Shown in pieces: positions 1 to 64,000 of a stretch of 64,000 nucleotides of DNA. Positions within the stretch are counted from its first letter, which is position 1; each line of letters opens with the position of its first letter. The stretch comes from Arcicella rosea (GTDB taxonomy: Bacteria > Bacteroidota > Bacteroidia > Cytophagales > Spirosomataceae). Made by a program: the position numbers and the translations under genes. The notes under the pieces were generated by a model. It made no database searches. It saw only the letters and a program-made list of their open reading frames with translations, and was not told the origin of the DNA. Location: contig NZ_JACHKT010000009.1 in assembly GCF_014204325.1 (NCBI RefSeq), positions 1 to 64,000 of the forward strand, written 5' to 3'.

Positions 1-79
1 CTAAAATCTTATGTAGTTGTATTTGCATATCTTATATGTTTTGAATACAAAAATATACATTAAAAGTCATCAGCCTAAT

Positions 80-232
80 TTAAGGATTGAGCCTATTTCT
101 ATACAATTGGCACTTCTGTTGATTAGATCTTGTGACAAATAATGCCCCTTTTTCAATTAAATCATCATAAGTTTTACGAGCTGAAATTGCTGCTAAAAAT
201 GTTTTGTCAGGCAAGGATAATTGGAAATACAA
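80..232 (-). pseudogene. Possible truncated gene fragment
   Basis: On the minus strand about 50 codons are open between a TGA and a TAA and read like real protein (ISARKTYDDLIEKGAL near the middle). The segment loosely resembles the winged-helix tail of Fic-type proteins, but this is only an impression. There is no ATG, only a TTG at the upstream end, so it may be the remnant of a longer gene or a chance frame. From 233 to 500 I see only AT-rich sequence leading to the sigma factor gene. Confidence 0.25.
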
Positions 233-500
233 TCAATAGATTTATCATTTTTGTACAATTTATTTTATTCGTTAATTAACATAGCATGAGTATTTTTTAA
301 TAAAAAAGACTTCTGCATTTATTAAATTTGTATTTGAAAATGAGAAGAGATAATTGCTTTTTTCATTTTGGAGTTTGAATATTTTTATTCAAACTAAGCT
401 TCTACCAAGATATCTTCTTAGCTTTCCTAAACCATTTATTCCTTAAAAGGGTGTAAGTACTTTTTCTCTTTAAAATAACGAATTAATAAATAAACAGAGA

Positions 501-1088
501 ATGACTAAGTTTGAAGAAGACGATGTAAAGCTGTGGATAAGGTTCAGGGAAGGCGATAATGATGCATTTACTGTCATTTATAATACTTATTTTAAACCCT
601 TGTTTCACTACGGTTATCATATTGCTAAAGATGAAAATCTTGTAAAAGATTGTATTCATAATCTTTTTGTTGAGCTTTGGAATAGTCGCTCAAACTTATC
701 AGATACTACTTCTATTAAATTTTATTTATTGCGTGTGATGAGAAGGAAAGTATATAGAGTACTTCAAAAGGAGGGAAATTATTCTGATTTTTTGCCTGAT
801 ATGGAAACAATTGATATTGTTTTCTCGCCGGAACTTGAGCTAATTTCAAAACAAACTGAAGAAAGACAAAATAATGCTTTGCAAAATGCCATCAATCAAT
901 TATCGAATCGCCAAAAAGAAGCTATTACCTTATTGTATATAGAAGGACTATCCTATGCAGAAATTTCAGAAATTATGATGTTGAAAGTACGGAGTGTGTA
1001 TAATTTAATACATACCGCTTTAGAAAGTCTTCGTAAGTATCTAAAACAGCCTGGAATATGGCTTTTTTTAAGTTTTTTAACCCACTGA
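501..1088 (+). CDS. ECF RNA polymerase sigma factor (sigma-70 family)
   Basis: 195 residues with the two-domain layout of an extracytoplasmic-function sigma factor. Region 2 spans roughly residues 10-80 (DAFTVIYNTYFKPLFHYG, then the helix with HNLFVELW). Region 4 spans about 125-185 and contains the helix-turn-helix LSNRQKEAITLLYIEGLSYA. The next gene is a FecR-type anti-sigma factor and then SusC/SusD, the usual Bacteroidota arrangement in which the outer-membrane receptor signals through FecR to the sigma factor to switch on its own uptake genes. The substrate is not evident. Start is the first ATG after an AT-rich leader; no Shine-Dalgarno sequence, as is normal in this phylum. Confidence 0.93.
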   Translation: MTKFEEDDVKLWIRFREGDNDAFTVIYNTYFKPLFHYGYHIAKDENLVKDCIHNLFVELWNSRSNLSDTTSIKFYLLRVMRRKVYRVLQKEGNYSDFLPDMETIDIVFSPELELISKQTEERQNNALQNAINQLSNRQKEAITLLYIEGLSYAEISEIMMLKVRSVYNLIHTALESLRKYLKQPGIWLFLSFLTH

Positions 1089-1234
1089 ATCATCTTCTCC
1101 AGATAAGCTTCATTACGAATAGTATAAATTTTTAAAAAAAAGTCAAATTTGATAGGTAAAAAGCTTTAGTAGTTTCCATTGCTCTTTTAGATATGGATAA
1201 GTTTTGAAATTATCCTGCTACAAAAATAAATGGA

Positions 1235-2254
1235 ATGAGAGACTACAAGCATTTTTCAACAATTGATTTTATCGCCGATCAGGATTTTATTAATTGGGTA
1301 AAATATCCAACTCCAGAAAATATGACTTTCTGGGAAAGTTGGTTATCTGAAAATCCTGATAAAGCCACTATGGTAGCCATTGCTCGTGAGGTAGTAAATG
1401 GTTGGCAGCATCATACACCAAACCCAAGTCCAGAAGCAATTTCTGAAGTTTGGGGAAAAATCCAACATGATATTTCAGGCAATCAGCACCGTCCACTGAT
1501 AAAATTGTTAAATATGCCATACATCCGCTATGCGGCAATATTAGTATGTGCCTTAATAGCTACGTCAGTTTATTTCTTGATTTATAGTCAATTTAACACC
1601 AGCCAATATAGTACACTCGAAGGCGAAACTCGTAAAGTAGCCTTACCAGATGGTTCGTTGGTGGTGCTAAATGCAAATTCTTCAATTGAGTTTTCTAAAG
1701 ATTGGGAAAAAGACCAAGCTCGTGAAGTCTTCCTTAAAGGCGAAGCTTACTTTTCTATCATACACCAAAAAAACCATCAAAAATTTATTGTCAATACCCC
1801 AGAGCATCTTCAAGTTGAAGTATTGGGTACTGTATTTACGGTTTCTGAAAAAGTAAATGGTACAAGAGTAGTATTGAATTCTGGAAAAATTAAATTACAT
1901 CTGAATGATAAGGCTCAAAGTTCATTGTTGATGCATCCCGGAGAATTAGTAGAAGTATCAAAGGATCTTAGCAATAAAGTTATGAAGCGAAAAGTGGTGG
2001 CAGAAGAATATAGTGAATGGAAAGATAGCGAGTTTTTATTCGATAATTCATCATTAGAAATTGTGGCTCGGACTATTGAAAATAACTTCAACTATAAAGT
2101 AAAGTTTGCAAATGATTCATTAAAAGAAAGAAGAATAACCCTAAGACTTCCTAAAAAGAATCTAGATTTATTATTGCTTGCCATTGGAGAGATGCACGAT
2201 TTGAAAATTGAGAAACATAACAACAAAATTTTAATCAGTAACCGTCAACGTTAA
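1235..2254 (+). CDS. FecR family anti-sigma factor
   Basis: 339 residues. An N-terminal cytoplasmic part (about 1-92) would bind the sigma factor, one membrane helix follows (about 96-116, YAAILVCALIATSVYFLIYS), and the periplasmic FecR domain begins with EGETRKVALPDGSLVVLNAN and continues through EVFLKGEAYFSI and VEVLGTVFTV. The C-terminal part (about 260-335) has the secretin/TonB-like fold common in Bacteroidota FecR proteins. It lies between the ECF sigma gene (146 bp upstream) and SusC (45 bp downstream) and most likely relays receptor occupancy to the sigma factor. Confidence 0.93.
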   Translation: MRDYKHFSTIDFIADQDFINWVKYPTPENMTFWESWLSENPDKATMVAIAREVVNGWQHHTPNPSPEAISEVWGKIQHDISGNQHRPLIKLLNMPYIRYAAILVCALIATSVYFLIYSQFNTSQYSTLEGETRKVALPDGSLVVLNANSSIEFSKDWEKDQAREVFLKGEAYFSIIHQKNHQKFIVNTPEHLQVEVLGTVFTVSEKVNGTRVVLNSGKIKLHLNDKAQSSLLMHPGELVEVSKDLSNKVMKRKVVAEEYSEWKDSEFLFDNSSLEIVARTIENNFNYKVKFANDSLKERRITLRLPKKNLDLLLLAIGEMHDLKIEKHNNKILISNRQR

Positions 2255-2299
2255 AATATTATTATTTAATCTAATCATGAAATTTAATACTGAAAGCTA

Positions 2300-5200
2300 A
2301 TGAAGAAACAATTACTTAAAGACAGGGCACTCCGCTCAAAATGGTTGTTGATTTTACTTTGTGTGGTAATATCACGAAATACTTCAGGTCAATTGCTGGC
2401 ATCAAATCGTTTAGGCCAGACTCAACAAAGTAAGAAATCGACATTGTTGGTAAAAGAAGCCTTAAAAGACCTTGAAACAAAATACAAAGTAACCTTTGGC
2501 TATGCTTCTGATTTACTTGATAATGTTTATGTACCTTCTGAAAAATGGCTACAAAGCAAGGATGTAAAAATAGCTTTAAAGAATATTCTTTCTCCATTGA
2601 ATCTAACTTATTTTCAAGCCTCAAAAAATGTTTATATTATTAAGGCTGTGAAAACTACTACTTCAAAAAATGAGGTATCTAATAGTTTAGATGATTCGAA
2701 AAGTGATGAATCTAAAACTGGAAATGCTGTAAACGAATCGCTAAGAGATTTTAAAGTAAATACAATTACATTTCCAGTAAAAGGAAAAATATTAGACGAA
2801 AAAGGAGAGACTGTTCCTGGCGTAAGTGTCTTATTAAAAGGCACTGGTATTGGTACAGCTACCAATGGAAACGGAGAGTTTACTTTAAATATCCCTGATG
2901 GTAATGGCACTTTAGTAATTACTCATATTGGTTATATCAAACAGGAAATAGCTGTAAGTAATCGTTCATTGATAGAAATCACTTTAGAAGTAGATACCAA
3001 ATTATTAGGTGAAGTAGTGGTGGTTGGTTATGGAACACAAGAAAAGAAAGATGTAACTGGTGCGATTTCAGCTGTAAAAGGCTCTGATATTCAGAATCTT
3101 CCTTCGGGTGGAGCACAACAAGCTCTACAAGGAAGAATGGCTGGGGTAAATGTTGTTAGAAACGGTGGAGCACCCGGCAATGCAGGTTCAATTAAAATTA
3201 GAGGTTTGGGTACTGTGAATAATGCTGACCCTTTAATTGTTATTGACGGTGTTCCTGCTGGAAGTATGAATGATATCAATCCAAATGATATTGAATCAAT
3301 GGATGTATTGAAAGATGCCTCTGCTTCAGCGATTTATGGGACTCGTGCTGCGAATGGCGTTATTTTAATTACAACCAAAAGAGGAAGATTCGACGAGAAA
3401 ATGAAATTGACTGTGAATAGTTATTATGGAGTTTCTAATAGACTAAAAACTATTGCAGTATTGAATGCTGGAGATTACGCAAGTTTAAAACGAGAAGCTT
3501 ATAAAAATGATAAAATAGATATACCTGCCATTTGGAATGATACCCAGTACCAAACACAAAAAACTAATTGGCAAAACGAAATACTTAATCAAGGAATCAC
3601 AAAAAACCTTGATGTTTCATTAAGAGGCGGAGGAAAGTATTCATCATTTGTAATTTCTGGTGGACATTACGACGAACAAGGTATTATCGGAAAATCATAT
3701 TACGAACGTTATTCATTCAGAATCAATTCTGACCATAAAATCAGCGATCGGTTAAAGATTGGGCAAAACTTACAATTCACTAACACACACGATAATGCTC
3801 CCAATACACTTTCTGCCCAGGATGGATTGCTATGGACTGCCATTAGGTTCCATCCTGGTTTACCAGTGAAAAATGCGGACGGTACTTATAGCAGTACAAA
3901 AGACAAAGGTGCTTTTGGGGACATCAACAATCCTATTTATACTATTGATATGCAAGATAAAGACAATGCTCGCAATCGTATTTTAGGAAGTGTGACAGGC
4001 GAATTTGAGATTTTATCAGGCTTAAAAATAAGAGCCAATTTAGCAATGGACGCTACTTTTACCGATTCAAGAAATTTTGAAGTGAAAATAGAAGACCAGT
4101 TTAGAGCAACACAGTGGAATCAGCTTACTTTGAAGAATGATAAGTATTGGGCTTTCTTACAAGAGTATTTCTTGTCTTATGACAAACGCTTTAAAGAGCA
4201 TTCTATTGGTTTAGTGGGTGGTTATACATCTCAAACTTTTAATGATTTGTATTCTGCCAATGCAGGAAGAGATTTTGCCAGTGAAGACCCAGAATTACGC
4301 TATTTACGTTACGCAAGTACAATTGTTTCTCTGGGTGATGCTAATGGTGGTCGTAGTTATGATGCACTTCAATCGTATTTTGTACGTGCCAATTATTCAT
4401 TCAAAGATAGATATTTATTAACAGCTACTTTTCGTTCAGATGGCTCTTCAAAATTTGCTCCTGATAAAAGATGGGGCTACTTCCCTGCTTTCTCTTTAGG
4501 TTGGAGAGTTTCGGATGAACCTTTCTTTAAAAATGTTACTTCTGTAATTAACAACTTAAAAGTAACTGGTGGTTGGGGGCAATTGGGTAATCAAAATGTA
4601 AACTCTTTACAATATTTGGCTTTGATTAACTCTACTTATCGTTATTCTTTTGGAGACCAAAATACTTCTGCTTCAGCACAAGGAAGATTGCCGAACCCAA
4701 ATATCGGTTGGGAAACGGCTGAAATGACCAACTTTGGTTTGGATATGGGGCTTTTACAGAACCGTTTTTTAGCAACTATCAATTATTTTATTAAAGATAC
4801 CAAAAACATGCTTTTGGCTCCGCCAGCCGTAGGCACTTTGGGTCGTGCATCTATCCCTGATCAAAATGTTGGACAATTGCGTAATCAAGGTTTAGAATTA
4901 GAACTGACTTATCAGCAAAAATTTGGTGATTTATCGCTGTCTTTAAGTGGTAATGCCACATTCATTCAAAACAAGATTACGCAGTTGCTAACGCCTGGTA
5001 GTTTCTTGGGTGGGCAAACCTATGGTAGAACTGACCAAGAAATTACACGCACTTATGAAGGAAACGCTTATGGAACTTTCTATGGTTGGAAAACTAATGG
5101 ACTTTATCAAAACCAAGGAGAAATTGATGCTGATGCAGGTATTGCTAAAGATTCTCGTAAAGCTCAAGGACAAATTGTTCCAGGGGATGTTCGCTTTGTA

Positions 5201-5776
5201 GATTTGAATGGTGATGGAGTAATTGATAATAAAGACAGAACCATTATCGGTAATCCACAGCCAAAAGTTACTTATGGCTTTAATACTAATTTAGGCTATA
5301 AAGGCTTTGATCTTACCCTTTTCTTCTTGGGCGTTGGTGGTGTTGATATTTACAATGCCGACAGAATGCAAGGTTTGGATGCAAGCTATTCATTTAATAT
5401 GTATGCAGAAAATTTAGGTAGATGGAATGGGTCTGGTACAAGTAATATTATCCCAAGAGTAAGTGCAACAAACCCTAACAAAAACTATCGTACATCTGAT
5501 TTATTTGTAGAAAAAGGTGATTTCTTGAGATTGAAAAATATTACTTTGGGTTATACTGTTCCTAAAAATATTACAGATAAATTTAAACTATCAACAACAA
5601 GAGTTTATATCACTGGACAAAACGTTTTTACCATCACCAAATATTCGGGTTTAAATCCAGAGGTTGGTTTTGCTGAAGGGAATCGCACTGCTGGACAATA
5701 TCCACAGCAGAATGTTGATTATGCTCAATATCCATTAGCTCGTACATTCACTGTTGGAGCTACTATTTCCTTCTAA
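2300..5776 (+). CDS. SusC/RagA-type TonB-linked outer-membrane receptor
   Basis: 1158 residues. Signal peptide about 1-30; a secretin/TonB short N-terminal (STN) domain about 45-115 that would contact FecR; a carboxypeptidase-regulatory-like domain about 150-235 (KGKILDEKGETVPGVSVLLK); the TonB plug from about 245 (KDVTGAISAVKGSDIQNLPS, then LQGRMAGVNVV and GTVNNADPLIVIDGVP); then a long beta barrel ending in an aromatic residue (VGATISF). The STN domain identifies it as a transducing receptor, consistent with the sigma/FecR genes upstream. It imports an oligomeric nutrient, probably a glycan, together with SusD 30 bp downstream. The substrate cannot be deduced because no dedicated hydrolase is in the operon. 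Confidence 0.95.
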   Translation: MKKQLLKDRALRSKWLLILLCVVISRNTSGQLLASNRLGQTQQSKKSTLLVKEALKDLETKYKVTFGYASDLLDNVYVPSEKWLQSKDVKIALKNILSPLNLTYFQASKNVYIIKAVKTTTSKNEVSNSLDDSKSDESKTGNAVNESLRDFKVNTITFPVKGKILDEKGETVPGVSVLLKGTGIGTATNGNGEFTLNIPDGNGTLVITHIGYIKQEIAVSNRSLIEITLEVDTKLLGEVVVVGYGTQEKKDVTGAISAVKGSDIQNLPSGGAQQALQGRMAGVNVVRNGGAPGNAGSIKIRGLGTVNNADPLIVIDGVPAGSMNDINPNDIESMDVLKDASASAIYGTRAANGVILITTKRGRFDEKMKLTVNSYYGVSNRLKTIAVLNAGDYASLKREAYKNDKIDIPAIWNDTQYQTQKTNWQNEILNQGITKNLDVSLRGGGKYSSFVISGGHYDEQGIIGKSYYERYSFRINSDHKISDRLKIGQNLQFTNTHDNAPNTLSAQDGLLWTAIRFHPGLPVKNADGTYSSTKDKGAFGDINNPIYTIDMQDKDNARNRILGSVTGEFEILSGLKIRANLAMDATFTDSRNFEVKIEDQFRATQWNQLTLKNDKYWAFLQEYFLSYDKRFKEHSIGLVGGYTSQTFNDLYSANAGRDFASEDPELRYLRYASTIVSLGDANGGRSYDALQSYFVRANYSFKDRYLLTATFRSDGSSKFAPDKRWGYFPAFSLGWRVSDEPFFKNVTSVINNLKVTGGWGQLGNQNVNSLQYLALINSTYRYSFGDQNTSASAQGRLPNPNIGWETAEMTNFGLDMGLLQNRFLATINYFIKDTKNMLLAPPAVGTLGRASIPDQNVGQLRNQGLELELTYQQKFGDLSLSLSGNATFIQNKITQLLTPGSFLGGQTYGRTDQEITRTYEGNAYGTFYGWKTNGLYQNQGEIDADAGIAKDSRKAQGQIVPGDVRFVDLNGDGVIDNKDRTIIGNPQPKVTYGFNTNLGYKGFDLTLFFLGVGGVDIYNADRMQGLDASYSFNMYAENLGRWNGSGTSNIIPRVSATNPNKNYRTSDLFVEKGDFLRLKNITLGYTVPKNITDKFKLSTTRVYITGQNVFTITKYSGLNPEVGFAEGNRTAGQYPQQNVDYAQYPLARTFTVGATISF

Positions 5777-5806
5777 ATTTTTGTTCACTAATAATCAATT
5801 GAACTC

Positions 5807-7249
5807 ATGAAAAAATATTATATATTAACCACATTGGTTTTCTTATTGACTTTCAGTAGCTGTCAAGATAATCTCTTAGAATCCACTCCTTACGGACAAA
5901 CTGCCTCTGATAAGTTTTGGAGAAACTCAGATGATGTCATCGCCGCAACCAACGCCATTTATTCACCTTTATTAGATGAAGATGGCTTCGCTCATACTGA
6001 GTTTACATTTGATAATTCATCTGATGATATGAATCGTGCTGGCGACCATCCAGATGAAACTTCTCTTGAATTATTTACTTTCGATGCTACCAATTCACAC
6101 ATTGGTGCTACTTGGTCAACAAAATATGAAGTAATCTCAAGAGCAAATGCCGTTTTGATTAATGCACCAAAAGTAAACATGGATGAAGCACTTCGTCGCC
6201 GTTGTATGGGTGAAGCTTACTTTTTGCGGGGCTATGTATATTGGCGTTTGTCAGTCATCTTCGGAGAAGTTCCTGTGTTAGTAGAAGCAGATGCCCAAAC
6301 AGGGAATTTCAACAAAGCAAAAAGTACTTTTGCAGAAGTACAAGCTCAGGTGGAATCTGACTTCTTGAAAGCTGCTGAATTATTGCCTGTTTCTTATGAT
6401 GCAGAAAATGCTGGTAGAGTAACTCAAGGTGCTGCCAATGGCTTTCTTACAAAACTTTATGTTTATCAACAGGCTTGGGATAAAGCCATTGCCGCTGGTA
6501 CAAAAGTAATCGGTAATAATGCTTATAAACTTGTGAGTAATTACGGTGAGAATTTCCGTTCGGATACAGAAAATAATTCAGAAGCACTTTTCTCTTTACA
6601 ATATAAAACAGGATGGACAACTGATAACTCTCCTGCATTTTACCACACACCGGGTGCTTGGGGTGGTTGGGGCTTTCATGAACCTATCGAAGATTTAGTA
6701 AATGAGTTCGAAAGTAATGACCCACGTAGAGCATATTCAATTTTTAGTGAAGGGGATAAAATTGACCGTAAAGGAAATGGCATTACCGAATTTACCGCAA
6801 ATTTAACACGTATTACTGGTCATGCTTTCAGAAAATATACAGATTTTACTACTACTGGCGATATGGATCAAGGCTTGAATACGCCACTTTTAAGATCAGC
6901 AGATGTATATTTATTGGTAGCTGAAGCTAAAATTCGTTCTGGAAAGAATGGTGATGCAGAAATCAATGCAGTTCGTAAAAGAGTAAATTTAGCTTCACTA
7001 AGTAATGCAACGATGAAAAATATCATGCATGAAAGAAGAGTAGAGTTGGCAGGTGAAAACGAGCGTCATCAAGATTTAATGCGTTGGGATAAAGCTGGTT
7101 TGCTTGATATTGTGGCACATTATAAAATAGATAGAGGTCCTTTTAAAAGACCAAGAACTTTTATAAAACCTAAACACTATTATTATCCTTTACCTCAACG
7201 TGAAATTGATTTAAGTAATGGTGTTTTAAAGCAAAATGCCAATTATTAA
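5807..7249 (+). CDS. SusD/RagB family nutrient-binding lipoprotein
   Basis: 480 residues with a lipoprotein signal peptide (cysteine at residue 19, LTFSSCQDN). The SusD N-terminal helical region (SKFWRNSDDVIAATNAIY) and the TPR-like core (GEAYFLRGYVYWRLSVIFGE) are followed by the usual C-terminal motifs (LLVAEAKIRSGK, then ERRVELAGENERHQDLMRWD, ending KPKHYYYPLPQREIDLS). It forms the substrate-capturing lid of the SusC transporter encoded immediately upstream. A hairpin terminator follows at 7267-7299. Confidence 0.95.
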   Translation: MKKYYILTTLVFLLTFSSCQDNLLESTPYGQTASDKFWRNSDDVIAATNAIYSPLLDEDGFAHTEFTFDNSSDDMNRAGDHPDETSLELFTFDATNSHIGATWSTKYEVISRANAVLINAPKVNMDEALRRRCMGEAYFLRGYVYWRLSVIFGEVPVLVEADAQTGNFNKAKSTFAEVQAQVESDFLKAAELLPVSYDAENAGRVTQGAANGFLTKLYVYQQAWDKAIAAGTKVIGNNAYKLVSNYGENFRSDTENNSEALFSLQYKTGWTTDNSPAFYHTPGAWGGWGFHEPIEDLVNEFESNDPRRAYSIFSEGDKIDRKGNGITEFTANLTRITGHAFRKYTDFTTTGDMDQGLNTPLLRSADVYLLVAEAKIRSGKNGDAEINAVRKRVNLASLSNATMKNIMHERRVELAGENERHQDLMRWDKAGLLDIVAHYKIDRGPFKRPRTFIKPKHYYYPLPQREIDLSNGVLKQNANY

Positions 7250-7266
7250 ATTTTTATTTGTTAGTT

Positions 7267-7299
7267 AGATATGGCAAATCACATGGATTTGTCATATCT
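7267..7299 (+). terminator. Rho-independent terminator after susD
   Basis: Arms AGATATG-CAAATC and GATTTG-CATATCT with one opposed G/T pair and a 5-nt loop, followed by TTTAT. It sits 17 bp past the susD stop codon and would end the sigma-fecR-susCD transcripts. Confidence 0.7.
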
Positions 7300-7320
7300 T
7301 TTATGAGCTTTTTTAGGATG

Positions 7321-7635
7321 TGACAAGCTTATATTATGATTGCAGTCGCTTATTCTGTCAGTGAAGGAGCTAATAGTATAAATGCAGTCGCCTATCCCGT
7401 CAGTGCTGGAGCTAATAGTATAAATGCAGTCGCTCGTCCCGTCAGTGCAGGAGGTAATAGTATAAATGCAGTCGCTCGTCCCGTCAGTGCAGGAGGTAAT
7501 AGTATAAATGCAGTCGCTTATCCCGTCAGTGCAGGAACGAATAGTATAAATGGAGTAGCTTATCCCGTCAGTGCAGGAACGGATAGTATAAATGGAGTAG
7601 CTCATATTACAATTGCAGGAGCTTATATATAGAGT
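7321..7635. repeat. Tandem array 1: 42-bp period of two alternating 21-bp half-units
   Basis: Copies of the 42-bp unit begin at 7342, 7384, 7426, 7468, 7510, 7552 and 7594, exactly 42 bp apart. Each unit splits into a 21-bp half beginning GCAGTCGC and a second beginning GCAGGAG and ending ATAGTATAAAT. The halves agree at about 12 of 21 positions in the first copy, which suggests an ancestral 21-mer. A degenerate half-unit at 7321-7341 extends the array upstream. It fills most of the gap between susD and the next lipoprotein gene. Because 21 is divisible by 3, one frame is open on each strand (98 codons plus, 123 codons minus); both predicted peptides are pure 14-residue repeats and I do not consider them genes. 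Confidence 0.95.
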
Positions 7636-7730
7636 CTGTTCCCCAATCATGTAAAAATGAAATTTTAGAGAGAGAGAGCAACTGTAAAATAAATAGTCAG
7701 CTCATAATTATCATCATTTTATAAAAACAA

Positions 7731-8150
7731 ATGAATAAGTTTATTCCTATCTTTATTTTACTCTTATGTGCTTGTAAATCAAGGACTGAAAAGAATCAAG
7801 AAAACATCATTGGTGCTTGGAAAACCGATACCGTATATCATTATACCAATGGTTTTGTACAAGTAATTCCTGTGACAGATTCTGATGAAAATATTGAATA
7901 TAACTATGATAAAGCTGGGAATTTGACCATGAAAAAGGATGGAGAAAAAAGAACCATTCGTTATGAATTAATTTCTGAAGATTCTTTGGCTTATTTTGAT
8001 AAAGGGAATCGTATGCTTACAGGTTTTCAGATTGTATCGCTCAATAAAAATCAATTAGTTTTAAAGAAAAATCAACCGCCTGTTTTTTCTGGAAAAAACC
8101 AAGTAATTTACGATATTCGTCATTTTTCTCATCCTAAAGCTCAGAAGTAA
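7731..8150 (+). CDS. Small hypothetical lipoprotein
   Basis: 139 residues with a clear lipoprotein signal (MNKFIPIFILLLCACKS, acylated cysteine about residue 15). The mature part has a lipocalin-like flavour (IIGAWKTDTVYHY, then IRYELISEDSLAYFD and LVLKKNQPPVF), as in many short Bacteroidota lipoproteins that test as lipocalin-like folds. This is a resemblance, not an identification. The next gene starts only 17 bp downstream, so the two are probably cotranscribed. Confidence 0.75.
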   Translation: MNKFIPIFILLLCACKSRTEKNQENIIGAWKTDTVYHYTNGFVQVIPVTDSDENIEYNYDKAGNLTMKKDGEKRTIRYELISEDSLAYFDKGNRMLTGFQIVSLNKNQLVLKKNQPPVFSGKNQVIYDIRHFSHPKAQK

Positions 8151-8167
8151 ATTTGCTTTTAGTGAAT

Positions 8168-11100
8168 ATGCAAAATAAATTTTTACTGATCTTCATAAGT
8201 TTTCTGATGTTTACTTGTAAAAGTAAGTCGCCAGAAGATAGTCCCAACGATGCTCTTTTTGAATTAATGTCTGCTGAACAAACAGGGATTCATTTTGCCA
8301 ATCAATTAAAAGAAGACGAAAAGCTTAATATTGTTACTTTTGAATACTTCTATAATGGTGGAGGTGTAGCATTGGGGGACATCAATAATGATGGTTTGGT
8401 GGATGTTTTTTTAGGGGGAAATATGGTGAATAGTCGGCTATATTTGAATCGCTCAGAAAAAGGAAAATCGGACTTAAAATTTGAGGATATTACTGAAAAA
8501 GCGGGTATAAATACAGCCGATGGTTGGGCTACTGGGATTGCGATGGTGGATATTAATGAAGATGGATTGTTGGATATTTACGTGTGTAGGGCAGGCCCAC
8601 ATCAAGCTGCAAAGCGAAGCAATCTATTATACATCAATCAAGGAAACAGTACTTTTAAAGAACAAGCCAAGCAATATGGTTTGGGAGATACCACTCACAC
8701 CACTCAAGCCGCATTTTTTGATTATGACAAAGACGGCGACCTTGATGTGTATCTATTAACCAATGTGATTGATAGAGTTGGCCCTAATATTATTCACAAC
8801 AAAATTAATGATGGTACTGCACAAAGTACTGATAGGTTGTACAGAAACAATGGAAAAAATGCTTTAGGGCAAATTACTTTTACTGATGTTTCAAAACAAG
8901 CAGGTATTCTTGCCGAAGGTTACGGTTTGGGTATTTCTGTGGTGGATGTTAATCAAGATGGCTGGTCGGATGTATATGTTTCTAATGATTATCTTTCCAA
9001 CGACCACCTATATATCAATCAACACAATGGCTCTTTCGTAGATGAGATTTCAACATACTTTCGTCACCAAAGTTATTCCGCAATGGGCAACGATGCCGCC
9101 GATATTGATAATGACGGTTTGGTTGATTTTGTTACGGTGGATATGCTACCAGAAGACCCCGTAAGGCGAAAAAACATGAGTGGTTTGATGAATTACGAGC
9201 GTCACCTTTCAGAATTACGCAATGGATATTTCCCACAATTCATGCGAAATACCCTCCAACACAATAATGGAATTAATCCAGAAAAAGGCAAAAATACTTT
9301 CAGCGAAATTGGTAGAATGGCGGGTATTCATCGGACAGATTGGAGTTGGTCTGCTTTATTGGCCGATTACGACAATGATGGTTTCAGAGATTTAATGATT
9401 ACAAATGGTTTTCCAAAAGATATTACCAATCGTGATTTTGTGGCTTATCGTATGGGACAATACCAAAAGGGAAGTGCTGATAATAAAGATTTACTAAAGA
9501 CTTTGAATACCATTCAAGGAGCAAAGCTAAGTAATTATTTATACCAAAATAATCATGGGAATCTTACCTTTAGCAACCAGACAAAACAATGGGGTTTTAA
9601 TAAAACTTCTTTTTCTAATGGAGCAGCCTACGCAGATTTAGACAATGACGGTGATTTAGATTTAGTGATTAATAACATTGACGAAAAAGCTTTTGTTTAT
9701 AGAAATAGGAGTAATCAAATAGCCCAAAATCATTTTTTGAGAGTACAACTAAAAGGAGACAAGTCGAACCCTTACGGATTCGGCACAAAAGTCTCTATAT
9801 TTTATGAGGGTAAACAACAGATGATAGAACACTCGCCTTATCGAGGCTACTTATCGTCTGTTGAAAATACCCTTCATTTTGGTTTAGGTAAAACTCAGAG
9901 AATTGATTCGATGTGTATTACTTGGGCAAATCAGAAAGTACAAGTATTGAAAGAAATTCAAGTAGATACTCTTTTAAAAATTAATGAAAAAGATGCTTTT
10001 ATAAAAAACAAAAAGCCTGATAAAATCTCAGAAAGACTTTTTACAGAAGTTTCTCAAAAACTCAATATTCATTATCGACATACAGACGAGTTATATATTG
10101 ACTTCAAAATTCAGCCTTTGTTGCCACATTTACTTTCACAAAATGGGCCGGGTATTAGCGTTGGTGATATAAATGGAGATGATAGAGAAGATTTTTTTGT
10201 AGGCGGTGCTTTTAATCATTCTGGAGTATTTTTTCTTCAAGGAAGTGATAATAAATTTACTCCAAAGACATTAGAGACAGCTACAAAATATCAAGAAGAT
10301 TTAGGGACTTTATTGTTTGATGCAGACGGCGATGGGGATTTAGATTTGTATATCGTCAGTGGAAGTAACGAATTTGAGGCGAATTCAAAATATCTTCGTG
10401 ACCGTCTTTATAAAAATGATGGAAAAGGGAATTTTACTTTAGATGTAAATGCTTTACCCAACATTGCTTCTAGTGGTTCAACAGTAAATGCGGCAGATTT
10501 TGACCGTGATGGAGATTTAGATTTATTTGTGGGCGGATACTTGTCTGCTGGTCAATATCCATTAGCTACCAATAGCTATATTTTAGAAAATAATGCGGGA
10601 AACTTTAGAGATATTAGCAAAAAAGTATGCCCAGATTTGACAGAACTGGGTATGGTAAAATCAGCTTTATGGACAGATTTTGACCAAGATGGTTGGGTAG
10701 ATTTACTTGTACTTGGCGAATGGATGCCTATTACTTTCTTCAGAAATGAACATGGGAAATTCAAAAATGTTAGTGAGCATACAGGACTAAAATATACAAG
10801 TGCTTGGTGGAATAGTGTAGTGGCTGGTGATTTTGATAAAGATGGAGATATAGATTATGTTGCTGGAAATTTAGGATTAAATCATGAGTGGAAGACTTCT
10901 GCTGAAAAACCTCTGACGATTTTTGCCAATGATTTTGACCAAAATGGAAGCATTGACCCTGTGATGGCCCAATATGAAGGAGAAACGTTATTTCCTGTTC
11001 ATCCTCGTGACGAAATGACAAGCCAAATGACTTATTTACGGAAAAAAGTACCCAGTTATGATGAATATGCCCATGCAAGTATGGCTACACTTTTTACCGA

Positions 11101-11716
11101 AGAAGAACTCAAAAAAGCTTATCAAGCAAAAGCCGAAACCTTCCAAAGTATTTATCTTGAAAATGTAGGGAAAGGACAGTTCAAAAGTCATTCTTTGCCA
11201 ATCTTGGCTCAAACAGCTCCTGTTTTTGGCATGAATGTGCAAGATTTTGATGATGATGGCAATTTGGATGTATTATTAATCGGTAATTCATTGTCCACCG
11301 AATCAACCACTGGGCGGTACGATGCTTTCAACGGATTGTTGTTAAAAGGAAATGGGAGAGGGGCATTCTCACCAATTTCTACTGCAAAAAGTGGCTTTTA
11401 TGTAGCAGGTGATGGCAAAGGAATGGCGAATCTTTTATTATCGAACAAGCAAACTTTGATACTTTCCACACAAAATAACGATGTGTTGAAAGCTCATTTA
11501 CTTCATTCTTCAAATGCTACAAAGTATTTCAAACCTGCTGCTAACGACAGCTATGCCATGATATATTTGGCTGATGGAAAGCAAATTAGACACGAATTTC
11601 AATATGGATCCTCTTACTTGTCTCATTCTTCAAGAGCTTTAGCATTGCCCAAAAAATGTATAAAAATCGTTGTATTTGATTTTGTAGGGAAAAGTAAGGT
11701 TTTAAGTTGGAAATGA
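8168..11716 (+). CDS. CRTAC1-like FG-GAP/VCBS repeat lipoprotein with ASPIC/UnbV domain
   Basis: About 1180 residues. I place the start at the ATG at 8168 rather than a TTG at 8153, because it gives a compact lipoprotein signal (MQNKFLLIFISFLMFTCKSK, cysteine 17). The mature protein is two sets of FG-GAP/VCBS repeats with calcium-binding loops of the type DxDxDGxxD (DYDKDGDLDVYL, DLDNDGDLDLVIN, DADGDGDLDLYIV, DFDRDGDLDLFVG). Between them is an ASPIC/UnbV domain (GFGTKVSIFYEGKQQMIEHS). Such large surface lipoproteins are commonly encoded next to SusC/SusD pairs, as here, and probably bind or present a polymeric ligand. No catalytic motif is visible. Confidence 0.92.
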   Translation: MQNKFLLIFISFLMFTCKSKSPEDSPNDALFELMSAEQTGIHFANQLKEDEKLNIVTFEYFYNGGGVALGDINNDGLVDVFLGGNMVNSRLYLNRSEKGKSDLKFEDITEKAGINTADGWATGIAMVDINEDGLLDIYVCRAGPHQAAKRSNLLYINQGNSTFKEQAKQYGLGDTTHTTQAAFFDYDKDGDLDVYLLTNVIDRVGPNIIHNKINDGTAQSTDRLYRNNGKNALGQITFTDVSKQAGILAEGYGLGISVVDVNQDGWSDVYVSNDYLSNDHLYINQHNGSFVDEISTYFRHQSYSAMGNDAADIDNDGLVDFVTVDMLPEDPVRRKNMSGLMNYERHLSELRNGYFPQFMRNTLQHNNGINPEKGKNTFSEIGRMAGIHRTDWSWSALLADYDNDGFRDLMITNGFPKDITNRDFVAYRMGQYQKGSADNKDLLKTLNTIQGAKLSNYLYQNNHGNLTFSNQTKQWGFNKTSFSNGAAYADLDNDGDLDLVINNIDEKAFVYRNRSNQIAQNHFLRVQLKGDKSNPYGFGTKVSIFYEGKQQMIEHSPYRGYLSSVENTLHFGLGKTQRIDSMCITWANQKVQVLKEIQVDTLLKINEKDAFIKNKKPDKISERLFTEVSQKLNIHYRHTDELYIDFKIQPLLPHLLSQNGPGISVGDINGDDREDFFVGGAFNHSGVFFLQGSDNKFTPKTLETATKYQEDLGTLLFDADGDGDLDLYIVSGSNEFEANSKYLRDRLYKNDGKGNFTLDVNALPNIASSGSTVNAADFDRDGDLDLFVGGYLSAGQYPLATNSYILENNAGNFRDISKKVCPDLTELGMVKSALWTDFDQDGWVDLLVLGEWMPITFFRNEHGKFKNVSEHTGLKYTSAWWNSVVAGDFDKDGDIDYVAGNLGLNHEWKTSAEKPLTIFANDFDQNGSIDPVMAQYEGETLFPVHPRDEMTSQMTYLRKKVPSYDEYAHASMATLFTEEELKKAYQAKAETFQSIYLENVGKGQFKSHSLPILAQTAPVFGMNVQDFDDDGNLDVLLIGNSLSTESTTGRYDAFNGLLLKGNGRGAFSPISTAKSGFYVAGDGKGMANLLLSNKQTLILSTQNNDVLKAHLLHSSNATKYFKPAANDSYAMIYLADGKQIRHEFQYGSSYLSHSSRALALPKKCIKIVVFDFVGKSKVLSWK

Positions 11717-11772
11717 TTTAGCATCTTAATATTCTTAACTCACCCAAACACCAATCGTTATAGAAAAAGGAG

Positions 11773-11953
11773 CTAAATGCGATGGTAGGATACTGTAAAT
11801 AAGACTAAAGGAACAAAGAGCGTCCCAACGGCAATGCCTTGTAAGATATAAGGCAACAAAATATCACTATGAGTTGATAAAAAATCTTGAAAGTATATTT
11901 TCAGATGTTCATCAGTATTCGCTTTTTCCGACTGAAATTTTAAATCGCTAAGT
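11773..11953 (-). pseudogene. Chimeric remnant: duplicated endonuclease fragment joined to a membrane-protein fragment
   Basis: Bases 11858-11953 match 12956-13051, inside the restriction endonuclease gene, at 91 of 96 positions. The minus-strand frame is kept and gives LSDLKFQSEKANTDEHLKIY against LSDLKFQSEEANTDEHLKIY in the intact gene (its residues 32-51; the match runs on to about residue 63). The same frame then continues without a stop into a hydrophobic stretch (YILQGIAVGTLFVPLVLFTV) that resembles a transmembrane segment of an MFS transporter, ending at a TAG at 11773. There is no start codon, so this is a scar rather than a gene. Confidence 0.7.
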
Positions 11954-12098
11954 TAGTCCAATGAGATGTGATAATATTATCTTGGATTATTCCCTTTACT
12001 TCGCCATTAATGAAATGTCTTTTTTGTGAAACAAGGCTAAAAGAACTAAAAAGGGAAACAAGAATAATGATTGATAGTTTTTTATTTGGGTTTAAGGT
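11940..12098 (-). pseudogene. Possible fragment of a secreted-protein gene
   Basis: A minus-strand frame of about 50 codons reads like the start of an exported protein: KKLSIIILVSLFSSFSLVSQ, then KRHFINGEVKGIIQDN, ending in TAA at 11940. It has no ATG and partly overlaps the endonuclease-derived fragment in another frame. It is probably a truncated leftover; it may also be chance. Confidence 0.3.
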
Positions 12099-12107
12099 TT
12101 AACATCC

Positions 12108-12131
12108 GAGGCTGGTCTCCTTCCCAGACTC
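12108..12131. repeat. Single degenerate copy of the GGCTGGTC/GACCAGTC element
   Basis: The 24 bases here agree at 20 positions with the hairpin at 52228-52251 (GAGACTGGTC-TCCT-GACCAGTCTC). The right arm has decayed, so the hairpin is weak. It is evidence that this is a dispersed genomic repeat. Confidence 0.6.
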
Positions 12132-12255
12132 AGAAACAATATGCTAAATTGAGATTAGATGAAATTGGCTTGGAAAGTTCGAATGGAATATAAGTACCAT
12201 GAACATTAGCCACTTTTCCTTTTTCTTCAAAACCTTTTCTTTGGCAGAGGCTAAA
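12130..12255 (-). pseudogene. Possible C-terminal gene fragment
   Basis: About 40 minus-strand codons read GKVANVHGTYIPFELSKP and then NLNLAYCF before a TGA at 12130. Upstream the frame closes at a TAA near 12252. The composition looks like coding sequence, but I cannot name a family. It lies between the other remnants and the end of the restriction gene. Confidence 0.25.
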
Positions 12256-12258
12256 GTA

Positions 12259-13143
12259 TTATTCAATTAATTTTAATAAGTTATACCTAAGAGTTTCTTT
12301 TTCGTTCTCAGTCATTCTATCATTGTGTTCTAAAAGTTTTAGAGCCAATTTTCGGATAGTATTATTAAACCACTTTTCATTTTTCTTTTTATCTACAGAT
12401 AAAATAATTTCTAACCATTCTGATGATAGATAGTCTTGCCAGTCAGTAAGAAGTTTGATTTTATCTTTATTGATGTCGGTAATACTTTCAATTGTTAAGG
12501 TGTCATTTTCTACTTTCCGATATTCTTTATTCCAAGCCAATAGCGTTTTAAATCCAACCTGGGGTCTTGGGCTTCTATCAGGGAAAGGTAATTTTTCAGT
12601 AATAGTATTAATATAAAAACCTGTTGCGACTGTTACTTTTTCTTTACCTCTTTTAATAAAAATAACCCATTCATACGGTGAAACTTGTTGAATACTTGAG
12701 CCGGGTATTGTATCGTCTTTCGTTGATTTTAATTCTACGGATTCGAAATAAATATTAATACCATCAGTAATCTTTAAGTATAAATCTGGGTTTGTATAAA
12801 ATGATTTTTTAGATTCACTAATTCGCTTTTTTTGTTCAAAAGTTAGTTGTTCTGGTAATAAGACATCAATGATTTTGTATTTCTTTAGACTCTCTATATC
12901 AATCAAATGCTCCTCTGTATCAATTTTTATTATTAAATGCTTTAATTTACTTTCTAAAATATCACAATGAGTTGATAAAAAATCATGAAAGTATATTTTC
13001 AGATGTTCATCAGTATTTGCTTCTTCTGACTGAAATTTTAAATCGCTAAGTCTATTAGGGGAATGATTCAATATGTTTTCAATGGTGTAGAAATAGACCA
13101 TTAAAAAAGAGTTCAGTAAACTTTCTTTAGGAGTGAAAATCAT
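12259..13143 (-). CDS. Type II restriction endonuclease
   Basis: 294 residues, encoded immediately downstream of the C5-methyltransferase with an 8-bp gap, so the pair forms a restriction-modification operon. A PD-(D/E)XK-type site is plausible: P119-D120 (NPDLYLKI) followed by E137-L-K139 (ESVELKS). The stretch PGSSIQQVSPYEWVIFIKRG and the following beta-strand are typical of small type II enzymes. The recognition sequence cannot be read from the protein, but the partner enzyme implies protection by cytosine-C5 methylation. A second partial copy of this gene's 5' region survives at 11858-11953. The assignment as endonuclease rests partly on position. Confidence 0.8.
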   Translation of the reverse strand: MIFTPKESLLNSFLMVYFYTIENILNHSPNRLSDLKFQSEEANTDEHLKIYFHDFLSTHCDILESKLKHLIIKIDTEEHLIDIESLKKYKIIDVLLPEQLTFEQKKRISESKKSFYTNPDLYLKITDGINIYFESVELKSTKDDTIPGSSIQQVSPYEWVIFIKRGKEKVTVATGFYINTITEKLPFPDRSPRPQVGFKTLLAWNKEYRKVENDTLTIESITDINKDKIKLLTDWQDYLSSEWLEIILSVDKKKNEKWFNNTIRKLALKLLEHNDRMTENEKETLRYNLLKLIE

Positions 13144-13151
13144 TATCGTAT

Positions 13152-14438
13152 TTAGTTTTTATTTTGAGATTTAAAATAGAAATCCCAGTTAGATTCTATT
13201 TTTTTTGCGATATGATATGCCAACAGTGGAGGAACTGCATTTCCTACTAATTTATATCCGATTGAAGGGCTTAATGCAAACTTCGTTTTTTTATCATTTA
13301 ATGGGATAACAAAATTAAAATCATCTGGGAATGTCTGAATTCTTGCACACTCTCTTAAAGTAAGCCTTCTTTCTTTATATCCTTTTTCTAATTCTTCAAT
13401 TTTATTTCCTCCATTTTCAATATTAAGCCTTCTGTACTCGATATTACCGTGGTGTTCTGACCGAATTGTTGGTGCAAGTTTATCTAATTCAATTTCTTTT
13501 TGTCCTTGACAATGAATACCCATGAATTTTGCTTTTGAGTAGTAGCTTTGTGATAAATCAGAAGTTTCCTCTGGTTCTTTTAAATCTAATAACACCTCTT
13601 TACTTTTTGTAAATGTTGTCATTAAATGCTCAACAGATGAGTAGTGAATTTCTCCATTTAATCTGTGGGTCGCTATTGGGTATGGATTGTATTTTTCTGA
13701 AATGTCTTTTTTTGATAATTCTTCTAAAGCTTCTTTAGTTAATGCAGACTTTTTGAAGCCAATAAAAATAATTCTTTCTCTTGATTGTGGTACTCCGTAC
13801 TGTCCAGCGTGCAAAATTTTAGGTGATAGCACTAAATAACCATCACCATTAATGTTGGAAAAGTCAGATTGAATAATTTCTTTAACTTCTCCTAAGTTTG
13901 CTAATCCTTTTACATTTTCAGCAATAAAAATGTTGGGCAAAGTAATCTCAATAACTTCTTTCATCCACATATAAAGTTTTCCTCTCGTTTCTTCGGTTGG
14001 AATGTCTTTGTTGATAATGTGTCCATTATGGTCTTTATGAGAATCAAAACCTTTTCTTTTACCAGATACACTAAAATCTTGACAAGGGAAACCGCCTGTA
14101 ACAATTTCTACTTTTTCTGGAAATACGTTTTTGTTCCCACTTCTATATTCTTTTACAATATCTACAATACTGGCAACTTTAAAAGTGTCAGCGATGTCAT
14201 ATCCTCGTTTTTTAGAAAAATAATCACTCCATGCTACTTTGGCATGTTCACTTATATCATTAGCAAATTTTGTTTCAAAAAATGTTTCTTTTAAATAATA
14301 GTAATTGGTGTCCTCTTTTTGAATCCAGTCTTTGTGAATAGCTGTATTTATTGTTGCTTTTGGAATTTTAAATCCCCCTTCAAAGCCTATATCCATTCCA
14401 CCACAACCAGAAAAGAGAGATAATAAGTTTTTTTTCAT
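13152..14438 (-). CDS. DNA (cytosine-5-)-methyltransferase
   Basis: 428 residues with all the main C5-methyltransferase motifs in order. Motif I is at 8-22 (LFSGCGGMDIGFEGG, SAM binding). Motif IV has the catalytic cysteine 119 (GGFPCQDFSVSGKRKGF). Motif VI is ENVKGL (174-179) and motif VIII is QSRERIIFIGF (about 218-228). The variable target-recognition region follows, then motif IX (RLTLRECARIQTFPDDF) and motif X (YKLVGNAVPP). It modifies the site cut by the neighbouring endonuclease. The C-terminus is complete, so the enzyme appears intact and active. Confidence 0.95.
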   Translation of the reverse strand: MKKNLLSLFSGCGGMDIGFEGGFKIPKATINTAIHKDWIQKEDTNYYYLKETFFETKFANDISEHAKVAWSDYFSKKRGYDIADTFKVASIVDIVKEYRSGNKNVFPEKVEIVTGGFPCQDFSVSGKRKGFDSHKDHNGHIINKDIPTEETRGKLYMWMKEVIEITLPNIFIAENVKGLANLGEVKEIIQSDFSNINGDGYLVLSPKILHAGQYGVPQSRERIIFIGFKKSALTKEALEELSKKDISEKYNPYPIATHRLNGEIHYSSVEHLMTTFTKSKEVLLDLKEPEETSDLSQSYYSKAKFMGIHCQGQKEIELDKLAPTIRSEHHGNIEYRRLNIENGGNKIEELEKGYKERRLTLRECARIQTFPDDFNFVIPLNDKKTKFALSPSIGYKLVGNAVPPLLAYHIAKKIESNWDFYFKSQNKN

Positions 14439-14557
14439 TGTTTATGCTCTAAAGTATTTCACTTTCGATTTTGCAATCATTAATATTTTACTAGACAAAA
14501 TTAATCCAATTGCTTCAATTGTGAAATGTTTTATAGAATTGATAATGAGGCTTTTCA

Positions 14558-14595
14558 AAAACAGTACTGGCTTTAAGTTAACCAGCACCAGTTTT
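14558..14595. terminator. Probable terminator between methyltransferase and hexosaminidase genes
   Basis: An imperfect hairpin (arms AAAACAGTACTGG and CCAGCACCAGTTTT) lies just beyond the stop codon of the hexosaminidase gene. On the minus strand it is followed by a short T-run, so it most likely ends that transcript. Confidence 0.4.
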
Positions 14596-14605
14596 CTATT
14601 TTTTC

Positions 14606-16846
14606 TTACTCCACCACAATCTCATCCACAAACAACCAAGGCTTATCGCCTGCACCAGTTGAATTGGCTGGAATTGTACCGAATGATGGTGCGATAATTT
14701 TCAGGTATTTTACACTTTTATTGAATGATACTTGTACTTGTGTAACGCCTTCTTTGGTCGGAACAGCCACTTTTTGTTGGGCAATCTGTTCATAATTTAC
14801 ACCATCGTTTGAACCAAAAATTTGTACTTCCGAAGGAATCCAAATCCAGCTTGAAGGTTTATGAAAGAAACGGAAAGTAGCCTTTTGAATGTCGGTGATT
14901 TTGCCGAAATCTATCGTTCCTTCAAAATCTAAACCATTCCAACCTAACCATTCTTCATCGCCAAATCTACTTTCTCCTCCAAACATTCCGTTGGTCAAGG
15001 CTTTTACGCCACCACGATTATAACGCTGGTCTGGTGCAGTTTTTAAGCTCATCAAATGCCCTGTTGCTTTATTATAAGTAATCGTTCTTGTGATTTCGTC
15101 AACCAATTTTCCTTTCATTACCGTAGCCGCTTTTACTGTGCTACTTTTACGAATAGCGATTGGCGAAGAATATTTGGCAGACTGTAAAGTCGGACTTGTG
15201 CCGTCTAAAGTATAATAAATCGGAGCGTCGCCATTATCACAACTAAGAGCCAACTGAATCGTATTGTCTGCCGAAGTGGGCATACTCGTTTTGATTTCAA
15301 AGAAATGTTTGGCATAATTTATCTGACGATAATCCATTCGATTTAAATAGCTACTCAAGCGATTTAAAAAATCATTATAATTTCTGGATTCTTTTGTTGA
15401 CCAATCTACTTCCGCTAAAGCTACTGCTCTCGGAAAAGTCATGTATTCCACGTGCGAGCCAACGGGTACTTGTTCTGTCCAAAGGTTTGCTTGTCCACCC
15501 AAAATATACTTCTCTTCTTCTTTCGTCAATCCTTCTGGAATGGGTTCAAAACTGTAAATTTTCGGTAAATTAACAAAACCACCAAAAGCTAAAGGTTCGT
15601 TCGGGTCTTCGGATTGATAATAATCTAAATAACAATGCGAAGTAGGGGAAATGATGGCATGGTGTTTCATTTTTGCAGCCGTTCCACCACTTTCAATACT
15701 TCTCCAAGCCATTACAGTAGCGTTGGGAGCTAAACCACCATCCAAAATTTCATCCCAACCAATAATTTGTCTGCCTTTTTGATTAACATGTTGCTCGATA
15801 CTTTTAATAAAATCACTTTGTAATTCATCAATACTTTTCAAGCCTTTTTCTTTCATTCTTTTTTGGCAGTTTGGACATTTGTGCCAAGCCGTTTTCGAGG
15901 CTTCGTCCCCGCCAATATGAATGTATTTGCTCGGAAAAATCTCCATTACTTCGTCTAAAATATCATTCACAAAAGCAATAGATTCATCTTTCGGACAAAA
16001 TTCTCCTTGAAACAATAATTGTTTTCCTGTGCTATCTAAACAAGCAAATTGCGGATAAGCCACCAAAGCAGCGTTTGAATGTGCAGGAACATCAATTTCT
16101 GGAATAATCGTGATGAATCTTTCAGCAGCATATTTTACGATGTCTCGCATTTCAGCTTGTGAATAAAAACCTTCGTTAGTTGGCCATTGAGGCGATTTTG
16201 CGGTGTGTAATAAAGGATATTTTTTACTTTCAAAACGAAAAGCTTGTCCGTCGGTAAGATGCCAATGAAAACGGTTAAGTTTTAATGCTGCCAATTCATC
16301 CAAGTACTTTTTGATAAAATCTACAGGCATAAAATGTCGAGAAACATCCAACATGATACCTCTGTAGGGAAATCTCGGAGCATCCTCAATCGTCAAAGCA
16401 GGAATTTTTGTGTCTATATTTTTCGCAAACGTACTTTGTTCAATTTCAGCAGGCAATAATTGTAAAATACTTTGTACAGCATAAAATACGCCCGAAGGAT
16501 TGGCAGCTTTGATACTAACTTTTGAAGGAGAAATTTTTAAAGAATAAGCTTCTGGATTTGTAAAATTTTTATCCAATTCAACCACAATACAATTTGCTTT
16601 AGTGATTTTTGTTTGAAAGCTTAGATTGATACCTGCTGATTTTTGTAACTTTTCTTTGAGAGGCTTTAAAGCATTTTTTGTTTCAGTATTGTTAGTAAGG
16701 TCGATAATTTTTGTTTCTTTGTTGATAAGAAAAAAACCATGTTCTACACTAAGATGCTTTGGTAAAGGAATAATGTTGATTTGTTGTTGTGCGAATACTT
16801 TGCCAAGCGAACAAAGACAAACGAGTAAAAGAATAATACGTTTCAT
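14606..16846 (-). CDS. Family 20 beta-N-acetylhexosaminidase
   Basis: 746 residues with a Sec signal peptide (about 1-19, cut near FAQ). The GH20 N-terminal domain lies at about 20-150. The TIM-barrel catalytic domain runs from about 158 (YRGIMLDVSRHFMPVDFIKK) to 500, with the catalytic pair D314-E315 in HIGGDEASKTAW and the substrate-contacting NRFHWHLTDGQAFR. The C-terminal part contains a chitobiase-type domain (about 525-590, PIYYTLDGTSPT) and an F5/8 type C-like carbohydrate-binding module (about 610-745). It would release terminal GlcNAc or GalNAc from chitin, glycan or peptidoglycan fragments in the periplasm or at the surface. Confidence 0.95.
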   Translation of the reverse strand: MKRIILLLVCLCSLGKVFAQQQINIIPLPKHLSVEHGFFLINKETKIIDLTNNTETKNALKPLKEKLQKSAGINLSFQTKITKANCIVVELDKNFTNPEAYSLKISPSKVSIKAANPSGVFYAVQSILQLLPAEIEQSTFAKNIDTKIPALTIEDAPRFPYRGIMLDVSRHFMPVDFIKKYLDELAALKLNRFHWHLTDGQAFRFESKKYPLLHTAKSPQWPTNEGFYSQAEMRDIVKYAAERFITIIPEIDVPAHSNAALVAYPQFACLDSTGKQLLFQGEFCPKDESIAFVNDILDEVMEIFPSKYIHIGGDEASKTAWHKCPNCQKRMKEKGLKSIDELQSDFIKSIEQHVNQKGRQIIGWDEILDGGLAPNATVMAWRSIESGGTAAKMKHHAIISPTSHCYLDYYQSEDPNEPLAFGGFVNLPKIYSFEPIPEGLTKEEEKYILGGQANLWTEQVPVGSHVEYMTFPRAVALAEVDWSTKESRNYNDFLNRLSSYLNRMDYRQINYAKHFFEIKTSMPTSADNTIQLALSCDNGDAPIYYTLDGTSPTLQSAKYSSPIAIRKSSTVKAATVMKGKLVDEITRTITYNKATGHLMSLKTAPDQRYNRGGVKALTNGMFGGESRFGDEEWLGWNGLDFEGTIDFGKITDIQKATFRFFHKPSSWIWIPSEVQIFGSNDGVNYEQIAQQKVAVPTKEGVTQVQVSFNKSVKYLKIIAPSFGTIPANSTGAGDKPWLFVDEIVVE

Positions 16847-17027
16847 TTTAAATTGGATTGAAGTATTTTAAGATTGATACTTGTGGATAATAAAAAGATA
16901 AAAGTGCAAATGTAAAAAAAATACTTATTACAGTATGTCAGCATTAAAATAAATGGCTTCTGAGGATAATCTTTAATTAATGAAGATAGAATTGTATTTT
17001 TGTAAACATTATTTTAATTAATTCCTT

Positions 17028-17894
17028 TTGAAAACAGACACTTTACATATTTTACCGAAAGTGAAATTCATTTCTCCATATTTTGATGCTAAGAAAATCA
17101 CTCAGTATCAATTGAGTATTGCATTGTCGGAGACATCTTTTCATTACTGGGTGAAAGATTCTGCTGATAATTCACTGCTTGCTTTAGAGAGTTACGAATT
17201 GCCCGTTGAATCACATTATCATTCGATAGTAGCAAATTTAGAAATCATTTTTGCAGAACATGATTATTTGAAATCTTTGAAATGGAAAAATGTTTATATT
17301 TCAATTGATAATCATTCGTTTACATTGTTGCCTTTGGCACTATTTAGAAAAGAATACACGAGTAAGTATTTACAATTGGCAAAAGGACAAATAATTGAAG
17401 CGGAGGAAGAAGTAAGAGTAAAAACACATGCTGATTTAGGCATTATCAATATTTACAGCAGCGAACGACAATTGTTCAATTGGTTTGAAGAAGTTTATCC
17501 ACTTTTAGACATAGAGTATCAACATTTTGCTAGTCAGTTGATTGATTTTGCAGTTCGTTCTAGTAAAGCACAAACGGCTTTTCTACATTTTGGAAAAGAT
17601 AGTTTTACGATGGTGATTTCGATTAATGGTACGTTGAAGTTTTGTAATCGTTTTCATTATAAAACCTCTGAAGATTTAGTTTACTATGTACTTTTTGTAA
17701 TGAGTGAACTAGAAATTGAGCCAGACGAGATATTTATTAGATTGTATGGAAATGTTGATGCTGAATCGGTTGATTATTTATTGCTAAATCAGTACTTGCC
17801 TAAAGTGAAAATTGGAGATATAATTCATGAAAATCTGTTAGAAAATCAAATAGCAGAACATCGTTATATTGGGATATTTAGTGTTGAGTTTTAA
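17028..17894 (+). CDS. DUF3822 family protein
   Basis: 288 residues. The start is a TTG at 17028; no in-frame ATG occurs until deep in the protein. A -7-like TATTTTTG lies at 16995-17002, about 26 bp upstream. The family is Bacteroidota-specific and usually sits next to coaD, as here (gap 50 bp). The fold resembles an actin-like ATPase half (repeated beta-strand units such as VYISIDNHSFTLLPLALF and AFLHFGKDSFTMVISI), but its function is unknown. Confidence 0.8.
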   Translation: MKTDTLHILPKVKFISPYFDAKKITQYQLSIALSETSFHYWVKDSADNSLLALESYELPVESHYHSIVANLEIIFAEHDYLKSLKWKNVYISIDNHSFTLLPLALFRKEYTSKYLQLAKGQIIEAEEEVRVKTHADLGIINIYSSERQLFNWFEEVYPLLDIEYQHFASQLIDFAVRSSKAQTAFLHFGKDSFTMVISINGTLKFCNRFHYKTSEDLVYYVLFVMSELEIEPDEIFIRLYGNVDAESVDYLLLNQYLPKVKIGDIIHENLLENQIAEHRYIGIFSVEF

Positions 17895-17944
17895 GTATTA
17901 ACAATTCAGCATTTGTCATTAGAAAAATAATAACAAACAAGATC

Positions 17945-18403
17945 GTGCAGAAAAAAATCGCTTTCTTTCCTGGTTCATTTGATCCTTTCACGAAAGGACA
18001 TGAAGATATTGTTGTAAGAGCATTATCATTGTTTGATGAGATTATCATCGGAATTGGACATAATAGCAGTAAAGCTCGCTATTTCCCAATTGAAAAAATG
18101 ATTACTTGGATAGAAGAAACTTTTGAAGGAAAACCCGTAAAAGTTGTTGCTTATAATAATCTTACAGCGAATATAGCAGTAGAAATGGGTGCTAATTTTT
18201 TGTTAAGAGGACTTAGAAATACAACAGATTTTGAATATGAAAACTCTATTGCACAAGTAAATCGCTTTTTGGTGGATGGTTTAGAAACCGTTTTTCTAAT
18301 TACTTCTCCACATTTAGCACCCATTAGTTCAACTATTATTCGTGATTTATATCGCTACGGAACCAATATTGATACTTTTTTGCCTTATAATATCAATACT
18401 TAG
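17945..18403 (+). CDS. coaD: Pantetheine-phosphate adenylyltransferase
   Basis: 152 residues, GTG start at 17945. It has the nucleotidyltransferase signature FFPGSFDPFTKGHEDI near the N-terminus and the second nucleotide-binding motif ISSTIIRDLYRYG near the C-terminus, plus the pantetheine-contacting RGLRNTTDFEYE. It transfers AMP from ATP to 4'-phosphopantetheine, the fourth step of coenzyme A synthesis. Length is close to the family norm (about 155-165). Its last 11 bp overlap the convergent marR gene. Confidence 0.95.
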   Translation: MQKKIAFFPGSFDPFTKGHEDIVVRALSLFDEIIIGIGHNSSKARYFPIEKMITWIEETFEGKPVKVVAYNNLTANIAVEMGANFLLRGLRNTTDFEYENSIAQVNRFLVDGLETVFLITSPHLAPISSTIIRDLYRYGTNIDTFLPYNINT

Positions 18404-18929
18404 TAGGAGTAGGTTTTGCAAGGTTGAGATTTAGCACTGCTTTATCGCTGATACAAGTGCTATTCAATTCATAATAAGTCGTGATTTTAGATAAAAGGTT
18501 AATCAATTGCTCAAGTTGTTCACTACCGATAACGTCTGTAAAAGTCATTTCTATTTTTTGTGTACACTCTTTCCAGTCGAGCATCGTATTCACACCTTTA
18601 TCACTAAGTTTTACAATTAGTGTTCTGGCATCGTTTGGATGTTTTTCTATTGTTACATAGCCTTCGTCTTGTAATTCTTTTACCAGCTTACTCATAGCTT
18701 GTTTTGTAACACCTGCTAAATGAGCTAAATTGTTGATATTAGAACCTTCTAAATCAATATGAATTAGGGCAACCATGTGTCCTACTCTAAAATTAGTATA
18801 TCCTTTTGCCTGTAAAAATTCACTGGCAATCTCACGAACAAATCTTTGTGTTTTAGAAACTAATCGACCGATATGGCGGTCTTTATCTTGTTTTAAAAGA
18901 TAGAGTTCTGATAATTTATCCTCATTCAT
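18393..18929 (-). CDS. MarR family transcriptional regulator
   Basis: 178 residues with a MarR winged helix: FRVGHMVALIHIDLEGSNIN, the recognition helix region NLAHLAGVTKQAMSKLVKEL, and the wing KHPNDARTLIVKLSDKG. It is transcribed divergently from a tripartite drug-efflux operon, and the shared intergenic region holds promoters for both directions with a palindrome between the -33 and -7 elements of the efflux promoter. It is therefore probably the local repressor, relieved by binding a pump substrate. Confidence 0.9.
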   Translation of the reverse strand: MNEDKLSELYLLKQDKDRHIGRLVSKTQRFVREIASEFLQAKGYTNFRVGHMVALIHIDLEGSNINNLAHLAGVTKQAMSKLVKELQDEGYVTIEKHPNDARTLIVKLSDKGVNTMLDWKECTQKIEMTFTDVIGSEQLEQLINLLSKITTYYELNSTCISDKAVLNLNLAKPTPTKY

Positions 18930-19031
18930 GGCTTTCTAAGCAACACGATTTTTAATGTGTTGTTGGTTTTTTTATATGTCTTTATTACTGTTTGTATGTA
19001 TTTGAGAAAATTAAAACTACTAAATTTTATA

Positions 19032-19098
19032 CAAAGATAACATAAAAAAAATAATTGTCAATATGCTTGACTAATTTAGTAAACTTAGTTTACCTTTG
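19032..19098. promoter_or_regulatory. Divergent marR / efflux-operon promoters with operator palindrome
   Basis: Plus strand: TTG at 19067-19069 and TACCTTTG at 19091-19098 (21-bp spacing) match the Bacteroidota -33/-7 consensus and drive the efflux operon. Minus strand: TTG at 19059-19061 and TATCTTTG at 19032-19039 (19-bp spacing) drive marR. Between the plus-strand elements is the inverted repeat GTAAAC-TTA-GTTTAC (19079-19093), placed so that a bound dimer would block polymerase. This is a good candidate operator for the MarR protein. Confidence 0.7.
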
Positions 19099-19205
19099 TG
19101 CCATCAAAAGATTGCACTACTCGATTTAATGAGTATTTTACTGAATAGAATCAAATTATTCAACGACTTAATTAATCATTATTACCTTAAAAAAATATCA
19201 AAAGC

Positions 19206-20243
19206 ATGGAAACTAAGAATCCCATCAAAACCTATCTTCCTAGAATAATACTATTTTGTGTTTTAGCGGTAGGTTTATATTTAGGTTATACCAAATATCA
19301 ATATGCACAAGCACATGAAGATACAGACAACGCACAAGTAGAAACTTATTTTGTGCCAGTATTGCCAAGAATGGCAGGTTATGTAAAGGCTGTCAATGTA
19401 AAAGATTATGATGTAGTGAAAAAAGGTGAATTAATCTTAGAGATTGATTCAGACGAAGCAAAATTGGCTTTAGACGAAATGGAAGCAGATTTATTACAAG
19501 CACAGACAGACGTTGAAAATGCGAAAGCAAATATTTCAAATTTGTCGATGACGATTAAATCAAACGAAGCGAATCTGAAAGCAAATTATTTACGCAAAGA
19601 AAAAGCTAGAAAAGATGCAGATCGTGATGCAGCTTTGGTTTCTGAAAATGCCATTACTCGTAAACAAGGCGATGATAGTAAATCAGCTTATGAAGTATTA
19701 TCAGCACAATATGATGCAGGTTTAGCTGATATTTCAGCAACAAAATCAAGAATGCCAATTTTACAAGCAGCTTTGCATAAATCAGAAGCTACTTTGGCAA
19801 TAAAAAGAGTGAAAATTGAACAGCAGAAATTGAAACTTACTTATTCAAAAGTACATGCACCAAGTTCTGGAAGAATCGGGAAGAAAAGTGTTGAAGCTGG
19901 GCAATTTATTCAAGCTGGACAACCTTTGATGACTATCGTTCAAGATTCTACTTACTGGGTAGTAGCGAACTTCAAAGAAACACAAGTAAGCCGTTTGAAA
20001 ATAGGTGGTGAAGCAGAATTAAAATTAGATGCTTATCCGAACAGAATTTTAAAAGGAAGAATCATTTCAATTTCAGAATCTACTGGAGCAAAAACATCTT
20101 TATTACCTCCTGACAACGCTTCTGGCAACTTCGTGAAAGTAACACAACGTGTCCCTGTTAAAATTGAAATCCTTGATTTAGCACAAAATAAAGATATTCT
20201 TAGAGCTGGTCTTTCATTAGAAGTAAGTGTTGATGTAAAATAA
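19206..20243 (+). CDS. EmrA/HlyD-type membrane fusion protein
   Basis: 345 residues. One N-terminal membrane helix (about 9-27), then the periplasmic adaptor: a lipoyl half-motif (NAQVETYFVPVLPRMAGYVK), a long alpha-helical hairpin rich in Ala/Lys/Glu (about 85-205), the second lipoyl half (KVHAPSSGRIGKKSVEAGQF) and a beta-barrel domain. It links the inner-membrane MFS pump to the outer-membrane TolC channel encoded by the next two genes. Confidence 0.93.
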   Translation: METKNPIKTYLPRIILFCVLAVGLYLGYTKYQYAQAHEDTDNAQVETYFVPVLPRMAGYVKAVNVKDYDVVKKGELILEIDSDEAKLALDEMEADLLQAQTDVENAKANISNLSMTIKSNEANLKANYLRKEKARKDADRDAALVSENAITRKQGDDSKSAYEVLSAQYDAGLADISATKSRMPILQAALHKSEATLAIKRVKIEQQKLKLTYSKVHAPSSGRIGKKSVEAGQFIQAGQPLMTIVQDSTYWVVANFKETQVSRLKIGGEAELKLDAYPNRILKGRIISISESTGAKTSLLPPDNASGNFVKVTQRVPVKIEILDLAQNKDILRAGLSLEVSVDVK

Positions 20244-20249
20244 TGAGTG

Positions 20250-20392
20250 ATGGAGTGAATTGTGATTGAGTGAGTTAGTGAATTGTGAGTTAGTGAATTT
20301 AATAATAAGTCATTCAAAGTCAATCACTAAATCACTCATTCACTAACTCACAACTAACTAACTCACAACTAACAGACTCACAACTAAAAAAA
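20250..20392. repeat. Inverted repeat of GTGAGTTAGTGA-type words
   Basis: The gap between the fusion-protein and MFS genes is filled by iterated words. GTGAGTTAGTG at 20270-20280 and TTGTGAGTTAGTGAAT at 20283-20298 are answered by the exact reverse complement ATTCACTAACTCACAA at 20338-20353, with further ACTCACAACTAA copies up to 20392. Together they could form a hairpin within the efflux-operon mRNA. No gene is encoded. Confidence 0.8.
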
Positions 20393-20397
20393 GAGAC

Positions 20398-21981
20398 ATG
20401 GCTGCTAAAACAGGATTTGCAAAATATATAATCGTTATCACGACGGTTACGGCAGCAATCATGGAATTGCTCGATACCACCATCGTGAACGTGGCACTCA
20501 ATCAAATGGCGGGTTCTTTGGGCTCAACGATTGAAGATGTTGCTTGGGTGATTACTTCTTATGCCATTGCCAACGTAATCATCATTCCCATGACGGGATT
20601 TTTAGGAGAGTACTTCGGTAGAAAAACCTATTATCTTACTTCAATGGTACTTTTTGGAGTAGCTTCCTATTTCTGTGGTGCTTCAGACGGATTATGGGAA
20701 TTAGTTTTCTGGCGTTTTATCCAAGGAATTGGTGGAGGAGCCTTACTTTCAACTTCGCAAGCAATTTTATTTGATGCCTTCGACCCAAAAGATAGAGGAA
20801 TTGCCTCTGGACTTTTTGGGATGGGAATCGTATTAGGCCCAACGTTAGGCCCAGCTTTAGGTGGTTATATTCTTGAAACGTATAATTGGTCACAAATTTT
20901 TTATGTAAATATTCCGATTTGTGCACTTGCTACGGTTTTAACATTGATTTACATTGATAGAAAAGAAGGGGAAGGCGAACGGAAACAGGAAATTAAAATT
21001 GATTATATCGGAATTTTACTCCTTATTATCGGTATCGGTGCATTGCAATTTGTATTAGAAAAAGGGGAATCGGAAGACTGGTTTGAATCAAGAATGATTG
21101 TTACCGTTAGTTTGATGGCAGCAATTGGTATCATCGGTTTTATTTGGCATGAACTTCACACCGAACATCCAGTAGTGAATTTAAGCATTTTTAAACATCG
21201 AATTTTTGCTTTTTCTACGATGTTTAATTTAGTCTCTGGTTTAGGTTTGTTTACTTCTGCTTTTGTGTATCCCGTTTTGGTACAAAGAGTAAACGGTTTT
21301 ACGCCACTCGAAGCTGGGGTTTCATTAGTCGCTCCAACGATGGCAGCCGTCATTCTTTTCCCGATAATTGGTAAAAGAATGGGAGCAGGTGCTTCGCCGA
21401 TTCCTTTTATGATTGCAGGAATTTGCTTTTTCATTTTCTTTGGTTTTTACAGTGGAACAGCAACGCCAGATATGGGCAAATGGGATTTTTTCCCGATGCA
21501 AATTTGTAGAACCATCGGTATTTCATTATTACAATTACCACTCATCAATCAAGCTGTAGCAGGGTTAAAGCCGAAAGAATATCCAGCGGGAATTGCACTT
21601 TCGAATATGATTCGTCAATTAGGTGGTGCTTTTGGTATTGCTTTGGCAAACAACTTCGCAACGAATCGTGCAGCGCAACATCGTTCAGATTTAATGGCGA
21701 ATATGAGTACCGATAATCCACTTTTTAATGAAAGAGTAGCGAATGCCACTAAAAATATGATAGCCTCGACAGGCGATACCTTCAATGCGGCAACAATGGC
21801 TTATAAACAATTAGAAGCTGCGGTAGCTCGTCAAGCGTACTTTTTGGCATATTTAGATACTTTTAGATTGATTTCCATCTTCTTTATTTGTTTACTTCCT
21901 TTTGTGTTTTTACTAAGAACCAAGAAAGTATCACCTGAAGAAGCTGCTGCTATGGCAAAAGCCGCTGCGGAAAGCCATTAA
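20398..21981 (+). CDS. EmrB/QacA-type MFS drug transporter (DHA2, 14 TM)
   Basis: 527 residues with about 14 hydrophobic segments. Motif C of the DHA2 family is visible early (ELLDTTIVNVALNQM), motif A at GFLGEYFGRKTYYL, and the antiporter motif at GIVLGPTLGPALGGYI. It exports lipophilic compounds by proton antiport across the inner membrane, working with the EmrA-type adaptor upstream and the TolC-type channel downstream. The C-terminal tail is cytoplasmic and Ala/Glu rich. Confidence 0.95.
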   Translation: MAAKTGFAKYIIVITTVTAAIMELLDTTIVNVALNQMAGSLGSTIEDVAWVITSYAIANVIIIPMTGFLGEYFGRKTYYLTSMVLFGVASYFCGASDGLWELVFWRFIQGIGGGALLSTSQAILFDAFDPKDRGIASGLFGMGIVLGPTLGPALGGYILETYNWSQIFYVNIPICALATVLTLIYIDRKEGEGERKQEIKIDYIGILLLIIGIGALQFVLEKGESEDWFESRMIVTVSLMAAIGIIGFIWHELHTEHPVVNLSIFKHRIFAFSTMFNLVSGLGLFTSAFVYPVLVQRVNGFTPLEAGVSLVAPTMAAVILFPIIGKRMGAGASPIPFMIAGICFFIFFGFYSGTATPDMGKWDFFPMQICRTIGISLLQLPLINQAVAGLKPKEYPAGIALSNMIRQLGGAFGIALANNFATNRAAQHRSDLMANMSTDNPLFNERVANATKNMIASTGDTFNAATMAYKQLEAAVARQAYFLAYLDTFRLISIFFICLLPFVFLLRTKKVSPEEAAAMAKAAAESH

Positions 21982-22062
21982 TTGGAGTGAGGAGTTTGGA
22001 TTGCGGAGTGAGGAGTATTTTTTTTAATTTTTCTATCATGGACTTGATTAATTTTTCAAACA

Positions 22063-23397
22063 ATGAAAATCAACAATAATTATATCGCTTCGTTTTTACT
22101 TTTTGCCGAAATATTGGTTGGGCAAGCAGTAAAAGCACAAGAAAAAACCGATGAGACGCTCAAGCAATTGGTACGTTCAGCCATCGAATACGCTCCCAAA
22201 ATCAAGGAACAGCAGCAAATGGTTAACATTGGTGATTATCGTACCAAAGTACAAGAATCGGCATTGAAACCTCAAATTCAATCTGAAATAGGAGTAACCA
22301 GAATCGACCCAGTTGCAAAAGCTAATTTTGGCACAACCAGTTTACAATTTCAACCGAATATGAATTACAATGCCAACATCGGTGCAAATTATGTATTGTA
22401 CGATTGGGGTAAACAAAATATCAATATCGAAAAATCTAAATTAGAGACTGAGCTTTCTAAAACGGGCGTTGAAGGCTTGAAGAATATTTATGCTTACCAA
22501 GTAGCCAATTTGTACTACGGAATTATTTACACGCAAAAAGCGATTGAAGTACAAAAAGAGCAACTGAAATTGGTAGAAGATAATGGTAAAATTATTGGTG
22601 ACAGATTGAAACAAGGAGATGCTTTGGATTATGACCAAGTAACGATTCAGGTAAGATATAAAAATGCTGAAACCCGTTTAACAGATTTACAAAGTCAATT
22701 AGAACGTCAGTACATTTATCTTTCTTCACTCATCGGGAAAGATGCCCACGGAGTAATTCCAAACAATGCAGATTTCAATTTGGGGCTAGTGGCACTTAGT
22801 ACAGAAGAAGCTTTCAATCAAGCTCAAAACAGTAATTTTGATTTAAAAACGTTGAAAGACAGAGATTTAATTGCTGAACGTGAAGTAAAAATCGCTAAAA
22901 TGGGTTCTGCACCTTATATCGCAGCGAATGCTTCTTTAGGTTTACGAAATGGTTATTTACCAAGAATTAACGGAGAAATTCCTCCAATTTCTGATGATTT
23001 TAAATTCGGAAGTACAGTAGGTGTAAAATTGACAATTCCTGTGTATTCAGGGAATAGAACGGCTCATCAAACTGAAATTGCAAGACTGAATCGTGAAATG
23101 TTGAAATATTCTGCCGAAGTAACAAATCAGAACTTAAAGCGTGATTTAGATGCAGCTCAAAACGATTATAACACTGCAAAAAGTAAATTAGAGTTATCTG
23201 AACGCAATGTTTTTCAAGCACAATACGCCTTGAAATTAGCCAATGCACGTTTTAAAAATGGCGTAATTACCAATGTGGAAATTGAAGCTTCACAGACTGC
23301 TTTAAGAGAAACTCAACTTACTCAACTACAATATCAGTATCAAATGTCGATTGCTCAATTAGAACTTAATCGTTTGACGGGAATCAAATTTTGGTAA
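22063..23397 (+). CDS. TolC family outer-membrane efflux protein
   Basis: 444 residues with a signal peptide (cut near VKAQ, residue 26). It contains two outer-membrane-efflux-protein repeats, each with long coiled helices (TGVEGLKNIYAYQVANLYYG; QNLKRDLDAAQNDYNTAKSK), and strands predicted to enter the outer-membrane barrel (YNANIGANYVLYDWGKQ, SDDFKFGSTVGVKLTIPVYS). It completes the efflux operon. The 81-bp gap before it holds the repeated word GGAGTGAGGAGT twice. A bidirectional terminator follows. Confidence 0.93.
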   Translation: MKINNNYIASFLLFAEILVGQAVKAQEKTDETLKQLVRSAIEYAPKIKEQQQMVNIGDYRTKVQESALKPQIQSEIGVTRIDPVAKANFGTTSLQFQPNMNYNANIGANYVLYDWGKQNINIEKSKLETELSKTGVEGLKNIYAYQVANLYYGIIYTQKAIEVQKEQLKLVEDNGKIIGDRLKQGDALDYDQVTIQVRYKNAETRLTDLQSQLERQYIYLSSLIGKDAHGVIPNNADFNLGLVALSTEEAFNQAQNSNFDLKTLKDRDLIAEREVKIAKMGSAPYIAANASLGLRNGYLPRINGEIPPISDDFKFGSTVGVKLTIPVYSGNRTAHQTEIARLNREMLKYSAEVTNQNLKRDLDAAQNDYNTAKSKLELSERNVFQAQYALKLANARFKNGVITNVEIEASQTALRETQLTQLQYQYQMSIAQLELNRLTGIKFW

Positions 23398-23399
23398 AT

Positions 23400-23438
23400 A
23401 ATTTGAGACTGACTATCTTGTTTAGTCAGTCTCAAATT
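23400..23438. terminator. Bidirectional terminator between tolC-like and hmp genes
   Basis: Perfect 16-bp stem (AATTTGAGACTGACTA with its complement) and a 7-nt loop, between two convergent genes. T-rich sequence lies on both sides. Confidence 0.8.
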
Positions 23439-23468
23439 CAATGAAGAAAAATCTACTTTTTACTTTAT

Positions 23469-24671
23469 TTAAGCCAAAGCTTCACTTGGGCCAAAGAATT
23501 CATAATGTAATTGAGATGCAGGAATATTCGCTGCTTCCAATATTTTTTTGACACTTTTCATAAAACCAACAGGTCCACAGAAGTAATATTCAGCATATAA
23601 AGTTGATAATTTTTCTTTCAAAATATCAATCGTCAAAAAGCCCGAAAATTGTTCAATTCCATCAGCAACATCAGTACTCAAAGGCTCATCGTACAAGCTG
23701 ATAGTTTTTAGCGTAGTTTTTTTACTAGCTAATTGCTGACTTTTTGCTTTGAAAGCGTGTACAGACGAATTTTTCGCACATTGTACAAAAAGTACTTCGT
23801 TTTCAGCAAAATGGAAAAGTTCCATATACATACTCATTAATGGCGTAATACCTACTCCGCCCGCAATTAATACGATTGGCTTTTCAGTTTTTGCCAATAC
23901 AAATTCACCAGCAGGAATACCTAATTTCACGGTATCGCCAACCACTAAATGGTCATGAAGATAGTTTGAAACTACTCCATCAGGATTTCCATTTTCTCTT
24001 TTTACCGAAATTCTCAAAGTATTTTGCGTTGGGCAACCCGACAAACTATAATTTCTAGTATGCAAATGTTCAACCTCTGGCATTTGCACACTTACTGCTA
24101 CGTACTGTCCGCCTTTAAAACTTGGTATTTCCGAACCATCAACAGGTTTGAAGTAAAACGAAGTAATGATGCTACTTTCAGCTTCTTTTTTAGTGATTAC
24201 AAAGTCTTTTTGTCCTCTAAAACCACCTTTTTTAGCTTCGGCATTCTGGTATAATTGTTCTTCTTTTGTGATAAAAAGTGAGGCTAAATCTCCATAAGCT
24301 TCTGCCCATGCATCCATAATTTCTGGTGTTGCGGCGTCTTGCAATACTTCTTTAATAGCTGCCAATAAGTTTGCTCCAACAAGCTGATACATCGCTGGCG
24401 TAATACTCAAGCTACTATGTTTTTGGGTGATTTGTTCTACCGCTGTACTTAAAACAGCTAAATTATCAATGTTTGCAGCGTAAGCATAAACGGCATTGGC
24501 TAAGGCTCTCGACTGTGTACCATGTGACTGATGCGTCATATTAAAGACATTTTTTAGTTCTGGATGGTTTTGAAGTAAAAGCTGATAAAACACTTTGGTA
24601 ATGTTTTCTCCGTGAATAGCTAATACTGGTGCTGTTGATTTTACGATTTCAATTGTTTTTTGACTTGCCAT
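23469..24671 (-). CDS. hmp: Flavohemoglobin, nitric oxide dioxygenase
   Basis: 400 residues. The N-terminal globin domain (about 1-137) has the proximal heme histidine H85 (ITQKHSSLS). The FAD domain (about 150-260) has RNYSLSG and the NAD domain (about 265-400) has LIAGGVGITPLMSMYMEL and YYFCGPVGFMKSVKKIL. The enzyme oxidises NO to nitrate with O2 and NADH in the cytoplasm. It is followed upstream by an Rrf2-type regulator gene carrying three cysteines, and both promoter regions contain the same AAAAGA-N8-TCTTTT motif, so regulation by NO is likely. Confidence 0.96.
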   Translation of the reverse strand: MASQKTIEIVKSTAPVLAIHGENITKVFYQLLLQNHPELKNVFNMTHQSHGTQSRALANAVYAYAANIDNLAVLSTAVEQITQKHSSLSITPAMYQLVGANLLAAIKEVLQDAATPEIMDAWAEAYGDLASLFITKEEQLYQNAEAKKGGFRGQKDFVITKKEAESSIITSFYFKPVDGSEIPSFKGGQYVAVSVQMPEVEHLHTRNYSLSGCPTQNTLRISVKRENGNPDGVVSNYLHDHLVVGDTVKLGIPAGEFVLAKTEKPIVLIAGGVGITPLMSMYMELFHFAENEVLFVQCAKNSSVHAFKAKSQQLASKKTTLKTISLYDEPLSTDVADGIEQFSGFLTIDILKEKLSTLYAEYYFCGPVGFMKSVKKILEAANIPASQLHYEFFGPSEALA

Positions 24672-24715
24672 GATGGATTTGAGTTAATTTTTTAAAATTA
24701 TATTAAATGAAGAAT

Positions 24716-24735
24716 AAAAGACCTTTATATCTTTT
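24716..24735. promoter_or_regulatory. Putative Rrf2/NsrR operator upstream of hmp
   Basis: AAAAGA-N8-TCTTTT lies 45 bp before the hmp start. The same half-sites and spacing occur in the larger palindrome upstream of the Rrf2 gene (25261-25294). No clear -7 element is visible here. Confidence 0.65.
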
Positions 24736-24780
24736 GTATGAAAATGAGATATTAAATTAAGGTTTTAGATTCATGAAATA

Positions 24781-25230
24781 TTAAGCTTGATTTTGTGTTG
24801 AGGTTAAAAAAGTAAGTCCAGAAGTAAGTCCAGTGGCTAGTTCTTCTAAGCTTGTACTTTCCAACAATTTCGTAATATCATTTCTGATTTTAGCGAATTG
24901 ATTATGAAGAGGACAGGGGTTTTTAGCCGAGCAATTTTTAAGTCCGAGTCCACAACTGATAAAAATATTATCGCCATCAACAGCTTTCACGATAGCTGAA
25001 AGCTTTGTTGTACGCATTTTCTCAGGTTGAATTTCAAAACCACCGTTAGGGCCTTTGATAGAATCTAACAAATGGTTTTTTGAAAGTACTTGTAAAATTT
25101 TAGCTGTAAAAGCCTCTGGCGAAGCGATTTCATGAGCAATTTCTTTTATCCCAACTCTTTTATTTTCAAGAGATTGAGAGGCGATATAAATGCTCGCTTT
25201 AATGGCGTACTCACAAGTTTTTGAAAACAT
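24781..25230 (-). CDS. Rrf2 family regulator, NsrR-like, with three-cysteine cluster site
   Basis: 149 residues from the ATG at 25230 (MFSKTCEYAIKASIYIASQS, the usual Rrf2 start); an upstream extension of the frame is not conserved-looking and would cover the promoter. A winged helix (VGIKEIAHEIASPEAFTAKI) and wing (IKGPNGGFEI) precede cysteines 93, 100 and 106 (CGLGLKNCSAKNPC), spaced as in NsrR/IscR-type Fe-S regulators. The adjacent flavohemoglobin gene points to NO sensing. It likely represses itself and hmp through the shared palindromes. Confidence 0.9.
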   Translation of the reverse strand: MFSKTCEYAIKASIYIASQSLENKRVGIKEIAHEIASPEAFTAKILQVLSKNHLLDSIKGPNGGFEIQPEKMRTTKLSAIVKAVDGDNIFISCGLGLKNCSAKNPCPLHNQFAKIRNDITKLLESTSLEELATGLTSGLTFLTSTQNQA

Positions 25231-25246
25231 AATAAAAATATTTCTG

Positions 25247-25294
25247 CAAATATAGTAACGAAACAATAAAAGACAAAAATATCTTTTATTGTTT
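25247..25294 (-). promoter_or_regulatory. Promoter and palindromic operator of the Rrf2 gene
   Basis: Reading the minus strand, TTTTTG (25274-25279) is followed after 19 bp by TATATTTG (25247-25254), a textbook Bacteroidota -33/-7 pair. The -33 element lies inside a perfect inverted repeat with 13-bp arms, AAACAATAAAAGA (25261-25273) and TCTTTTATTGTTT (25282-25294), separated by 8 bp. A dimer bound here would exclude the sigma factor, which predicts autorepression. Confidence 0.75.
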
Positions 25295-25349
25295 TTAATA
25301 TTTATATTTTTTCCTAATTTTGATTTGAGTGAAAGGGTTTTAAAACACA

Positions 25350-25381
25350 AATCCCTTTAGTTTATTGAGGCTAAAGGGATT
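25350..25381. terminator. Terminator downstream of alanine dehydrogenase gene
   Basis: 11-bp perfect stem (AATCCCTTTAG with CTAAAGGGATT) and a 10-nt loop, lying between ald and the Rrf2 gene, both on the minus strand. It isolates the Rrf2 promoter from ald transcription. Confidence 0.7.
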
Positions 25382-25467
25382 TTATTTATGGGTAAATTTA
25401 ATATAAAAAATGCTTTAAGACTATTTCCGAAATCAAAAATATGATAGATCAAGACTCAAAACTAAAA

Positions 25468-26637
25468 TTACAATACACTTTCAATACTCGAAAGCGTTAA
25501 GCCCCAAGCATCAGAAACACCTTTATAAACAATTTTTCCAGTTACTACATTCAAGCCTTTTTTCAATTCTTCATTATCTGTACAAGCTTTTTTCCAACCT
25601 TTATTAGCTAATTGAAGTGCATAAGGTAAAGTAGCGTTTGTCAAAGCCAAAGTAGAAGTATAAGGCACCGCACCTGGCATATTGGCTACGCAATAATGCA
25701 CAACGCCATCAATGACAAAAGTAGGATTTTCGTGTGTTGTCGGCTGACAAGTTTCGATACAACCGCCTTGGTCAACAGCAACGTCAACTAAAACTGTTCC
25801 TTCACGCATTTCTTTCAACATTTCACGAGTAATCAAATGTGGTGCTTTTGCTCCCGGAATCAATACTGCTCCAATAATTAAATCAGAAACTTTAATCGCT
25901 TCACGAACATTGTACTCGTTCGACATCACGGTGTCAACATTGACAGGCATCACATCTTCCAAATAACGTAAACGTGGCAAGCTAATGTCCATAATCGTTA
26001 CGTTTGCACCTAAACCCGCTGCCATTTTTGCTGCTTGTGTTCCTACAATTCCGCCACCTAAAACCAATACATTGGCTGGTTTTACGCCTGCTACTCCGCC
26101 TAATAAAATACCTCTTCCACCCATTGGTTTCTCTAAGTATTTCGCTCCTTCTTGAATCGCCATTCTACCTGCTACTTCCGACATCGGAATTAATAATGGT
26201 AAAGAACGGTCTGTTTTCTCAACAGTTTCGTAAGCCAAACAAATCGCTTTGCGTTCAATCATGGCATGTGTTAATGGCTCAGAAGAAGCAAAGTGGAAGT
26301 AAGTAAAAAGTAACTGATTTTCTTTGATTAAATTATATTCAGAAGCAATCGGCTCTTTTACCTTGCAAATCATTTCAGCAATGGCATATACTTCTTCGAT
26401 AGTTGGTAAAATACTTGCACCAGCTTTTACATACTCTTCATCCGAAAAACCGCTTCCTAAACCTGCTTGTGTTTGAATATAAACTGTATGACCGTTCTTT
26501 TTGAATTCTGCAACGCCCGCAGGAGTTAATGCAACACGGTTCTCATTGTTCTTAATTTCTTTTGGTACACCGATAATCATGGGATTGTGGGGGTTAATTT
26601 CTGCTTTTCTGTTATTGGCTAAACCAATCATGCCCAA
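25468..26637 (-). CDS. ald: Alanine dehydrogenase
   Basis: 389 residues if the first ATG is used. The family normally begins at MIIGVPKEIKNNENRVALTP, here residue 20 (26580), so the start may be there. The catalytic lysine/histidine region is LLFTYFHFASSEPLTHAMIE, the Rossmann nucleotide-binding motif is VLVLGGGIVGTQAAKMAAGL, and the C-terminal substrate motif is YCVANMPGAVPYTSTLALTN. It interconverts L-alanine and pyruvate plus ammonia with NAD. An Lrp/AsnC gene is divergent at 26809. Confidence 0.95.
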   Translation of the reverse strand: MGMIGLANNRKAEINPHNPMIIGVPKEIKNNENRVALTPAGVAEFKKNGHTVYIQTQAGLGSGFSDEEYVKAGASILPTIEEVYAIAEMICKVKEPIASEYNLIKENQLLFTYFHFASSEPLTHAMIERKAICLAYETVEKTDRSLPLLIPMSEVAGRMAIQEGAKYLEKPMGGRGILLGGVAGVKPANVLVLGGGIVGTQAAKMAAGLGANVTIMDISLPRLRYLEDVMPVNVDTVMSNEYNVREAIKVSDLIIGAVLIPGAKAPHLITREMLKEMREGTVLVDVAVDQGGCIETCQPTTHENPTFVIDGVVHYCVANMPGAVPYTSTLALTNATLPYALQLANKGWKKACTDNEELKKGLNVVTGKIVYKGVSDAWGLTLSSIESVL

Positions 26638-26675
26638 TAACAGAATTGCAGAGATGTTTGTAAATGAAGTATGTA

Positions 26676-26683
26676 CAAAGTTA
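26676..26683 (-). promoter_or_regulatory. -7 element for ald
   Basis: TAACTTTG on the minus strand, 39 bp before the first ald ATG, matches TAnnTTTG. I see no good TTG 19-21 bp upstream, so the promoter may need an activator, for instance the neighbouring Lrp-type protein. Confidence 0.45.
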
Positions 26684-26808
26684 ATAATACAGGAAATAGT
26701 TTTATATTTGTTGAATAAATAAGGAATTAGTGGTTAGATTTAGGGTTTTTCACGAAAAAAATTCTGTATTAAGCAAATATTACCTTTCTGTAAAGTAAAT
26801 TTTTCTTT

Positions 26809-27282
26809 ATGACTTTAGACGCAACAGATTTACGCATTCTTCAATTGTTACAGGAGAATGCCCAATTGACGATAAAAGAAATCTCAAAACAGATTAATTT
26901 GTCGATGACGCCCACCCACGACCGCATCAAAAGGTTAGAACAAGAGGAAATTATCGAGAAGTATGTGACTATTTTGAACAAAAAAAAGCTGGGAAATCCG
27001 CTTGTTGTTTATTGCAGTATTACATTGGACAAGCAACAGAAAAACCATTTTGAAGAATTCGAGGAGGCAATCAAGCAATTTCCAGAGGTGATAGAGTGCA
27101 GTGTAGTTTCTGGAAGTTATGATTATTTGGTAAAAATCATTGCTAAAAATATGGAGGCATATAATGAATTTTATCAGAAAAAATTATCTGCCTTACAAAG
27201 CGTAGCCCACATCAGCAGTTCCTTCGTGATGTCGGAAGTGAAGAATACGACAGTGTTGCCGATTGGTAATTTGAAAATTTGA
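26809..27282 (+). CDS. Lrp/AsnC family transcriptional regulator
   Basis: 157 residues. The helix-turn-helix is at about 5-60 (DLRILQLLQENAQLTIKEIS then TPTHDRIKRLEQEEIIEKY), followed by the RAM/AsnC effector domain (about 75-145, FPEVIECSVVSGSYDYLVKI). It is divergent from alanine dehydrogenase with a 171-bp gap, an arrangement in which Lrp-type proteins usually control ald in response to alanine or leucine. Confidence 0.93.
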   Translation: MTLDATDLRILQLLQENAQLTIKEISKQINLSMTPTHDRIKRLEQEEIIEKYVTILNKKKLGNPLVVYCSITLDKQQKNHFEEFEEAIKQFPEVIECSVVSGSYDYLVKIIAKNMEAYNEFYQKKLSALQSVAHISSSFVMSEVKNTTVLPIGNLKI

Positions 27283-27294
27283 AGATGCTCGTTC

Positions 27295-27520
27295 GATTTG
27301 AAAATTTGGAAATTTGAAGATTTGAAAATAAAGGAATTGTTACTCTAAAATTCATTAAATCTATTTTCATTAAACATTACCTTCAAGTTATCAAATTGTC
27401 TTAATCATTTTCAAATCATCAAACTTTCAAATTGTTTTAATCATTTTCAAATCTTCAAATCACCAAATTTTCAATTTTTTTTAATCATTTTCAAATCTTC
27501 AAATCACCAAATCTTCAAAT
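27295..27520. repeat. Inverted and direct repeats of ATTTGAAA-type words
   Basis: An 8-bp word (ATTTGAAA, ATTTGGAA, ATTTGAAG, ATTTGAAA) is iterated at 27295-27328. Its reverse complement occurs almost unchanged at 27443-27475. The right side also carries direct copies of TCATTTTCAAATC near 27407, 27441 and 27485. The last copy runs into the FAD oxidoreductase gene, whose final codons and TGA stop are repeat sequence. Confidence 0.8.
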
Positions 27521-28615
27521 CACCTCCCCATGCGTCGCCCGAATAATCATTCCCAAAGCTGGCTTGAAATTTTTTAAACTCAATAAAGCAATTTCAGAAA
27601 GTACTTCGTTTCCGAATAATTGCTGAACCGTTCTGCCAACCCAAAGCCTTTGAGCAAAGGTTTTTTGCCAAGCTTTTTGATAGTTTTCTTCTAATAGCTT
27701 TCGGTTATCAAAGTACTTCAAAAGATTTTCTGATAAAATTTTTGCTCCGTGAATTGCCATTGCCATGCCGTTGCCACATAAAGGCGTAATCAAACCCGCA
27801 GCATCGCCAACCATTAAAATATGATTTTCGATAGTCGTTTTTGGAGCGAATGAAATTTCATTAATTACTTCTGGCTTGTCGTAAAGAAATTCAGATTCTG
27901 TAAATATTTTTTTGAGATGAGGGTTTTTCCAGAGAATATTTTTCTCCATTTCAGTAATTGCACCGTGTTGGCGGAGGTTTTCACGGGTTGTCAAGTAACA
28001 AAGACAATACTTGTCTTCCTCAATGGCTGAAATCCCACAATAGCCATCTTTGAAATTATGAAGGGCAATTAAATCTTTCGGAAAATCGGTTTTGATATGA
28101 TACTTTATGCCAATATAAGGACTTCTTTTGCCGAAAAAACCTCGTTTTAAAGTAGCATCCAATTTCGTTCTTTTTCCATAAGAACCAATTACATAGCGAG
28201 CTTCAAAACTGTCAGTACTGGTACTTACTGTAAAATGATTATCGTGAAATTCAACATTTTCAACGCTCTTTTCTAATAAAAATTCCACGCCAGCTTTTAG
28301 AGCTAATTGATACAAAATTTCATCAAAAGTATAGCGACTAATGCCAAAACCCCCTAAGTCAAGTTGGGTTTCCAATACTTTGCCCGAAGGTGAAGTAAAT
28401 TGAAAACGGGAAATTTCTTTATAATTTAGCAGACTAAAATCAACGCCCAATGACGCTAAAAACGGTCGGGTTTCGTTGGAAATGTATTCGCCACATACTC
28501 GGTGGAAAGGATAGCTTTTCCTTTCAATCAATAATACTTTTTTGCCTGCTTTTGAAAGTAAAATACTATTGACGAGTCCAGCTAAACCGCCGCCAACAAT
28601 GATGATGTCGTACAT
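27515..28615 (-). CDS. FAD-dependent oxidoreductase of the geranylgeranyl-reductase type
   Basis: 366 residues. N-terminal dinucleotide-binding motif IIVGGGLAGLVNSILLSKAG, then RKSYPFHRVCGEYISNETRP, which is typical of this flavoprotein group, and the second FAD motif HILMVGDAAGLITPLCGNGM at about 265-284. Relatives include geranylgeranyl reductases and enzymes in aryl-polyene/flexirubin clusters, but no pigment genes are next to it, so the substrate is unknown. The 3' end overlaps a repeat element that supplies the stop codon. Confidence 0.88.
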   Translation of the reverse strand: MYDIIIVGGGLAGLVNSILLSKAGKKVLLIERKSYPFHRVCGEYISNETRPFLASLGVDFSLLNYKEISRFQFTSPSGKVLETQLDLGGFGISRYTFDEILYQLALKAGVEFLLEKSVENVEFHDNHFTVSTSTDSFEARYVIGSYGKRTKLDATLKRGFFGKRSPYIGIKYHIKTDFPKDLIALHNFKDGYCGISAIEEDKYCLCYLTTRENLRQHGAITEMEKNILWKNPHLKKIFTESEFLYDKPEVINEISFAPKTTIENHILMVGDAAGLITPLCGNGMAMAIHGAKILSENLLKYFDNRKLLEENYQKAWQKTFAQRLWVGRTVQQLFGNEVLSEIALLSLKNFKPALGMIIRATHGEVI

Positions 28616-28665
28616 AATTTTAGATTTTTTCCAATTAGCTCAGAACAATGTAGTAAATTTAACTT

Positions 28666-29004
28666 ATGAAACCAAGACTTTATCACATCGTAAGTCCAGC
28701 GTGGTGGGCTGAATTTTCAGATTTAGAATATTATGAATCTGAAACCTTTGCCGTAGAAAAATTTATTCATCTTTCTACTTTTGGGCAAGTACAGGGTACG
28801 CTCAACAATTATTTTGTAGGCAAAGCTCATTTGTTGTTATTGCATCTTGACATTGACGCTTTGACGGCAGAAACTCGTTTTGAAGACGTTCCCCATGGCG
28901 GAACTTTTCCGCATTTATACGGTAAACTCAACAAAAGTGCCATTACAAAAGTTGAAGATTTGTACCCAAATTCAGACGGAACTTTTACTTTTCCTGCTGA
29001 ATAG
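28666..29004 (+). CDS. DUF952 family protein
   Basis: 112 residues, the whole length of a DUF952 domain: MKPRLYHIVSPAWWAEF, FIHLSTFGQVQGTLNNYF, LLLLHLDIDALTAETRFEDV and FPHLYGKLNKSAITKVEDLY. Members are small cytoplasmic proteins of unknown function. It is divergent from the FAD oxidoreductase gene and ends with its own terminator. Confidence 0.88.
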   Translation: MKPRLYHIVSPAWWAEFSDLEYYESETFAVEKFIHLSTFGQVQGTLNNYFVGKAHLLLLHLDIDALTAETRFEDVPHGGTFPHLYGKLNKSAITKVEDLYPNSDGTFTFPAE

Positions 29005-29029
29005 CTCAAAATTTAGGTATAATATTTTG

Positions 29030-29068
29030 GAAACCCCGTAAGTAATTTTTACTTCACGGGGTTTCTTT
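29030..29068 (+). terminator. Terminator after the DUF952 gene
   Basis: GAAACCCCGT pairs with ACGGGGTTTC, extended by AAGTA/TACTT, followed by TTT. It separates this gene from mutS2. Confidence 0.8.
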
Positions 29069-29134
29069 AGTAATTAAACCTCAGAACTTTGTGCAATGTT
29101 TAGTGGTTTTATTGAAAGAAATTATTTTAAAAGC

Positions 29135-31579
29135 ATGTTATACCCACAAAATATAGAACAAAAATTAGGATTCGACCGCATCAGAGAACACCTGAACGAA
29201 TTGTGTGTGAGTTCGCTAGGAAGAGCCTTTGTCAACAAAATCCGATTTGCAGATAATTACGATTTAATTCAAAAAATGATTCGGCAAGTAGCCGAAATGA
29301 AAGATATTTTGGCTTTTGAGCCTCAAGCTTTTCCTTCACAGAATTATCTTGACGTAAATCTTCAACTTTCAAAAGCGGCAATTGAAGGTGCTTTCTTGAC
29401 GGAAGAAGAGTTTTTCGACCTTAAACTTTCGCTAAGAACCATTCAAGAATGTTTGCGTTTTTTCGATAATAAAGAACCAGAAGCTTACCCGCAATTGAGA
29501 GAATTAGTTGGAACGGCTTTTTCGGCTGATTTGAATCTTCGTCAAATCTTGGATTCTTTAGATAAAGTAATCGACGACCGTGGTAAATTGAAAGACAATG
29601 CCAGTCCCGAATTACAAAGTATTCGTCGTAGAATTCAAAGTCAAGAAATTGATTTACGTAAAAAATTAGAAAGTATTCTGAAAAATGCTCGTTCAAATGG
29701 CTGGATTTCAGATGATTTTTCTTTGACTTTACGTGGCGGAAGAATGGTGATTCCCATCGCTGCTGAACACAAGCGTAAAATTAAAGGTTTCGTTCATGAT
29801 GAATCTGATACTGGAAAAACAGTATTCATGGAACCTACCGAAGTACTGGAAGCCAACAACGAAATACGTGAATTAGAATCAGCGGAAAGACGGGAAATCA
29901 TCAGAATTTTGATGGAACTCACGACAAGAGTTCGTCCACACGTTCCCGTTTTAAGAAAAGCTTATACTTTTCTGGGCATCATAGATTTTATCAGAGCCAA
30001 AGCTCGCTTGGCAATTGAAATCAATGGAGTAGCGCCTTTGAGCTTGAACAGCCAAATCGTAGATTGGAAAAATGCGGTTCATCCTTTACTCTTTCTTTCT
30101 TTCAAAAAACAAGGAAAAAAAGTACAGCCACTGACGATAAAATTGGATTCAGAACAAAGAATTTTATTGATTTCTGGGCCAAATGCAGGAGGGAAGTCGG
30201 TAACATTAAAGACTTTGGGCTTGGTGCAATATATGTATCAATGCGGTTTGTTAGTGCCAATGTCGGAGTATTCTACGATTGGAATTTTCAGAAGTGTGTT
30301 TATTGACATTGGCGATGAGCAAAGTTTGGAAAACGATTTAAGTACTTATTCATCACACCTAACGAACATGAAGTACTTTTTGATTAATTCTGATAGAAAA
30401 ACTTTGTTTTTGATTGATGAATTTGGAACAGGTACAGAACCAACTTTAGGTGGAGCAATTGCTGAAAGTATTCTGGAAGATTTGAACCGTTCGGGGGCTT
30501 ATGGTGCAATCAATACGCACTATACAAACCTCAAAACTTTTGCCGATAAAACAAAAGGATTGGTCAACGGAGCGATGCGTTATGATGCCGAACACCTTGA
30601 GCCTTTGTATGAATTGGAAATCGGAAAGCCGGGAAGTTCTTTTGCGATAGAAATTGCCTATAAAATTGGTTTACCCAAAGCGATTATTGATAAATCGAAG
30701 CAAAAAATTGGTAATCAGCAAGTAAGTTTTGAAAAGCTCATCAAAGAATTAGAAATTGAAAAGAAAGTATTTGCCGATAAAAACGTTGAAAATGCCCAAA
30801 AACAACGCAAACTTGACCAATTGTTAGAGCAATACAATTCGCTGAAATCGTATTTAGATACAGAAAAGAAAACGATTTTAAATACTGCCAAAATCCAAGC
30901 GAAAGAATTAATCAAAAATACGAATCAGAAAATCGAAGCAACGATTAAGGAAATTCGTGAGCAAGGAGCGGAGAAATTGGCAACCAAAGAAATCCGACAA
31001 GATTTGGTGGATTTTCAAGAAAGCTTAGTGCTTGAAAAAGTAAATCAAAATACCAAAAAACCAACGCCAAAAGAGGAGAAAGAAAAAGAAGAGCGTGAAG
31101 AAATTGAAGTAATTTTAGGTGAAATTTCGGTGGGTTCTTTGGTCAGAATCAAAGGTCAGGAAGCTTTAGGAGAAGTATTGAGTTTACGTGGGAAAGATGC
31201 TGAAATTGCCATTGGCGATTTGAAAACGACAGTAAAAATCAATCGTTTAGAAAAAATTTCTCGCAAAGAATACAAACAGAAAATTTCATCAAGTACTAAA
31301 ATTGTGGGCGTTGATATGAATGATAAAATGATGAATTTTTCATTCAATCTTGATTTACGAGGAAAACGTGGCGAAGAAGCATTGGTTGAAGTAGATAAAT
31401 TTATGAATGATGCCATCATGGTTGGTTATGATGAACTCAGGATTGTACACGGAAAAGGTGATGGAATTTTGAGGAATCTCATTCGTCAGCATCTCAGAGG
31501 TTATAAACAAGTAGCCACTACACAAGACGAACACGCCGATAGAGGAGGAGCAGGGGTTACTTTGGTGAGTATGAGATAA
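29135..31579 (+). CDS. mutS2: MutS2 protein (endonuclease MutS2 / RqcU)
   Basis: About 814 residues from the ATG at 29135 (MLYPQNIEQKLGFDRIREHL, the family's usual start); an in-frame ATG at 29096 would add 13 unconserved residues. Core and lever domains are followed by the MutS ATPase with Walker A at ISGPNAGGKSVTLKTLG and Walker B at TLFLIDEFGTGTEP. A lysine/glutamate-rich coiled coil and the KOW-like segment (VGSLVRIKGQEALGEVLSLR) come next, and a C-terminal Smr domain ends the protein (LDLRGKRGEEALVEVDKFMN, ELRIVHGKGDGILR). Known roles are suppression of recombination and splitting of collided ribosomes. Confidence 0.95.
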   Translation: MLYPQNIEQKLGFDRIREHLNELCVSSLGRAFVNKIRFADNYDLIQKMIRQVAEMKDILAFEPQAFPSQNYLDVNLQLSKAAIEGAFLTEEEFFDLKLSLRTIQECLRFFDNKEPEAYPQLRELVGTAFSADLNLRQILDSLDKVIDDRGKLKDNASPELQSIRRRIQSQEIDLRKKLESILKNARSNGWISDDFSLTLRGGRMVIPIAAEHKRKIKGFVHDESDTGKTVFMEPTEVLEANNEIRELESAERREIIRILMELTTRVRPHVPVLRKAYTFLGIIDFIRAKARLAIEINGVAPLSLNSQIVDWKNAVHPLLFLSFKKQGKKVQPLTIKLDSEQRILLISGPNAGGKSVTLKTLGLVQYMYQCGLLVPMSEYSTIGIFRSVFIDIGDEQSLENDLSTYSSHLTNMKYFLINSDRKTLFLIDEFGTGTEPTLGGAIAESILEDLNRSGAYGAINTHYTNLKTFADKTKGLVNGAMRYDAEHLEPLYELEIGKPGSSFAIEIAYKIGLPKAIIDKSKQKIGNQQVSFEKLIKELEIEKKVFADKNVENAQKQRKLDQLLEQYNSLKSYLDTEKKTILNTAKIQAKELIKNTNQKIEATIKEIREQGAEKLATKEIRQDLVDFQESLVLEKVNQNTKKPTPKEEKEKEEREEIEVILGEISVGSLVRIKGQEALGEVLSLRGKDAEIAIGDLKTTVKINRLEKISRKEYKQKISSSTKIVGVDMNDKMMNFSFNLDLRGKRGEEALVEVDKFMNDAIMVGYDELRIVHGKGDGILRNLIRQHLRGYKQVATTQDEHADRGGAGVTLVSMR

Positions 31580-31585
31580 TTAATA

Positions 31586-31623
31586 ATGTAGATTTGACAA
31601 ATTTGAATTTGTCAAATCTACAT
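31586..31623. terminator. Bidirectional terminator between mutS2 and yicC
   Basis: Perfect 18-bp stem beginning ATGTAGATTTGACAAATT with a 2-nt spacer, directly between convergent genes. The near absence of a loop makes it close to a perfect palindrome. Confidence 0.7.
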
Positions 31624-31627
31624 TTAC

Positions 31628-32506
31628 CTATAAAACATTAGAAGTCTGTTCTTTGATTTTTTCAAGTTCATCTTTCATATTGATGACCATTCTTTGAATC
31701 ACAACATCATTTGCTTTTGAACCAATTGTATTGATTTCACGTCCAATTTCTTGGCAAAGGAAGTTTAGTTTTTTACCATTTCCTTCTTTTAGTACTTCTT
31801 TGAAATAAACCAAATGCGTTCCTAAACGTACTTTCTCCTCAGAAATATCGTACTTCTCAATATAATAAATTAATTCTTGCTCAAAACGATTTTTATCAAA
31901 ATCATCTGCTTCCAACAAATCTGTAACTGATTTTCTTAGGCGTTCACGAACGGTTGGAATTCGTAATTTGTCTTGCTCTTCTACTTCTTTCAGGAGCTCG
32001 CCAATTTTATCAATGTATTCGATAAATTTATTTTTTACGATTTCTCCTTCACGCAAACGGAATTTTGTACATTCTGCAATGGCTTGATTCACAGCTGATA
32101 AAATCGTTTTCCATTCTTCTTCTGCTTGTTCTTCTGAAACAGTTTCAGTATTGTAAGCATTTGGTAAGGTCAGCGCTATTTTGAATAATTCTGTAATGTC
32201 TGCTAAGCCATAAACGTTGGCAGATTCTTGCAAATCTTTCATGTAAGCATCAACTAATGGACGATTAATACTTGTTCCAGAGCTGGCTACGTCAGTGTAA
32301 TTAATTGAAAGGTTAAATTCAATTTTACCACGTTCTAAGGATTGAGTAAGTAAATTTCTGATTTCTATTTCTCTGAAAGACAGACTCTTGGGTATTCTGC
32401 AATAAATGTCTGTAAACTTAGAGTTTAGCGTTTTTACTTCAGCAGTAACGGTTAAAGATTTTGCTTCTATCACCGATTTGCCAAAACCTGTCATTGATTT
32501 TAACAT
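31628..32506 (-). CDS. yicC: YicC/YloC family endoribonuclease
   Basis: 292 residues, full length for the family. It has the N-terminal signature MLKSMTGFGKSVIEAKSLTV, the FRLREGEIVKNKF region and the C-terminal DUF1732 domain with GKKLNFLCQEIGREINTIGS and DVVIQRMVINMKDELEKIKE. The family was shown in other bacteria to be an endoribonuclease that influences small-RNA turnover. In many genomes it precedes gmk; here no gmk is adjacent. Confidence 0.93.
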   Translation of the reverse strand: MLKSMTGFGKSVIEAKSLTVTAEVKTLNSKFTDIYCRIPKSLSFREIEIRNLLTQSLERGKIEFNLSINYTDVASSGTSINRPLVDAYMKDLQESANVYGLADITELFKIALTLPNAYNTETVSEEQAEEEWKTILSAVNQAIAECTKFRLREGEIVKNKFIEYIDKIGELLKEVEEQDKLRIPTVRERLRKSVTDLLEADDFDKNRFEQELIYYIEKYDISEEKVRLGTHLVYFKEVLKEGNGKKLNFLCQEIGREINTIGSKANDVVIQRMVINMKDELEKIKEQTSNVL

Positions 32507-32584
32507 TATAAAATAATTTAGAAAACGTGGATGTCTTTGTATGAATTGGGGTGCAATATACAGAAAATATAAGTGTTTTAAAGT

Positions 32585-32627
32585 AAAAAACTGTAAGTGA
32601 CATGCTTTGATGTACTTACAGTTTTTT
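32585..32627 (-). terminator. Terminator downstream of the DUF1080 gene
   Basis: 14-bp perfect stem (AAAAAACTGTAAGT with its complement) with runs of A and T at both ends. It lies just past the DUF1080 stop codon and before yicC. Confidence 0.85.
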
Positions 32628-32653
32628 TGCTTTTTAGCTATCTAAACCTAAGA

Positions 32654-33385
32654 CTATAATTCTTTGATTTTGATATTTCTAAACCAAACTTTGTTTCCGT
32701 GATCTTGGAAAACGATGTGTCCTTTTGTGAAAGTACCCCAGTTTTCCATGCCTTTGAATTTACTTGCAGCTACTAATTTTTTATACTCTTCGCTACCAAT
32801 TTTATATTCAATGACCATTCTGCCATTTACGAATAATTTTACATGACCGCTTTTTTGTTCAATCATTACTTTATTCCACTCGCCAACTGGTTTTACGTTT
32901 TCTGGTTCGTACTTGATTAAATCGTATAAATTACCAGCTCTATGCTTGTCGATTTTACCATCTGCATGACCATCGTTATCTAATACTTGAAATTCTGGAC
33001 CCGTAAACCAAGAATATGGATGTTTTGTAGCATCGTCTTCTTGTGCATTGAAGATAATTCCAGAGTTACCACCTTCAGAAATTTTCCAGTCGCAAGCTAA
33101 AATAAAGTTTTCGTAAATTCCATCGGTAGTCAATTCTCCACCACCTTTAGTATTCCAACCATCCATTTGGCTGTTGTCTAGCATAATGGCATCATCAGAG
33201 ATTTTCCAAGCTGGCCCAAGGTCTTTTTTATTGAAATTTCTCCAACCATTCAATGTTTTACCATCAAAAAGGAGTTTCCAGCCTTGCTTTTTTTCTTTGG
33301 CTGTCAAGGTGTTAGGCTTCTGAGCAGTTGCTGATAATGAAGCACACACCAAAGTAATGATAACAAATAGATTTTTCATGTTCAT
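32654..33385 (-). CDS. DUF1080 (3-keto-disaccharide hydrolase) domain protein, single domain
   Basis: 243 residues with a signal peptide (cut near ATAQK, residue 21). One concanavalin-like DUF1080 domain follows: GWKLLFDGKTLNGWRNFNKK, LACDWKISEGGNSGIIFNAQ, FQVLDNDGHADGKIDKHRAG and IVFQDHGNKVWFRNIKIKEL. The family includes enzymes that cleave 3-keto-glycosides made by Gfo/Idh-type or GMC dehydrogenases. A two-domain relative is encoded at 52357-53715 beside a Gfo/Idh gene. Confidence 0.9.
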   Translation of the reverse strand: MNMKNLFVIITLVCASLSATAQKPNTLTAKEKKQGWKLLFDGKTLNGWRNFNKKDLGPAWKISDDAIMLDNSQMDGWNTKGGGELTTDGIYENFILACDWKISEGGNSGIIFNAQEDDATKHPYSWFTGPEFQVLDNDGHADGKIDKHRAGNLYDLIKYEPENVKPVGEWNKVMIEQKSGHVKLFVNGRMVIEYKIGSEEYKKLVAASKFKGMENWGTFTKGHIVFQDHGNKVWFRNIKIKEL

Positions 33386-33460
33386 TAATTGAAATAATAG
33401 TATTGTTTAATTGGCGTCTAAATTAAACATTTTAGTCAATTATTCAATCTTTGTTTATGC

Positions 33461-34744
33461 TTATAGGCTTTTATAAACAACACCATCTTTCATCACAAAC
33501 GATACTTTTCTCATTACTTTAATGTCTTGTAATGGGTTCCCATCCGTAGCAATAATGTCTGCAATTTTGCCAGTTTCAATAGAACCTGTTTCTTTTTGAG
33601 TACCCAAAATAATAGCTGGAGTCATCGTTGCTGCTTTGATTGCTTCCATCGCTGGCATTCCAGCTTCTACCATGTATTGAAATTCATAAGCATTATAACC
33701 ATGAATAGAAACACCAGAATCTGTACCAAAAGCAATTTTAACACCTGCTTTGTACGCTTTAGCAAAAGTAGCCTGAATTAATGGTCCAATTTCTAATGCT
33801 TTCGGAGCTACTAATGGATGAAAGTAACCAGGGATTTTAGCAGAATCGCCAACAGTTTTACCTGCGATAATGGTTGGAACATAATAAGTACCGTTCTTTT
33901 TCATCAATTCAATTACTTCGTCGTCCATATAAGTACCGTGTTCGATGGTTGTTACACCTGCTTTCACGGCTCTTTTCATTCCTTCTGCTCCGTGTGCATG
34001 GGCTGCCACATGAAATCCATAATCTTTTGCGGTTTCAACAATTGCTCTGATTTCTTCTTCGGTAAATTGTGGTGCTTTTCCGCTTTTTGCCAAACTTAAT
34101 ACGCCACCAGTAGCCGTAATTTTAATACAGTCAGAACCTTCTTTATAACGTTGACGCACTGCTTGGCGACATTCATCTACGCCATTTACTACTCCTGTTA
34201 AATATCTTGGTTCTAGCGATAATTTATCTGCTAAAGCATTTGAAGGGTCGCCATGTCCGCCTGTAGTAGCAATGATTCTACCCACAGTATAAACTCTAGG
34301 TCCAATCGTAGTACCTCTATTGATGGCATTTCTCAAGGCAAGATTTACGCCTGAACCTCCCAAATCTCTTACTGTAGTAAAGCCTGCCATCAAGGTTGTT
34401 TTAGCATATTTTGCTGCATCGAAAGCAATGTCTGCATCATTTTGCTGATAGCGTTTTATCGCTCCACCTTTGCTGGTTTCTTCTTCCAAATGTACGTGCA
34501 TATCCGTAAGACCCGGCATTACAGTTTGGTTTTTCAGATTGATAACTTTATCTGTTCCAGTCGGAGCAGTAAAGCCTTTTTGTACAGCAATAATCTTTTT
34601 GCCTTCAACAACGATGGTTACTTGGCTTTGTGCTTCATTTTGAATACCGTCGATAAGTGTTCCACAATGGACAAGGGTTTTCTGTGCCAAAGAAGCAGTA
34701 CTTATCAGACAGAGTCCTGCTAGTGTAAGGAGTTGTTTTTTCAT
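33461..34744 (-). CDS. Secreted amidohydrolase (Xaa-Pro dipeptidase/imidazolonepropionase-like)
   Basis: 427 residues with a signal peptide (MKKQLLTLAGLCLISTASLA). The metal-dependent hydrolase barrel shows the HxH motif at 83-85 (DMHVHLEE), a substrate-side GGHGDPSNA loop, further metal ligands in FHVAAHAHGAEGMKRAVKAG and TTIEHGTYMDD, and the catalytic aspartate in IAFGTDSGVSIHG. Related enzymes hydrolyse proline dipeptides or cyclic amides; the substrate here is not evident. It is a separate gene 75 bp upstream of the DUF1080 gene on the same strand. Confidence 0.9.
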   Translation of the reverse strand: MKKQLLTLAGLCLISTASLAQKTLVHCGTLIDGIQNEAQSQVTIVVEGKKIIAVQKGFTAPTGTDKVINLKNQTVMPGLTDMHVHLEEETSKGGAIKRYQQNDADIAFDAAKYAKTTLMAGFTTVRDLGGSGVNLALRNAINRGTTIGPRVYTVGRIIATTGGHGDPSNALADKLSLEPRYLTGVVNGVDECRQAVRQRYKEGSDCIKITATGGVLSLAKSGKAPQFTEEEIRAIVETAKDYGFHVAAHAHGAEGMKRAVKAGVTTIEHGTYMDDEVIELMKKNGTYYVPTIIAGKTVGDSAKIPGYFHPLVAPKALEIGPLIQATFAKAYKAGVKIAFGTDSGVSIHGYNAYEFQYMVEAGMPAMEAIKAATMTPAIILGTQKETGSIETGKIADIIATDGNPLQDIKVMRKVSFVMKDGVVYKSL

Positions 34745-34796
34745 TTGTTGATATTATTAATAAAGGTACTGGATTGGATGATGCTATAAAAATAGA

Positions 34797-34824
34797 AAAA
34801 TAGCACAGAATACCATGCTATTTT
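34797..34824 (-). terminator. Terminator of the pirin-OsmC operon
   Basis: 9-bp stem AAAATAGCA/TGCTATTTT with a 10-nt loop and, on the minus strand, a following T-rich tract. It is placed 26 bp after the OsmC stop codon. Confidence 0.65.
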
Positions 34825-34849
34825 AGTTAGAAATATCAATTTTTTTGAA

Positions 34850-35245
34850 CTATGATGTTAATTCGGTGCTGATTTCTATCGGATTAGTCAATATTTTATG
34901 AACGGGGCAACTATTAGCGATGACGAGTAACCTCGCTTTTTGTTCTTCATCTAAATTGCCAATCAATTCAATTTTTCTATTGAAGAAAGATTTATTAGCT
35001 GTAGCATCTCTTTCAAAAGTTACTGCTACTTTCACTTCTGCTAAATCCCAAGCTTTTCTGTCGGCATACATTCTTAATGTTGCAGAAGTACAGGCTGCTA
35101 GTGCCGCTGCCAACAGTTCTTTCGGGTTAAATCCTAAATCTTTCCCGCCTACTTCAATAGGTTCATCGGTAATCAATGTATTTGTAGTAGTCTGAATAGT
35201 AGTTTTGTAAAGTTCTTTGCCGATTTGTGCGTGTACTTTTTCCAT
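34850..35245 (-). CDS. OsmC family peroxiredoxin-like protein
   Basis: 131 residues covering one OsmC/Ohr domain. The two redox cysteines are C52 (LAACTSATLRMYA) and C113 (ANSCPVHKILT), positioned as in thiol peroxidases that reduce organic hydroperoxides. The gene begins at the base next to the last base of the pirin stop codon, so the two genes form a translationally linked oxidative-stress pair. Confidence 0.92.
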   Translation of the reverse strand: MEKVHAQIGKELYKTTIQTTTNTLITDEPIEVGGKDLGFNPKELLAAALAACTSATLRMYADRKAWDLAEVKVAVTFERDATANKSFFNRKIELIGNLDEEQKARLLVIANSCPVHKILTNPIEISTELTS

Positions 35246-36136
35246 TTATTTATTTTTTAAAGGATGAGCTTGTGGAAGTGGAACGAAGGTAGTTTCGCCC
35301 GGAACTTTAGGGAAGCTTTGTTCAATCCATCTGGTTTTGGCATCTTCAATTAATTCTTTCGTTGAGGCGACAAAGTTCCAGTAAATATATCTTTCTTCTG
35401 GAAATGGCTCACCTCCAAAAATATACACAGTAGTGTTTTCAGCCATTTCAAAACTGCATAACTTACTATCGTTCGCTATTAAAATATGTTTGGGTTCATA
35501 GCGATGTACTTCGCTGCTGATACTTCCTTCTAAAATATATAAGGCACTTTCCCCGAATAAATCATCCCCAATATTGATTGTCGTAGCCTTTGTCGTTTTT
35601 ATCTCTAAAAAATACAAAGGACTATAAACAGGCACTGCCGATTTTTTACCAAAAGCTTCTCCAGCAATTAATTTAAAAGAAACGCCATTGTTTTCCCATG
35701 TAGGAATTTCTTCCTCTGTAATATGAGCAAAATTGGGAGACATTTCTTCAAGTTCTTTGGGCAAAGCCACCCAAATTTGTAAACCATGCAAGTTTTTATC
35801 AGAATGACGCAAATACTCTGGCGTTCTTTCAGAATGAACAATGCCATTTCCAGCAGTCATCCAGTTTACTTGATTGGGCTTTATTTCTATGGCTGTTCCT
35901 AGACTGTCTTTGTGCATTACACTTCCTTCAAAAAGATAAGTCAACGTAGAAAGTCCGATGTGTGGATGTGGCCCAACGTCTAAATTCTCATGATCACTTA
36001 ATTTTGCTGGCCCCATGTGATCGATGAAACAAAATGGCCCCACCATTCTTTTTTCTCTAAAAGGTAATAATCGCCCCACCATGAAATTCCCAATATTACT
36101 TGGTCTTTCTTCGATGATTAATTTAATGTTTGACAT
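35246..36136 (-). CDS. Pirin family protein
   Basis: 296 residues with two cupin domains. The metal-binding motif of the N-terminal cupin is DVGPHPHIGLSTLTYLFEGS and the histidine/glutamate set is completed by NGIVHSERTPEY. The C-terminal cupin contains YSPLYFLEIKTTKATTINIG. Bacterial pirins are Fe-binding proteins, some with quercetinase activity. It is the first gene of a pair with OsmC, which suggests a stress role. Confidence 0.93.
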   Translation of the reverse strand: MSNIKLIIEERPSNIGNFMVGRLLPFREKRMVGPFCFIDHMGPAKLSDHENLDVGPHPHIGLSTLTYLFEGSVMHKDSLGTAIEIKPNQVNWMTAGNGIVHSERTPEYLRHSDKNLHGLQIWVALPKELEEMSPNFAHITEEEIPTWENNGVSFKLIAGEAFGKKSAVPVYSPLYFLEIKTTKATTINIGDDLFGESALYILEGSISSEVHRYEPKHILIANDSKLCSFEMAENTTVYIFGGEPFPEERYIYWNFVASTKELIEDAKTRWIEQSFPKVPGETTFVPLPQAHPLKNK

Positions 36137-36448
36137 TATTCTTTCGTTTTTAGGTTTTTCTTTTTCGAGTATTTTGACGTATCAAAGATGCAAGTTTTCT
36201 GGAATACCTTGATTGATTTGTTTGGTAATTTTCATGGGAGTATATAAATAGTTCAACCTTAATTTGAATGATAAGCTATAACACTAAAATTAGTTTTTTA
36301 CCTTGATGCCATCATTAATGTTTTATGACCATCACTTATAATTTTTTACAGAATAATCCTTAATTTGCAAAAACAATCTGTTGGAAATACTTGATTGCTA
36401 ATTGCTTTCAAGCCTTTCACATTCCGAGAACAATCCATTTTTATAAAC
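36137..36448. other. Intergenic region without recognisable feature
   Basis: This gap lies between the divergent pirin and PfkB-kinase genes. It must contain both promoters, but I see no convincing TTG/TAnnTTTG pair and no repeat or open frame worth reporting. Confidence 0.5.
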
Positions 36449-37378
36449 ATGAAAAAATACGCACTACTTTCGGTTGGCGAACTATTGGCTGACTTTATTG
36501 GAACTGAAATACAAGAAAGTATTCTTGAAACCTCCACTTTTGAACGTTTTCAGGGAGGAAGTCCCGCCAATATGGCTGCAAATATGGCTCGTTTGGGCAT
36601 GAATACCGCCTTGGTTTCTTGCATTGGTAACGACAATATCGGTATTTATTTAAAAAGAGAAGTAGCCAAAACAGGTATTGATGTTAGTCACGTTGCCGTA
36701 GATGATTTTCAACCAACCAGTATTGTAGTGGTTTCACGTACCAAAGGCACGCCCGATTTTATTGCTTATCGCACCGCCGACCGTATGCTTCAACCACAAC
36801 ATATTCCAGATAGTTTATTGGCAGAATCAGCCATTTTTCATACCACTTGTTTCGCTTTGAGTCAAGACCCAGCCCAGAGTACTATCGTAGATGCCGCCAA
36901 ACGTGCTAATGCTTTGAATTGTCGTGTAAGTTTAGACGCTAACTATGCTATTCAGATTTGGCCAGACAGAAAACAAGCTTGGGAAACTATTTCAGCTTAC
37001 TGTTCACACGATGCTTTGGTGAAACTGAGTGAAGATGATGCCGAAAGAATCTATGGACATAAAGTTTCCGAAGCACAAATCCTGCAAGATTTTCATGCGA
37101 TGGGAGCAGACCTCATTTGTCTAACCAAAGGTGGTGATGGTTCTATCATTTCTACTGAAAAGGGAGCAAAACAAATCACATTAGGCGTAAAACCCCTCGA
37201 AGTAATTGATGCTACAGGAGCAGGAGACGCTTATTGGGCAGGATTTCTAACGGCTTATACAGAAGGTGCTTCGCCAGAAACCTGTGCGAATGCAGGTGCT
37301 AACTTAGCAGCCTTAAAATTAGTAACCAAAGGCCCTTTGCCTGCAAAAGTGGATAAGGGGATTTTGTATGCTTTATAG
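36449..37378 (+). CDS. PfkB family carbohydrate kinase
   Basis: About 309 residues from the ATG at 36449 (MKKYALLSVGELLADFIGTE); a TTG-initiated extension to 36395 looks unconserved. It has the PfkB N-terminal signature GGSPANMAANMARLGMNTAL and the C-terminal signature DATGAGDAYWAGFLTAY with the catalytic aspartate. The sequence is closest in type to fructokinases/ribokinases, but the sugar cannot be determined. It is transcribed alone, followed by a large inverted repeat. Confidence 0.92.
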   Translation: MKKYALLSVGELLADFIGTEIQESILETSTFERFQGGSPANMAANMARLGMNTALVSCIGNDNIGIYLKREVAKTGIDVSHVAVDDFQPTSIVVVSRTKGTPDFIAYRTADRMLQPQHIPDSLLAESAIFHTTCFALSQDPAQSTIVDAAKRANALNCRVSLDANYAIQIWPDRKQAWETISAYCSHDALVKLSEDDAERIYGHKVSEAQILQDFHAMGADLICLTKGGDGSIISTEKGAKQITLGVKPLEVIDATGAGDAYWAGFLTAYTEGASPETCANAGANLAALKLVTKGPLPAKVDKGILYAL

Positions 37379-37432
37379 CGATTAATAATAGGTTATCAAT
37401 TTATCTACTACAAAAGATTAAACTACTAAATA

Positions 37433-37520
37433 CCTCACCCCCAACCCCTCTCCTGTTGAGAGGGGAGCTTTGGGAACTAAAAAAGCCCCCTCTTTGCAGG
37501 AGAGGGGGTTGGGGGTGAGG
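37433..37520. repeat. Long GC-rich inverted repeat (CCTCACC-CCCAACC-CCTCTCC type)
   Basis: The left arm is CCTCACCCCCAACCCCTCTC-CT (37433-37454); the right arm (37498-37520) is its reverse complement with one extra base. An inner stem GAGAGGGG-AGCTT / AAGCCCCCTCT extends the hairpin. Each arm reads as consecutive 7-bp words. It is much richer in G and C than its surroundings and may also act as a terminator for the kinase gene. Similar words are widespread in bacterial genomes. Confidence 0.85.
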
Positions 37521-37580
37521 TTTCGTAGTAAAGAAGATTTGACTATACTTTCATTTTCAATAGCCATTAAAAACTGATTA

Positions 37581-37806
37581 CGGATGCTCTAATACTAAAT
37601 GCGTAAGCCTATATTCTAAATGCGGATGCTCTAATACTAAATGCGTAAGCCTATATTCTAAATGCGGATGCTCTAACACTAAATGCGTAAGCCTATATTC
37701 TAAATGCGGATGCTCTAATACTAAATGCGTAAGCCTATATTCTAAATGCGGATGCTCTAATACTAAATGCGTAAGCCTATATTCTAAATGCGAATGCTCT
37801 AATACT
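37581..37806. repeat. Tandem array 2: 42-bp period of two alternating 21-bp half-units
   Basis: Units begin at 37581, 37623, 37665, 37707, 37749 and 37791 (last one partial), exactly 42 bp apart and almost identical. Each contains two 21-bp halves, one beginning CGGATGCTCTAATACT and the other CGTAAGCCTATATTCT, both ending CTAAATG and matching at 14 of 21 positions. The array ends 4 bp before the stop codon of the minus-strand gene at 37811, that is directly at its 3' end. Confidence 0.95.
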
Positions 37807-37810
37807 CATT

Positions 37811-38554
37811 TTACAGCTTGGCATATTTAAAGAGGATACCCTTCACCATCCCATACTCCATGCTACTAGCACCGAAAACCGCTTTGATATAATTTTTCAC
37901 GTCCAAAGCCGTATCTACCAAGCCTGTTTCTGGGGAGTATAAACACTTATTTCTAGCTGCTCGGCTAATCGTCCAAGCCGTATTGGCGACCATCACATTG
38001 CTGTTGGCATTTTGTAAATCCGTTAAATAAGCTTGCAAAGTACTTACTTTCAAGGCATCTTCATTAGGATTATATACTGCATGCGAGCGAATCAATTCTA
38101 TCAACGTATAAAAATGCTCGACCATATACTCATAACTCTGTTGCGAACTAGAAATGCTTTTAGGTTGAGGTGTTTCTCCTTCAACAGCAATACTTGCACT
38201 CTTCTCACTAGACGAAGCCCTTTTCCCTTGAATCTTTCGATTAATGGTTTTAACCTCCGCCACGGCACTAGCTGGCACACCCGAAACAGAAAAAGCGTTG
38301 AGAATTTTAGTAGCCAAAGGCTTGAGCTGTGCAAATAAATCACGACGAGTATCAGTGGCTTGGATATACACCGTTTCGTTAGTGATACTTTGCTGTAATA
38401 AAGTGCTTGCGGTATTGAGTTGACTTTGCAGATTGGGGACTTTCAGGGCATCTTTTGTAGGATTGTAGCCAGCACCAAAGCCAAGGCAAAAATTAATCAG
38501 GTTTTTGAAATTAGCAATGTTCGTAGCATTACCAGAATCTTGTGAGGTGTTCAT
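37811..38554 (-). CDS. Hypothetical protein with internal duplication
   Basis: 247 residues, no signal peptide, no recognised family. Two halves are alike: residues 30-45 read YNPTKDALKVPNLQSQ and residues 161-176 read YNPNEDALKVSTLQAY, each preceded by a helix (FKNLINFCLGFGAG; YTLIELIRSHAV) and followed by a helical stretch. A Ser/Glu/Pro-rich linker (about 112-140) joins them. This looks like a tandem duplication of a helical domain. Its 3' end abuts the 21-bp repeat array. Cysteine content is low and there is no catalytic signature. Confidence 0.75.
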   Translation of the reverse strand: MNTSQDSGNATNIANFKNLINFCLGFGAGYNPTKDALKVPNLQSQLNTASTLLQQSITNETVYIQATDTRRDLFAQLKPLATKILNAFSVSGVPASAVAEVKTINRKIQGKRASSSEKSASIAVEGETPQPKSISSSQQSYEYMVEHFYTLIELIRSHAVYNPNEDALKVSTLQAYLTDLQNANSNVMVANTAWTISRAARNKCLYSPETGLVDTALDVKNYIKAVFGASSMEYGMVKGILFKYAKL

Positions 38555-38778
38555 GATATATATTGTTTAAGTTAAAAAATACAACCTATAGAAATTGCAT
38601 TTAACCGCCCCAAGGCAAAAGCGATTAATAAGTAATTGAACGTATTGAGTGGTAGGCTAAAGCATTATACAATAGGTACTTGTAATATGCTTATACTTTA
38701 AAATTAATGAATTGATTTTAGAAAATGGTGGAGTGGAAGGAAAAATATTTTGTAAAAATTAAAAATAATTTGTGTTCC

Positions 38779-38901
38779 AATCCTGAAAGGATTAAACATG
38801 AATAGCCAAAAGTAAAATGAGGAAGATATATGACTCTGAATGGGGTAGAACATCAGTGTTGCTATGTTACCTTTTCTATAAATGTATCATTCCTTCGGAA
38901 T
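38779..38901. repeat. Probable dispersed intergenic element with two small hairpins
   Basis: The gap 38555-38936 contains AATCCT-GAA-AGGATT followed by AAACATGAATAGCC at one end and ATTCC-TTC-GGAAT near the other, separated by about 95 bp including GGGGTAGAACATCAGTGTT. The layout resembles a class of short non-coding repeats I associate with Bacteroidota intergenic regions (recollection, not checked). No gene is visible in this gap. Confidence 0.45.
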
Positions 38902-38936
38902 TGTGATTTTTATTGCATTTTATGAGCAATGAGACA

Positions 38937-39350
38937 TTAAATTTCAGAAAGTACTTCTTTAAATTCTAAAGTTTTGATTCTTGTAATGGAGGGAAAAGGT
39001 ATTTTCTTTAAGATGTTAAAATGTTTATCTTCAGAAACAAGATAATGTGCATTAGCAGCTACGGCACAATCAAAAAACTTATTATCATCAGGGTCCTGTT
39101 CAATCGCATTCCATTCATAATAACGTATAATTTGAACAACATTCTTGCCCATCATTATTTGATTTAAGGTGTTTTCAGCATCTTCCACAGAAAAGTATCG
39201 TTCGATAATTTCTGCATATTCATCTAAAATATCACTGGTAACGCATAATTCATATTTCCCTTGTACAAAAGCCTGCCAAACCCAGTGATAAGGAGATTTT
39301 TGAGAAATACTTGCTACTAACACATTGGTATCTAAAACAATTCTGAGCAT
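38937..39350 (-). CDS. PIN domain toxin of a type II toxin-antitoxin pair
   Basis: 137 residues, a complete PIN domain. The acidic active-site residues are D7 (VLDTNVLVASI), E44 (ILDEYAEII), one of D86/D88/D89 (EQDPDDNKFFDCAV) and D94. PIN toxins are Mg-dependent ribonucleases. The small gene just upstream ends 1 bp before this start, as in most antitoxin-toxin operons. Confidence 0.9.
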   Translation of the reverse strand: MLRIVLDTNVLVASISQKSPYHWVWQAFVQGKYELCVTSDILDEYAEIIERYFSVEDAENTLNQIMMGKNVVQIIRYYEWNAIEQDPDDNKFFDCAVAANAHYLVSEDKHFNILKKIPFPSITRIKTLEFKEVLSEI

Positions 39351-39351
39351 A

Positions 39352-39576
39352 TTAACTTGCTTTACGGTTGTGTCCCTTCAACATATTCTCAAAATCTTTA
39401 TCAGTAAGTCCTTTTTCGGCAACGGTTTGGTCTAAATGTTTTTGCATCTTTCGATGATTAAAATCAACCAATAATTGTTTTAATTCATCTAAATCTTGCT
39501 CATTGTATTGTTCTTTTACTACTTGTAAAACCAATAACTGAGCTTGGGTCAAGGGAGTTTTTAAAGAATTTCTCAT
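39352..39576 (-). CDS. Probable antitoxin of the PIN toxin
   Basis: 74 residues from the ATG at 39576 (MRNSLKTPLTQAQLLVLQVV); an upstream ATG at 39621 would give 89 residues. The sequence is helical and charged (EQYNEQDLDELKQLLVDFNH, then LTDKDFENMLKGH), in keeping with the antitoxin partner of PIN proteins, although no clear DNA-binding motif is seen. It precedes the toxin with a 1-bp gap. A 38-bp perfect palindrome upstream (39653-39690) could be its operator. Confidence 0.7.
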   Translation of the reverse strand: MRNSLKTPLTQAQLLVLQVVKEQYNEQDLDELKQLLVDFNHRKMQKHLDQTVAEKGLTDKDFENMLKGHNRKAS

Positions 39577-39652
39577 TGCATATTCATTTTTACAAATATA
39601 ACGAATTTGGAATGTTTTCATATCTCTGGAATTACCAATCTCCCAATTATGA

Positions 39653-39690
39653 TTAGTTTTGAAAACTTTTTAAAAAGTTTTCAAAACTAA
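39653..39690. promoter_or_regulatory. 38-bp perfect palindrome upstream of the toxin-antitoxin operon
   Basis: TTAGTTTTGAAAACTTTTT is followed directly by its reverse complement, with no spacer. It lies 77 bp upstream of the preferred antitoxin start and about 100 bp before the divergent amidohydrolase gene. It may be an operator for the antitoxin; a structural repeat or terminator is also possible. Confidence 0.55.
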
Positions 39691-39748
39691 AATCATCATC
39701 CAAAGGCTTCCTATTAAAAACCCTCACAAAAGTAATATCCTAAAGAAT

Positions 39749-39767
39749 AATCACTATTTTAGTGATT
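39749..39767. promoter_or_regulatory. Inverted repeat upstream of the amidohydrolase-propeller gene
   Basis: AATCACTA-TTT-TAGTGATT lies 26 bp before the start codon. It may be an operator, or a short member of the AGTGATTAGT-type repeats found at 53718-53808. Confidence 0.4.
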
Positions 39768-39792
39768 CCATTCATCAAATAAAACCATAAAA

Positions 39793-42700
39793 ATGAAAAT
39801 CACTTTTCCTCAAACTAATCCTAAAAATCTATTGATGGGCTTGTTTGTTGGCACTTTTGCAATTGTCAGCATGGCAAATTCCTTCAAGCATTCTGTGTCA
39901 AGGCATCTATTTTCGGGCGATTCCCTTAAAAAAGATACAACGAAATTTGTTCGTTACAAAGATTTACCGCTCAAGGCTACTCGTAAGTTCAAACTCAATA
40001 CCGACGAAGGTACTTGGCTTTCATTAGATGTGAGTCCTGATGCTAAAAACATCGTTTTTGATTTGATGGGCGATTTATACAGTATTCCTTTTACTGGAGG
40101 AAAAGCGACCAATATCACCAAAGGTTTGGCTTATGATACGCATCCACGTTATAGTCCAGACGGAAAAAAGTTAATTTTTATTTCAGACCGTAGCGGTTCT
40201 GATAATGTTTGGATGATTGATTTCGAGAAAAAAGACACCATCCAAGTAACGAAAGACCGTGACCAAAACTATGAAGCTGCCGAATGGACTCCCGACGGCA
40301 ATTATATCATTTTCGCCAAAGGTCGCATGAATGTACAAATGTGGATGGTGCACAAAGATGGTGGCGGAGGCGTTCAATTAATTGACCAACCTGCTACGTT
40401 AAAAACCATCGACCCAGCCGTTAGTCCTGATGGAAGATACATCTACTTCTCGCAGCGTTCGGGTGCATGGAATTATAATGCCATGATGCCACAATACCAA
40501 ATTGGCGTTTACGACCGTGACAATGCCAAACGCACTACCATTACTTCAAGATACGGTTCGGCATTTTCGCCTACTTTGTCGGGCGATGGCAAATGGTTGG
40601 TGTATGGTTCTCGCTTTGAAGAAAAAACAGGTTTGGTATTAAGAAATCTGGAAAGTGGCGATGAAAAATGGTTGGCTTACCCAGTACAAAGAGACGAACA
40701 GGAGTCAATCGCAACGATGGGCGTTTTGCCTTCAATGTCTTTTACGCCTGATAATCAAGCGTTGATTGCTTCTTATGGTGGAAAGATTTATAAAATTGCT
40801 ATCAATGGCGGAAGCCCTGTACAGATTCCATTTAGTGTTGATATGGATTTGGAAATGGGCCCAAGATTAGAATTTAAGTACCCAATTTCAGATACTACTC
40901 AAACTTTAATTTCACAAATTCGTGATGCCGTTCCTTCGCCAAATGGCAAGCAATTAGCTTTCACTTCTTTGAACCGTTTGTATGTAACAGATTATCCGAA
41001 CGGAACGCCACGCAGAATTACGAATCATGAATTTACCGAAGCAAATCCTATTTGGTCGAACGATGGAACGCAAATCGCTTTTATCACTTGGACAGCCGAG
41101 GGCGGTCATCTCTATAAAGTAAATACCAACGGAACGCCAAACGTACAGAAACTTACGTCAGTGCCAGCTTTGTATTCGCAACCAGTCTTTACACAGAAGG
41201 ACGATAAAATCGTTTTCATTCGTAGCAAAATGCGTACTTTCAAAGAATCCGTTGGTCCAGTTGCCAATAGTTCAGAAGATGAAATTTGTTGGATTGATGC
41301 CAAAGGCGGAGCAATCACTGTCATCGACAAAGCACAAGGCAGAAGTACGCCTCACTTCGTGAAAAATTCTGATAGAATCTATTTAAGCGGTGGCGATGGT
41401 TCTTTGCAGTCGATTAAATGGGATGGAACAGATGAAAAAGTTCATGCAAAAATTACGGGAATCACCACTTATGGCATGAGTATCGAAGGTGAAGATTATG
41501 TGCATAATTGTATGTTGGGAGAAAAAATGGCGGAGGCAATGGAAGTAAACAGAGCGTCAAATGCGTCACAAGTATTGATGTCGCCCGATGGAGATAAAGC
41601 TTTGGCACAAGTCAATAATGATATTTATGTAATGACGATTCCTAAAACAGGGAAAACCGTTAATATTTCTGTGTCAGACCCAAGTTCAGCACAGTTTCCT
41701 GCACAGAAATTAACAGAAATAGGAGGAGAGTTTCCAGCTTGGTCGAGCGATGCGAAGAAAATACATTGGTCATTAGGTCGCTTTCATTTTGTGTATGATT
41801 TAGATAAATCAAAAGCTTTTGAAGACAGTGTAAAAACCGCTAAAAAAGCACAAGAAAAAGTAAAGGCAGATTCTTTGAATAAAGTAAAAACTGATACTTT
41901 GAAAATTAAAGTAGCGATAAAAGCCAATGCAGATTCAGCCACGAAAAAAGTAGCAGTTAAAAAAGCTGAAACTACTTACAAGCCAGAAGAAACCGAGATT
42001 AAACTATACTTCACCAAAGATATTCCGACAGGAAATGTATTGTTGAAAGGCGGAAGAATCATCACGATGAATGGCAATGAAGTGATAGAAAACGGAGATA
42101 TTTTGATAGAAAATAACCGAATAAAAGCGGTAGGGAAAAGTGGAAGTCTGAAAGGCGTTGGCAATGCCAAAGTAATCGACGTAAAAGGTAAAACCATCAC
42201 ACCGGGTTTTGTAGATACGCATTCGCACATGTGGCCACAATGGGGCATTCAGAAAAACCAAGTATGGATTTATGCCACCAATTTAGCTTATGGCGTAACG
42301 ACCACTCGTGACCCACAAACAGCCACTACCGACGTACTTACTTACAGCGATATGGTGGATGCAGGCAAAATGGCTGGGCCAAGAATCTATTCAACGGGGC
42401 CGGGTGTTGGTTTCTGGTCTTACAATATCAAAGATTCAACAGGGGCAATTAATGCTTTGAAGCAATACAGCAAATATTACAATACTAAGTACATCAAAAT
42501 GTATTTGACGGGCAATAGACAAACTCGCCAATGGATTATCAAAGCGGCAAAAGACCAAAAACTAATGCCAACTACCGAAGGCGGTTTGAACTACAAATTG
42601 AACATGACCAATATGTTAGATGGCTATCCCGGACACGAACACGCTATTCCCGTTTATCCATTGTACAACGATGTAGTGAAGTCAATCGCTTACTCTAAAA

Positions 42701-43287
42701 TGGCAGTAACGCCTACTTTCTTGGTAGCTTATGGTGGGCCTTTTGCTGAGATTTTCTACTTTGAAACAGAGAATCCCTATCATGACAAAAAGATGCAATA
42801 CTTTATGCCTTATGAAGAATTAGCCGCAAAAACTCGTAGAGTAACAGGTTGGTTCTTGCCAGAAGAACACGTTTTCCAGAAACACGCCAAGTCGATGAAA
42901 TCAATGGTAGAAAATGGTTCATTGGCAGGAATTGGTAGTCACGGAGAATTTCAAGGCTTGGGTTATCATTGGGAATTATGGTCGATGCAAAGCGGAGGCA
43001 TGAAAAACCTTGATGCCTTAAAAGTATCAACCATTCTTGGAGCAACCGCTTTAGGTTTAGATAAAGATTTGGGAAGTATCGAAAAAGGAAAATTAGCTGA
43101 TTTATTAATCATGGATAAAAATCCTTTAGAGAATATTCGTAATTCAAATACCTTAAAAATGGTGATGAAAAACGGCAGAATTTATGATGCGAATACCTTA
43201 AACGAAGTATATCCAAGCCAAAACAAACTGATTAGAAGCGAATGGGAATTTGAAAAACCTGCTGAGAATACGGGAGTTAAGGAGTAG
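39793..43287 (+). CDS. Periplasmic amidohydrolase fused to a TolB-like beta-propeller
   Basis: 1164 residues with an N-terminal signal/anchor (about 12-32). The first about 680 residues are WD40-like/PD40 propeller repeats (HPRYSPDGKKLIFISDRSGS, YEAAEWTPDGNYIIFAKGRM, AVSPDGRYIYFSQRSG). A Lys/Ala-rich linker (about 690-740) leads into an amidohydrolase domain (VLLKGGRIITMNGNEVIENG), with the HxH metal motif in DTHSHMWPQWG and C-terminal LGSIEKGKLADLLIMDKNPL. Such fusions are common in Bacteroidota; the substrate is unknown. The gene ends before a strong hairpin at 43325. Confidence 0.92.
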   Translation: MKITFPQTNPKNLLMGLFVGTFAIVSMANSFKHSVSRHLFSGDSLKKDTTKFVRYKDLPLKATRKFKLNTDEGTWLSLDVSPDAKNIVFDLMGDLYSIPFTGGKATNITKGLAYDTHPRYSPDGKKLIFISDRSGSDNVWMIDFEKKDTIQVTKDRDQNYEAAEWTPDGNYIIFAKGRMNVQMWMVHKDGGGGVQLIDQPATLKTIDPAVSPDGRYIYFSQRSGAWNYNAMMPQYQIGVYDRDNAKRTTITSRYGSAFSPTLSGDGKWLVYGSRFEEKTGLVLRNLESGDEKWLAYPVQRDEQESIATMGVLPSMSFTPDNQALIASYGGKIYKIAINGGSPVQIPFSVDMDLEMGPRLEFKYPISDTTQTLISQIRDAVPSPNGKQLAFTSLNRLYVTDYPNGTPRRITNHEFTEANPIWSNDGTQIAFITWTAEGGHLYKVNTNGTPNVQKLTSVPALYSQPVFTQKDDKIVFIRSKMRTFKESVGPVANSSEDEICWIDAKGGAITVIDKAQGRSTPHFVKNSDRIYLSGGDGSLQSIKWDGTDEKVHAKITGITTYGMSIEGEDYVHNCMLGEKMAEAMEVNRASNASQVLMSPDGDKALAQVNNDIYVMTIPKTGKTVNISVSDPSSAQFPAQKLTEIGGEFPAWSSDAKKIHWSLGRFHFVYDLDKSKAFEDSVKTAKKAQEKVKADSLNKVKTDTLKIKVAIKANADSATKKVAVKKAETTYKPEETEIKLYFTKDIPTGNVLLKGGRIITMNGNEVIENGDILIENNRIKAVGKSGSLKGVGNAKVIDVKGKTITPGFVDTHSHMWPQWGIQKNQVWIYATNLAYGVTTTRDPQTATTDVLTYSDMVDAGKMAGPRIYSTGPGVGFWSYNIKDSTGAINALKQYSKYYNTKYIKMYLTGNRQTRQWIIKAAKDQKLMPTTEGGLNYKLNMTNMLDGYPGHEHAIPVYPLYNDVVKSIAYSKMAVTPTFLVAYGGPFAEIFYFETENPYHDKKMQYFMPYEELAAKTRRVTGWFLPEEHVFQKHAKSMKSMVENGSLAGIGSHGEFQGLGYHWELWSMQSGGMKNLDALKVSTILGATALGLDKDLGSIEKGKLADLLIMDKNPLENIRNSNTLKMVMKNGRIYDANTLNEVYPSQNKLIRSEWEFEKPAENTGVKE

Positions 43288-43324
43288 TAAATTAATAATT
43301 TTTCTCAATCCATGAGTTTTCCTT

Positions 43325-43385
43325 CCGTGTTCTGTGGCACACAGAACACTTGCATTACTTGTGTTCTGTGTGCCACAGACCACGG
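43325..43385. repeat. 25-bp-stem hairpin element
   Basis: The left arm 43325-43349 (starts CCGTGTTCTGTGGCACACAG) and the right arm 43361-43385 are complementary at 24 of 25 positions, with an 11-nt loop TTGCATTACTT. The arms are themselves partly palindromic (CTGTGGCACACAG). It follows the amidohydrolase gene without a clear T-tract, so it is probably a repeat element, possibly also acting as a terminator. Confidence 0.8.
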
Positions 43386-43431
43386 GGGAAGTAAAAATAT
43401 TTGTGATAACTTATAAGAACAATGCAATATA

Positions 43432-43752
43432 ATGAATAAATGGAAAACTGCTTTTTGGGTTTGTTTGACAACTTTAATAATTATTTTAATAGTTGGATTT
43501 TACACGATTCTTGATCAATCTGCAAGTTTGACATATATGCGTGATGGCTATAAGGATACTGAAAACGACCTTGACAACTTGACAAAACTTATTAATGAAA
43601 CAGACCTTACGAAAGCACAAATCAAAGAATCTTTAAAAAGACATGAACACTTTGGGAATATGAACTTTCAAAGTGATACGATTTCCCTTTACAGAGTAAA
43701 CTTGATTTTCAATAATAATAATAAACTTAGTAGAATAGCAAAACAGTGGTAA
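43432..43752 (+). CDS. Small hypothetical membrane protein
   Basis: 106 residues. One N-terminal membrane helix (FWVCLTTLIIILIVGFYTIL, about 8-27) is followed by a hydrophilic, mostly helical part (YKDTENDLDNLTKLINETDL). No family is recognised. It is followed by a DUF4262 gene 100 bp downstream on the same strand. Confidence 0.65.
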   Translation: MNKWKTAFWVCLTTLIIILIVGFYTILDQSASLTYMRDGYKDTENDLDNLTKLINETDLTKAQIKESLKRHEHFGNMNFQSDTISLYRVNLIFNNNNKLSRIAKQW

Positions 43753-43854
43753 AAAGCCGAGTCCTCACTATTCCAAGCCATTTTTTACTTGAAAAAATAA
43801 ATAAAATACAAATTCTCGTCAAGAGTAAATTGCTCGTGAAAACCGTATAAATTG

Positions 43855-44613
43855 ATGATAACAGACAAAGCACATAATTGTAGAAATGATGAGCTGACAA
43901 AATCTCACATTGAAAATTTCGGCGTTTCGATTATTACGATTCCAGCGACAGACTATTTACCATCTTTTGCTTACACAATCGGACTTTGGCAAAAGCACCA
44001 TCATCCAGAAATAATCTGTTTTGGACTACGAATAGAAACTCTTCATATCGTCCTTAATGATGTTGCAGAATTGGTGAAAAATGCTCAAATAATCAAGATA
44101 GCTAAGGCATATCACAATATTTTTGCCAATAGTAAAGCTGAATTTTTGAAAGTAGATAATAGAAATTTAAGTGATTACTTCGGAATGGCGATTGACTATT
44201 ACAAGTCAAATGATTTCCCTGTCTTACAGTTAGTCTGGACAGACAGGAATAATAAATTTCCTTGGGAAACTGATTTTGAAGAAGAATTTATACACAAACA
44301 ACCCTTACTTGATAGAAATGTCGACTTTAAATTTAGAGAAGCCAAAAATTTAGGAATATTTACAACCCGACATTACTTAGAACTCAATAAGCCTATTCTA
44401 AGTGTGATTCATGAGACAAATGGAGATTGGCAATTTTTAACAGGAGACGAAGTAGTACTCGAAGATATGAGGCTGGTAGCTTTGGAAGAAATTGTCATCA
44501 AAGACAGAACCTTAAATGAAGTATTTGACCTTGAATATGGTCAAGAAGCCACGAGAACCTTTATCGGAGGACATTGGACAAGAAATATGTTAGAGGAAAA
44601 TGATGATGAGTGA
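43855..44613 (+). CDS. DUF4262 protein with C-terminal DUF2185-like segment
   Basis: 252 residues; the ATG at 43855 is preferred to the adjacent TTG at 43852. The N-terminal half matches DUF4262 (FGVSIITIPATDYLPSFAYT, IGLWQKHHHPEIICFGL). The C-terminal part contains SVIHETNGDWQFLTGDE, which resembles the DUF2185 immunity-type domain. Both domains occur in proteins proposed to be immunity factors in polymorphic toxin loci, although no toxin gene is seen nearby. The role is therefore unproven. Confidence 0.8.
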   Translation: MITDKAHNCRNDELTKSHIENFGVSIITIPATDYLPSFAYTIGLWQKHHHPEIICFGLRIETLHIVLNDVAELVKNAQIIKIAKAYHNIFANSKAEFLKVDNRNLSDYFGMAIDYYKSNDFPVLQLVWTDRNNKFPWETDFEEEFIHKQPLLDRNVDFKFREAKNLGIFTTRHYLELNKPILSVIHETNGDWQFLTGDEVVLEDMRLVALEEIVIKDRTLNEVFDLEYGQEATRTFIGGHWTRNMLEENDDE

Positions 44614-44692
44614 AGTGTTGGTTACTTTGCCCGTGTCCTCACGAGCAATTTAGCATTTTATCAAAACTCTAAAACAGTAAAAAACCATAATT

Positions 44693-45781
44693 ATGCCACT
44701 GAACAAAATATTGCTTTTTAGCTTTTTGATAATTGTTACTGCTTGCCACGGACAAGAAAAGAACAGTACGCTCAATGCCTCAACTGCTTCAAAGCCAAGC
44801 CCAAGAGTAATCAAAAACTTTAAATCAGCGGCTTTAGCTCCTGATTTTGACACTACTTTAGTGAGTCAATACATCCGAAGTATTTTTGAGGACTCTAAAG
44901 GAAATTTATGGTTTGGCACTCTTGGCGATGGAGTAGTGAGGTACGACAAAACAACTTTAACCTATTTTTCTAATTCTGATGGTTTTGAAAGCAAGTCTGT
45001 TTTTTCCATTAATGAAGACAAAAAGGGCAATATGTGGTTTGGCACTGACCAAGGAGTATATAAGTATGATTCTAAATTGGCAGTTGGTAAAAGGTTTAGA
45101 AATTATACTCAAAAAGATGGGCTAAATCATATCGACATCAGTCGAAAAAGTATTCTTGTTGATAAATCGGGGACGGTTTGGGTAGGTACACATGGCGGAG
45201 TTTATCAGTATAATCCAATAGCTGATAGTTTGGGTAAGCAATCCTTTTTTTTATTTCCTTTGCTTCCGCCTATCAATGTTGCAGGCATTATGGAAGACAA
45301 GGCTGGAAATATTTGGTTTGCTTCATCTAATAAAGGGGTGTTTCGTTATGATGGCAAAACGATTGTCAATTTCAACGAAAAAGAAGGGTTGGGCGAGAAC
45401 TATGCAGGAGGCATCGCACAAGACCAATCGGGCAATATGTGGTTTACCATGAAAAACGGTATCTGTAAATTTGACGGCAAAACTTTTACCGAATACACGC
45501 CCAAAGATGGTTTAGGCGGTACAGTGTTTTGGGGAATAATCATAGAAGATTCGGGTATTATATGGATTACAGCACGTGGCAGCACTACCAGATTTGACCC
45601 ATCTATTCCATTGCCAAATCCCAAAGCATTCAAGGTATTTACCCCTACCGACGGGATAAATTGTTGTGTACAAAGTATGTTTCAGGATAAATCAGGGAAT
45701 ATGTGGTGGGGTGCAGGAAGCGGACTTTATAGGTTCAACGGCACTCAATTTTATCAAGTAAAGCAGAAAGGCCCTTGGTGA
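44693..45781 (+). CDS. Two-component-regulator propeller lipoprotein
   Basis: 362 residues, lipoprotein signal with acylated cysteine about residue 18 (LIIVTACHGQE). The remainder is a set of Reg_prop repeats, about seven, each with the pattern DKSGNxWFGTxxGVxRYD (for example EDSKGNLWFGTLGDGVVRYD, EDKKGNMWFGTDQGVYKYDS). This corresponds to the sensory propeller of hybrid two-component systems but without kinase or output domains, so it may be an independent ligand-binding surface lipoprotein. A tandem repeat array begins 28 bp after its stop. Confidence 0.9.
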   Translation: MPLNKILLFSFLIIVTACHGQEKNSTLNASTASKPSPRVIKNFKSAALAPDFDTTLVSQYIRSIFEDSKGNLWFGTLGDGVVRYDKTTLTYFSNSDGFESKSVFSINEDKKGNMWFGTDQGVYKYDSKLAVGKRFRNYTQKDGLNHIDISRKSILVDKSGTVWVGTHGGVYQYNPIADSLGKQSFFLFPLLPPINVAGIMEDKAGNIWFASSNKGVFRYDGKTIVNFNEKEGLGENYAGGIAQDQSGNMWFTMKNGICKFDGKTFTEYTPKDGLGGTVFWGIIIEDSGIIWITARGSTTRFDPSIPLPNPKAFKVFTPTDGINCCVQSMFQDKSGNMWWGAGSGLYRFNGTQFYQVKQKGPW

Positions 45782-45808
45782 AATTGATAAAATGAAAGAT
45801 AAAACAGT

Positions 45809-46039
45809 AATAAAGTAAAAATCAATGAGCATCTTGTTAAATAGAATGGTCATCTAGTAAAAAGTAATAGTCATCTTGTTAGATGAAATGGTCATCTAGT
45901 AAAAAGTAATTGGCATCTTGTTAAATGAAATGGTCATCTAGTAAAAAGTAATCGGCATCTTGTTCGATGGAATAGACATAAGGCAAAAAGTAGTTAGCAT
46001 CTTGTTAGATAGAATGGTCATAAAGTAAAATCTAATAAG
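45809..46039. repeat. Tandem array 3: 21-bp half-units in 42-bp register
   Basis: Half-units start every 21 bp from 45809 to 46019 (11 in all). They alternate between CATCTTGTTAAATGAAATG and CATCTAGTAAAAAGTAATC types, which agree at about 15 of 21 positions; the first and the last two are more diverged. Every one of the six frames contains a stop inside a typical unit, so this array cannot encode a repeat peptide. Beyond it, 46040-46278 shows no gene and presumably holds the promoter of the operon that follows. Confidence 0.93.
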
Positions 46040-46278
46040 AATAAGACAAAATTATTTGCTTTATTTGAATTGTTAAATTTAAAATTAGTAGAGGCGTTTG
46101 GTGAGAGAAAATAAATTATTACATTAGAGAATAGGAATATATACTATACCAGAGAGTACCTAACCCTGTAAGTGGACGTTGCGAGTTTTTATCAGCAAAG
46201 CAATTTGAGATTTAACGGGCTGGATTCAGGTAATCAAAAAACATATTGAATTTCATACAAGAATTGAATCAAAATTAA

Positions 46279-46689
46279 ATGGAACATTTACAAATAATAC
46301 TACCAACTGTTTTACTTTTAATTGGCTTTTTATTGAAGTTACTAATAGGAAGAAAATATGATTTACCTGCTACTATTCAAGCTATTTGCGAACTACCAGT
46401 TGATATTGTACTGCTATCTCTTTCATTCGTGGTAGCATTTACTATTGCTAAAGTTGACAACCAAATAACTGGATTGTTTTACTGTTTTATTGGATTTGCA
46501 GTCACTATTTTGAATGTCTTGTTATGGAGAATGTCAATAGATCAGTTTCTAAAGGGAACCAAGTTGTGGATTCTTTTTCTTGTATTCAATCTTATTTTAT
46601 CAGGATTTGCAATAAACAAGTCAGTAAGCTTGATAATGGAAACAGAAGTAATAATTAACAATTCTGAAACTAATTCAAATCAAAAATAA
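46279..46689 (+). CDS. Small polytopic membrane protein, first gene of putative defence operon
   Basis: 136 residues with four predicted membrane helices: LQIILPTVLLLIGFLLKLLI, DIVLLSLSFVVAFTIAKV, TGLFYCFIGFAVTILNVLLW and LWILFLVFNLILSGFAI. No family is recognised. Its TAA stop overlaps the ATG of the next gene (TAATG), so the two are translationally coupled. It could anchor or cooperate with the membrane-bound effector-like protein encoded next. Confidence 0.85.
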   Translation: MEHLQIILPTVLLLIGFLLKLLIGRKYDLPATIQAICELPVDIVLLSLSFVVAFTIAKVDNQITGLFYCFIGFAVTILNVLLWRMSIDQFLKGTKLWILFLVFNLILSGFAINKSVSLIMETEVIINNSETNSNQK

Positions 46690-47399
46690 TGAACGAAATT
46701 TCAAACATATCGGTGCTTTTGATTGCATTAGTAAGTGGAATCATTGCCACAATTGCATTTCTATTTTTTAATAGACTTAAAAAATCTAAATATGACTCCG
46801 AGCAGAACAAAGCTGTATTGGAGAGTATTAGAAATTCAATTGAAAAACAAATCTATAATCTGAACGACAGACTTATACTAAATGAAGAACGATGGAGAGA
46901 TGTAAACCATTTACTTTTAAGAAATGAATACATAGGAAATAATACACCTATAACTAATAGTAGGCAAACGTATTATTCTGACTTTTTAAAAGCTAACGGT
47001 ATTACACAAAACGATTTGTTGATTGACAACAGACTTGTTTTTATACTTACACCATTTCACGACAACTATTCTGAAGATTACAAGGTAATCAGAGAAGCTT
47101 GTACACAAAGTGGTTTTAATGCTTATAGGGGAGATGAAAATTATATCAAAGGAGATATTTTTCCAGAAATGCTGAAGCTTATTGTTAAAGCCAATCTAAT
47201 AATAGTGAACGTTAATGGACGAAATCCAAACGTTCTTTATGAATTAGGTATTGCACAAGCTTTAGATAAACCTGTAATTTTAATATCCAGTGAACCTGAT
47301 AAGCTTCCTATTGATATCAAATCAAAACGTTTCTTAGTTTATCGTAATTACACAGAACTTCAAGAAATGATTCGTAAAGAATTACAAAATTTATTGTAA
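46689..47399 (+). CDS. Membrane-anchored nucleoside deoxyribosyltransferase/TIR-like protein
   Basis: 236 residues. One N-terminal membrane helix (about 8-27), then a charged coiled-coil stretch (about 33-75), then a C-terminal alpha/beta domain (about 115-236): LVFILTPFHDNYSEDYKVIR, a central ANLIIVNVNGRNPNVLYELG and IAQALDKPVILISS. The NPNVLYELGIA motif carries the glutamate (E185) that is catalytic in nucleoside 2-deoxyribosyltransferases and structurally equivalent in TIR-type NADases. The domain is therefore a candidate nucleotide- or NAD-cleaving effector (inference). It is coupled to the genes on both sides. Confidence 0.8.
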   Translation: MNEISNISVLLIALVSGIIATIAFLFFNRLKKSKYDSEQNKAVLESIRNSIEKQIYNLNDRLILNEERWRDVNHLLLRNEYIGNNTPITNSRQTYYSDFLKANGITQNDLLIDNRLVFILTPFHDNYSEDYKVIREACTQSGFNAYRGDENYIKGDIFPEMLKLIVKANLIIVNVNGRNPNVLYELGIAQALDKPVILISSEPDKLPIDIKSKRFLVYRNYTELQEMIRKELQNLL

Positions 47400-47403
47400 A
47401 TAA

Positions 47404-50400
47404 ATGAGCAGACTTCAGGCAATAGAAAAGGGACTTTCTTCTATCAATCAAGCTGCATTTCAGAACTTGTGCGATAGTTTTCTTGCTTTGCGAAATACAA
47501 ACTATTCTGCGTTTTCAAGAACAGGAAGTCAATCAGGCAAACAAAAAACAGTAAAAGGAACTCCTGATACATTTTTACTTCTACCAAATGGTAAATACAT
47601 ATTTGTTGAATATTCAACAAATATTTCAGCAGGCGTTTCAAAATTGCAAGACGATATAAAGAAATGTATCGATGAGAAGAAAACGGGTATTACGCTAAAA
47701 CAAATTTCTGAAATTATTCTTTGCCTAAACTTCAATTTATCGACAACAGAAATTCAATCTTTGAAAGACCTTTTAGCTGATACACGAATATTATTAACAA
47801 TTTACACACTTGACGCATTAGCAATAGAGTTACACCTAAATCACAGAGACCTTACTCATGAGTATTTAGGATTACCATTAGACACAGGACAAATTGTTTC
47901 AATAAATAAGTTTATTGAAGAATACAGCAGAGTATCGAAAGGTATTTCAACACCTTTAAGCAATACGTTTTTACATAGGGAAAAAGAACTTCAAGAGTTA
48001 AAACAAAGCATTATTCTAAATGATTTTATCATTTTAACTGGTACACCAGGCATTGGTAAAACAAAGTTGGCTCTTGAAGGAATTAAAAGTTTTCTGTCTG
48101 AAAACTTGTCTTATGGTGCTTATTGTGTTTCATACAAACATCACACTTTACTTGACGACTTATATCAATATTTTGATGCAGACAAAGATTATATTCTATT
48201 TGTTGATGACGCTAACAGAATAGACGCTTTCAACCAAATTATAGGATTTTACAAAGCATCAAGAAAAGGAGAACTGAAAGTAATAATCACTGTTAGAGAT
48301 TATGCCTTTCAAGATATTGGAATACTTTGTCAAGAGTTTTCACCACAACGAATTGACTTAGCTAAATTTACAGATGAACAAATTATTGAGATAATTAGAG
48401 CCAGTCCGTTTGACATTCTCAATCCGACTTATCATAAAGAAATCGTTCGAATTGCAGACGGAAATCCACGTATTGCAATTATGACAGCTTTACTTGCTAA
48501 AGCAGAACAAAATATTCGTGCATTGCAGGATGTATCCGATTTATTTGAAAACTATTTCACGACTTTTGTTGCTGATAATGGAGAATTTGCAAACAACTTC
48601 AATATAAAATGTCTTGGACTGATTTCTTTCTTTTACACTATTCCATATAAAAATAGAGAAATCACAAGTTCAATTCTTGATAATTTCGGTCTTAATTATT
48701 CTACATTCATTGATGCAATTGATAAATTGGACAAACTTGAATTGGTAGAAATCCAATTTGAACACGTAAAAATTCCTGAGCAAAATCTTTCAACTTTTTT
48801 CTTCTATAAAGCATTTATCAAAGACAATTTATTGTCTTTTGAAACCTTGTTGAATAAATATTTTGAAAACAATTCAAGTAGGTTTAAAGATAGTGTCATT
48901 CCTGCGAATAACACGTTTGGCTATTCAAAAGTAATGGACAAACTAAAACCATATTTACAAGGATACTGGAAGTCAAATAAATTTGACGAAGAAAAAGCAT
49001 ATAAATTTCTAACTACCTTTTGGTTTTACTTACCAGATGAAACCTTGGAATTTGTTTACAATCTTACTCAAGCTTTACCCGAAACACAAAGAGATACTTA
49101 CAATGTAACTTATGAAAATAATGCCTTTTCTTACAGCAAAAATGATGTAATAGAGTTAATCGGAGAGTTTTTTCGTTTCCAACACAAATTGAAAGATGCC
49201 CTTCAATTAGCATTTGAATATACGAAGAAAGCTCCTGATCATTTACCTGAATTGATTCATAAAATTCGAGAGTATATGACTTTTGATGTGGATGACGAAC
49301 AAATCAATTTCTCAAGACAGACAATTCTTTTTCAAATATTAATAGACGGTTTGAATGTAAAAGACAATTTGCTTTCAACAGCTTTTTACGAGTTAGCAAA
49401 AACCTTTTTAGGTTTTCGTTTTCATCATACAAAAGGCGGACGGAAGATGTCTATTTATTGGTATCAGTATCCTGTTCCAAACACACCAACAATTCAATTA
49501 TTTCGAAAAAACATTTGGGACGCCATTCAGGAAAACTTTCAAATAAGCATAGATAAATCATTTGAATTATTGCAGAGTTATTCTCATATACAACCTGATG
49601 TTTCAAAAGAGGTAATGCAATACGATGTGCCGATACTAGTATATATTATTCAAAAGCAACTTACGCCAAATTCATTTGAACATTGTAAATATGTTCAAGA
49701 CCAAGTAAGATGGTGCAAAAGAAATTCTGTTTCTCACCCTTCTTTTTCCGAACTACTGAAAAAATATAGAAACAAAACATACGAAACATTCCTAAAAATT
49801 GATTGGGACAGATTCAGGGATAAAGAAATGTATGAATTTGATAATTACAGAGAATACGAAAAACTAAAAGAAGCTGAAATAAGAAGTTCATTTGTTTTTA
49901 ATGAAAAAGAGCAAGTAAAAGAGTTTTACAACATGTTTGTATATTTAAAAAAAATCACAAAAAACGAATGGAACTACACTACAACACTTGACCACGTAAT
50001 TGACGAAAATTGTACAAAAAACTTTCAAATTGGTTGTGAATTGTTGCAACTTGTAATTGAAAATAACAATGCAATAAATTACGTCCCAAGAGTTGTTTTT
50101 AGAAATCATTTGAAAGAAAGTCAGAACGCTAAAACAATTTGGAATATAATTGAGCATAAGGATTTTATCCATAAACCATTATGGGAACTTTCGTTCTACG
50201 ATTATCTAGATGATTCTCTTTTGAGTTCAAAGTATGTTCAATCCTTAGTGAACACGGTTAGTAGTATGAACGATTCATATACTATTCACTTTGACCGATT
50301 GAAAAGGTTTTTGGCGATTGAACCAGACTTATTTCAAATCATTTTGAAAACTATAGTTGAAAAAAATGAAAAAGACGGAACGAGATTACAGGTATGGATG

Positions 50401-51132
50401 GACTTTTTCAGTGAACATTTTGACCAATTAGGGGATGATATTGTACTCATAAAAAAAGCATACATACAGCAAGACAAAATTCACAATCACTTTGACTTTG
50501 AAGGCAAAGGAATGTTGAATATCCTAAAAAAAGACTCTAGCTTTCTAATTGAATATATAAACAGTTTGTATGACGCAAAACAATTAGGTATTTCAGGCGA
50601 CGATAAAAGTCTTGAATTTGTTTGGCAAGTTGAAGGAATAGAAAACGTTTTGATAAAAGTTTTTGACTTAATTATTGAGAAAGAACCATATTTCGGAATT
50701 GGAGACCATTTCTGTAATGCGTTTTTCAGAAATCTACAAGGTGAACAAAAAGAAAAAGCAAGTCAGTTTCTTCTTAATTACATAAGATCTATTTATACTA
50801 ATTCTGACAAAATGAATACTGTAGTTGACATCGTAAGACACTCTATGCGGGAATTGTTTGATGATATTCTTTTATGTTATTTAACTCTAACACAAGATAA
50901 AGATGGTTTTGCTAAAATTTGGTGGCGTGGAAACGGTGGTTCTGTACATTCTGGTGATGTCAATTTCGGAGACCTTGAAGCAGCAGATTGGAGAAACATT
51001 CTTTCTATTGTTGAGAGGTCGGACATAGGAATAAATCTAATTCCTATTAAACGATACATAAACGAGCAAATTGAAAATTCATTAAAATACGCAGACTGGG
51101 AAAGACAAAGACGATTTTTAGAAAGGTATTAA
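47404..51132 (+). CDS. Large nuclease-like STAND NTPase, putative phage sensor
   Basis: 1242 residues, starting 4 bp after the previous gene. The N-terminal region (about 1-150) looks like a PD-(D/E)XK fold (KGTPDTFLLLPNGKYIFVEY; D55, E69), but the usual lysine after E-x is replaced (EYST), so catalysis is uncertain. A STAND P-loop NTPase follows: Walker A GTPGIGKT (213-220), Walker B ILFVDDA (264-270), sensor VIITVRDY (293-300) and the RIADGNPRIAIMTALL motif (349-364). The remaining about 750 residues are helical and unrecognised, the position of the sensor in Avs-type proteins. A terminator follows at 51204. Confidence 0.82.
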   Translation: MSRLQAIEKGLSSINQAAFQNLCDSFLALRNTNYSAFSRTGSQSGKQKTVKGTPDTFLLLPNGKYIFVEYSTNISAGVSKLQDDIKKCIDEKKTGITLKQISEIILCLNFNLSTTEIQSLKDLLADTRILLTIYTLDALAIELHLNHRDLTHEYLGLPLDTGQIVSINKFIEEYSRVSKGISTPLSNTFLHREKELQELKQSIILNDFIILTGTPGIGKTKLALEGIKSFLSENLSYGAYCVSYKHHTLLDDLYQYFDADKDYILFVDDANRIDAFNQIIGFYKASRKGELKVIITVRDYAFQDIGILCQEFSPQRIDLAKFTDEQIIEIIRASPFDILNPTYHKEIVRIADGNPRIAIMTALLAKAEQNIRALQDVSDLFENYFTTFVADNGEFANNFNIKCLGLISFFYTIPYKNREITSSILDNFGLNYSTFIDAIDKLDKLELVEIQFEHVKIPEQNLSTFFFYKAFIKDNLLSFETLLNKYFENNSSRFKDSVIPANNTFGYSKVMDKLKPYLQGYWKSNKFDEEKAYKFLTTFWFYLPDETLEFVYNLTQALPETQRDTYNVTYENNAFSYSKNDVIELIGEFFRFQHKLKDALQLAFEYTKKAPDHLPELIHKIREYMTFDVDDEQINFSRQTILFQILIDGLNVKDNLLSTAFYELAKTFLGFRFHHTKGGRKMSIYWYQYPVPNTPTIQLFRKNIWDAIQENFQISIDKSFELLQSYSHIQPDVSKEVMQYDVPILVYIIQKQLTPNSFEHCKYVQDQVRWCKRNSVSHPSFSELLKKYRNKTYETFLKIDWDRFRDKEMYEFDNYREYEKLKEAEIRSSFVFNEKEQVKEFYNMFVYLKKITKNEWNYTTTLDHVIDENCTKNFQIGCELLQLVIENNNAINYVPRVVFRNHLKESQNAKTIWNIIEHKDFIHKPLWELSFYDYLDDSLLSSKYVQSLVNTVSSMNDSYTIHFDRLKRFLAIEPDLFQIILKTIVEKNEKDGTRLQVWMDFFSEHFDQLGDDIVLIKKAYIQQDKIHNHFDFEGKGMLNILKKDSSFLIEYINSLYDAKQLGISGDDKSLEFVWQVEGIENVLIKVFDLIIEKEPYFGIGDHFCNAFFRNLQGEQKEKASQFLLNYIRSIYTNSDKMNTVVDIVRHSMRELFDDILLCYLTLTQDKDGFAKIWWRGNGGSVHSGDVNFGDLEAADWRNILSIVERSDIGINLIPIKRYINEQIENSLKYADWERQRRFLERY

Positions 51133-51203
51133 AATATTGCTATTTCAAAACTTTTAGACTTCAAACCCTCCACAATATCCCCAAACCCCACAAATCTCCC
51201 CAG

Positions 51204-51236
51204 AAAGCAAGGTACAAAATTGTAACTTGCTTTTTT
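51204..51236 (+). terminator. Terminator of the putative defence operon
   Basis: AAAGCAAG-TACAA pairs with TTGTA-CTTGCTTT (one internal mismatch), followed by six T in total. It ends the 46279-51132 operon. Confidence 0.8.
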
Positions 51237-51258
51237 CGTTTAAACAATCCTAATAAAT

Positions 51259-52164
51259 ATGATAAAGTTTAGCCATGTACTTGCCGTACTCTTGTTGTCG
51301 AATCAATTATTGTTGGCACAGTCGAGTGATGATATTGCTGCCTTGAATCTTGTTCAAAAAGGTGCTTCCTTAGTGCAAGTATCTAAGCAATTTACTTTTA
51401 CCGAAGGTCCAGCGGTGGATAAAAAAGGTAATATTTTCTTTACCGACCAGCCTAATGATAAAATTTGGAAATACAGTGCGAATGGAAAACTGAGCCTTTT
51501 TATGGATAAAACGGGTCGTTCAAATGGATTGTATGTTGATAAAAAAGGAAGAATAATTGCCTGTGCAGACGAAAAAAATGAGCTTTGGGCAATTGATAAA
51601 GGGAAAGTGTCGGTTTTGTTAGATAATATCAAAGGGCTAAAAGCAAATGGTCCAAATGATTTATGGATTGACCCTAAAGGTGGCATTTACTTCACCGACC
51701 CTTATTATCAGCGTGATTATTGGACAAGAAAAAAGCCCGAAATCGATAAACAAAATGTGTATTACCTAGCCAAAGGAGCAAAAGAAGTAATCTTGGTTGA
51801 TGGTGACCTCAAACAGCCTAACGGTATCGTGGGTAATCCTGATGGCAAGTACTTATTTGTAGCTGATATTCGTGATAGTAAAACGTACAGATACGAAATT
51901 CAAGGGGATGGAACTTTGGCAAATCGTCAACTTTTTGCACCGATGGGTTCAGATGGAATGACTTTGGATAATCAAGGAAATTTATATCTGACGGGCAAAG
52001 GAGTGACGATTTATAACAAAGAAGGCAAAAAATTAGGCAATATTCCTGTGCCTTCAAACTGGGTCGGAAATATTTGTTTTGGCGGAAAAGACCGCAAAAC
52101 TTTATTCATTACCGCTTCTGAATCCATTTATACTTTGCAGATGCAAGTAAAAGGTGTGGAGTAA
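51259..52164 (+). CDS. SMP-30/gluconolactonase family protein
   Basis: 301 residues with a signal peptide (cut after LLLAQ, about residue 21). It forms a six-bladed propeller of the SMP-30 type: FTFTEGPAVDKKGNIFFTDQ, GRSNGLYVDKKGRIIACADE, LKANGPNDLWIDPKGGIYFT, LKQPNGIVGNPDGKYLFVAD. The metal-site residues Glu (TEGP), Asn (GPND) and Asp (PDGKYLFVAD) are present. Such enzymes hydrolyse sugar lactones. The next genes handle sugar derivatives too. Confidence 0.92.
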   Translation: MIKFSHVLAVLLLSNQLLLAQSSDDIAALNLVQKGASLVQVSKQFTFTEGPAVDKKGNIFFTDQPNDKIWKYSANGKLSLFMDKTGRSNGLYVDKKGRIIACADEKNELWAIDKGKVSVLLDNIKGLKANGPNDLWIDPKGGIYFTDPYYQRDYWTRKKPEIDKQNVYYLAKGAKEVILVDGDLKQPNGIVGNPDGKYLFVADIRDSKTYRYEIQGDGTLANRQLFAPMGSDGMTLDNQGNLYLTGKGVTIYNKEGKKLGNIPVPSNWVGNICFGGKDRKTLFITASESIYTLQMQVKGVE

Positions 52165-52198
52165 TTTGGAGTGCTGAATGAGGAGTTTCCCCTTCTGA

Positions 52199-52251
52199 GG
52201 CTGGTCGGGAGACCAGCCACGGATTCGGAGACTGGTCTCCTGACCAGTCTC
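52199..52251. repeat. Two tandem hairpins of the GGCTGGTC/GACCAGTC element
   Basis: GGCTGGTC-GGGA-GACCAGCC (52199-52218) is followed by GAGACTGGTC-TCCT-GACCAGTCTC (52228-52251), both perfect with 4-nt loops. This resembles REP/BIME pairs. A decayed single copy lies at 12108-12131. Confidence 0.85.
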
Positions 52252-52356
52252 GAAAGTTGAGACAAGCCCTACAGACCCTCCAAGATTCTTTTACAAAATC
52301 CAGTATAAAAATTATCTTACATTCTTTTGTCAATAAATCTAATTTATAATAAAACG

Positions 52357-53715
52357 ATGAAACAAAAGTTTTTAAGTATTTTCTTCATTATCAGTATTTT
52401 ATCTTTTTCAACTTTCGCTCAGAAAGAAAAATGGACAAACTTATTTGATGGAAAAACCCTAAAAGGATTCAAACAATTAGGCGGAAAAGCTAAGTATAGC
52501 GTAAGAAATGGTGAAATTGTAGGAACTACAGTAAAGGATACTCCTAATTCATTTTTAGCTACTGAAAAAGATTACGGTGATTTTATCTTGGAACTTGAGC
52601 TAAATGTGGCTGATGGGATGAATTCTGGTATTCAATTTAGGAGTCTTTCAAGTCCTGATTACCAAAACGGTAGAGTTCATGGCTATCAAGCAGAAGTAGA
52701 TCCTTCAGACCGTGCTTGGTCGGGTGGAATTTATGACGAAGCTCGTCGTGACTGGTTGTATATTCCCAACATCAATCCAGAAGCTAAAAAGGCTTTTAAA
52801 TTACATGGACAATGGAACAAGTATCGCATCGAAGCGATTGGAAATGTCATTCGTACTTGGGTAAACGATGTCCCTGTTTCAAATTTAGTAGATGATGTGA
52901 CAGCCAAAGGATTTATTGCTTTGCAAGTACATTCTATCTATGCAGATATGAAAGAAGGCATGGAAATTCGTTGGAGAAATATTAAAATCCAAACTGAAAA
53001 TCTAACTCCTCGTCCGACAGACAATACGCCAGTAATTAATTTAACCTTGAATACTTTATCTGAACAAGAAAAAGCACAAGGCGTAAAATTGTTATTCAAC
53101 GGAAAAGATTTTACAGGTTGGAGAGGCGTTCATCAAGATGCAATGCCAACAATTCATTGGAAAGTGGTGGATGGAACCATTAATGTGAGTCCGTCTGATG
53201 GTTCTGAAACTGGTAACGATATTGTAAGTACCGAACAATACGGGGCATTTGAATTAACATTTGAGTTTAAATTGACAGAAGGTGCAAACTCTGGCGTTAA
53301 GTACTTTGTAAATGAAGCCTTTGATTCGAATGGAAAATCAGGGATTGGTTTAGAGTACCAAGTACTTGATGATGAAAAACATCCAGATGCAAAAATGGGT
53401 TCTATAGGTAACCGTACCATGAGCAGTTTATATGATTTAATTCCTTCTTATAAATTAGACAAACGTTTCCAACGCAAAATTGGCGAATGGAATCAAGCAA
53501 GAGTAATTGTGTATCCAAACAATATCGTTCAGCATTGGTTGAATGGCTTTAAGGTAGTTGAATACGAGCGTAACAGTAATATTTTCAAAGCTTTAGTAGC
53601 AAGAAGTAAATACGAAAAATACAATGGTTTCGGAGCGGGCGAAAAAGGAAATATCTTAATCCAAGACCACGGGAATAATGTTTCGTTTAAGAATTTGAAG
53701 ATTAAAACGTTATAA
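52357..53715 (+). CDS. Double DUF1080 (3-keto-disaccharide hydrolase) protein
   Basis: 452 residues from the ATG at 52357 (MKQKFLSIFFIISILSFSTF, a Sec signal peptide); a TTG at 52327 would add ten residues before it. Two DUF1080 domains follow, at about 25-215 (KWTNLFDGKTLKGFKQLGGK, DGMNSGIQFRSLSSP) and about 245-450 (GVKLLFNGKDFTGWRGVHQD, EGANSGVKYFVNEAF, ILIQDHGNNVSFKNLKIKTL). The family is linked to hydrolysis of 3-keto-glycosides. The downstream Gfo/Idh protein could supply the 3-keto substrate. Confidence 0.92.
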   Translation: MKQKFLSIFFIISILSFSTFAQKEKWTNLFDGKTLKGFKQLGGKAKYSVRNGEIVGTTVKDTPNSFLATEKDYGDFILELELNVADGMNSGIQFRSLSSPDYQNGRVHGYQAEVDPSDRAWSGGIYDEARRDWLYIPNINPEAKKAFKLHGQWNKYRIEAIGNVIRTWVNDVPVSNLVDDVTAKGFIALQVHSIYADMKEGMEIRWRNIKIQTENLTPRPTDNTPVINLTLNTLSEQEKAQGVKLLFNGKDFTGWRGVHQDAMPTIHWKVVDGTINVSPSDGSETGNDIVSTEQYGAFELTFEFKLTEGANSGVKYFVNEAFDSNGKSGIGLEYQVLDDEKHPDAKMGSIGNRTMSSLYDLIPSYKLDKRFQRKIGEWNQARVIVYPNNIVQHWLNGFKVVEYERNSNIFKALVARSKYEKYNGFGAGEKGNILIQDHGNNVSFKNLKIKTL

Positions 53716-53717
53716 TT

Positions 53718-53808
53718 TTTAGTGATTAGTAAATAGTGATTGGTGAATAGATTTTTAATTCTTTTAAAACATAAACTAATCACCAATCACTATTTACTAA
53801 TCACTAAA
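53718..53808. repeat. 29-bp perfect inverted repeat of 7-bp words
   Basis: The left arm 53718-53746 begins TTTAGTGATTAGTAAATAGT and is built of GTGATTA, GTAAATA, GTGATTG words. The right arm 53780-53808 is its exact reverse complement. A 33-bp spacer separates them. It occupies the gap between two genes transcribed in the same direction. Confidence 0.9.
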
Positions 53809-53824
53809 TAAAAACAAATAAACT

Positions 53825-55159
53825 ATGGAAAGAAGAGAATTTATTCAAAAAACAACCTTTGCTTCGCTTGGAGCATTAACATTTAGTGCAAAATCTTACG
53901 CTAAAATTATCGGTGCAAACGACCGAGTAAGAGTAGGTTGTGTAGGTTTTTCTGACCGTCACAGAGCTTCTCATGTAGGACCTTTCAAGGCCTTACAAAA
54001 AGAAATGAACTTTGAGATGACGGCTCTTTCTGATTTGTGGAATCGTCGTAGAGAAGAAGGAAAAGCATTTTTAGATAAGCAATTAGGAAGTGATGTAAAA
54101 GTTTTTAGAAATAACGAAGAGCTTTACGATTCTAAAATGGTAGATGCTGTATTTATTTCAACAGCAGATTTCCAACATGCTTTGCATACTGTTGAAGCTG
54201 TAAAAGCTGGTTGCGATACTTATACAGAGAAACCATTGGCTGAAACCATGGAAGATGCTCGTGCAGTATTGAAAGCGGTAAAAAATTCAAAACAAATCGT
54301 TCAAATTGGTTCACAACGTAGAAGTGGTGAAAACTATTTTGCGGCAGAGGATTTTATCAAATCAGGTAAATTTGGTCCAATCGTAATGGTAGAGTTGATG
54401 TGGAACGTAAACCAACCAGAACGTTGGAGAAGACCAGAATTGGTGAAAAACTTAAAAGAAACTGATGTAGATTGGAAACGTTATTTGATGAATCGTCCTT
54501 ACGAAGCATTCGATCCACGTAAATACTTAGAATATCGTTTGTTCTGGCCATATTCTTCTGGAATTCCGGGACAATGGATGTCTCACCAAATTGATACTGT
54601 TCACTGGTTTACAGGTTTGCCACACCCAAGAAGCGTAGTTGCTAATGGAGGAATTTATCAGTGGAAAGATGGTCGTTCAAATGCCGATACATTAACAGTA
54701 GTATTTGATTATGGCCCATTAGACGACCCTAAATCTGGTTTCCAAGTACAGTTTACTTCTCGTTTCTCGAACTCAGCAGGCGAAACAAAAGAATTGTATT
54801 ACTCAAATGGCGGTATGATTAATTTGGATACCAACGAGATTTCTTCGACAGGAGGTTTAACAGAAGGTCATGCTAAAACAATGGGCTTGAAAGCTAATTT
54901 GTTAGCACCAATGAAGCTCGAAGGTCAAAAAGTAGCTTCAGATGCAAACACTGGTGGCGACCCGTTGACGTTTGCCCACATTAAAAACTGGATGGAATGT
55001 GTACGTTCACGTAAACAAAGCCATGCACCAATTGAAGCTGGTTACTCGCACTCAATTGCAACAATCATGTCGAACGCTGCTTACAGAACAGGCTTGAAAG
55101 TTACTTTTGATGAGAAAACACAAGAAGTATTAGCAGGAGGAAAAGTATTCAAATACTAG
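53825..55159 (+). CDS. Gfo/Idh/MocA family oxidoreductase with Tat-type signal
   Basis: 444 residues. A twin-arginine-like signal (MERREFIQKTTFASLGALTF) precedes the NAD-binding Rossmann domain (RVRVGCVGF; the usual GxG is C-V-G-F) with VDAVFISTADFQHALHTVEA and the conserved EKP motif (DTYTEKPLAETMEDA). The C-terminal substrate domain follows. Secreted members of this group oxidise glycosides, often at C3, using a tightly bound cofactor. With the DUF1080 and SMP-30 genes upstream it forms a probable periplasmic sugar-processing group. Confidence 0.92.
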   Translation: MERREFIQKTTFASLGALTFSAKSYAKIIGANDRVRVGCVGFSDRHRASHVGPFKALQKEMNFEMTALSDLWNRRREEGKAFLDKQLGSDVKVFRNNEELYDSKMVDAVFISTADFQHALHTVEAVKAGCDTYTEKPLAETMEDARAVLKAVKNSKQIVQIGSQRRSGENYFAAEDFIKSGKFGPIVMVELMWNVNQPERWRRPELVKNLKETDVDWKRYLMNRPYEAFDPRKYLEYRLFWPYSSGIPGQWMSHQIDTVHWFTGLPHPRSVVANGGIYQWKDGRSNADTLTVVFDYGPLDDPKSGFQVQFTSRFSNSAGETKELYYSNGGMINLDTNEISSTGGLTEGHAKTMGLKANLLAPMKLEGQKVASDANTGGDPLTFAHIKNWMECVRSRKQSHAPIEAGYSHSIATIMSNAAYRTGLKVTFDEKTQEVLAGGKVFKY

Positions 55160-55202
55160 TTATATTTGACTTATCGCAAATTATCCTGAGTTTAAAGTCA
55201 TG

Positions 55203-55454
55203 AACATGAGTCATCCCAAATTTTAAAATCACAAAAAAGCGGTCAAAAAACTAATTTCGACCGCTTTTTTATGATTGATGGGCAACGAATTCCTACTGTT
55301 TGAGCGAAGCGAGTTTAGGAATTCTTGAATTTCTTTTGTTACTTTTCTTGTTTCAAGACAAGAAAAGTAAGGATTGTACAATAATAAAGATAAAAACCTC
55401 TCAAATCGTCCTAAACCTCACTATTCTAAGAAAAAATTCGGGATGACTCATGTT
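55203..55454. mobile_element. MITE-like element with 22-bp terminal inverted repeats
   Basis: AACATGAGTCATCCCAAATT-TT (55203-55224) is matched in inverted orientation at 55433-55454 with one mismatch. The 252-bp interval between the convergent Gfo/Idh and glmS genes has no gene but three hairpins: a terminator at 55233-55270, GAATTCCTA/TAGGAATTC near 55288-55325, and TTACTTTTCTTGT/ACAAGAAAAGTAA near 55340-55371. I see no clear target-site duplication, so mobility is only a suggestion. Confidence 0.5.
55233..55270. terminator. Bidirectional terminator between Gfo/Idh gene and glmS
   Basis: AAAAAAGCGGTC pairs perfectly with GACCGCTTTTTT around a 14-nt loop, giving T-runs on either strand. Confidence 0.88.
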
Positions 55455-55500
55455 TGTACCCAAATGATTTACATCTTATATCTTAAAGTCTTTATTTTAA

Positions 55501-57336
55501 TTACTCTACAGTAACAGACTTTGCTAAGTTTCTTGGTTGGTCAACATTGCAACCTCTTAAAACAGCAATATGATAAGAAAGTAACTGCAATGGGATTGTT
55601 GCTACTAATGGAATCAAAGCTTCGTGCATCGCAGGAATTTCAATCGTATAATCAGCCATCGTAGGAATCAATTTATCGCCTTCGGTTACGATAGCAATTA
55701 CTTTTCCTTTTCTGGCTTTTACTTCCTGAATATTAGATACTACTTTTTCATAAGAACTATCTTTGGTAGCAATAAAAACCACAGGCATTTCTTCGTCTAT
55801 TAAGGCAATCGGGCCATGTTTCATTTCAGCCGCAGGATAGCCTTCTGCATGAATATATGAAATTTCTTTTAATTTAAGTGCACCTTCTAAAGCAACAGGG
55901 AAGTTATAACCACGACCTAAATAAATGAAGTTTCTTGAGTCTTTGAATTGTGCTGCAATCTCTTTAATCTTTTCGTCAGTTTTCAGAACAGTTTCAATTT
56001 TAGAAGGAATTCTTTCTAATTCAAACAGTAATCTTCTGAATGTATCTTCATGCAAAGTTCCTTTTTTGCGGGCAACAGCAATTGCCATCATTGCCAAAAC
56101 AGTTACTTGTGCTGTAAAGGCTTTGGTAGAAGCCACACCAATTTCAGGGCCAGCATGAGTATATGCTCCAGCATGAGTAGCTCTCGGAATAGAAGAACCA
56201 ACCACATTACAAACCCCAATAATTGTTGCTCCTTTTGATTTTGCCAATTCGATAGCCGCTAAAGTATCAGCAGTTTCACCAGATTGCGAAATGGCAATCA
56301 CAAAATCACCTTCTTTGATGATAGGATTACGATAACGGAATTCTGAAGCGTATTCTACTTCAACGTTGATTCGTGCAAGTTCTTCAAAAATATATTCTGC
56401 CACCAAACCAGCATGCCATGAAGTACCACAAGCTACTATGACAATTCGTTTTGTTTTCGCTAATTTATCAACATAATCACGTAATCCGCCTAATACTAAA
56501 AGTCCGCTATCGGCATTCACACGACCACGCATACAATCAGCTACTGAACGAGGTTGCTCATAGATTTCTTTAAGCATAAAGTGTTCGTAACCACCTTTTT
56601 CTATTGCTTCAAGTTCTAATTCTACCGTTTGGATATAAGGAGATTGAAGAATATTGTCGATATTTTTAACGGTCAATTCTCCGTCACGCACTACTGCTAA
56701 TTCATAATCGTTCAAATAAATTACTTCATTCGTATATTCGATAATTGGCGTAGCATCTGACGCAAAAAAGAATTCATCATCACCAACACCAATTACAAGT
56801 GGCGAACCTTTACGAGCCGCAATTAATTGAGAAGGGTTAGTGGCATCCATAATTACAATGGCATAAGCACCAACTACTTCTTTCATTGCCAAACGAACGG
56901 CTTCTTCTAATAAACAACCAGTATTTACTTGAATGTCTTCAATGAAATGAATAAGTACTTCGGAATCTGTATCTGAATAAAAAACATGCCCTTTCTTGAT
57001 TAGGTTTTTCTTAATAGAAGAATAGTTTTCTATGATACCATTATGAATGATGGCTAAATTTTGAGAAGCTGAATAATGTGGATGTGCATTTACATCGTTT
57101 GGTTCACCATGCGTAGCCCAACGAGTGTGCCCAATGCCTATAGTACTTGTTAGATTTTCGTTTATAAGAGTCGCTTCTAGGTCAACAACCTTTCCTTTCT
57201 TTTTATAAATGTTTAGTCCATCGTTCAACAAAGCAATCCCCGAACTATCATATCCACGGTATTCTAAACGTTTTAGTCCTTTGATAATTAAAGGATAGGC
57301 TTCACGATGCCCAATATAAGCCACAATGCCACACAT
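55501..57336 (-). CDS. glmS: Glutamine-fructose-6-phosphate aminotransferase
   Basis: 611 residues, normal length. The N-terminal glutaminase has catalytic Cys2 (MCGIVAYIGHREAYPLIIKG), GIGHTRWATHGEPND and HNGIIENY. The two SIS domains carry IVACGTSWHAGLVAEYIFEE, AISQSGETADTLAAIELAKS and the C-terminal tail RNLAKSVTVE. It makes glucosamine-6-phosphate, the entry step of amino-sugar, peptidoglycan and LPS precursor synthesis. No glmS-type ribozyme is recognisable in the upstream region. Confidence 0.97.
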   Translation of the reverse strand: MCGIVAYIGHREAYPLIIKGLKRLEYRGYDSSGIALLNDGLNIYKKKGKVVDLEATLINENLTSTIGIGHTRWATHGEPNDVNAHPHYSASQNLAIIHNGIIENYSSIKKNLIKKGHVFYSDTDSEVLIHFIEDIQVNTGCLLEEAVRLAMKEVVGAYAIVIMDATNPSQLIAARKGSPLVIGVGDDEFFFASDATPIIEYTNEVIYLNDYELAVVRDGELTVKNIDNILQSPYIQTVELELEAIEKGGYEHFMLKEIYEQPRSVADCMRGRVNADSGLLVLGGLRDYVDKLAKTKRIVIVACGTSWHAGLVAEYIFEELARINVEVEYASEFRYRNPIIKEGDFVIAISQSGETADTLAAIELAKSKGATIIGVCNVVGSSIPRATHAGAYTHAGPEIGVASTKAFTAQVTVLAMMAIAVARKKGTLHEDTFRRLLFELERIPSKIETVLKTDEKIKEIAAQFKDSRNFIYLGRGYNFPVALEGALKLKEISYIHAEGYPAAEMKHGPIALIDEEMPVVFIATKDSSYEKVVSNIQEVKARKGKVIAIVTEGDKLIPTMADYTIEIPAMHEALIPLVATIPLQLLSYHIAVLRGCNVDQPRNLAKSVTVE

Positions 57337-57440
57337 ATATTTATAGTTTATTTGGTTAGCACTATTTCTTTTAGATTAGTTTATAAATTAATAATTAAAT
57401 CACAGAAGAAATAGTCAGTAATATATTGCCACAAAAATAG

Positions 57441-57470
57441 AGCGGAGAATCCATATTATGGTTCTCCGCT
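57441..57470 (-). terminator. Terminator after the DUF4270 gene
   Basis: AGCGGAGAA pairs with TTCTCCGCT. On the minus strand the hairpin is followed by CTATTTTTG. It separates the DUF4270 gene from glmS downstream. Confidence 0.7.
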
Positions 57471-57496
57471 CCAGAATTATTTCGAGAAATTATATA

Positions 57497-58981
57497 TTAT
57501 CTAGCTACGTAAGTATAATATACTTTAAGTTTGATATTACTATGATCAAAAATGGCACGAGTAATGTCAGGATTAATTACACTTTTACCAAGTGCTGGTC
57601 CTCTTGTACCAGTACTAGAGTTGGTAGAAAATAATGTTGGTGTTATAATCCAACCATTATTTTTGCCTCTACCAGCAATGATATTTTGTAAAGAACTTGT
57701 TATGTTGAAAGTATATAAATTAGTTCTACTTGCATAAGAAGAGATAGTTCCTTCGCCTGTTACAAAAACAAAATTGCCTTCACCAGTAGTTGTTGTTCTC
57801 AAAGGTTTGTTGGTTGGAGTGGCTTCAACAAGGATTAAATCGCTTGGTAAAGTATAGCCAGCAGTATTTGATTTAGGTTCAAGTACTAATTCTGCCTTAT
57901 TGATAGCGATGTCGTTACGTTCCTTCAATTTTAATAAATTTGGAAACTGTACTTTCATTGCAACACCTGTCCCAGATTGAAGAAAAACTTGATTATTCGC
58001 TTCGCTACTTTTTAAAATATCAGCAGGTTTAGCCAATTTACTTAATGTTGTTCCTGTACGAGCAGCTGTAATTTTATTAAATCTAGCATTGAAATTTGTA
58101 CCGTCTGCATTCGTAATGGCAATATAGAAATTGTTAGATTTTGTAGTATCTACAGTAACTAAACTATCAGCCGTATTTGCTGTATTTCTAACAGTATAAG
58201 TATATTTATAATGATAGTATAGTTTCATTTGAACAGCACCAGCAGAAAAACCAACAACTGCTGCATTTTTATTACTTTCAGAAACTAATGCTAACCCTTT
58301 AACTACTCCTTTGAAACCCGTTCCAACAAGTGCTTCGCTTTTGGCGATGTCTCTTTGACTTTCTAAAAACTTCACAAATGAAGGTTCTGTAATTGGGATT
58401 CTTAATGAATCAAATTTTCCAGCTGTTCCAGAAATTACTCTTTTATCTCTGATTGGGCGAATTTTTACGTTATTCAATTGTCCAATCGGAGTAGGATTCA
58501 AGGCAGGAGCTGCACTGTTGTTATAATAAACAATAGCAGGGTCAAGACTTGCAGATGATGCTAGTTGATATAATTTGAACGATTGATCTTGAAGTGTATC
58601 GCCTTGAACAAAGCTATAAGGTAAAATCAAACGGATAGAATCATTTTTACTTGGATAGGTTATCCATTTTACATTACTTCTGCCAGCAGTATCAACATTC
58701 GAGCGGATAGTATCTGCGGTAAGGTTTGAAATCTGGAAGTAACTTACTGCGTTTACATCTCCCAAAACTGGATCAGTAAAACGACCCACCAAAAGATTAC
58801 CTGTACTGTATGTTGCGATAGAATCTAATAAAACCGTAGAAGCATCAACCTTTAAAGTATCAGTGTAAAGTAAGCCTATGTCTTGTACAAAAACATTAGA
58901 ACCTATTTCTTTAGGGTCTTCACAAGCAGACAAAATTGCGAAAAAAGAAAAGAAAACACCAAAAATGAATGCTTTACGCAC
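57497..58981 (-). CDS. DUF4270 family lipoprotein
   Basis: About 494 residues from a GTG at 58981; this start gives a textbook lipoprotein signal (MRKAFIFGVFFSFFAILSAC) and overlaps the end of the upstream glycogen synthase gene by 8 bp. An ATG at 59062 would place 27 extra residues inside the neighbouring gene. The mature sequence has the DUF4270 pattern: EIGSNVFVQ near the start, LLVGRFTDPVLGDVNAVSYF and long beta-rich repeats. Function unknown; the family is Bacteroidota-specific, and linkage to glycogen synthase and panC is common. Confidence 0.88.
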   Translation of the reverse strand: MRKAFIFGVFFSFFAILSACEDPKEIGSNVFVQDIGLLYTDTLKVDASTVLLDSIATYSTGNLLVGRFTDPVLGDVNAVSYFQISNLTADTIRSNVDTAGRSNVKWITYPSKNDSIRLILPYSFVQGDTLQDQSFKLYQLASSASLDPAIVYYNNSAAPALNPTPIGQLNNVKIRPIRDKRVISGTAGKFDSLRIPITEPSFVKFLESQRDIAKSEALVGTGFKGVVKGLALVSESNKNAAVVGFSAGAVQMKLYYHYKYTYTVRNTANTADSLVTVDTTKSNNFYIAITNADGTNFNARFNKITAARTGTTLSKLAKPADILKSSEANNQVFLQSGTGVAMKVQFPNLLKLKERNDIAINKAELVLEPKSNTAGYTLPSDLILVEATPTNKPLRTTTTGEGNFVFVTGEGTISSYASRTNLYTFNITSSLQNIIAGRGKNNGWIITPTLFSTNSSTGTRGPALGKSVINPDITRAIFDHSNIKLKVYYTYVAR

Positions 58982-59783
58982 TTGCCAACTCCGTGTAAAT
59001 ATTGTAGTAACTGTCAATACTCTCTTCTGGAACGTATTCCAATTTTTTTGCGGGTAATTCATTAAAAATAGTGTTAAATTTCTCTGATACTTCTTCTTCC
59101 ATCGTAATTACGACGTCGGCATATTCTACGCCAATCTTAACAAAACCTTGATAATCTGCTGATTCTAAGCTACCTAGCATGTCATCTTCAACATTTAACA
59201 TTTTTACTTTGTCGTACAATCCTTCAAAAGCAAATTTATGAGCAAACTCATTGTTGAAAATAGAAAATACTGTTTTAGAGTCTTTAAACATTGGATCGTT
59301 TCTGTAAGTAGTCTTTAAATACAAAGGTATTAAAGCTGTCATCCAATCGTTACAATGCACAATATCAGGAGACCATCCTAATTTTTTTACAGTCTCAAGT
59401 GCACCTTTACAGAAAAATATTGCACGCTCATCGTTATCTGCATAAAATCTATCTTCTTTGTCGGTAAAAACGTACTTTCTTTGAAAATAGTCTTCGTTAT
59501 CAATAAAATATACCTGTAATTTTGCTGATGGCAAAGAGGCAACTTTAATGGTTACTGGCTTATCGTCGTCACCAACTGGTACCGTAAACCCAGATAACCT
59601 TACTACTTCATGAAGTCGGTTTTTACGTTCATTGATTAACCCAAAACGAGGTACTAAGATTCTGATTTCAAACCCTTTTTCCTGCATAGCAGCAGGGAGT
59701 TTTCTGACAAAATTAGCTACTTGAGTCGTAGAGAGAAAAGGGTCAACTTCACTGGCAACGTAAAGGATACGCAATTTAGACAT
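58974..59783 (-). CDS. Short glycogen/starch synthase (GT5 N-terminal domain)
   Basis: 269 residues, only the N-terminal Rossmann half of a GT5 glycogen synthase (full-length enzymes have about 470-500): MSKLRILYVASEVDPFLSTT, GFEIRILVPRFGLINERKNR, PDIVHCNDWMTALIPLYLKT and FEGLYDKV. The ADP-glucose-binding C-terminal half is missing. Short forms of this kind are typical of Bacteroidota and are not necessarily degraded; whether they are catalytic is unclear. The gene is divergent from panC and overlaps DUF4270. Confidence 0.88.
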   Translation of the reverse strand: MSKLRILYVASEVDPFLSTTQVANFVRKLPAAMQEKGFEIRILVPRFGLINERKNRLHEVVRLSGFTVPVGDDDKPVTIKVASLPSAKLQVYFIDNEDYFQRKYVFTDKEDRFYADNDERAIFFCKGALETVKKLGWSPDIVHCNDWMTALIPLYLKTTYRNDPMFKDSKTVFSIFNNEFAHKFAFEGLYDKVKMLNVEDDMLGSLESADYQGFVKIGVEYADVVITMEEEVSEKFNTIFNELPAKKLEYVPEESIDSYYNIYTELASA

Positions 59784-59875
59784 TGTTGTCGTTGTTAGGA
59801 GCCTTGATGCTGTTAAAAAGTGTTAAACAACTAAAACAGACAATCAAAGCAAGAAGGATTCACATAAAAATTATG

Positions 59876-59883
59876 CAAAAATA
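59876..59883 (-). promoter_or_regulatory. -7 element for the glycogen synthase-DUF4270 operon
   Basis: TATTTTTG on the minus strand, 92 bp before the start codon, with TTTTG about 22 bp upstream. The match to TAnnTTTG is exact but the spacing is slightly long. Confidence 0.45.
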
Positions 59884-60017
59884 TAAAAAAAATACGGAAA
59901 TTCCACAAAAAATTGAACGTGAATCTGTTTGGAACGAATAATAACACTTGCAGAGTTATATAAATCACATTCATATTTTATTCATTCAACCTTCAAAAAA
60001 TTAAAGAATAGAACATC

Positions 60018-60854
60018 ATGCAAGTATTTTTTGAGATAAAGACTTTACAAGCATATTTACAAAATCAGCGTCAGTTAAGTAAATCAGTAGGTTTTGTACC
60101 CACCATGGGTGCGCTTCATCAAGGGCATTTGTCTTTGATTGAAACTGCTAAAAATCAGAATGATATTGTTGTTTGTAGTATTTTTGTAAATCCTACTCAG
60201 TTTAATAATCCACACGATTTAGCAGTTTATCCTCGTACTTTAGAAGCTGACTGTAAAATGCTTGAAGAAGCCAATTGCGATATTGTATTTGCACCAAGTG
60301 CTACCGAAATGTACCCTAGTTTACCAACCTTAAAGTTTGATTTCGGTACTTTAGAAAACGTTATGGAAGGAAAATTCAGACCTGGACATTTCAATGGAGT
60401 AGGCATCGTTGTATCTAAATTATTTAACATTGTTCAGCCCAATAAAGCTTATTTCGGACAAAAAGATTTACAGCAATGTGCCGTCATTAATTGTTTGGTA
60501 AAAGATTTAAGTTTCTCTTTGGATTTAGTGATTTGCCCAACTCAACGAGAAAAAGACGGTTTGGCGATGTCTTCAAGAAATCGAAATTTAAGTGAGGAAC
60601 AAAGAGTAATTGCTCCAGAAATCTATAAATCTTTAACTGCCTCTGCAGCTTTACTCAAGAATCAATCATCGACGGCAGTAAAACAGTTTATAAAGGAGTA
60701 TTTTGACGTAATTGAGGATATTGAATTAGAGTATTTTGAAATATCGGATTTTGAGACATTACTACCCATCGAGGAACTTTCAGTTGGTAAAACCGCTTTG
60801 TGTATTGCAGCTTTCATGGGTAAAACTCGTTTGATTGATAACATAATTATTTGA
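60018..60854 (+). CDS. panC: Pantoate--beta-alanine ligase
   Basis: 278 residues, standard length. Nucleotide-binding motifs GFVPTMGALHQGHLSLIETA and the C-terminal loop MSSRNRNLSEEQR are present, with the pantoate-site segment FRPGHFNGVGIVVSKLFNIV and YFGQKDLQQ. It condenses pantoate with beta-alanine in an ATP-dependent reaction, the last step of pantothenate synthesis. panD, which makes the beta-alanine, lies 105 bp downstream. Confidence 0.96.
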   Translation: MQVFFEIKTLQAYLQNQRQLSKSVGFVPTMGALHQGHLSLIETAKNQNDIVVCSIFVNPTQFNNPHDLAVYPRTLEADCKMLEEANCDIVFAPSATEMYPSLPTLKFDFGTLENVMEGKFRPGHFNGVGIVVSKLFNIVQPNKAYFGQKDLQQCAVINCLVKDLSFSLDLVICPTQREKDGLAMSSRNRNLSEEQRVIAPEIYKSLTASAALLKNQSSTAVKQFIKEYFDVIEDIELEYFEISDFETLLPIEELSVGKTALCIAAFMGKTRLIDNIII

Positions 60855-60888
60855 AAAGCCTCATTATTATATAAGCTTAAAAATAATC

Positions 60889-60896
60889 TATCTTTG
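60889..60896 (+). promoter_or_regulatory. -7 element for panD
   Basis: TATCTTTG matches TAnnTTTG, 63 bp before the panD start and after the panC stop. No good TTG at the expected distance was found, so it may supplement read-through from panC. Confidence 0.45.
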
Positions 60897-60959
60897 CAGC
60901 ATAATTTTCAAAGAGTGTTTTAAAAGCTGTTTGATATTCACGTTTATTAAAAAAATATT

Positions 60960-61310
60960 ATGTTTCTTCATATAATGAAATCAAAACTCCATAGAGTAAA
61001 AATTACTCAAGCGGAGTTGAATTATGTCGGAAGTGTCACGATTGACGAGGATTTAATGGATGCCGCCAATTTGATTGAAAATGAAAAAGTACAGATTGTC
61101 AACAATAACAATGGCGAGCGTTTTGAAACTTATGTTATAAAAGGTGAGCGTGGTTCTGGAATGGTTTGTTTGAATGGTGCAGCTGCTCGAAGAGCTCAAA
61201 TAGGTGATATTGTTATCATTATTGCTTATGGAATGATGACAGAAGAGGAAGCTCGTACTTACAAACCAAGTTTGGTTTTTCCAGACGATAACAACAGATT
61301 GGTAAATTAG
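60960..61310 (+). CDS. panD: Aspartate 1-decarboxylase
   Basis: 116 residues. The self-cleavage site is G24-S25 ([15 protein letters not shown]), where the pyruvoyl cofactor is formed from the serine. Other conserved segments are [40 protein letters not shown] and DDNNRL. It produces beta-alanine for PanC. The ATG at 60960 gives the usual N-terminal length ([20 protein letters not shown]); M6 is an alternative. Confidence 0.95.
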
Positions 61311-61403
61311 CACATTGTGTCTTTGTAGTTCAAATTGAGTATTGTTAAGATTATAGAAAATACGATTCTTAGCAATACTCAATTCCTTTTTGATGAATCT
61401 ATT

Positions 61404-62375
61404 ATGAAAAAAATCCTTCAATACACCATATCGCTTGTTTTGGCGGGAGGCTTACTCTGGTTTGTTTTTAAGGACATTAGTTTGTCTGAAATGCTTGATG
61501 AATTCAAGAAAGCTGATTATAAATGGTTGATGCTTTCAGCTATTTTATCAATTACAGCACATGTTAGTCGAGCAACAAGATGGCGGATTTTGATGAAACC
61601 ACTTGGCTACCAACCTTCTACTTTCAATACTACTTTAGCTATTTTTATTGGATATTTTGCCAATTATATCATTCCAAGGATGGGAGAAGTATCTCGCTGT
61701 GGAAGTTTGAAAAAGACAGATAATATTCCTTTTGAAAAATCATTTGGAACTGTACTAACCGAAAGAATTTTTGATGTAGTGTCCTTATTAATCGTATTAA
61801 TGTTGAACTTAATTTTAGAATATGATAAGCTTCAACATTTCTTTATGGAACAGTTTGCCTCTAAGATTTATTTGATTGTTGGTCTTTTAATATTCCTCTC
61901 GATTGCTGGAATTTTAAGTATTTATCTTTTCAGAAAGTATCAAGAAAGATTATCAGGAGTGCCAATTCTTAGTAAAATTATTGGCTTTCTGAATGGATTA
62001 CTGGATGGTTTGATGAGTGTAAAACACCTTGAAAAACCATTTGCCTTTATCTTCTTTACAATACTTATTTGGGTGATGTATTGGCTTTCAGCTTATGTGC
62101 TTTTCTTTGCTATACCAGAAACTGCTCATTTGGGTTTATTGGCAGGGCTAACCGTATTAACAATGGGTTCTTTTGGCATGGCTGCACCTACGCAAGGCGG
62201 AATAGGCCCATTCCATTTTTTAGTAGGAAATGCTTTGGTACTTTATGGTTTACCACAAAAAGACGGAATTATCTTGGCAACATTTATACACGGCTCTCAG
62301 ATGATTACGTTGTTGGTTTTAGGGGCACTAAGTTTTTTGATTACATTATTTATTAAACCAAAAATAGATGACTGA
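61404..62375 (+). CDS. Lysylphosphatidylglycerol synthase transmembrane (UPF0104) family protein
   Basis: About 323 residues from the ATG at 61404 (MKKILQYTISLVLAGGLLWF). Eight or so membrane helices, with the family motifs SRATRWRILMKPLGY and RMGEVSRCGSL, and in the C-terminal half GSFGMAAPTQGGIGPFHFLV. The family forms the flippase-like half of MprF, without the aminoacyl-transfer domain. Its substrate here is unknown. The stop overlaps the start of rfaE2 by 8 bp. Confidence 0.9.
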   Translation: MKKILQYTISLVLAGGLLWFVFKDISLSEMLDEFKKADYKWLMLSAILSITAHVSRATRWRILMKPLGYQPSTFNTTLAIFIGYFANYIIPRMGEVSRCGSLKKTDNIPFEKSFGTVLTERIFDVVSLLIVLMLNLILEYDKLQHFFMEQFASKIYLIVGLLIFLSIAGILSIYLFRKYQERLSGVPILSKIIGFLNGLLDGLMSVKHLEKPFAFIFFTILIWVMYWLSAYVLFFAIPETAHLGLLAGLTVLTMGSFGMAAPTQGGIGPFHFLVGNALVLYGLPQKDGIILATFIHGSQMITLLVLGALSFLITLFIKPKIDD

Positions 62376-62844
62376 AAATAAAATTGTTAGTCTTGAAGAA
62401 GCCATTAAGCGAACAGAAGACTGGCAAAAAGAAGGCAAGAAAATAGTTTTTACCAATGGATGTTTTGATATTGTTCATCTAGGACACATTGATTATTTAG
62501 AGAAAGCTAGAAATTTAGGTGATAAGCTGATTTTAGGATTGAATACTGATGCTTCGGTAAAAAGATTAAAAGGGGAGACCCGCCCAGTTGTGAATGAATA
62601 CGCTCGTTCAAGAATGATGGCAGCTTTTGAATTTATTGATGCAGTAATTCTTTTTGACGAGCCAACTCCGCTTGAAGTAATTCAGGAAATTCAACCAGAT
62701 ATTTTGGTGAAAGGCGATGATTACGTAGTTGAAACTATTGTTGGGGCTGATTTTGTTATGGGTAAAGGTGGAGAAGTAAAAACAATTCCTTTGGTAAAAG
62801 GATATTCAACCACTTCGTTAATTGAGAAAATCAAACAAATTTAA
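62368..62844 (+). CDS. rfaE2: D-glycero-beta-D-manno-heptose 1-phosphate adenylyltransferase
   Basis: 158 residues. The cytidylyltransferase-type motif is KIVFTNGCFDIVHLGHIDYL, with LILGLNTDASVKRLKG, RPVVNEYARSRMMAAFEFID and the C-terminal GYSTTSLIEKI. It corresponds to the C-terminal half of HldE and makes ADP-heptose for the lipopolysaccharide inner core; the kinase half is not in this window. The gene overlaps the upstream membrane-protein gene. Confidence 0.94.
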   Translation: MTENKIVSLEEAIKRTEDWQKEGKKIVFTNGCFDIVHLGHIDYLEKARNLGDKLILGLNTDASVKRLKGETRPVVNEYARSRMMAAFEFIDAVILFDEPTPLEVIQEIQPDILVKGDDYVVETIVGADFVMGKGGEVKTIPLVKGYSTTSLIEKIKQI

Positions 62845-62849
62845 TAGCT

Positions 62850-63542
62850 ATGATAGGCATATATTTAATTACTTTAGTTTTTGCAGGAATCGGGATGTTC
62901 GTGCAATGGAGATTGAAAAGTAAATTTCAAGAGTATTCAGAAATTGGTTTGACAAATGGGCTTTCTGGGAAAGAAATTGCTGACAAAATGTTGAGAGACA
63001 ATGGGATTTTTGATGTAAGAATCATTTCTGTAGAAGGACAATTAACTGACCATTATAATCCAGCCGATAAAACGGTTAATTTGAGTCCAGATGTTTTCTA
63101 TGGAAGAAGTGCTTCGGCTGCAGCAGTAGCAGCCCACGAATGTGGTCATGCGGTACAACATGCTACAGCTTACTCGATGCTACAATTCCGTAGTGCAATG
63201 GTTCCCGTATTAAGCATTGCTAATAATTTTATGCCAATTGCTTTAATGATTGGTATGATGCTTTTGTATTCTACAGGAAATAAATTGGTATTGACGATTG
63301 GTGTGGCGATGTTTGCCTTAGCGACACTTTTTAGTTTTATTACTTTACCAGTAGAATTTGATGCTTCAAGAAGAGCATTAGCTTGGATGAGTCAGCGAAA
63401 CATCGTAACAGCACCAGAACATGCAATGGCGAAAGATGCTTTGTGGTGGGCAGCGATGACTTATGTAGCCGCAGCTTTGGGTATGTTAGCACAATTATTA
63501 TACTATGTATCTTTACTTTCAGGAAGACGAAGTAATGATTAA
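62850..63542 (+). CDS. Zinc metallopeptidase (YugP-type membrane protein)
   Basis: 230 residues with an N-terminal membrane segment and two central ones. The zinc site is HECGH (H96, E97, H100, in AAAVAAHECGHAVQHATAYS), and the upstream signature is DHYNPADKTVNLSPDVFYGR. The downstream EFDASRRALAWM segment supplies the remaining ligand. It is an inner-membrane protease-like protein with unknown substrates, cotranscribed with rfaE2 (5-bp gap). Confidence 0.93.
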   Translation: MIGIYLITLVFAGIGMFVQWRLKSKFQEYSEIGLTNGLSGKEIADKMLRDNGIFDVRIISVEGQLTDHYNPADKTVNLSPDVFYGRSASAAAVAAHECGHAVQHATAYSMLQFRSAMVPVLSIANNFMPIALMIGMMLLYSTGNKLVLTIGVAMFALATLFSFITLPVEFDASRRALAWMSQRNIVTAPEHAMAKDALWWAAMTYVAAALGMLAQLLYYVSLLSGRRSND

Positions 63543-63566
63543 TAAATAATTTTTGACATTTATTAC

Positions 63567-63608
63567 ATAAGAAAAGGCTTTCAGAACATTCTGAAAGCCT
63601 TTTCTTAT
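63567..63608. terminator. Bidirectional terminator
   Basis: Perfect 19-bp stem starting ATAAGAAAAGGCTTTCAGA with a 4-nt ACAT loop, between the convergent metallopeptidase and permease genes. Confidence 0.9.
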
Positions 63609-63624
63609 GATTACTGTTTTAAAT

Positions 63625-64000
63625 TCACTTAGCTAGTTTACTGTTTTTGTAGCCATAAATAAAATAGATTACCAAACCGATTGCAAGCCAAATTAAAAAT
63701 ATTGTCCAGTTAGTGATGCCCAATTCTGTCATTAAGTAAAGATTTGTTAAAATACCTAAAACAGGAAGAATTGAAAACTTGTGTAAATAGGCAAGTACAG
63801 ATAAAATTGCCCAAACTAACCAGAAAAAAGCTAAAAGTGGCTTAGCTTCAAGTTCCGAGAAAAAAGTATTGTTATAAATGACGAAAGCAATTGCAACAAC
63901 CAATAATGGCCCAACAATAAATTGACCATTTAAATAAGGAATTTTAAATTTAGCATCTTTTGATAAACCTTGATAGTCTAAATATAAAACACCAGCACAA
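63625..64000 (-). CDS. APC family amino acid permease, 3' part (runs off the window)
   Basis: At least 125 C-terminal residues are present; the minus-strand frame is open to base 64000, so the gene starts beyond the window. The visible part begins AGVLYLDYQGLSKDAKFKIP and continues YLNGQFIVGPLLVVAIAFVI, followed by three membrane helices and NWTIFLIWLAIGLVIYFIYG, ending KNSKLAK. This matches the C-terminus of cationic amino-acid-transporter-type APC permeases. Confidence 0.85.
   Translation of the reverse strand, partial: CAGVLYLDYQGLSKDAKFKIPYLNGQFIVGPLLVVAIAFVIYNNTFFSELEAKPLLAFFWLVWAILSVLAYLHKFSILPVLGILTNLYLMTELGITNWTIFLIWLAIGLVIYFIYGYKNSKLAK

Follow-up and report, generated by a model that had tools for sequence, protein, structure and literature searches.

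Among described regulators, one of the closest systems to the locus presented here is NsrR, which in Proteobacteria, Bacillus and Streptomyces likewise combines an Rrf2 fold with three cysteines and a palindromic operator, and which controls hmp, ric/dnrN, norB and nirK; in addition to hmpA1 and hmpA2, ScNsrR controls the gene that encodes it (PMC4432287, PMC9338935, PMC1274295). The NsrR operator is odd-centred (gATGyAT-N5-ATrCATc, or 11-1-11). Its cluster ligands comprise cysteines 93, 99 and 105 together with Asp8 (PMC9338935), and the His107 ligand of IscR is not conserved in it (PMC4432287). RsrR of Streptomyces venezuelae controls its own gene as well, but differs in its 11-3-11 operator and in a large redox/NAD(P)H regulon that is not one of NO genes (PMC5015018). 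NsrR regulons and their motif have been described in Proteobacteria and Gram-positive bacteria, and HcpR in Bacteroides (PMC1274295). In clade II nos clusters, studied with search queries from Flavobacteriales, Rrf2 genes occupy the same kind of neighbourhood as those considered below; their role was called difficult to predict, and the available sections of that report give no operator or regulon for them (PMC6264515). Our search, which covered open-licence literature, found no operator for Rrf2 NO regulators of Bacteroidota.

The hmp-rrf2 locus of Arcicella rosea

We examined a stretch of 64,000 nucleotides of Arcicella rosea DNA (the window), in which hmp and an Rrf2-family gene form a tandem pair on the minus strand separated by a gap of 109 bp. 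The features of the locus are as follows:

23469 to 24671, minus strand: hmp, NO-inducible flavohemoprotein of 400 aa (NF009805, 518.8 bits against a cut-off of 432)
24712 to 24739, no strand: candidate operator upstream of hmp, an imperfect palindrome with its core at 24716-24735 (from the sequence; second site of the genome with the held-out model R2, E 0.0044)
24781 to 25230, minus strand: rrf2, Rrf2-family regulator of 149 aa with C93, C100, C106, H109 and E7 (TIGR00738, Pfam Rrf2, confident Rrf2 fold)
25247 to 25254, minus strand: -7 element of the rrf2 promoter, TATATTTG (TAnnTTTG; from the sequence, consensus from PMC9723704)
25261 to 25294, no strand: candidate operator upstream of rrf2, a perfect palindrome with 13-bp arms and its core at 25268-25287 (from the sequence; top site of the genome with the held-out model R2, E 2.7e-5)
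25274 to 25279, minus strand: TTTTTG, presumably a -33-type element, within the rrf2 operator (from the sequence)

An earlier note on this DNA had described a perfect palindrome with 13-bp arms over the -33 element of rrf2, and a core, AAAAGA-N8-TCTTTT, common to both promoters. Both descriptions proved accurate: the palindrome at 25261-25294 reads AAACAATAAAAGA-N8-TCTTTTATTGTTT, and the core is exact at 25268-25287 and again at 24716-24735, the latter 45 bp 5' of the hmp ATG (24671). Within the spacer of the rrf2 palindrome the minus strand carries TTTTTG, which we take to be a -33-type element. A further 19 nt on comes TATATTTG, which fits the Bacteroidota -7 consensus TAnnTTTG exactly (PMC9723704).

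Rarity of the palindrome alone was dropped as evidence, since the window holds nine separate palindromes with 13-bp arms, and of 200 dinucleotide-shuffled versions of it 12 had at least one. Cores with up to two mismatches did not exceed chance in the window (27 found, 24.2 expected), nor did cores with one mismatch in the genome (129 places, compared with 171 for a reversed control pattern). The exact core, for which the earlier note had proposed a genome scan, is not frequent at random positions, occurring at three places in the 5.31-Mb genome versus 12 for the reversed control; the same holds for the motif model described below. Two of these three places are the hmp-rrf2 locus, and the remaining one is intragenic with a dyad-matrix score of -1.1. 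As a regulon finder the exact core was rejected as too strict, missing the paralogue and oxidase sites introduced below and accepting the intragenic one, and a near match at C1:295472 was set aside, lying inside a small ORF directly 5' of ATP-synthase-like genes (named from sequence). Because a lone palindrome is unremarkable here and the mismatched core is not enriched, the claim of an operator rests on conservation between genomes. The core search also surfaced a AAAAGTAATNNNCATCTTGT-like sequence present four times at 42-bp spacing (45860-46005), a tandem repeat that is probably coding.

For ranking sites we used two models trained on sites hand-picked from matrix hits, R1 (40 sites) and R2 (30 sites), the latter built without the A. 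rosea genome, the genome G008 and Flectobacillus-type loci. In the A. rosea genome, R2 ranked the rrf2 site first (E 2.7e-5), followed by the hmp site (0.0044) and by sites at C7:87852 (0.006) and C7:87344 (0.128); the next match was intragenic (0.149), and noise followed. The third of these sites precedes a second rrf2 gene, whose product is 52% identical to the window Rrf2 (protein search of 59 genomes), and the fourth precedes an adjoining cbb3-like oxidase operon, where it is backed by position, not by score, given an E of 0.128 against 0.149 for the intragenic match.

The paralogue locus (G000:C7:84571-87879, or L046:2572-5880) consists of the second rrf2 and, after it, a cbb3-like heme-copper oxidase operon; each is preceded by an operator-type palindrome, at C7:87852-87879 and C7:87341-87368 respectively. 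Subunit I of this oxidase scores 246.6 bits, far below the ccoN cut-off of 583.15, and could thus be a divergent member of the C family, perhaps acting on NO. A search of the same genome for Ric returned nothing at E 0.001.

Conservation of the candidate operator and its putative target genes across Bacteroidota

Close relatives of the window Rrf2 were identified in the same family and order by the protein search of 59 genomes, and at least 79 named Bacteroidota-type loci were gathered in alignment A1. The arrangement of rrf2 then hmp, with sites before both, recurs in the closest kin, namely genome G008 and two Flectobacillus-type loci (L054 and L055), and in genome G027; all five hmp-linked loci have sites before hmp, four of them at 14 bits or more and the fifth (L021) at 12.4. 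Iterative refinement of a dyad matrix on 97 loci led to.AATAAAGGACAA..TTGTCCTTTATT., which takes AAAGA forms in the window and its relatives. With a threshold of 14 bits this matrix gave 162 hits in 98 loci (1.32 Mb), 159 of them between -260 and +30 of an ORF start, a zone comprising 27.1% of positions; in a first-order Markov control of the 97 loci, 3 hits exceeded 14 bits. The matrix had been refined on the same loci, and the counts are non-independent because some of the species are related.

Sites of at least 14 bits were found within 250 bp upstream of 64 of the 97 clade rrf2 genes, as against 0 of 10 distant Rrf2 genes (ten of the eleven loci L034-L044, leaving out L038; L045, a partial match, was not used). 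Of the 33 clade genes without such a site, 21 have one elsewhere in the locus, including eleven from Flavobacterium whose sites lie at norC-like, nirK or ric genes, and 12 have none in the stretch examined. Also identified among these 12 was an Rrf2 subgroup with Lys at residue 7 (MISKACKYG; L019:1501-1926 and L024:1501-1932), which may use another operator. Across 22 genomes of the family, a site at E<=0.1 was present in 10 of 13 with a clade gene compared with 1 of 9 without, a comparison whose positive side is largely by construction and whose negative side alone is independent, because nine of the ten positives had given sites to R1.

The genes directly downstream of sites point to a common theme of NO and denitrification. 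Besides rrf2 itself (65 of 97 loci), they comprise ric (40/63), a NorC-like cytochrome (8/8), a second cytochrome c (7/9), the Cu nitrite reductase gene nirK (6/7), hmp (4/5), cbb3-like subunit I (4/14), a truncated globin (4/32) and NorB (3/12), where ric was identified by TIGR03652 in the member scanned and its counts include DUF2249-ScdA_N-hemerythrin fusions (L029, L179). The second cytochrome c is directly followed by nosZ in 5 of 9 loci, and one such product scanned is a Sec-dependent NosZ (909 bits versus 625). Some divergent intergenic regions that separate ric from a norC-, nirK- or nos-type gene contain two or three operators (L050:7306 and 7415; L070:2393, 2429 and 2708; L076:2759 and 2925).

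A motif-only scan of 149 genomes of the class, A. rosea included, gave a match at E 0.003 or better in 16. Apart from the A. rosea genome, it yielded 22 distinct sites with a locus returned (G118:C11:1029849 is not counted), and 16 of these precede rrf2 (4), ric (3), norB (2), nirK (2; one of the nirK tally, L187, was also flagged inside an overlapping ORF), a norC-like gene (1), a nos-type cytochrome c (3) or a truncated globin (1). The other six lie off the expected genes: beside fasciclin and pyridoxal-dependent decarboxylase genes (L182), within ORFs (L188 and L195), at a cytochrome c close to a ric gene (L197), at a contig end (L199) and at a gene of no family (L200). In the family genomes, sites other than those of rrf2 precede nirK and a di-haem cytochrome c peroxidase (both G030) and norB (G009, ~2.5 kb off rrf2); candidates at G029:C123:28989 and G007:C37:53046 were discarded as intragenic, and G007:C34:23072 for want of a relevant adjoining gene. 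The cross-genome evidence thus backs two proposals of the earlier note, a predicted operator shared by hmp and an autoregulated rrf2, and a small regulon of NO type, which would additionally take in the paralogue and oxidase sites that the exact core had missed.

Putative ligands and family of the Rrf2 protein

The window Rrf2 matches models of the Rrf2 superfamily (TIGR00738, 84.1 bits over a threshold of 73.3; Pfam PF02082, 85.5 over 30), and its predicted structure (pLDDT 93.6) has the Rrf2 fold, with matches to CymR, RsrR, NsrR and IscR. Cysteines 93, 100 and 106, to which the earlier note had drawn attention, are indeed present and, like His109, do not vary across the 66 clade proteins. 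Of these proteins, 65 have Cys at residue 6, and at residue 7 there is Glu in 58, Gly in 4, Lys in 3 and Gln in 1, never Asp; nine distant Rrf2 proteins carry Arg at 109 (9/9) and Lys at 7. His109 lies three residues past the last cysteine and aligns with His107 of IscR, so that the position of the fourth IscR ligand is occupied by the same residue in all 66 clade rows, and it is a putative cluster ligand here. The counterpart of residue 7 in the alignment is Glu8 in RsrR and, at the same offset, residue 8 in NsrR. A phmmer search of the PDB with the single protein found nothing; a profile search gave RsrR as the best match, with RsrR, IscR and CymR all better than NsrR. In a tree of 75 rows, which is based on few columns, leaves many forks open and includes no characterised NsrR, the window protein clusters with three hmp-linked relatives (support 99/97) and its own paralogue is placed elsewhere in the clade.

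From the computed sites, their conservation and positions, their target genes and the protein residues, we infer with good confidence that the window Rrf2 is an Fe-S repressor of rrf2 and hmp, released by NO, with the two palindromes as its operators; the predicted response to NO follows from the targets and the cysteines.

A histidine placed as in IscR and a glutamate placed as in RsrR, along with a cbb3-like oxidase operon among the targets, would also suit a sensor of iron, oxygen or redox state acting through its cluster, for which the NO genes are only part of the targets. We regard such a sensor as unlikely, given that the most frequent annotated targets deal with NO, nitrite or N2O and that the window Rrf2 falls well short of the IscR equivalog model TIGR02010 (55 bits, cut-off 207.55). 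IscR, although it shares the Rrf2 fold and the histidine, differs further in that no Fe-S assembly gene was recognised among the targets here, as judged by annotation only.

Several features set the protein apart from NsrR, arguing against a drifted true orthologue to which that name should be given. The NsrR equivalog model NF008240 gives it 30.4 bits, compared with a cut-off of 182; the cysteines are spaced 93/100/106, as opposed to 93/99/105; Asp is absent at the position of Asp8 in all 66 rows; and the invariant His109 has no counterpart in NsrR. As the earlier note suspected, the operators also differ, the Bacteroidota motif being the even-centred ARGAYA-N4-TRTCYT, and the consensus gATGyAT-N5-ATrCATc, with up to three mismatches, is not above chance in the window (9 against 10.4 expected) and was found neither between hmp and rrf2 nor before rrf2. 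Membership in the same family, a Foldseek match to NsrR (7b0c) and sites at hmp, ric, norB, norC and nirK, output genes that largely coincide with those of NsrR (hmp, norB, nirK, ric/dnrN; PMC1274295), nonetheless leave orthology with some small probability, though we find it distinctly doubtful. The best reading of these comparisons is a protein that would work like NsrR yet is not NsrR.

Promoter geometry and a proposed NO switch

In 46 of 64 rrf2 promoters the distance from the dyad centre to the start of a downstream TAnnTTTG is 23-25 bp, which places the dyad near -36, over the -33 region (the start point being that implied by the -7 box), and in 27 of the 64 a TAnnTTTG falls within the operator itself. 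This geometry fits a predicted autorepression by occlusion. The same spacing is rare at other targets (6/92); at hmp no TAnnTTTG is placed as in the rrf2 promoters, and the distances differ from target to target. While these observations would allow the regulator to activate hmp, not repress it, a dimer bound over the -33 region of the rrf2 promoters should block polymerase there, and we consider activation very improbable. We find it hardly credible that these sites are bound by another protein, for example the paralogue encoded on C7 or an unlinked regulator: the paralogue locus carries the same type of motif and 12 of 97 loci have no site that reaches 14 bits, but the sites are placed for autoregulation and track this Rrf2 clade in the family genomes, a comparison of which only the negative side is independent.

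The NO-released repressor that we prefer would operate as follows. The rrf2 product would be a dimer of Rrf2 fold, holding an Fe-S cluster by C93, C100, C106 and a fourth ligand, either Glu7 or His109. With its cluster bound, it would sit on 25261-25294, covering the -33 element of the rrf2 promoter, and on the weaker palindrome at 24712-24739 before hmp. Nitrosylation or destruction of the cluster by NO would cause it to leave both sites, whereupon Hmp would be made and turn NO into nitrate, and autorepression would set the amount of sensor and reset the system. The regulon would amount to about four sites, including that of the second rrf2 paralogue and probably that of the neighbouring cbb3-like oxidase operon, with possible cross-talk.

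Bacteroidota are important N2O reducers with clade II nosZ. A wider generalisation, which we hold with as much doubt as belief, is that the window Rrf2 represents an unnamed NO-sensor family found throughout the Bacteroidota, with an operator of approximately TAATAAARGAYA-N4-TRTCYTTTATTA and with three cysteines plus His109 and/or Glu7 as ligands. It would constitute the main switch for NO detoxification and denitrification in much of the phylum, including clade II nosZ, nirK and nor, with paralogues of one genome sharing operators and also reaching a cbb3-like oxidase. With an operator and a regulator defined, together with positions and targets, NO control in Bacteroidota becomes directly testable, and a switch common to an NO-detoxifying enzyme and its probable controller offers a testable candidate for NO sensing in this group. 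The system also provides a natural comparison for how Rrf2 proteins may change cluster ligands and DNA recognition with a physiological output as in NsrR.

Elsewhere in the window, an alanine dehydrogenase gene (TIGR00518) lies divergent from a gene for an Lrp/AsnC-like regulator, the pair spanning 25468-27282 and the regulator, named from its sequence, occupying 26809-27282. A long perfect hairpin at 23400-23438, between the convergent ends of a TolC-like gene and hmp, may act as a two-way terminator, and further long perfect hairpins were observed at 43333-43377 and 63566-63609.
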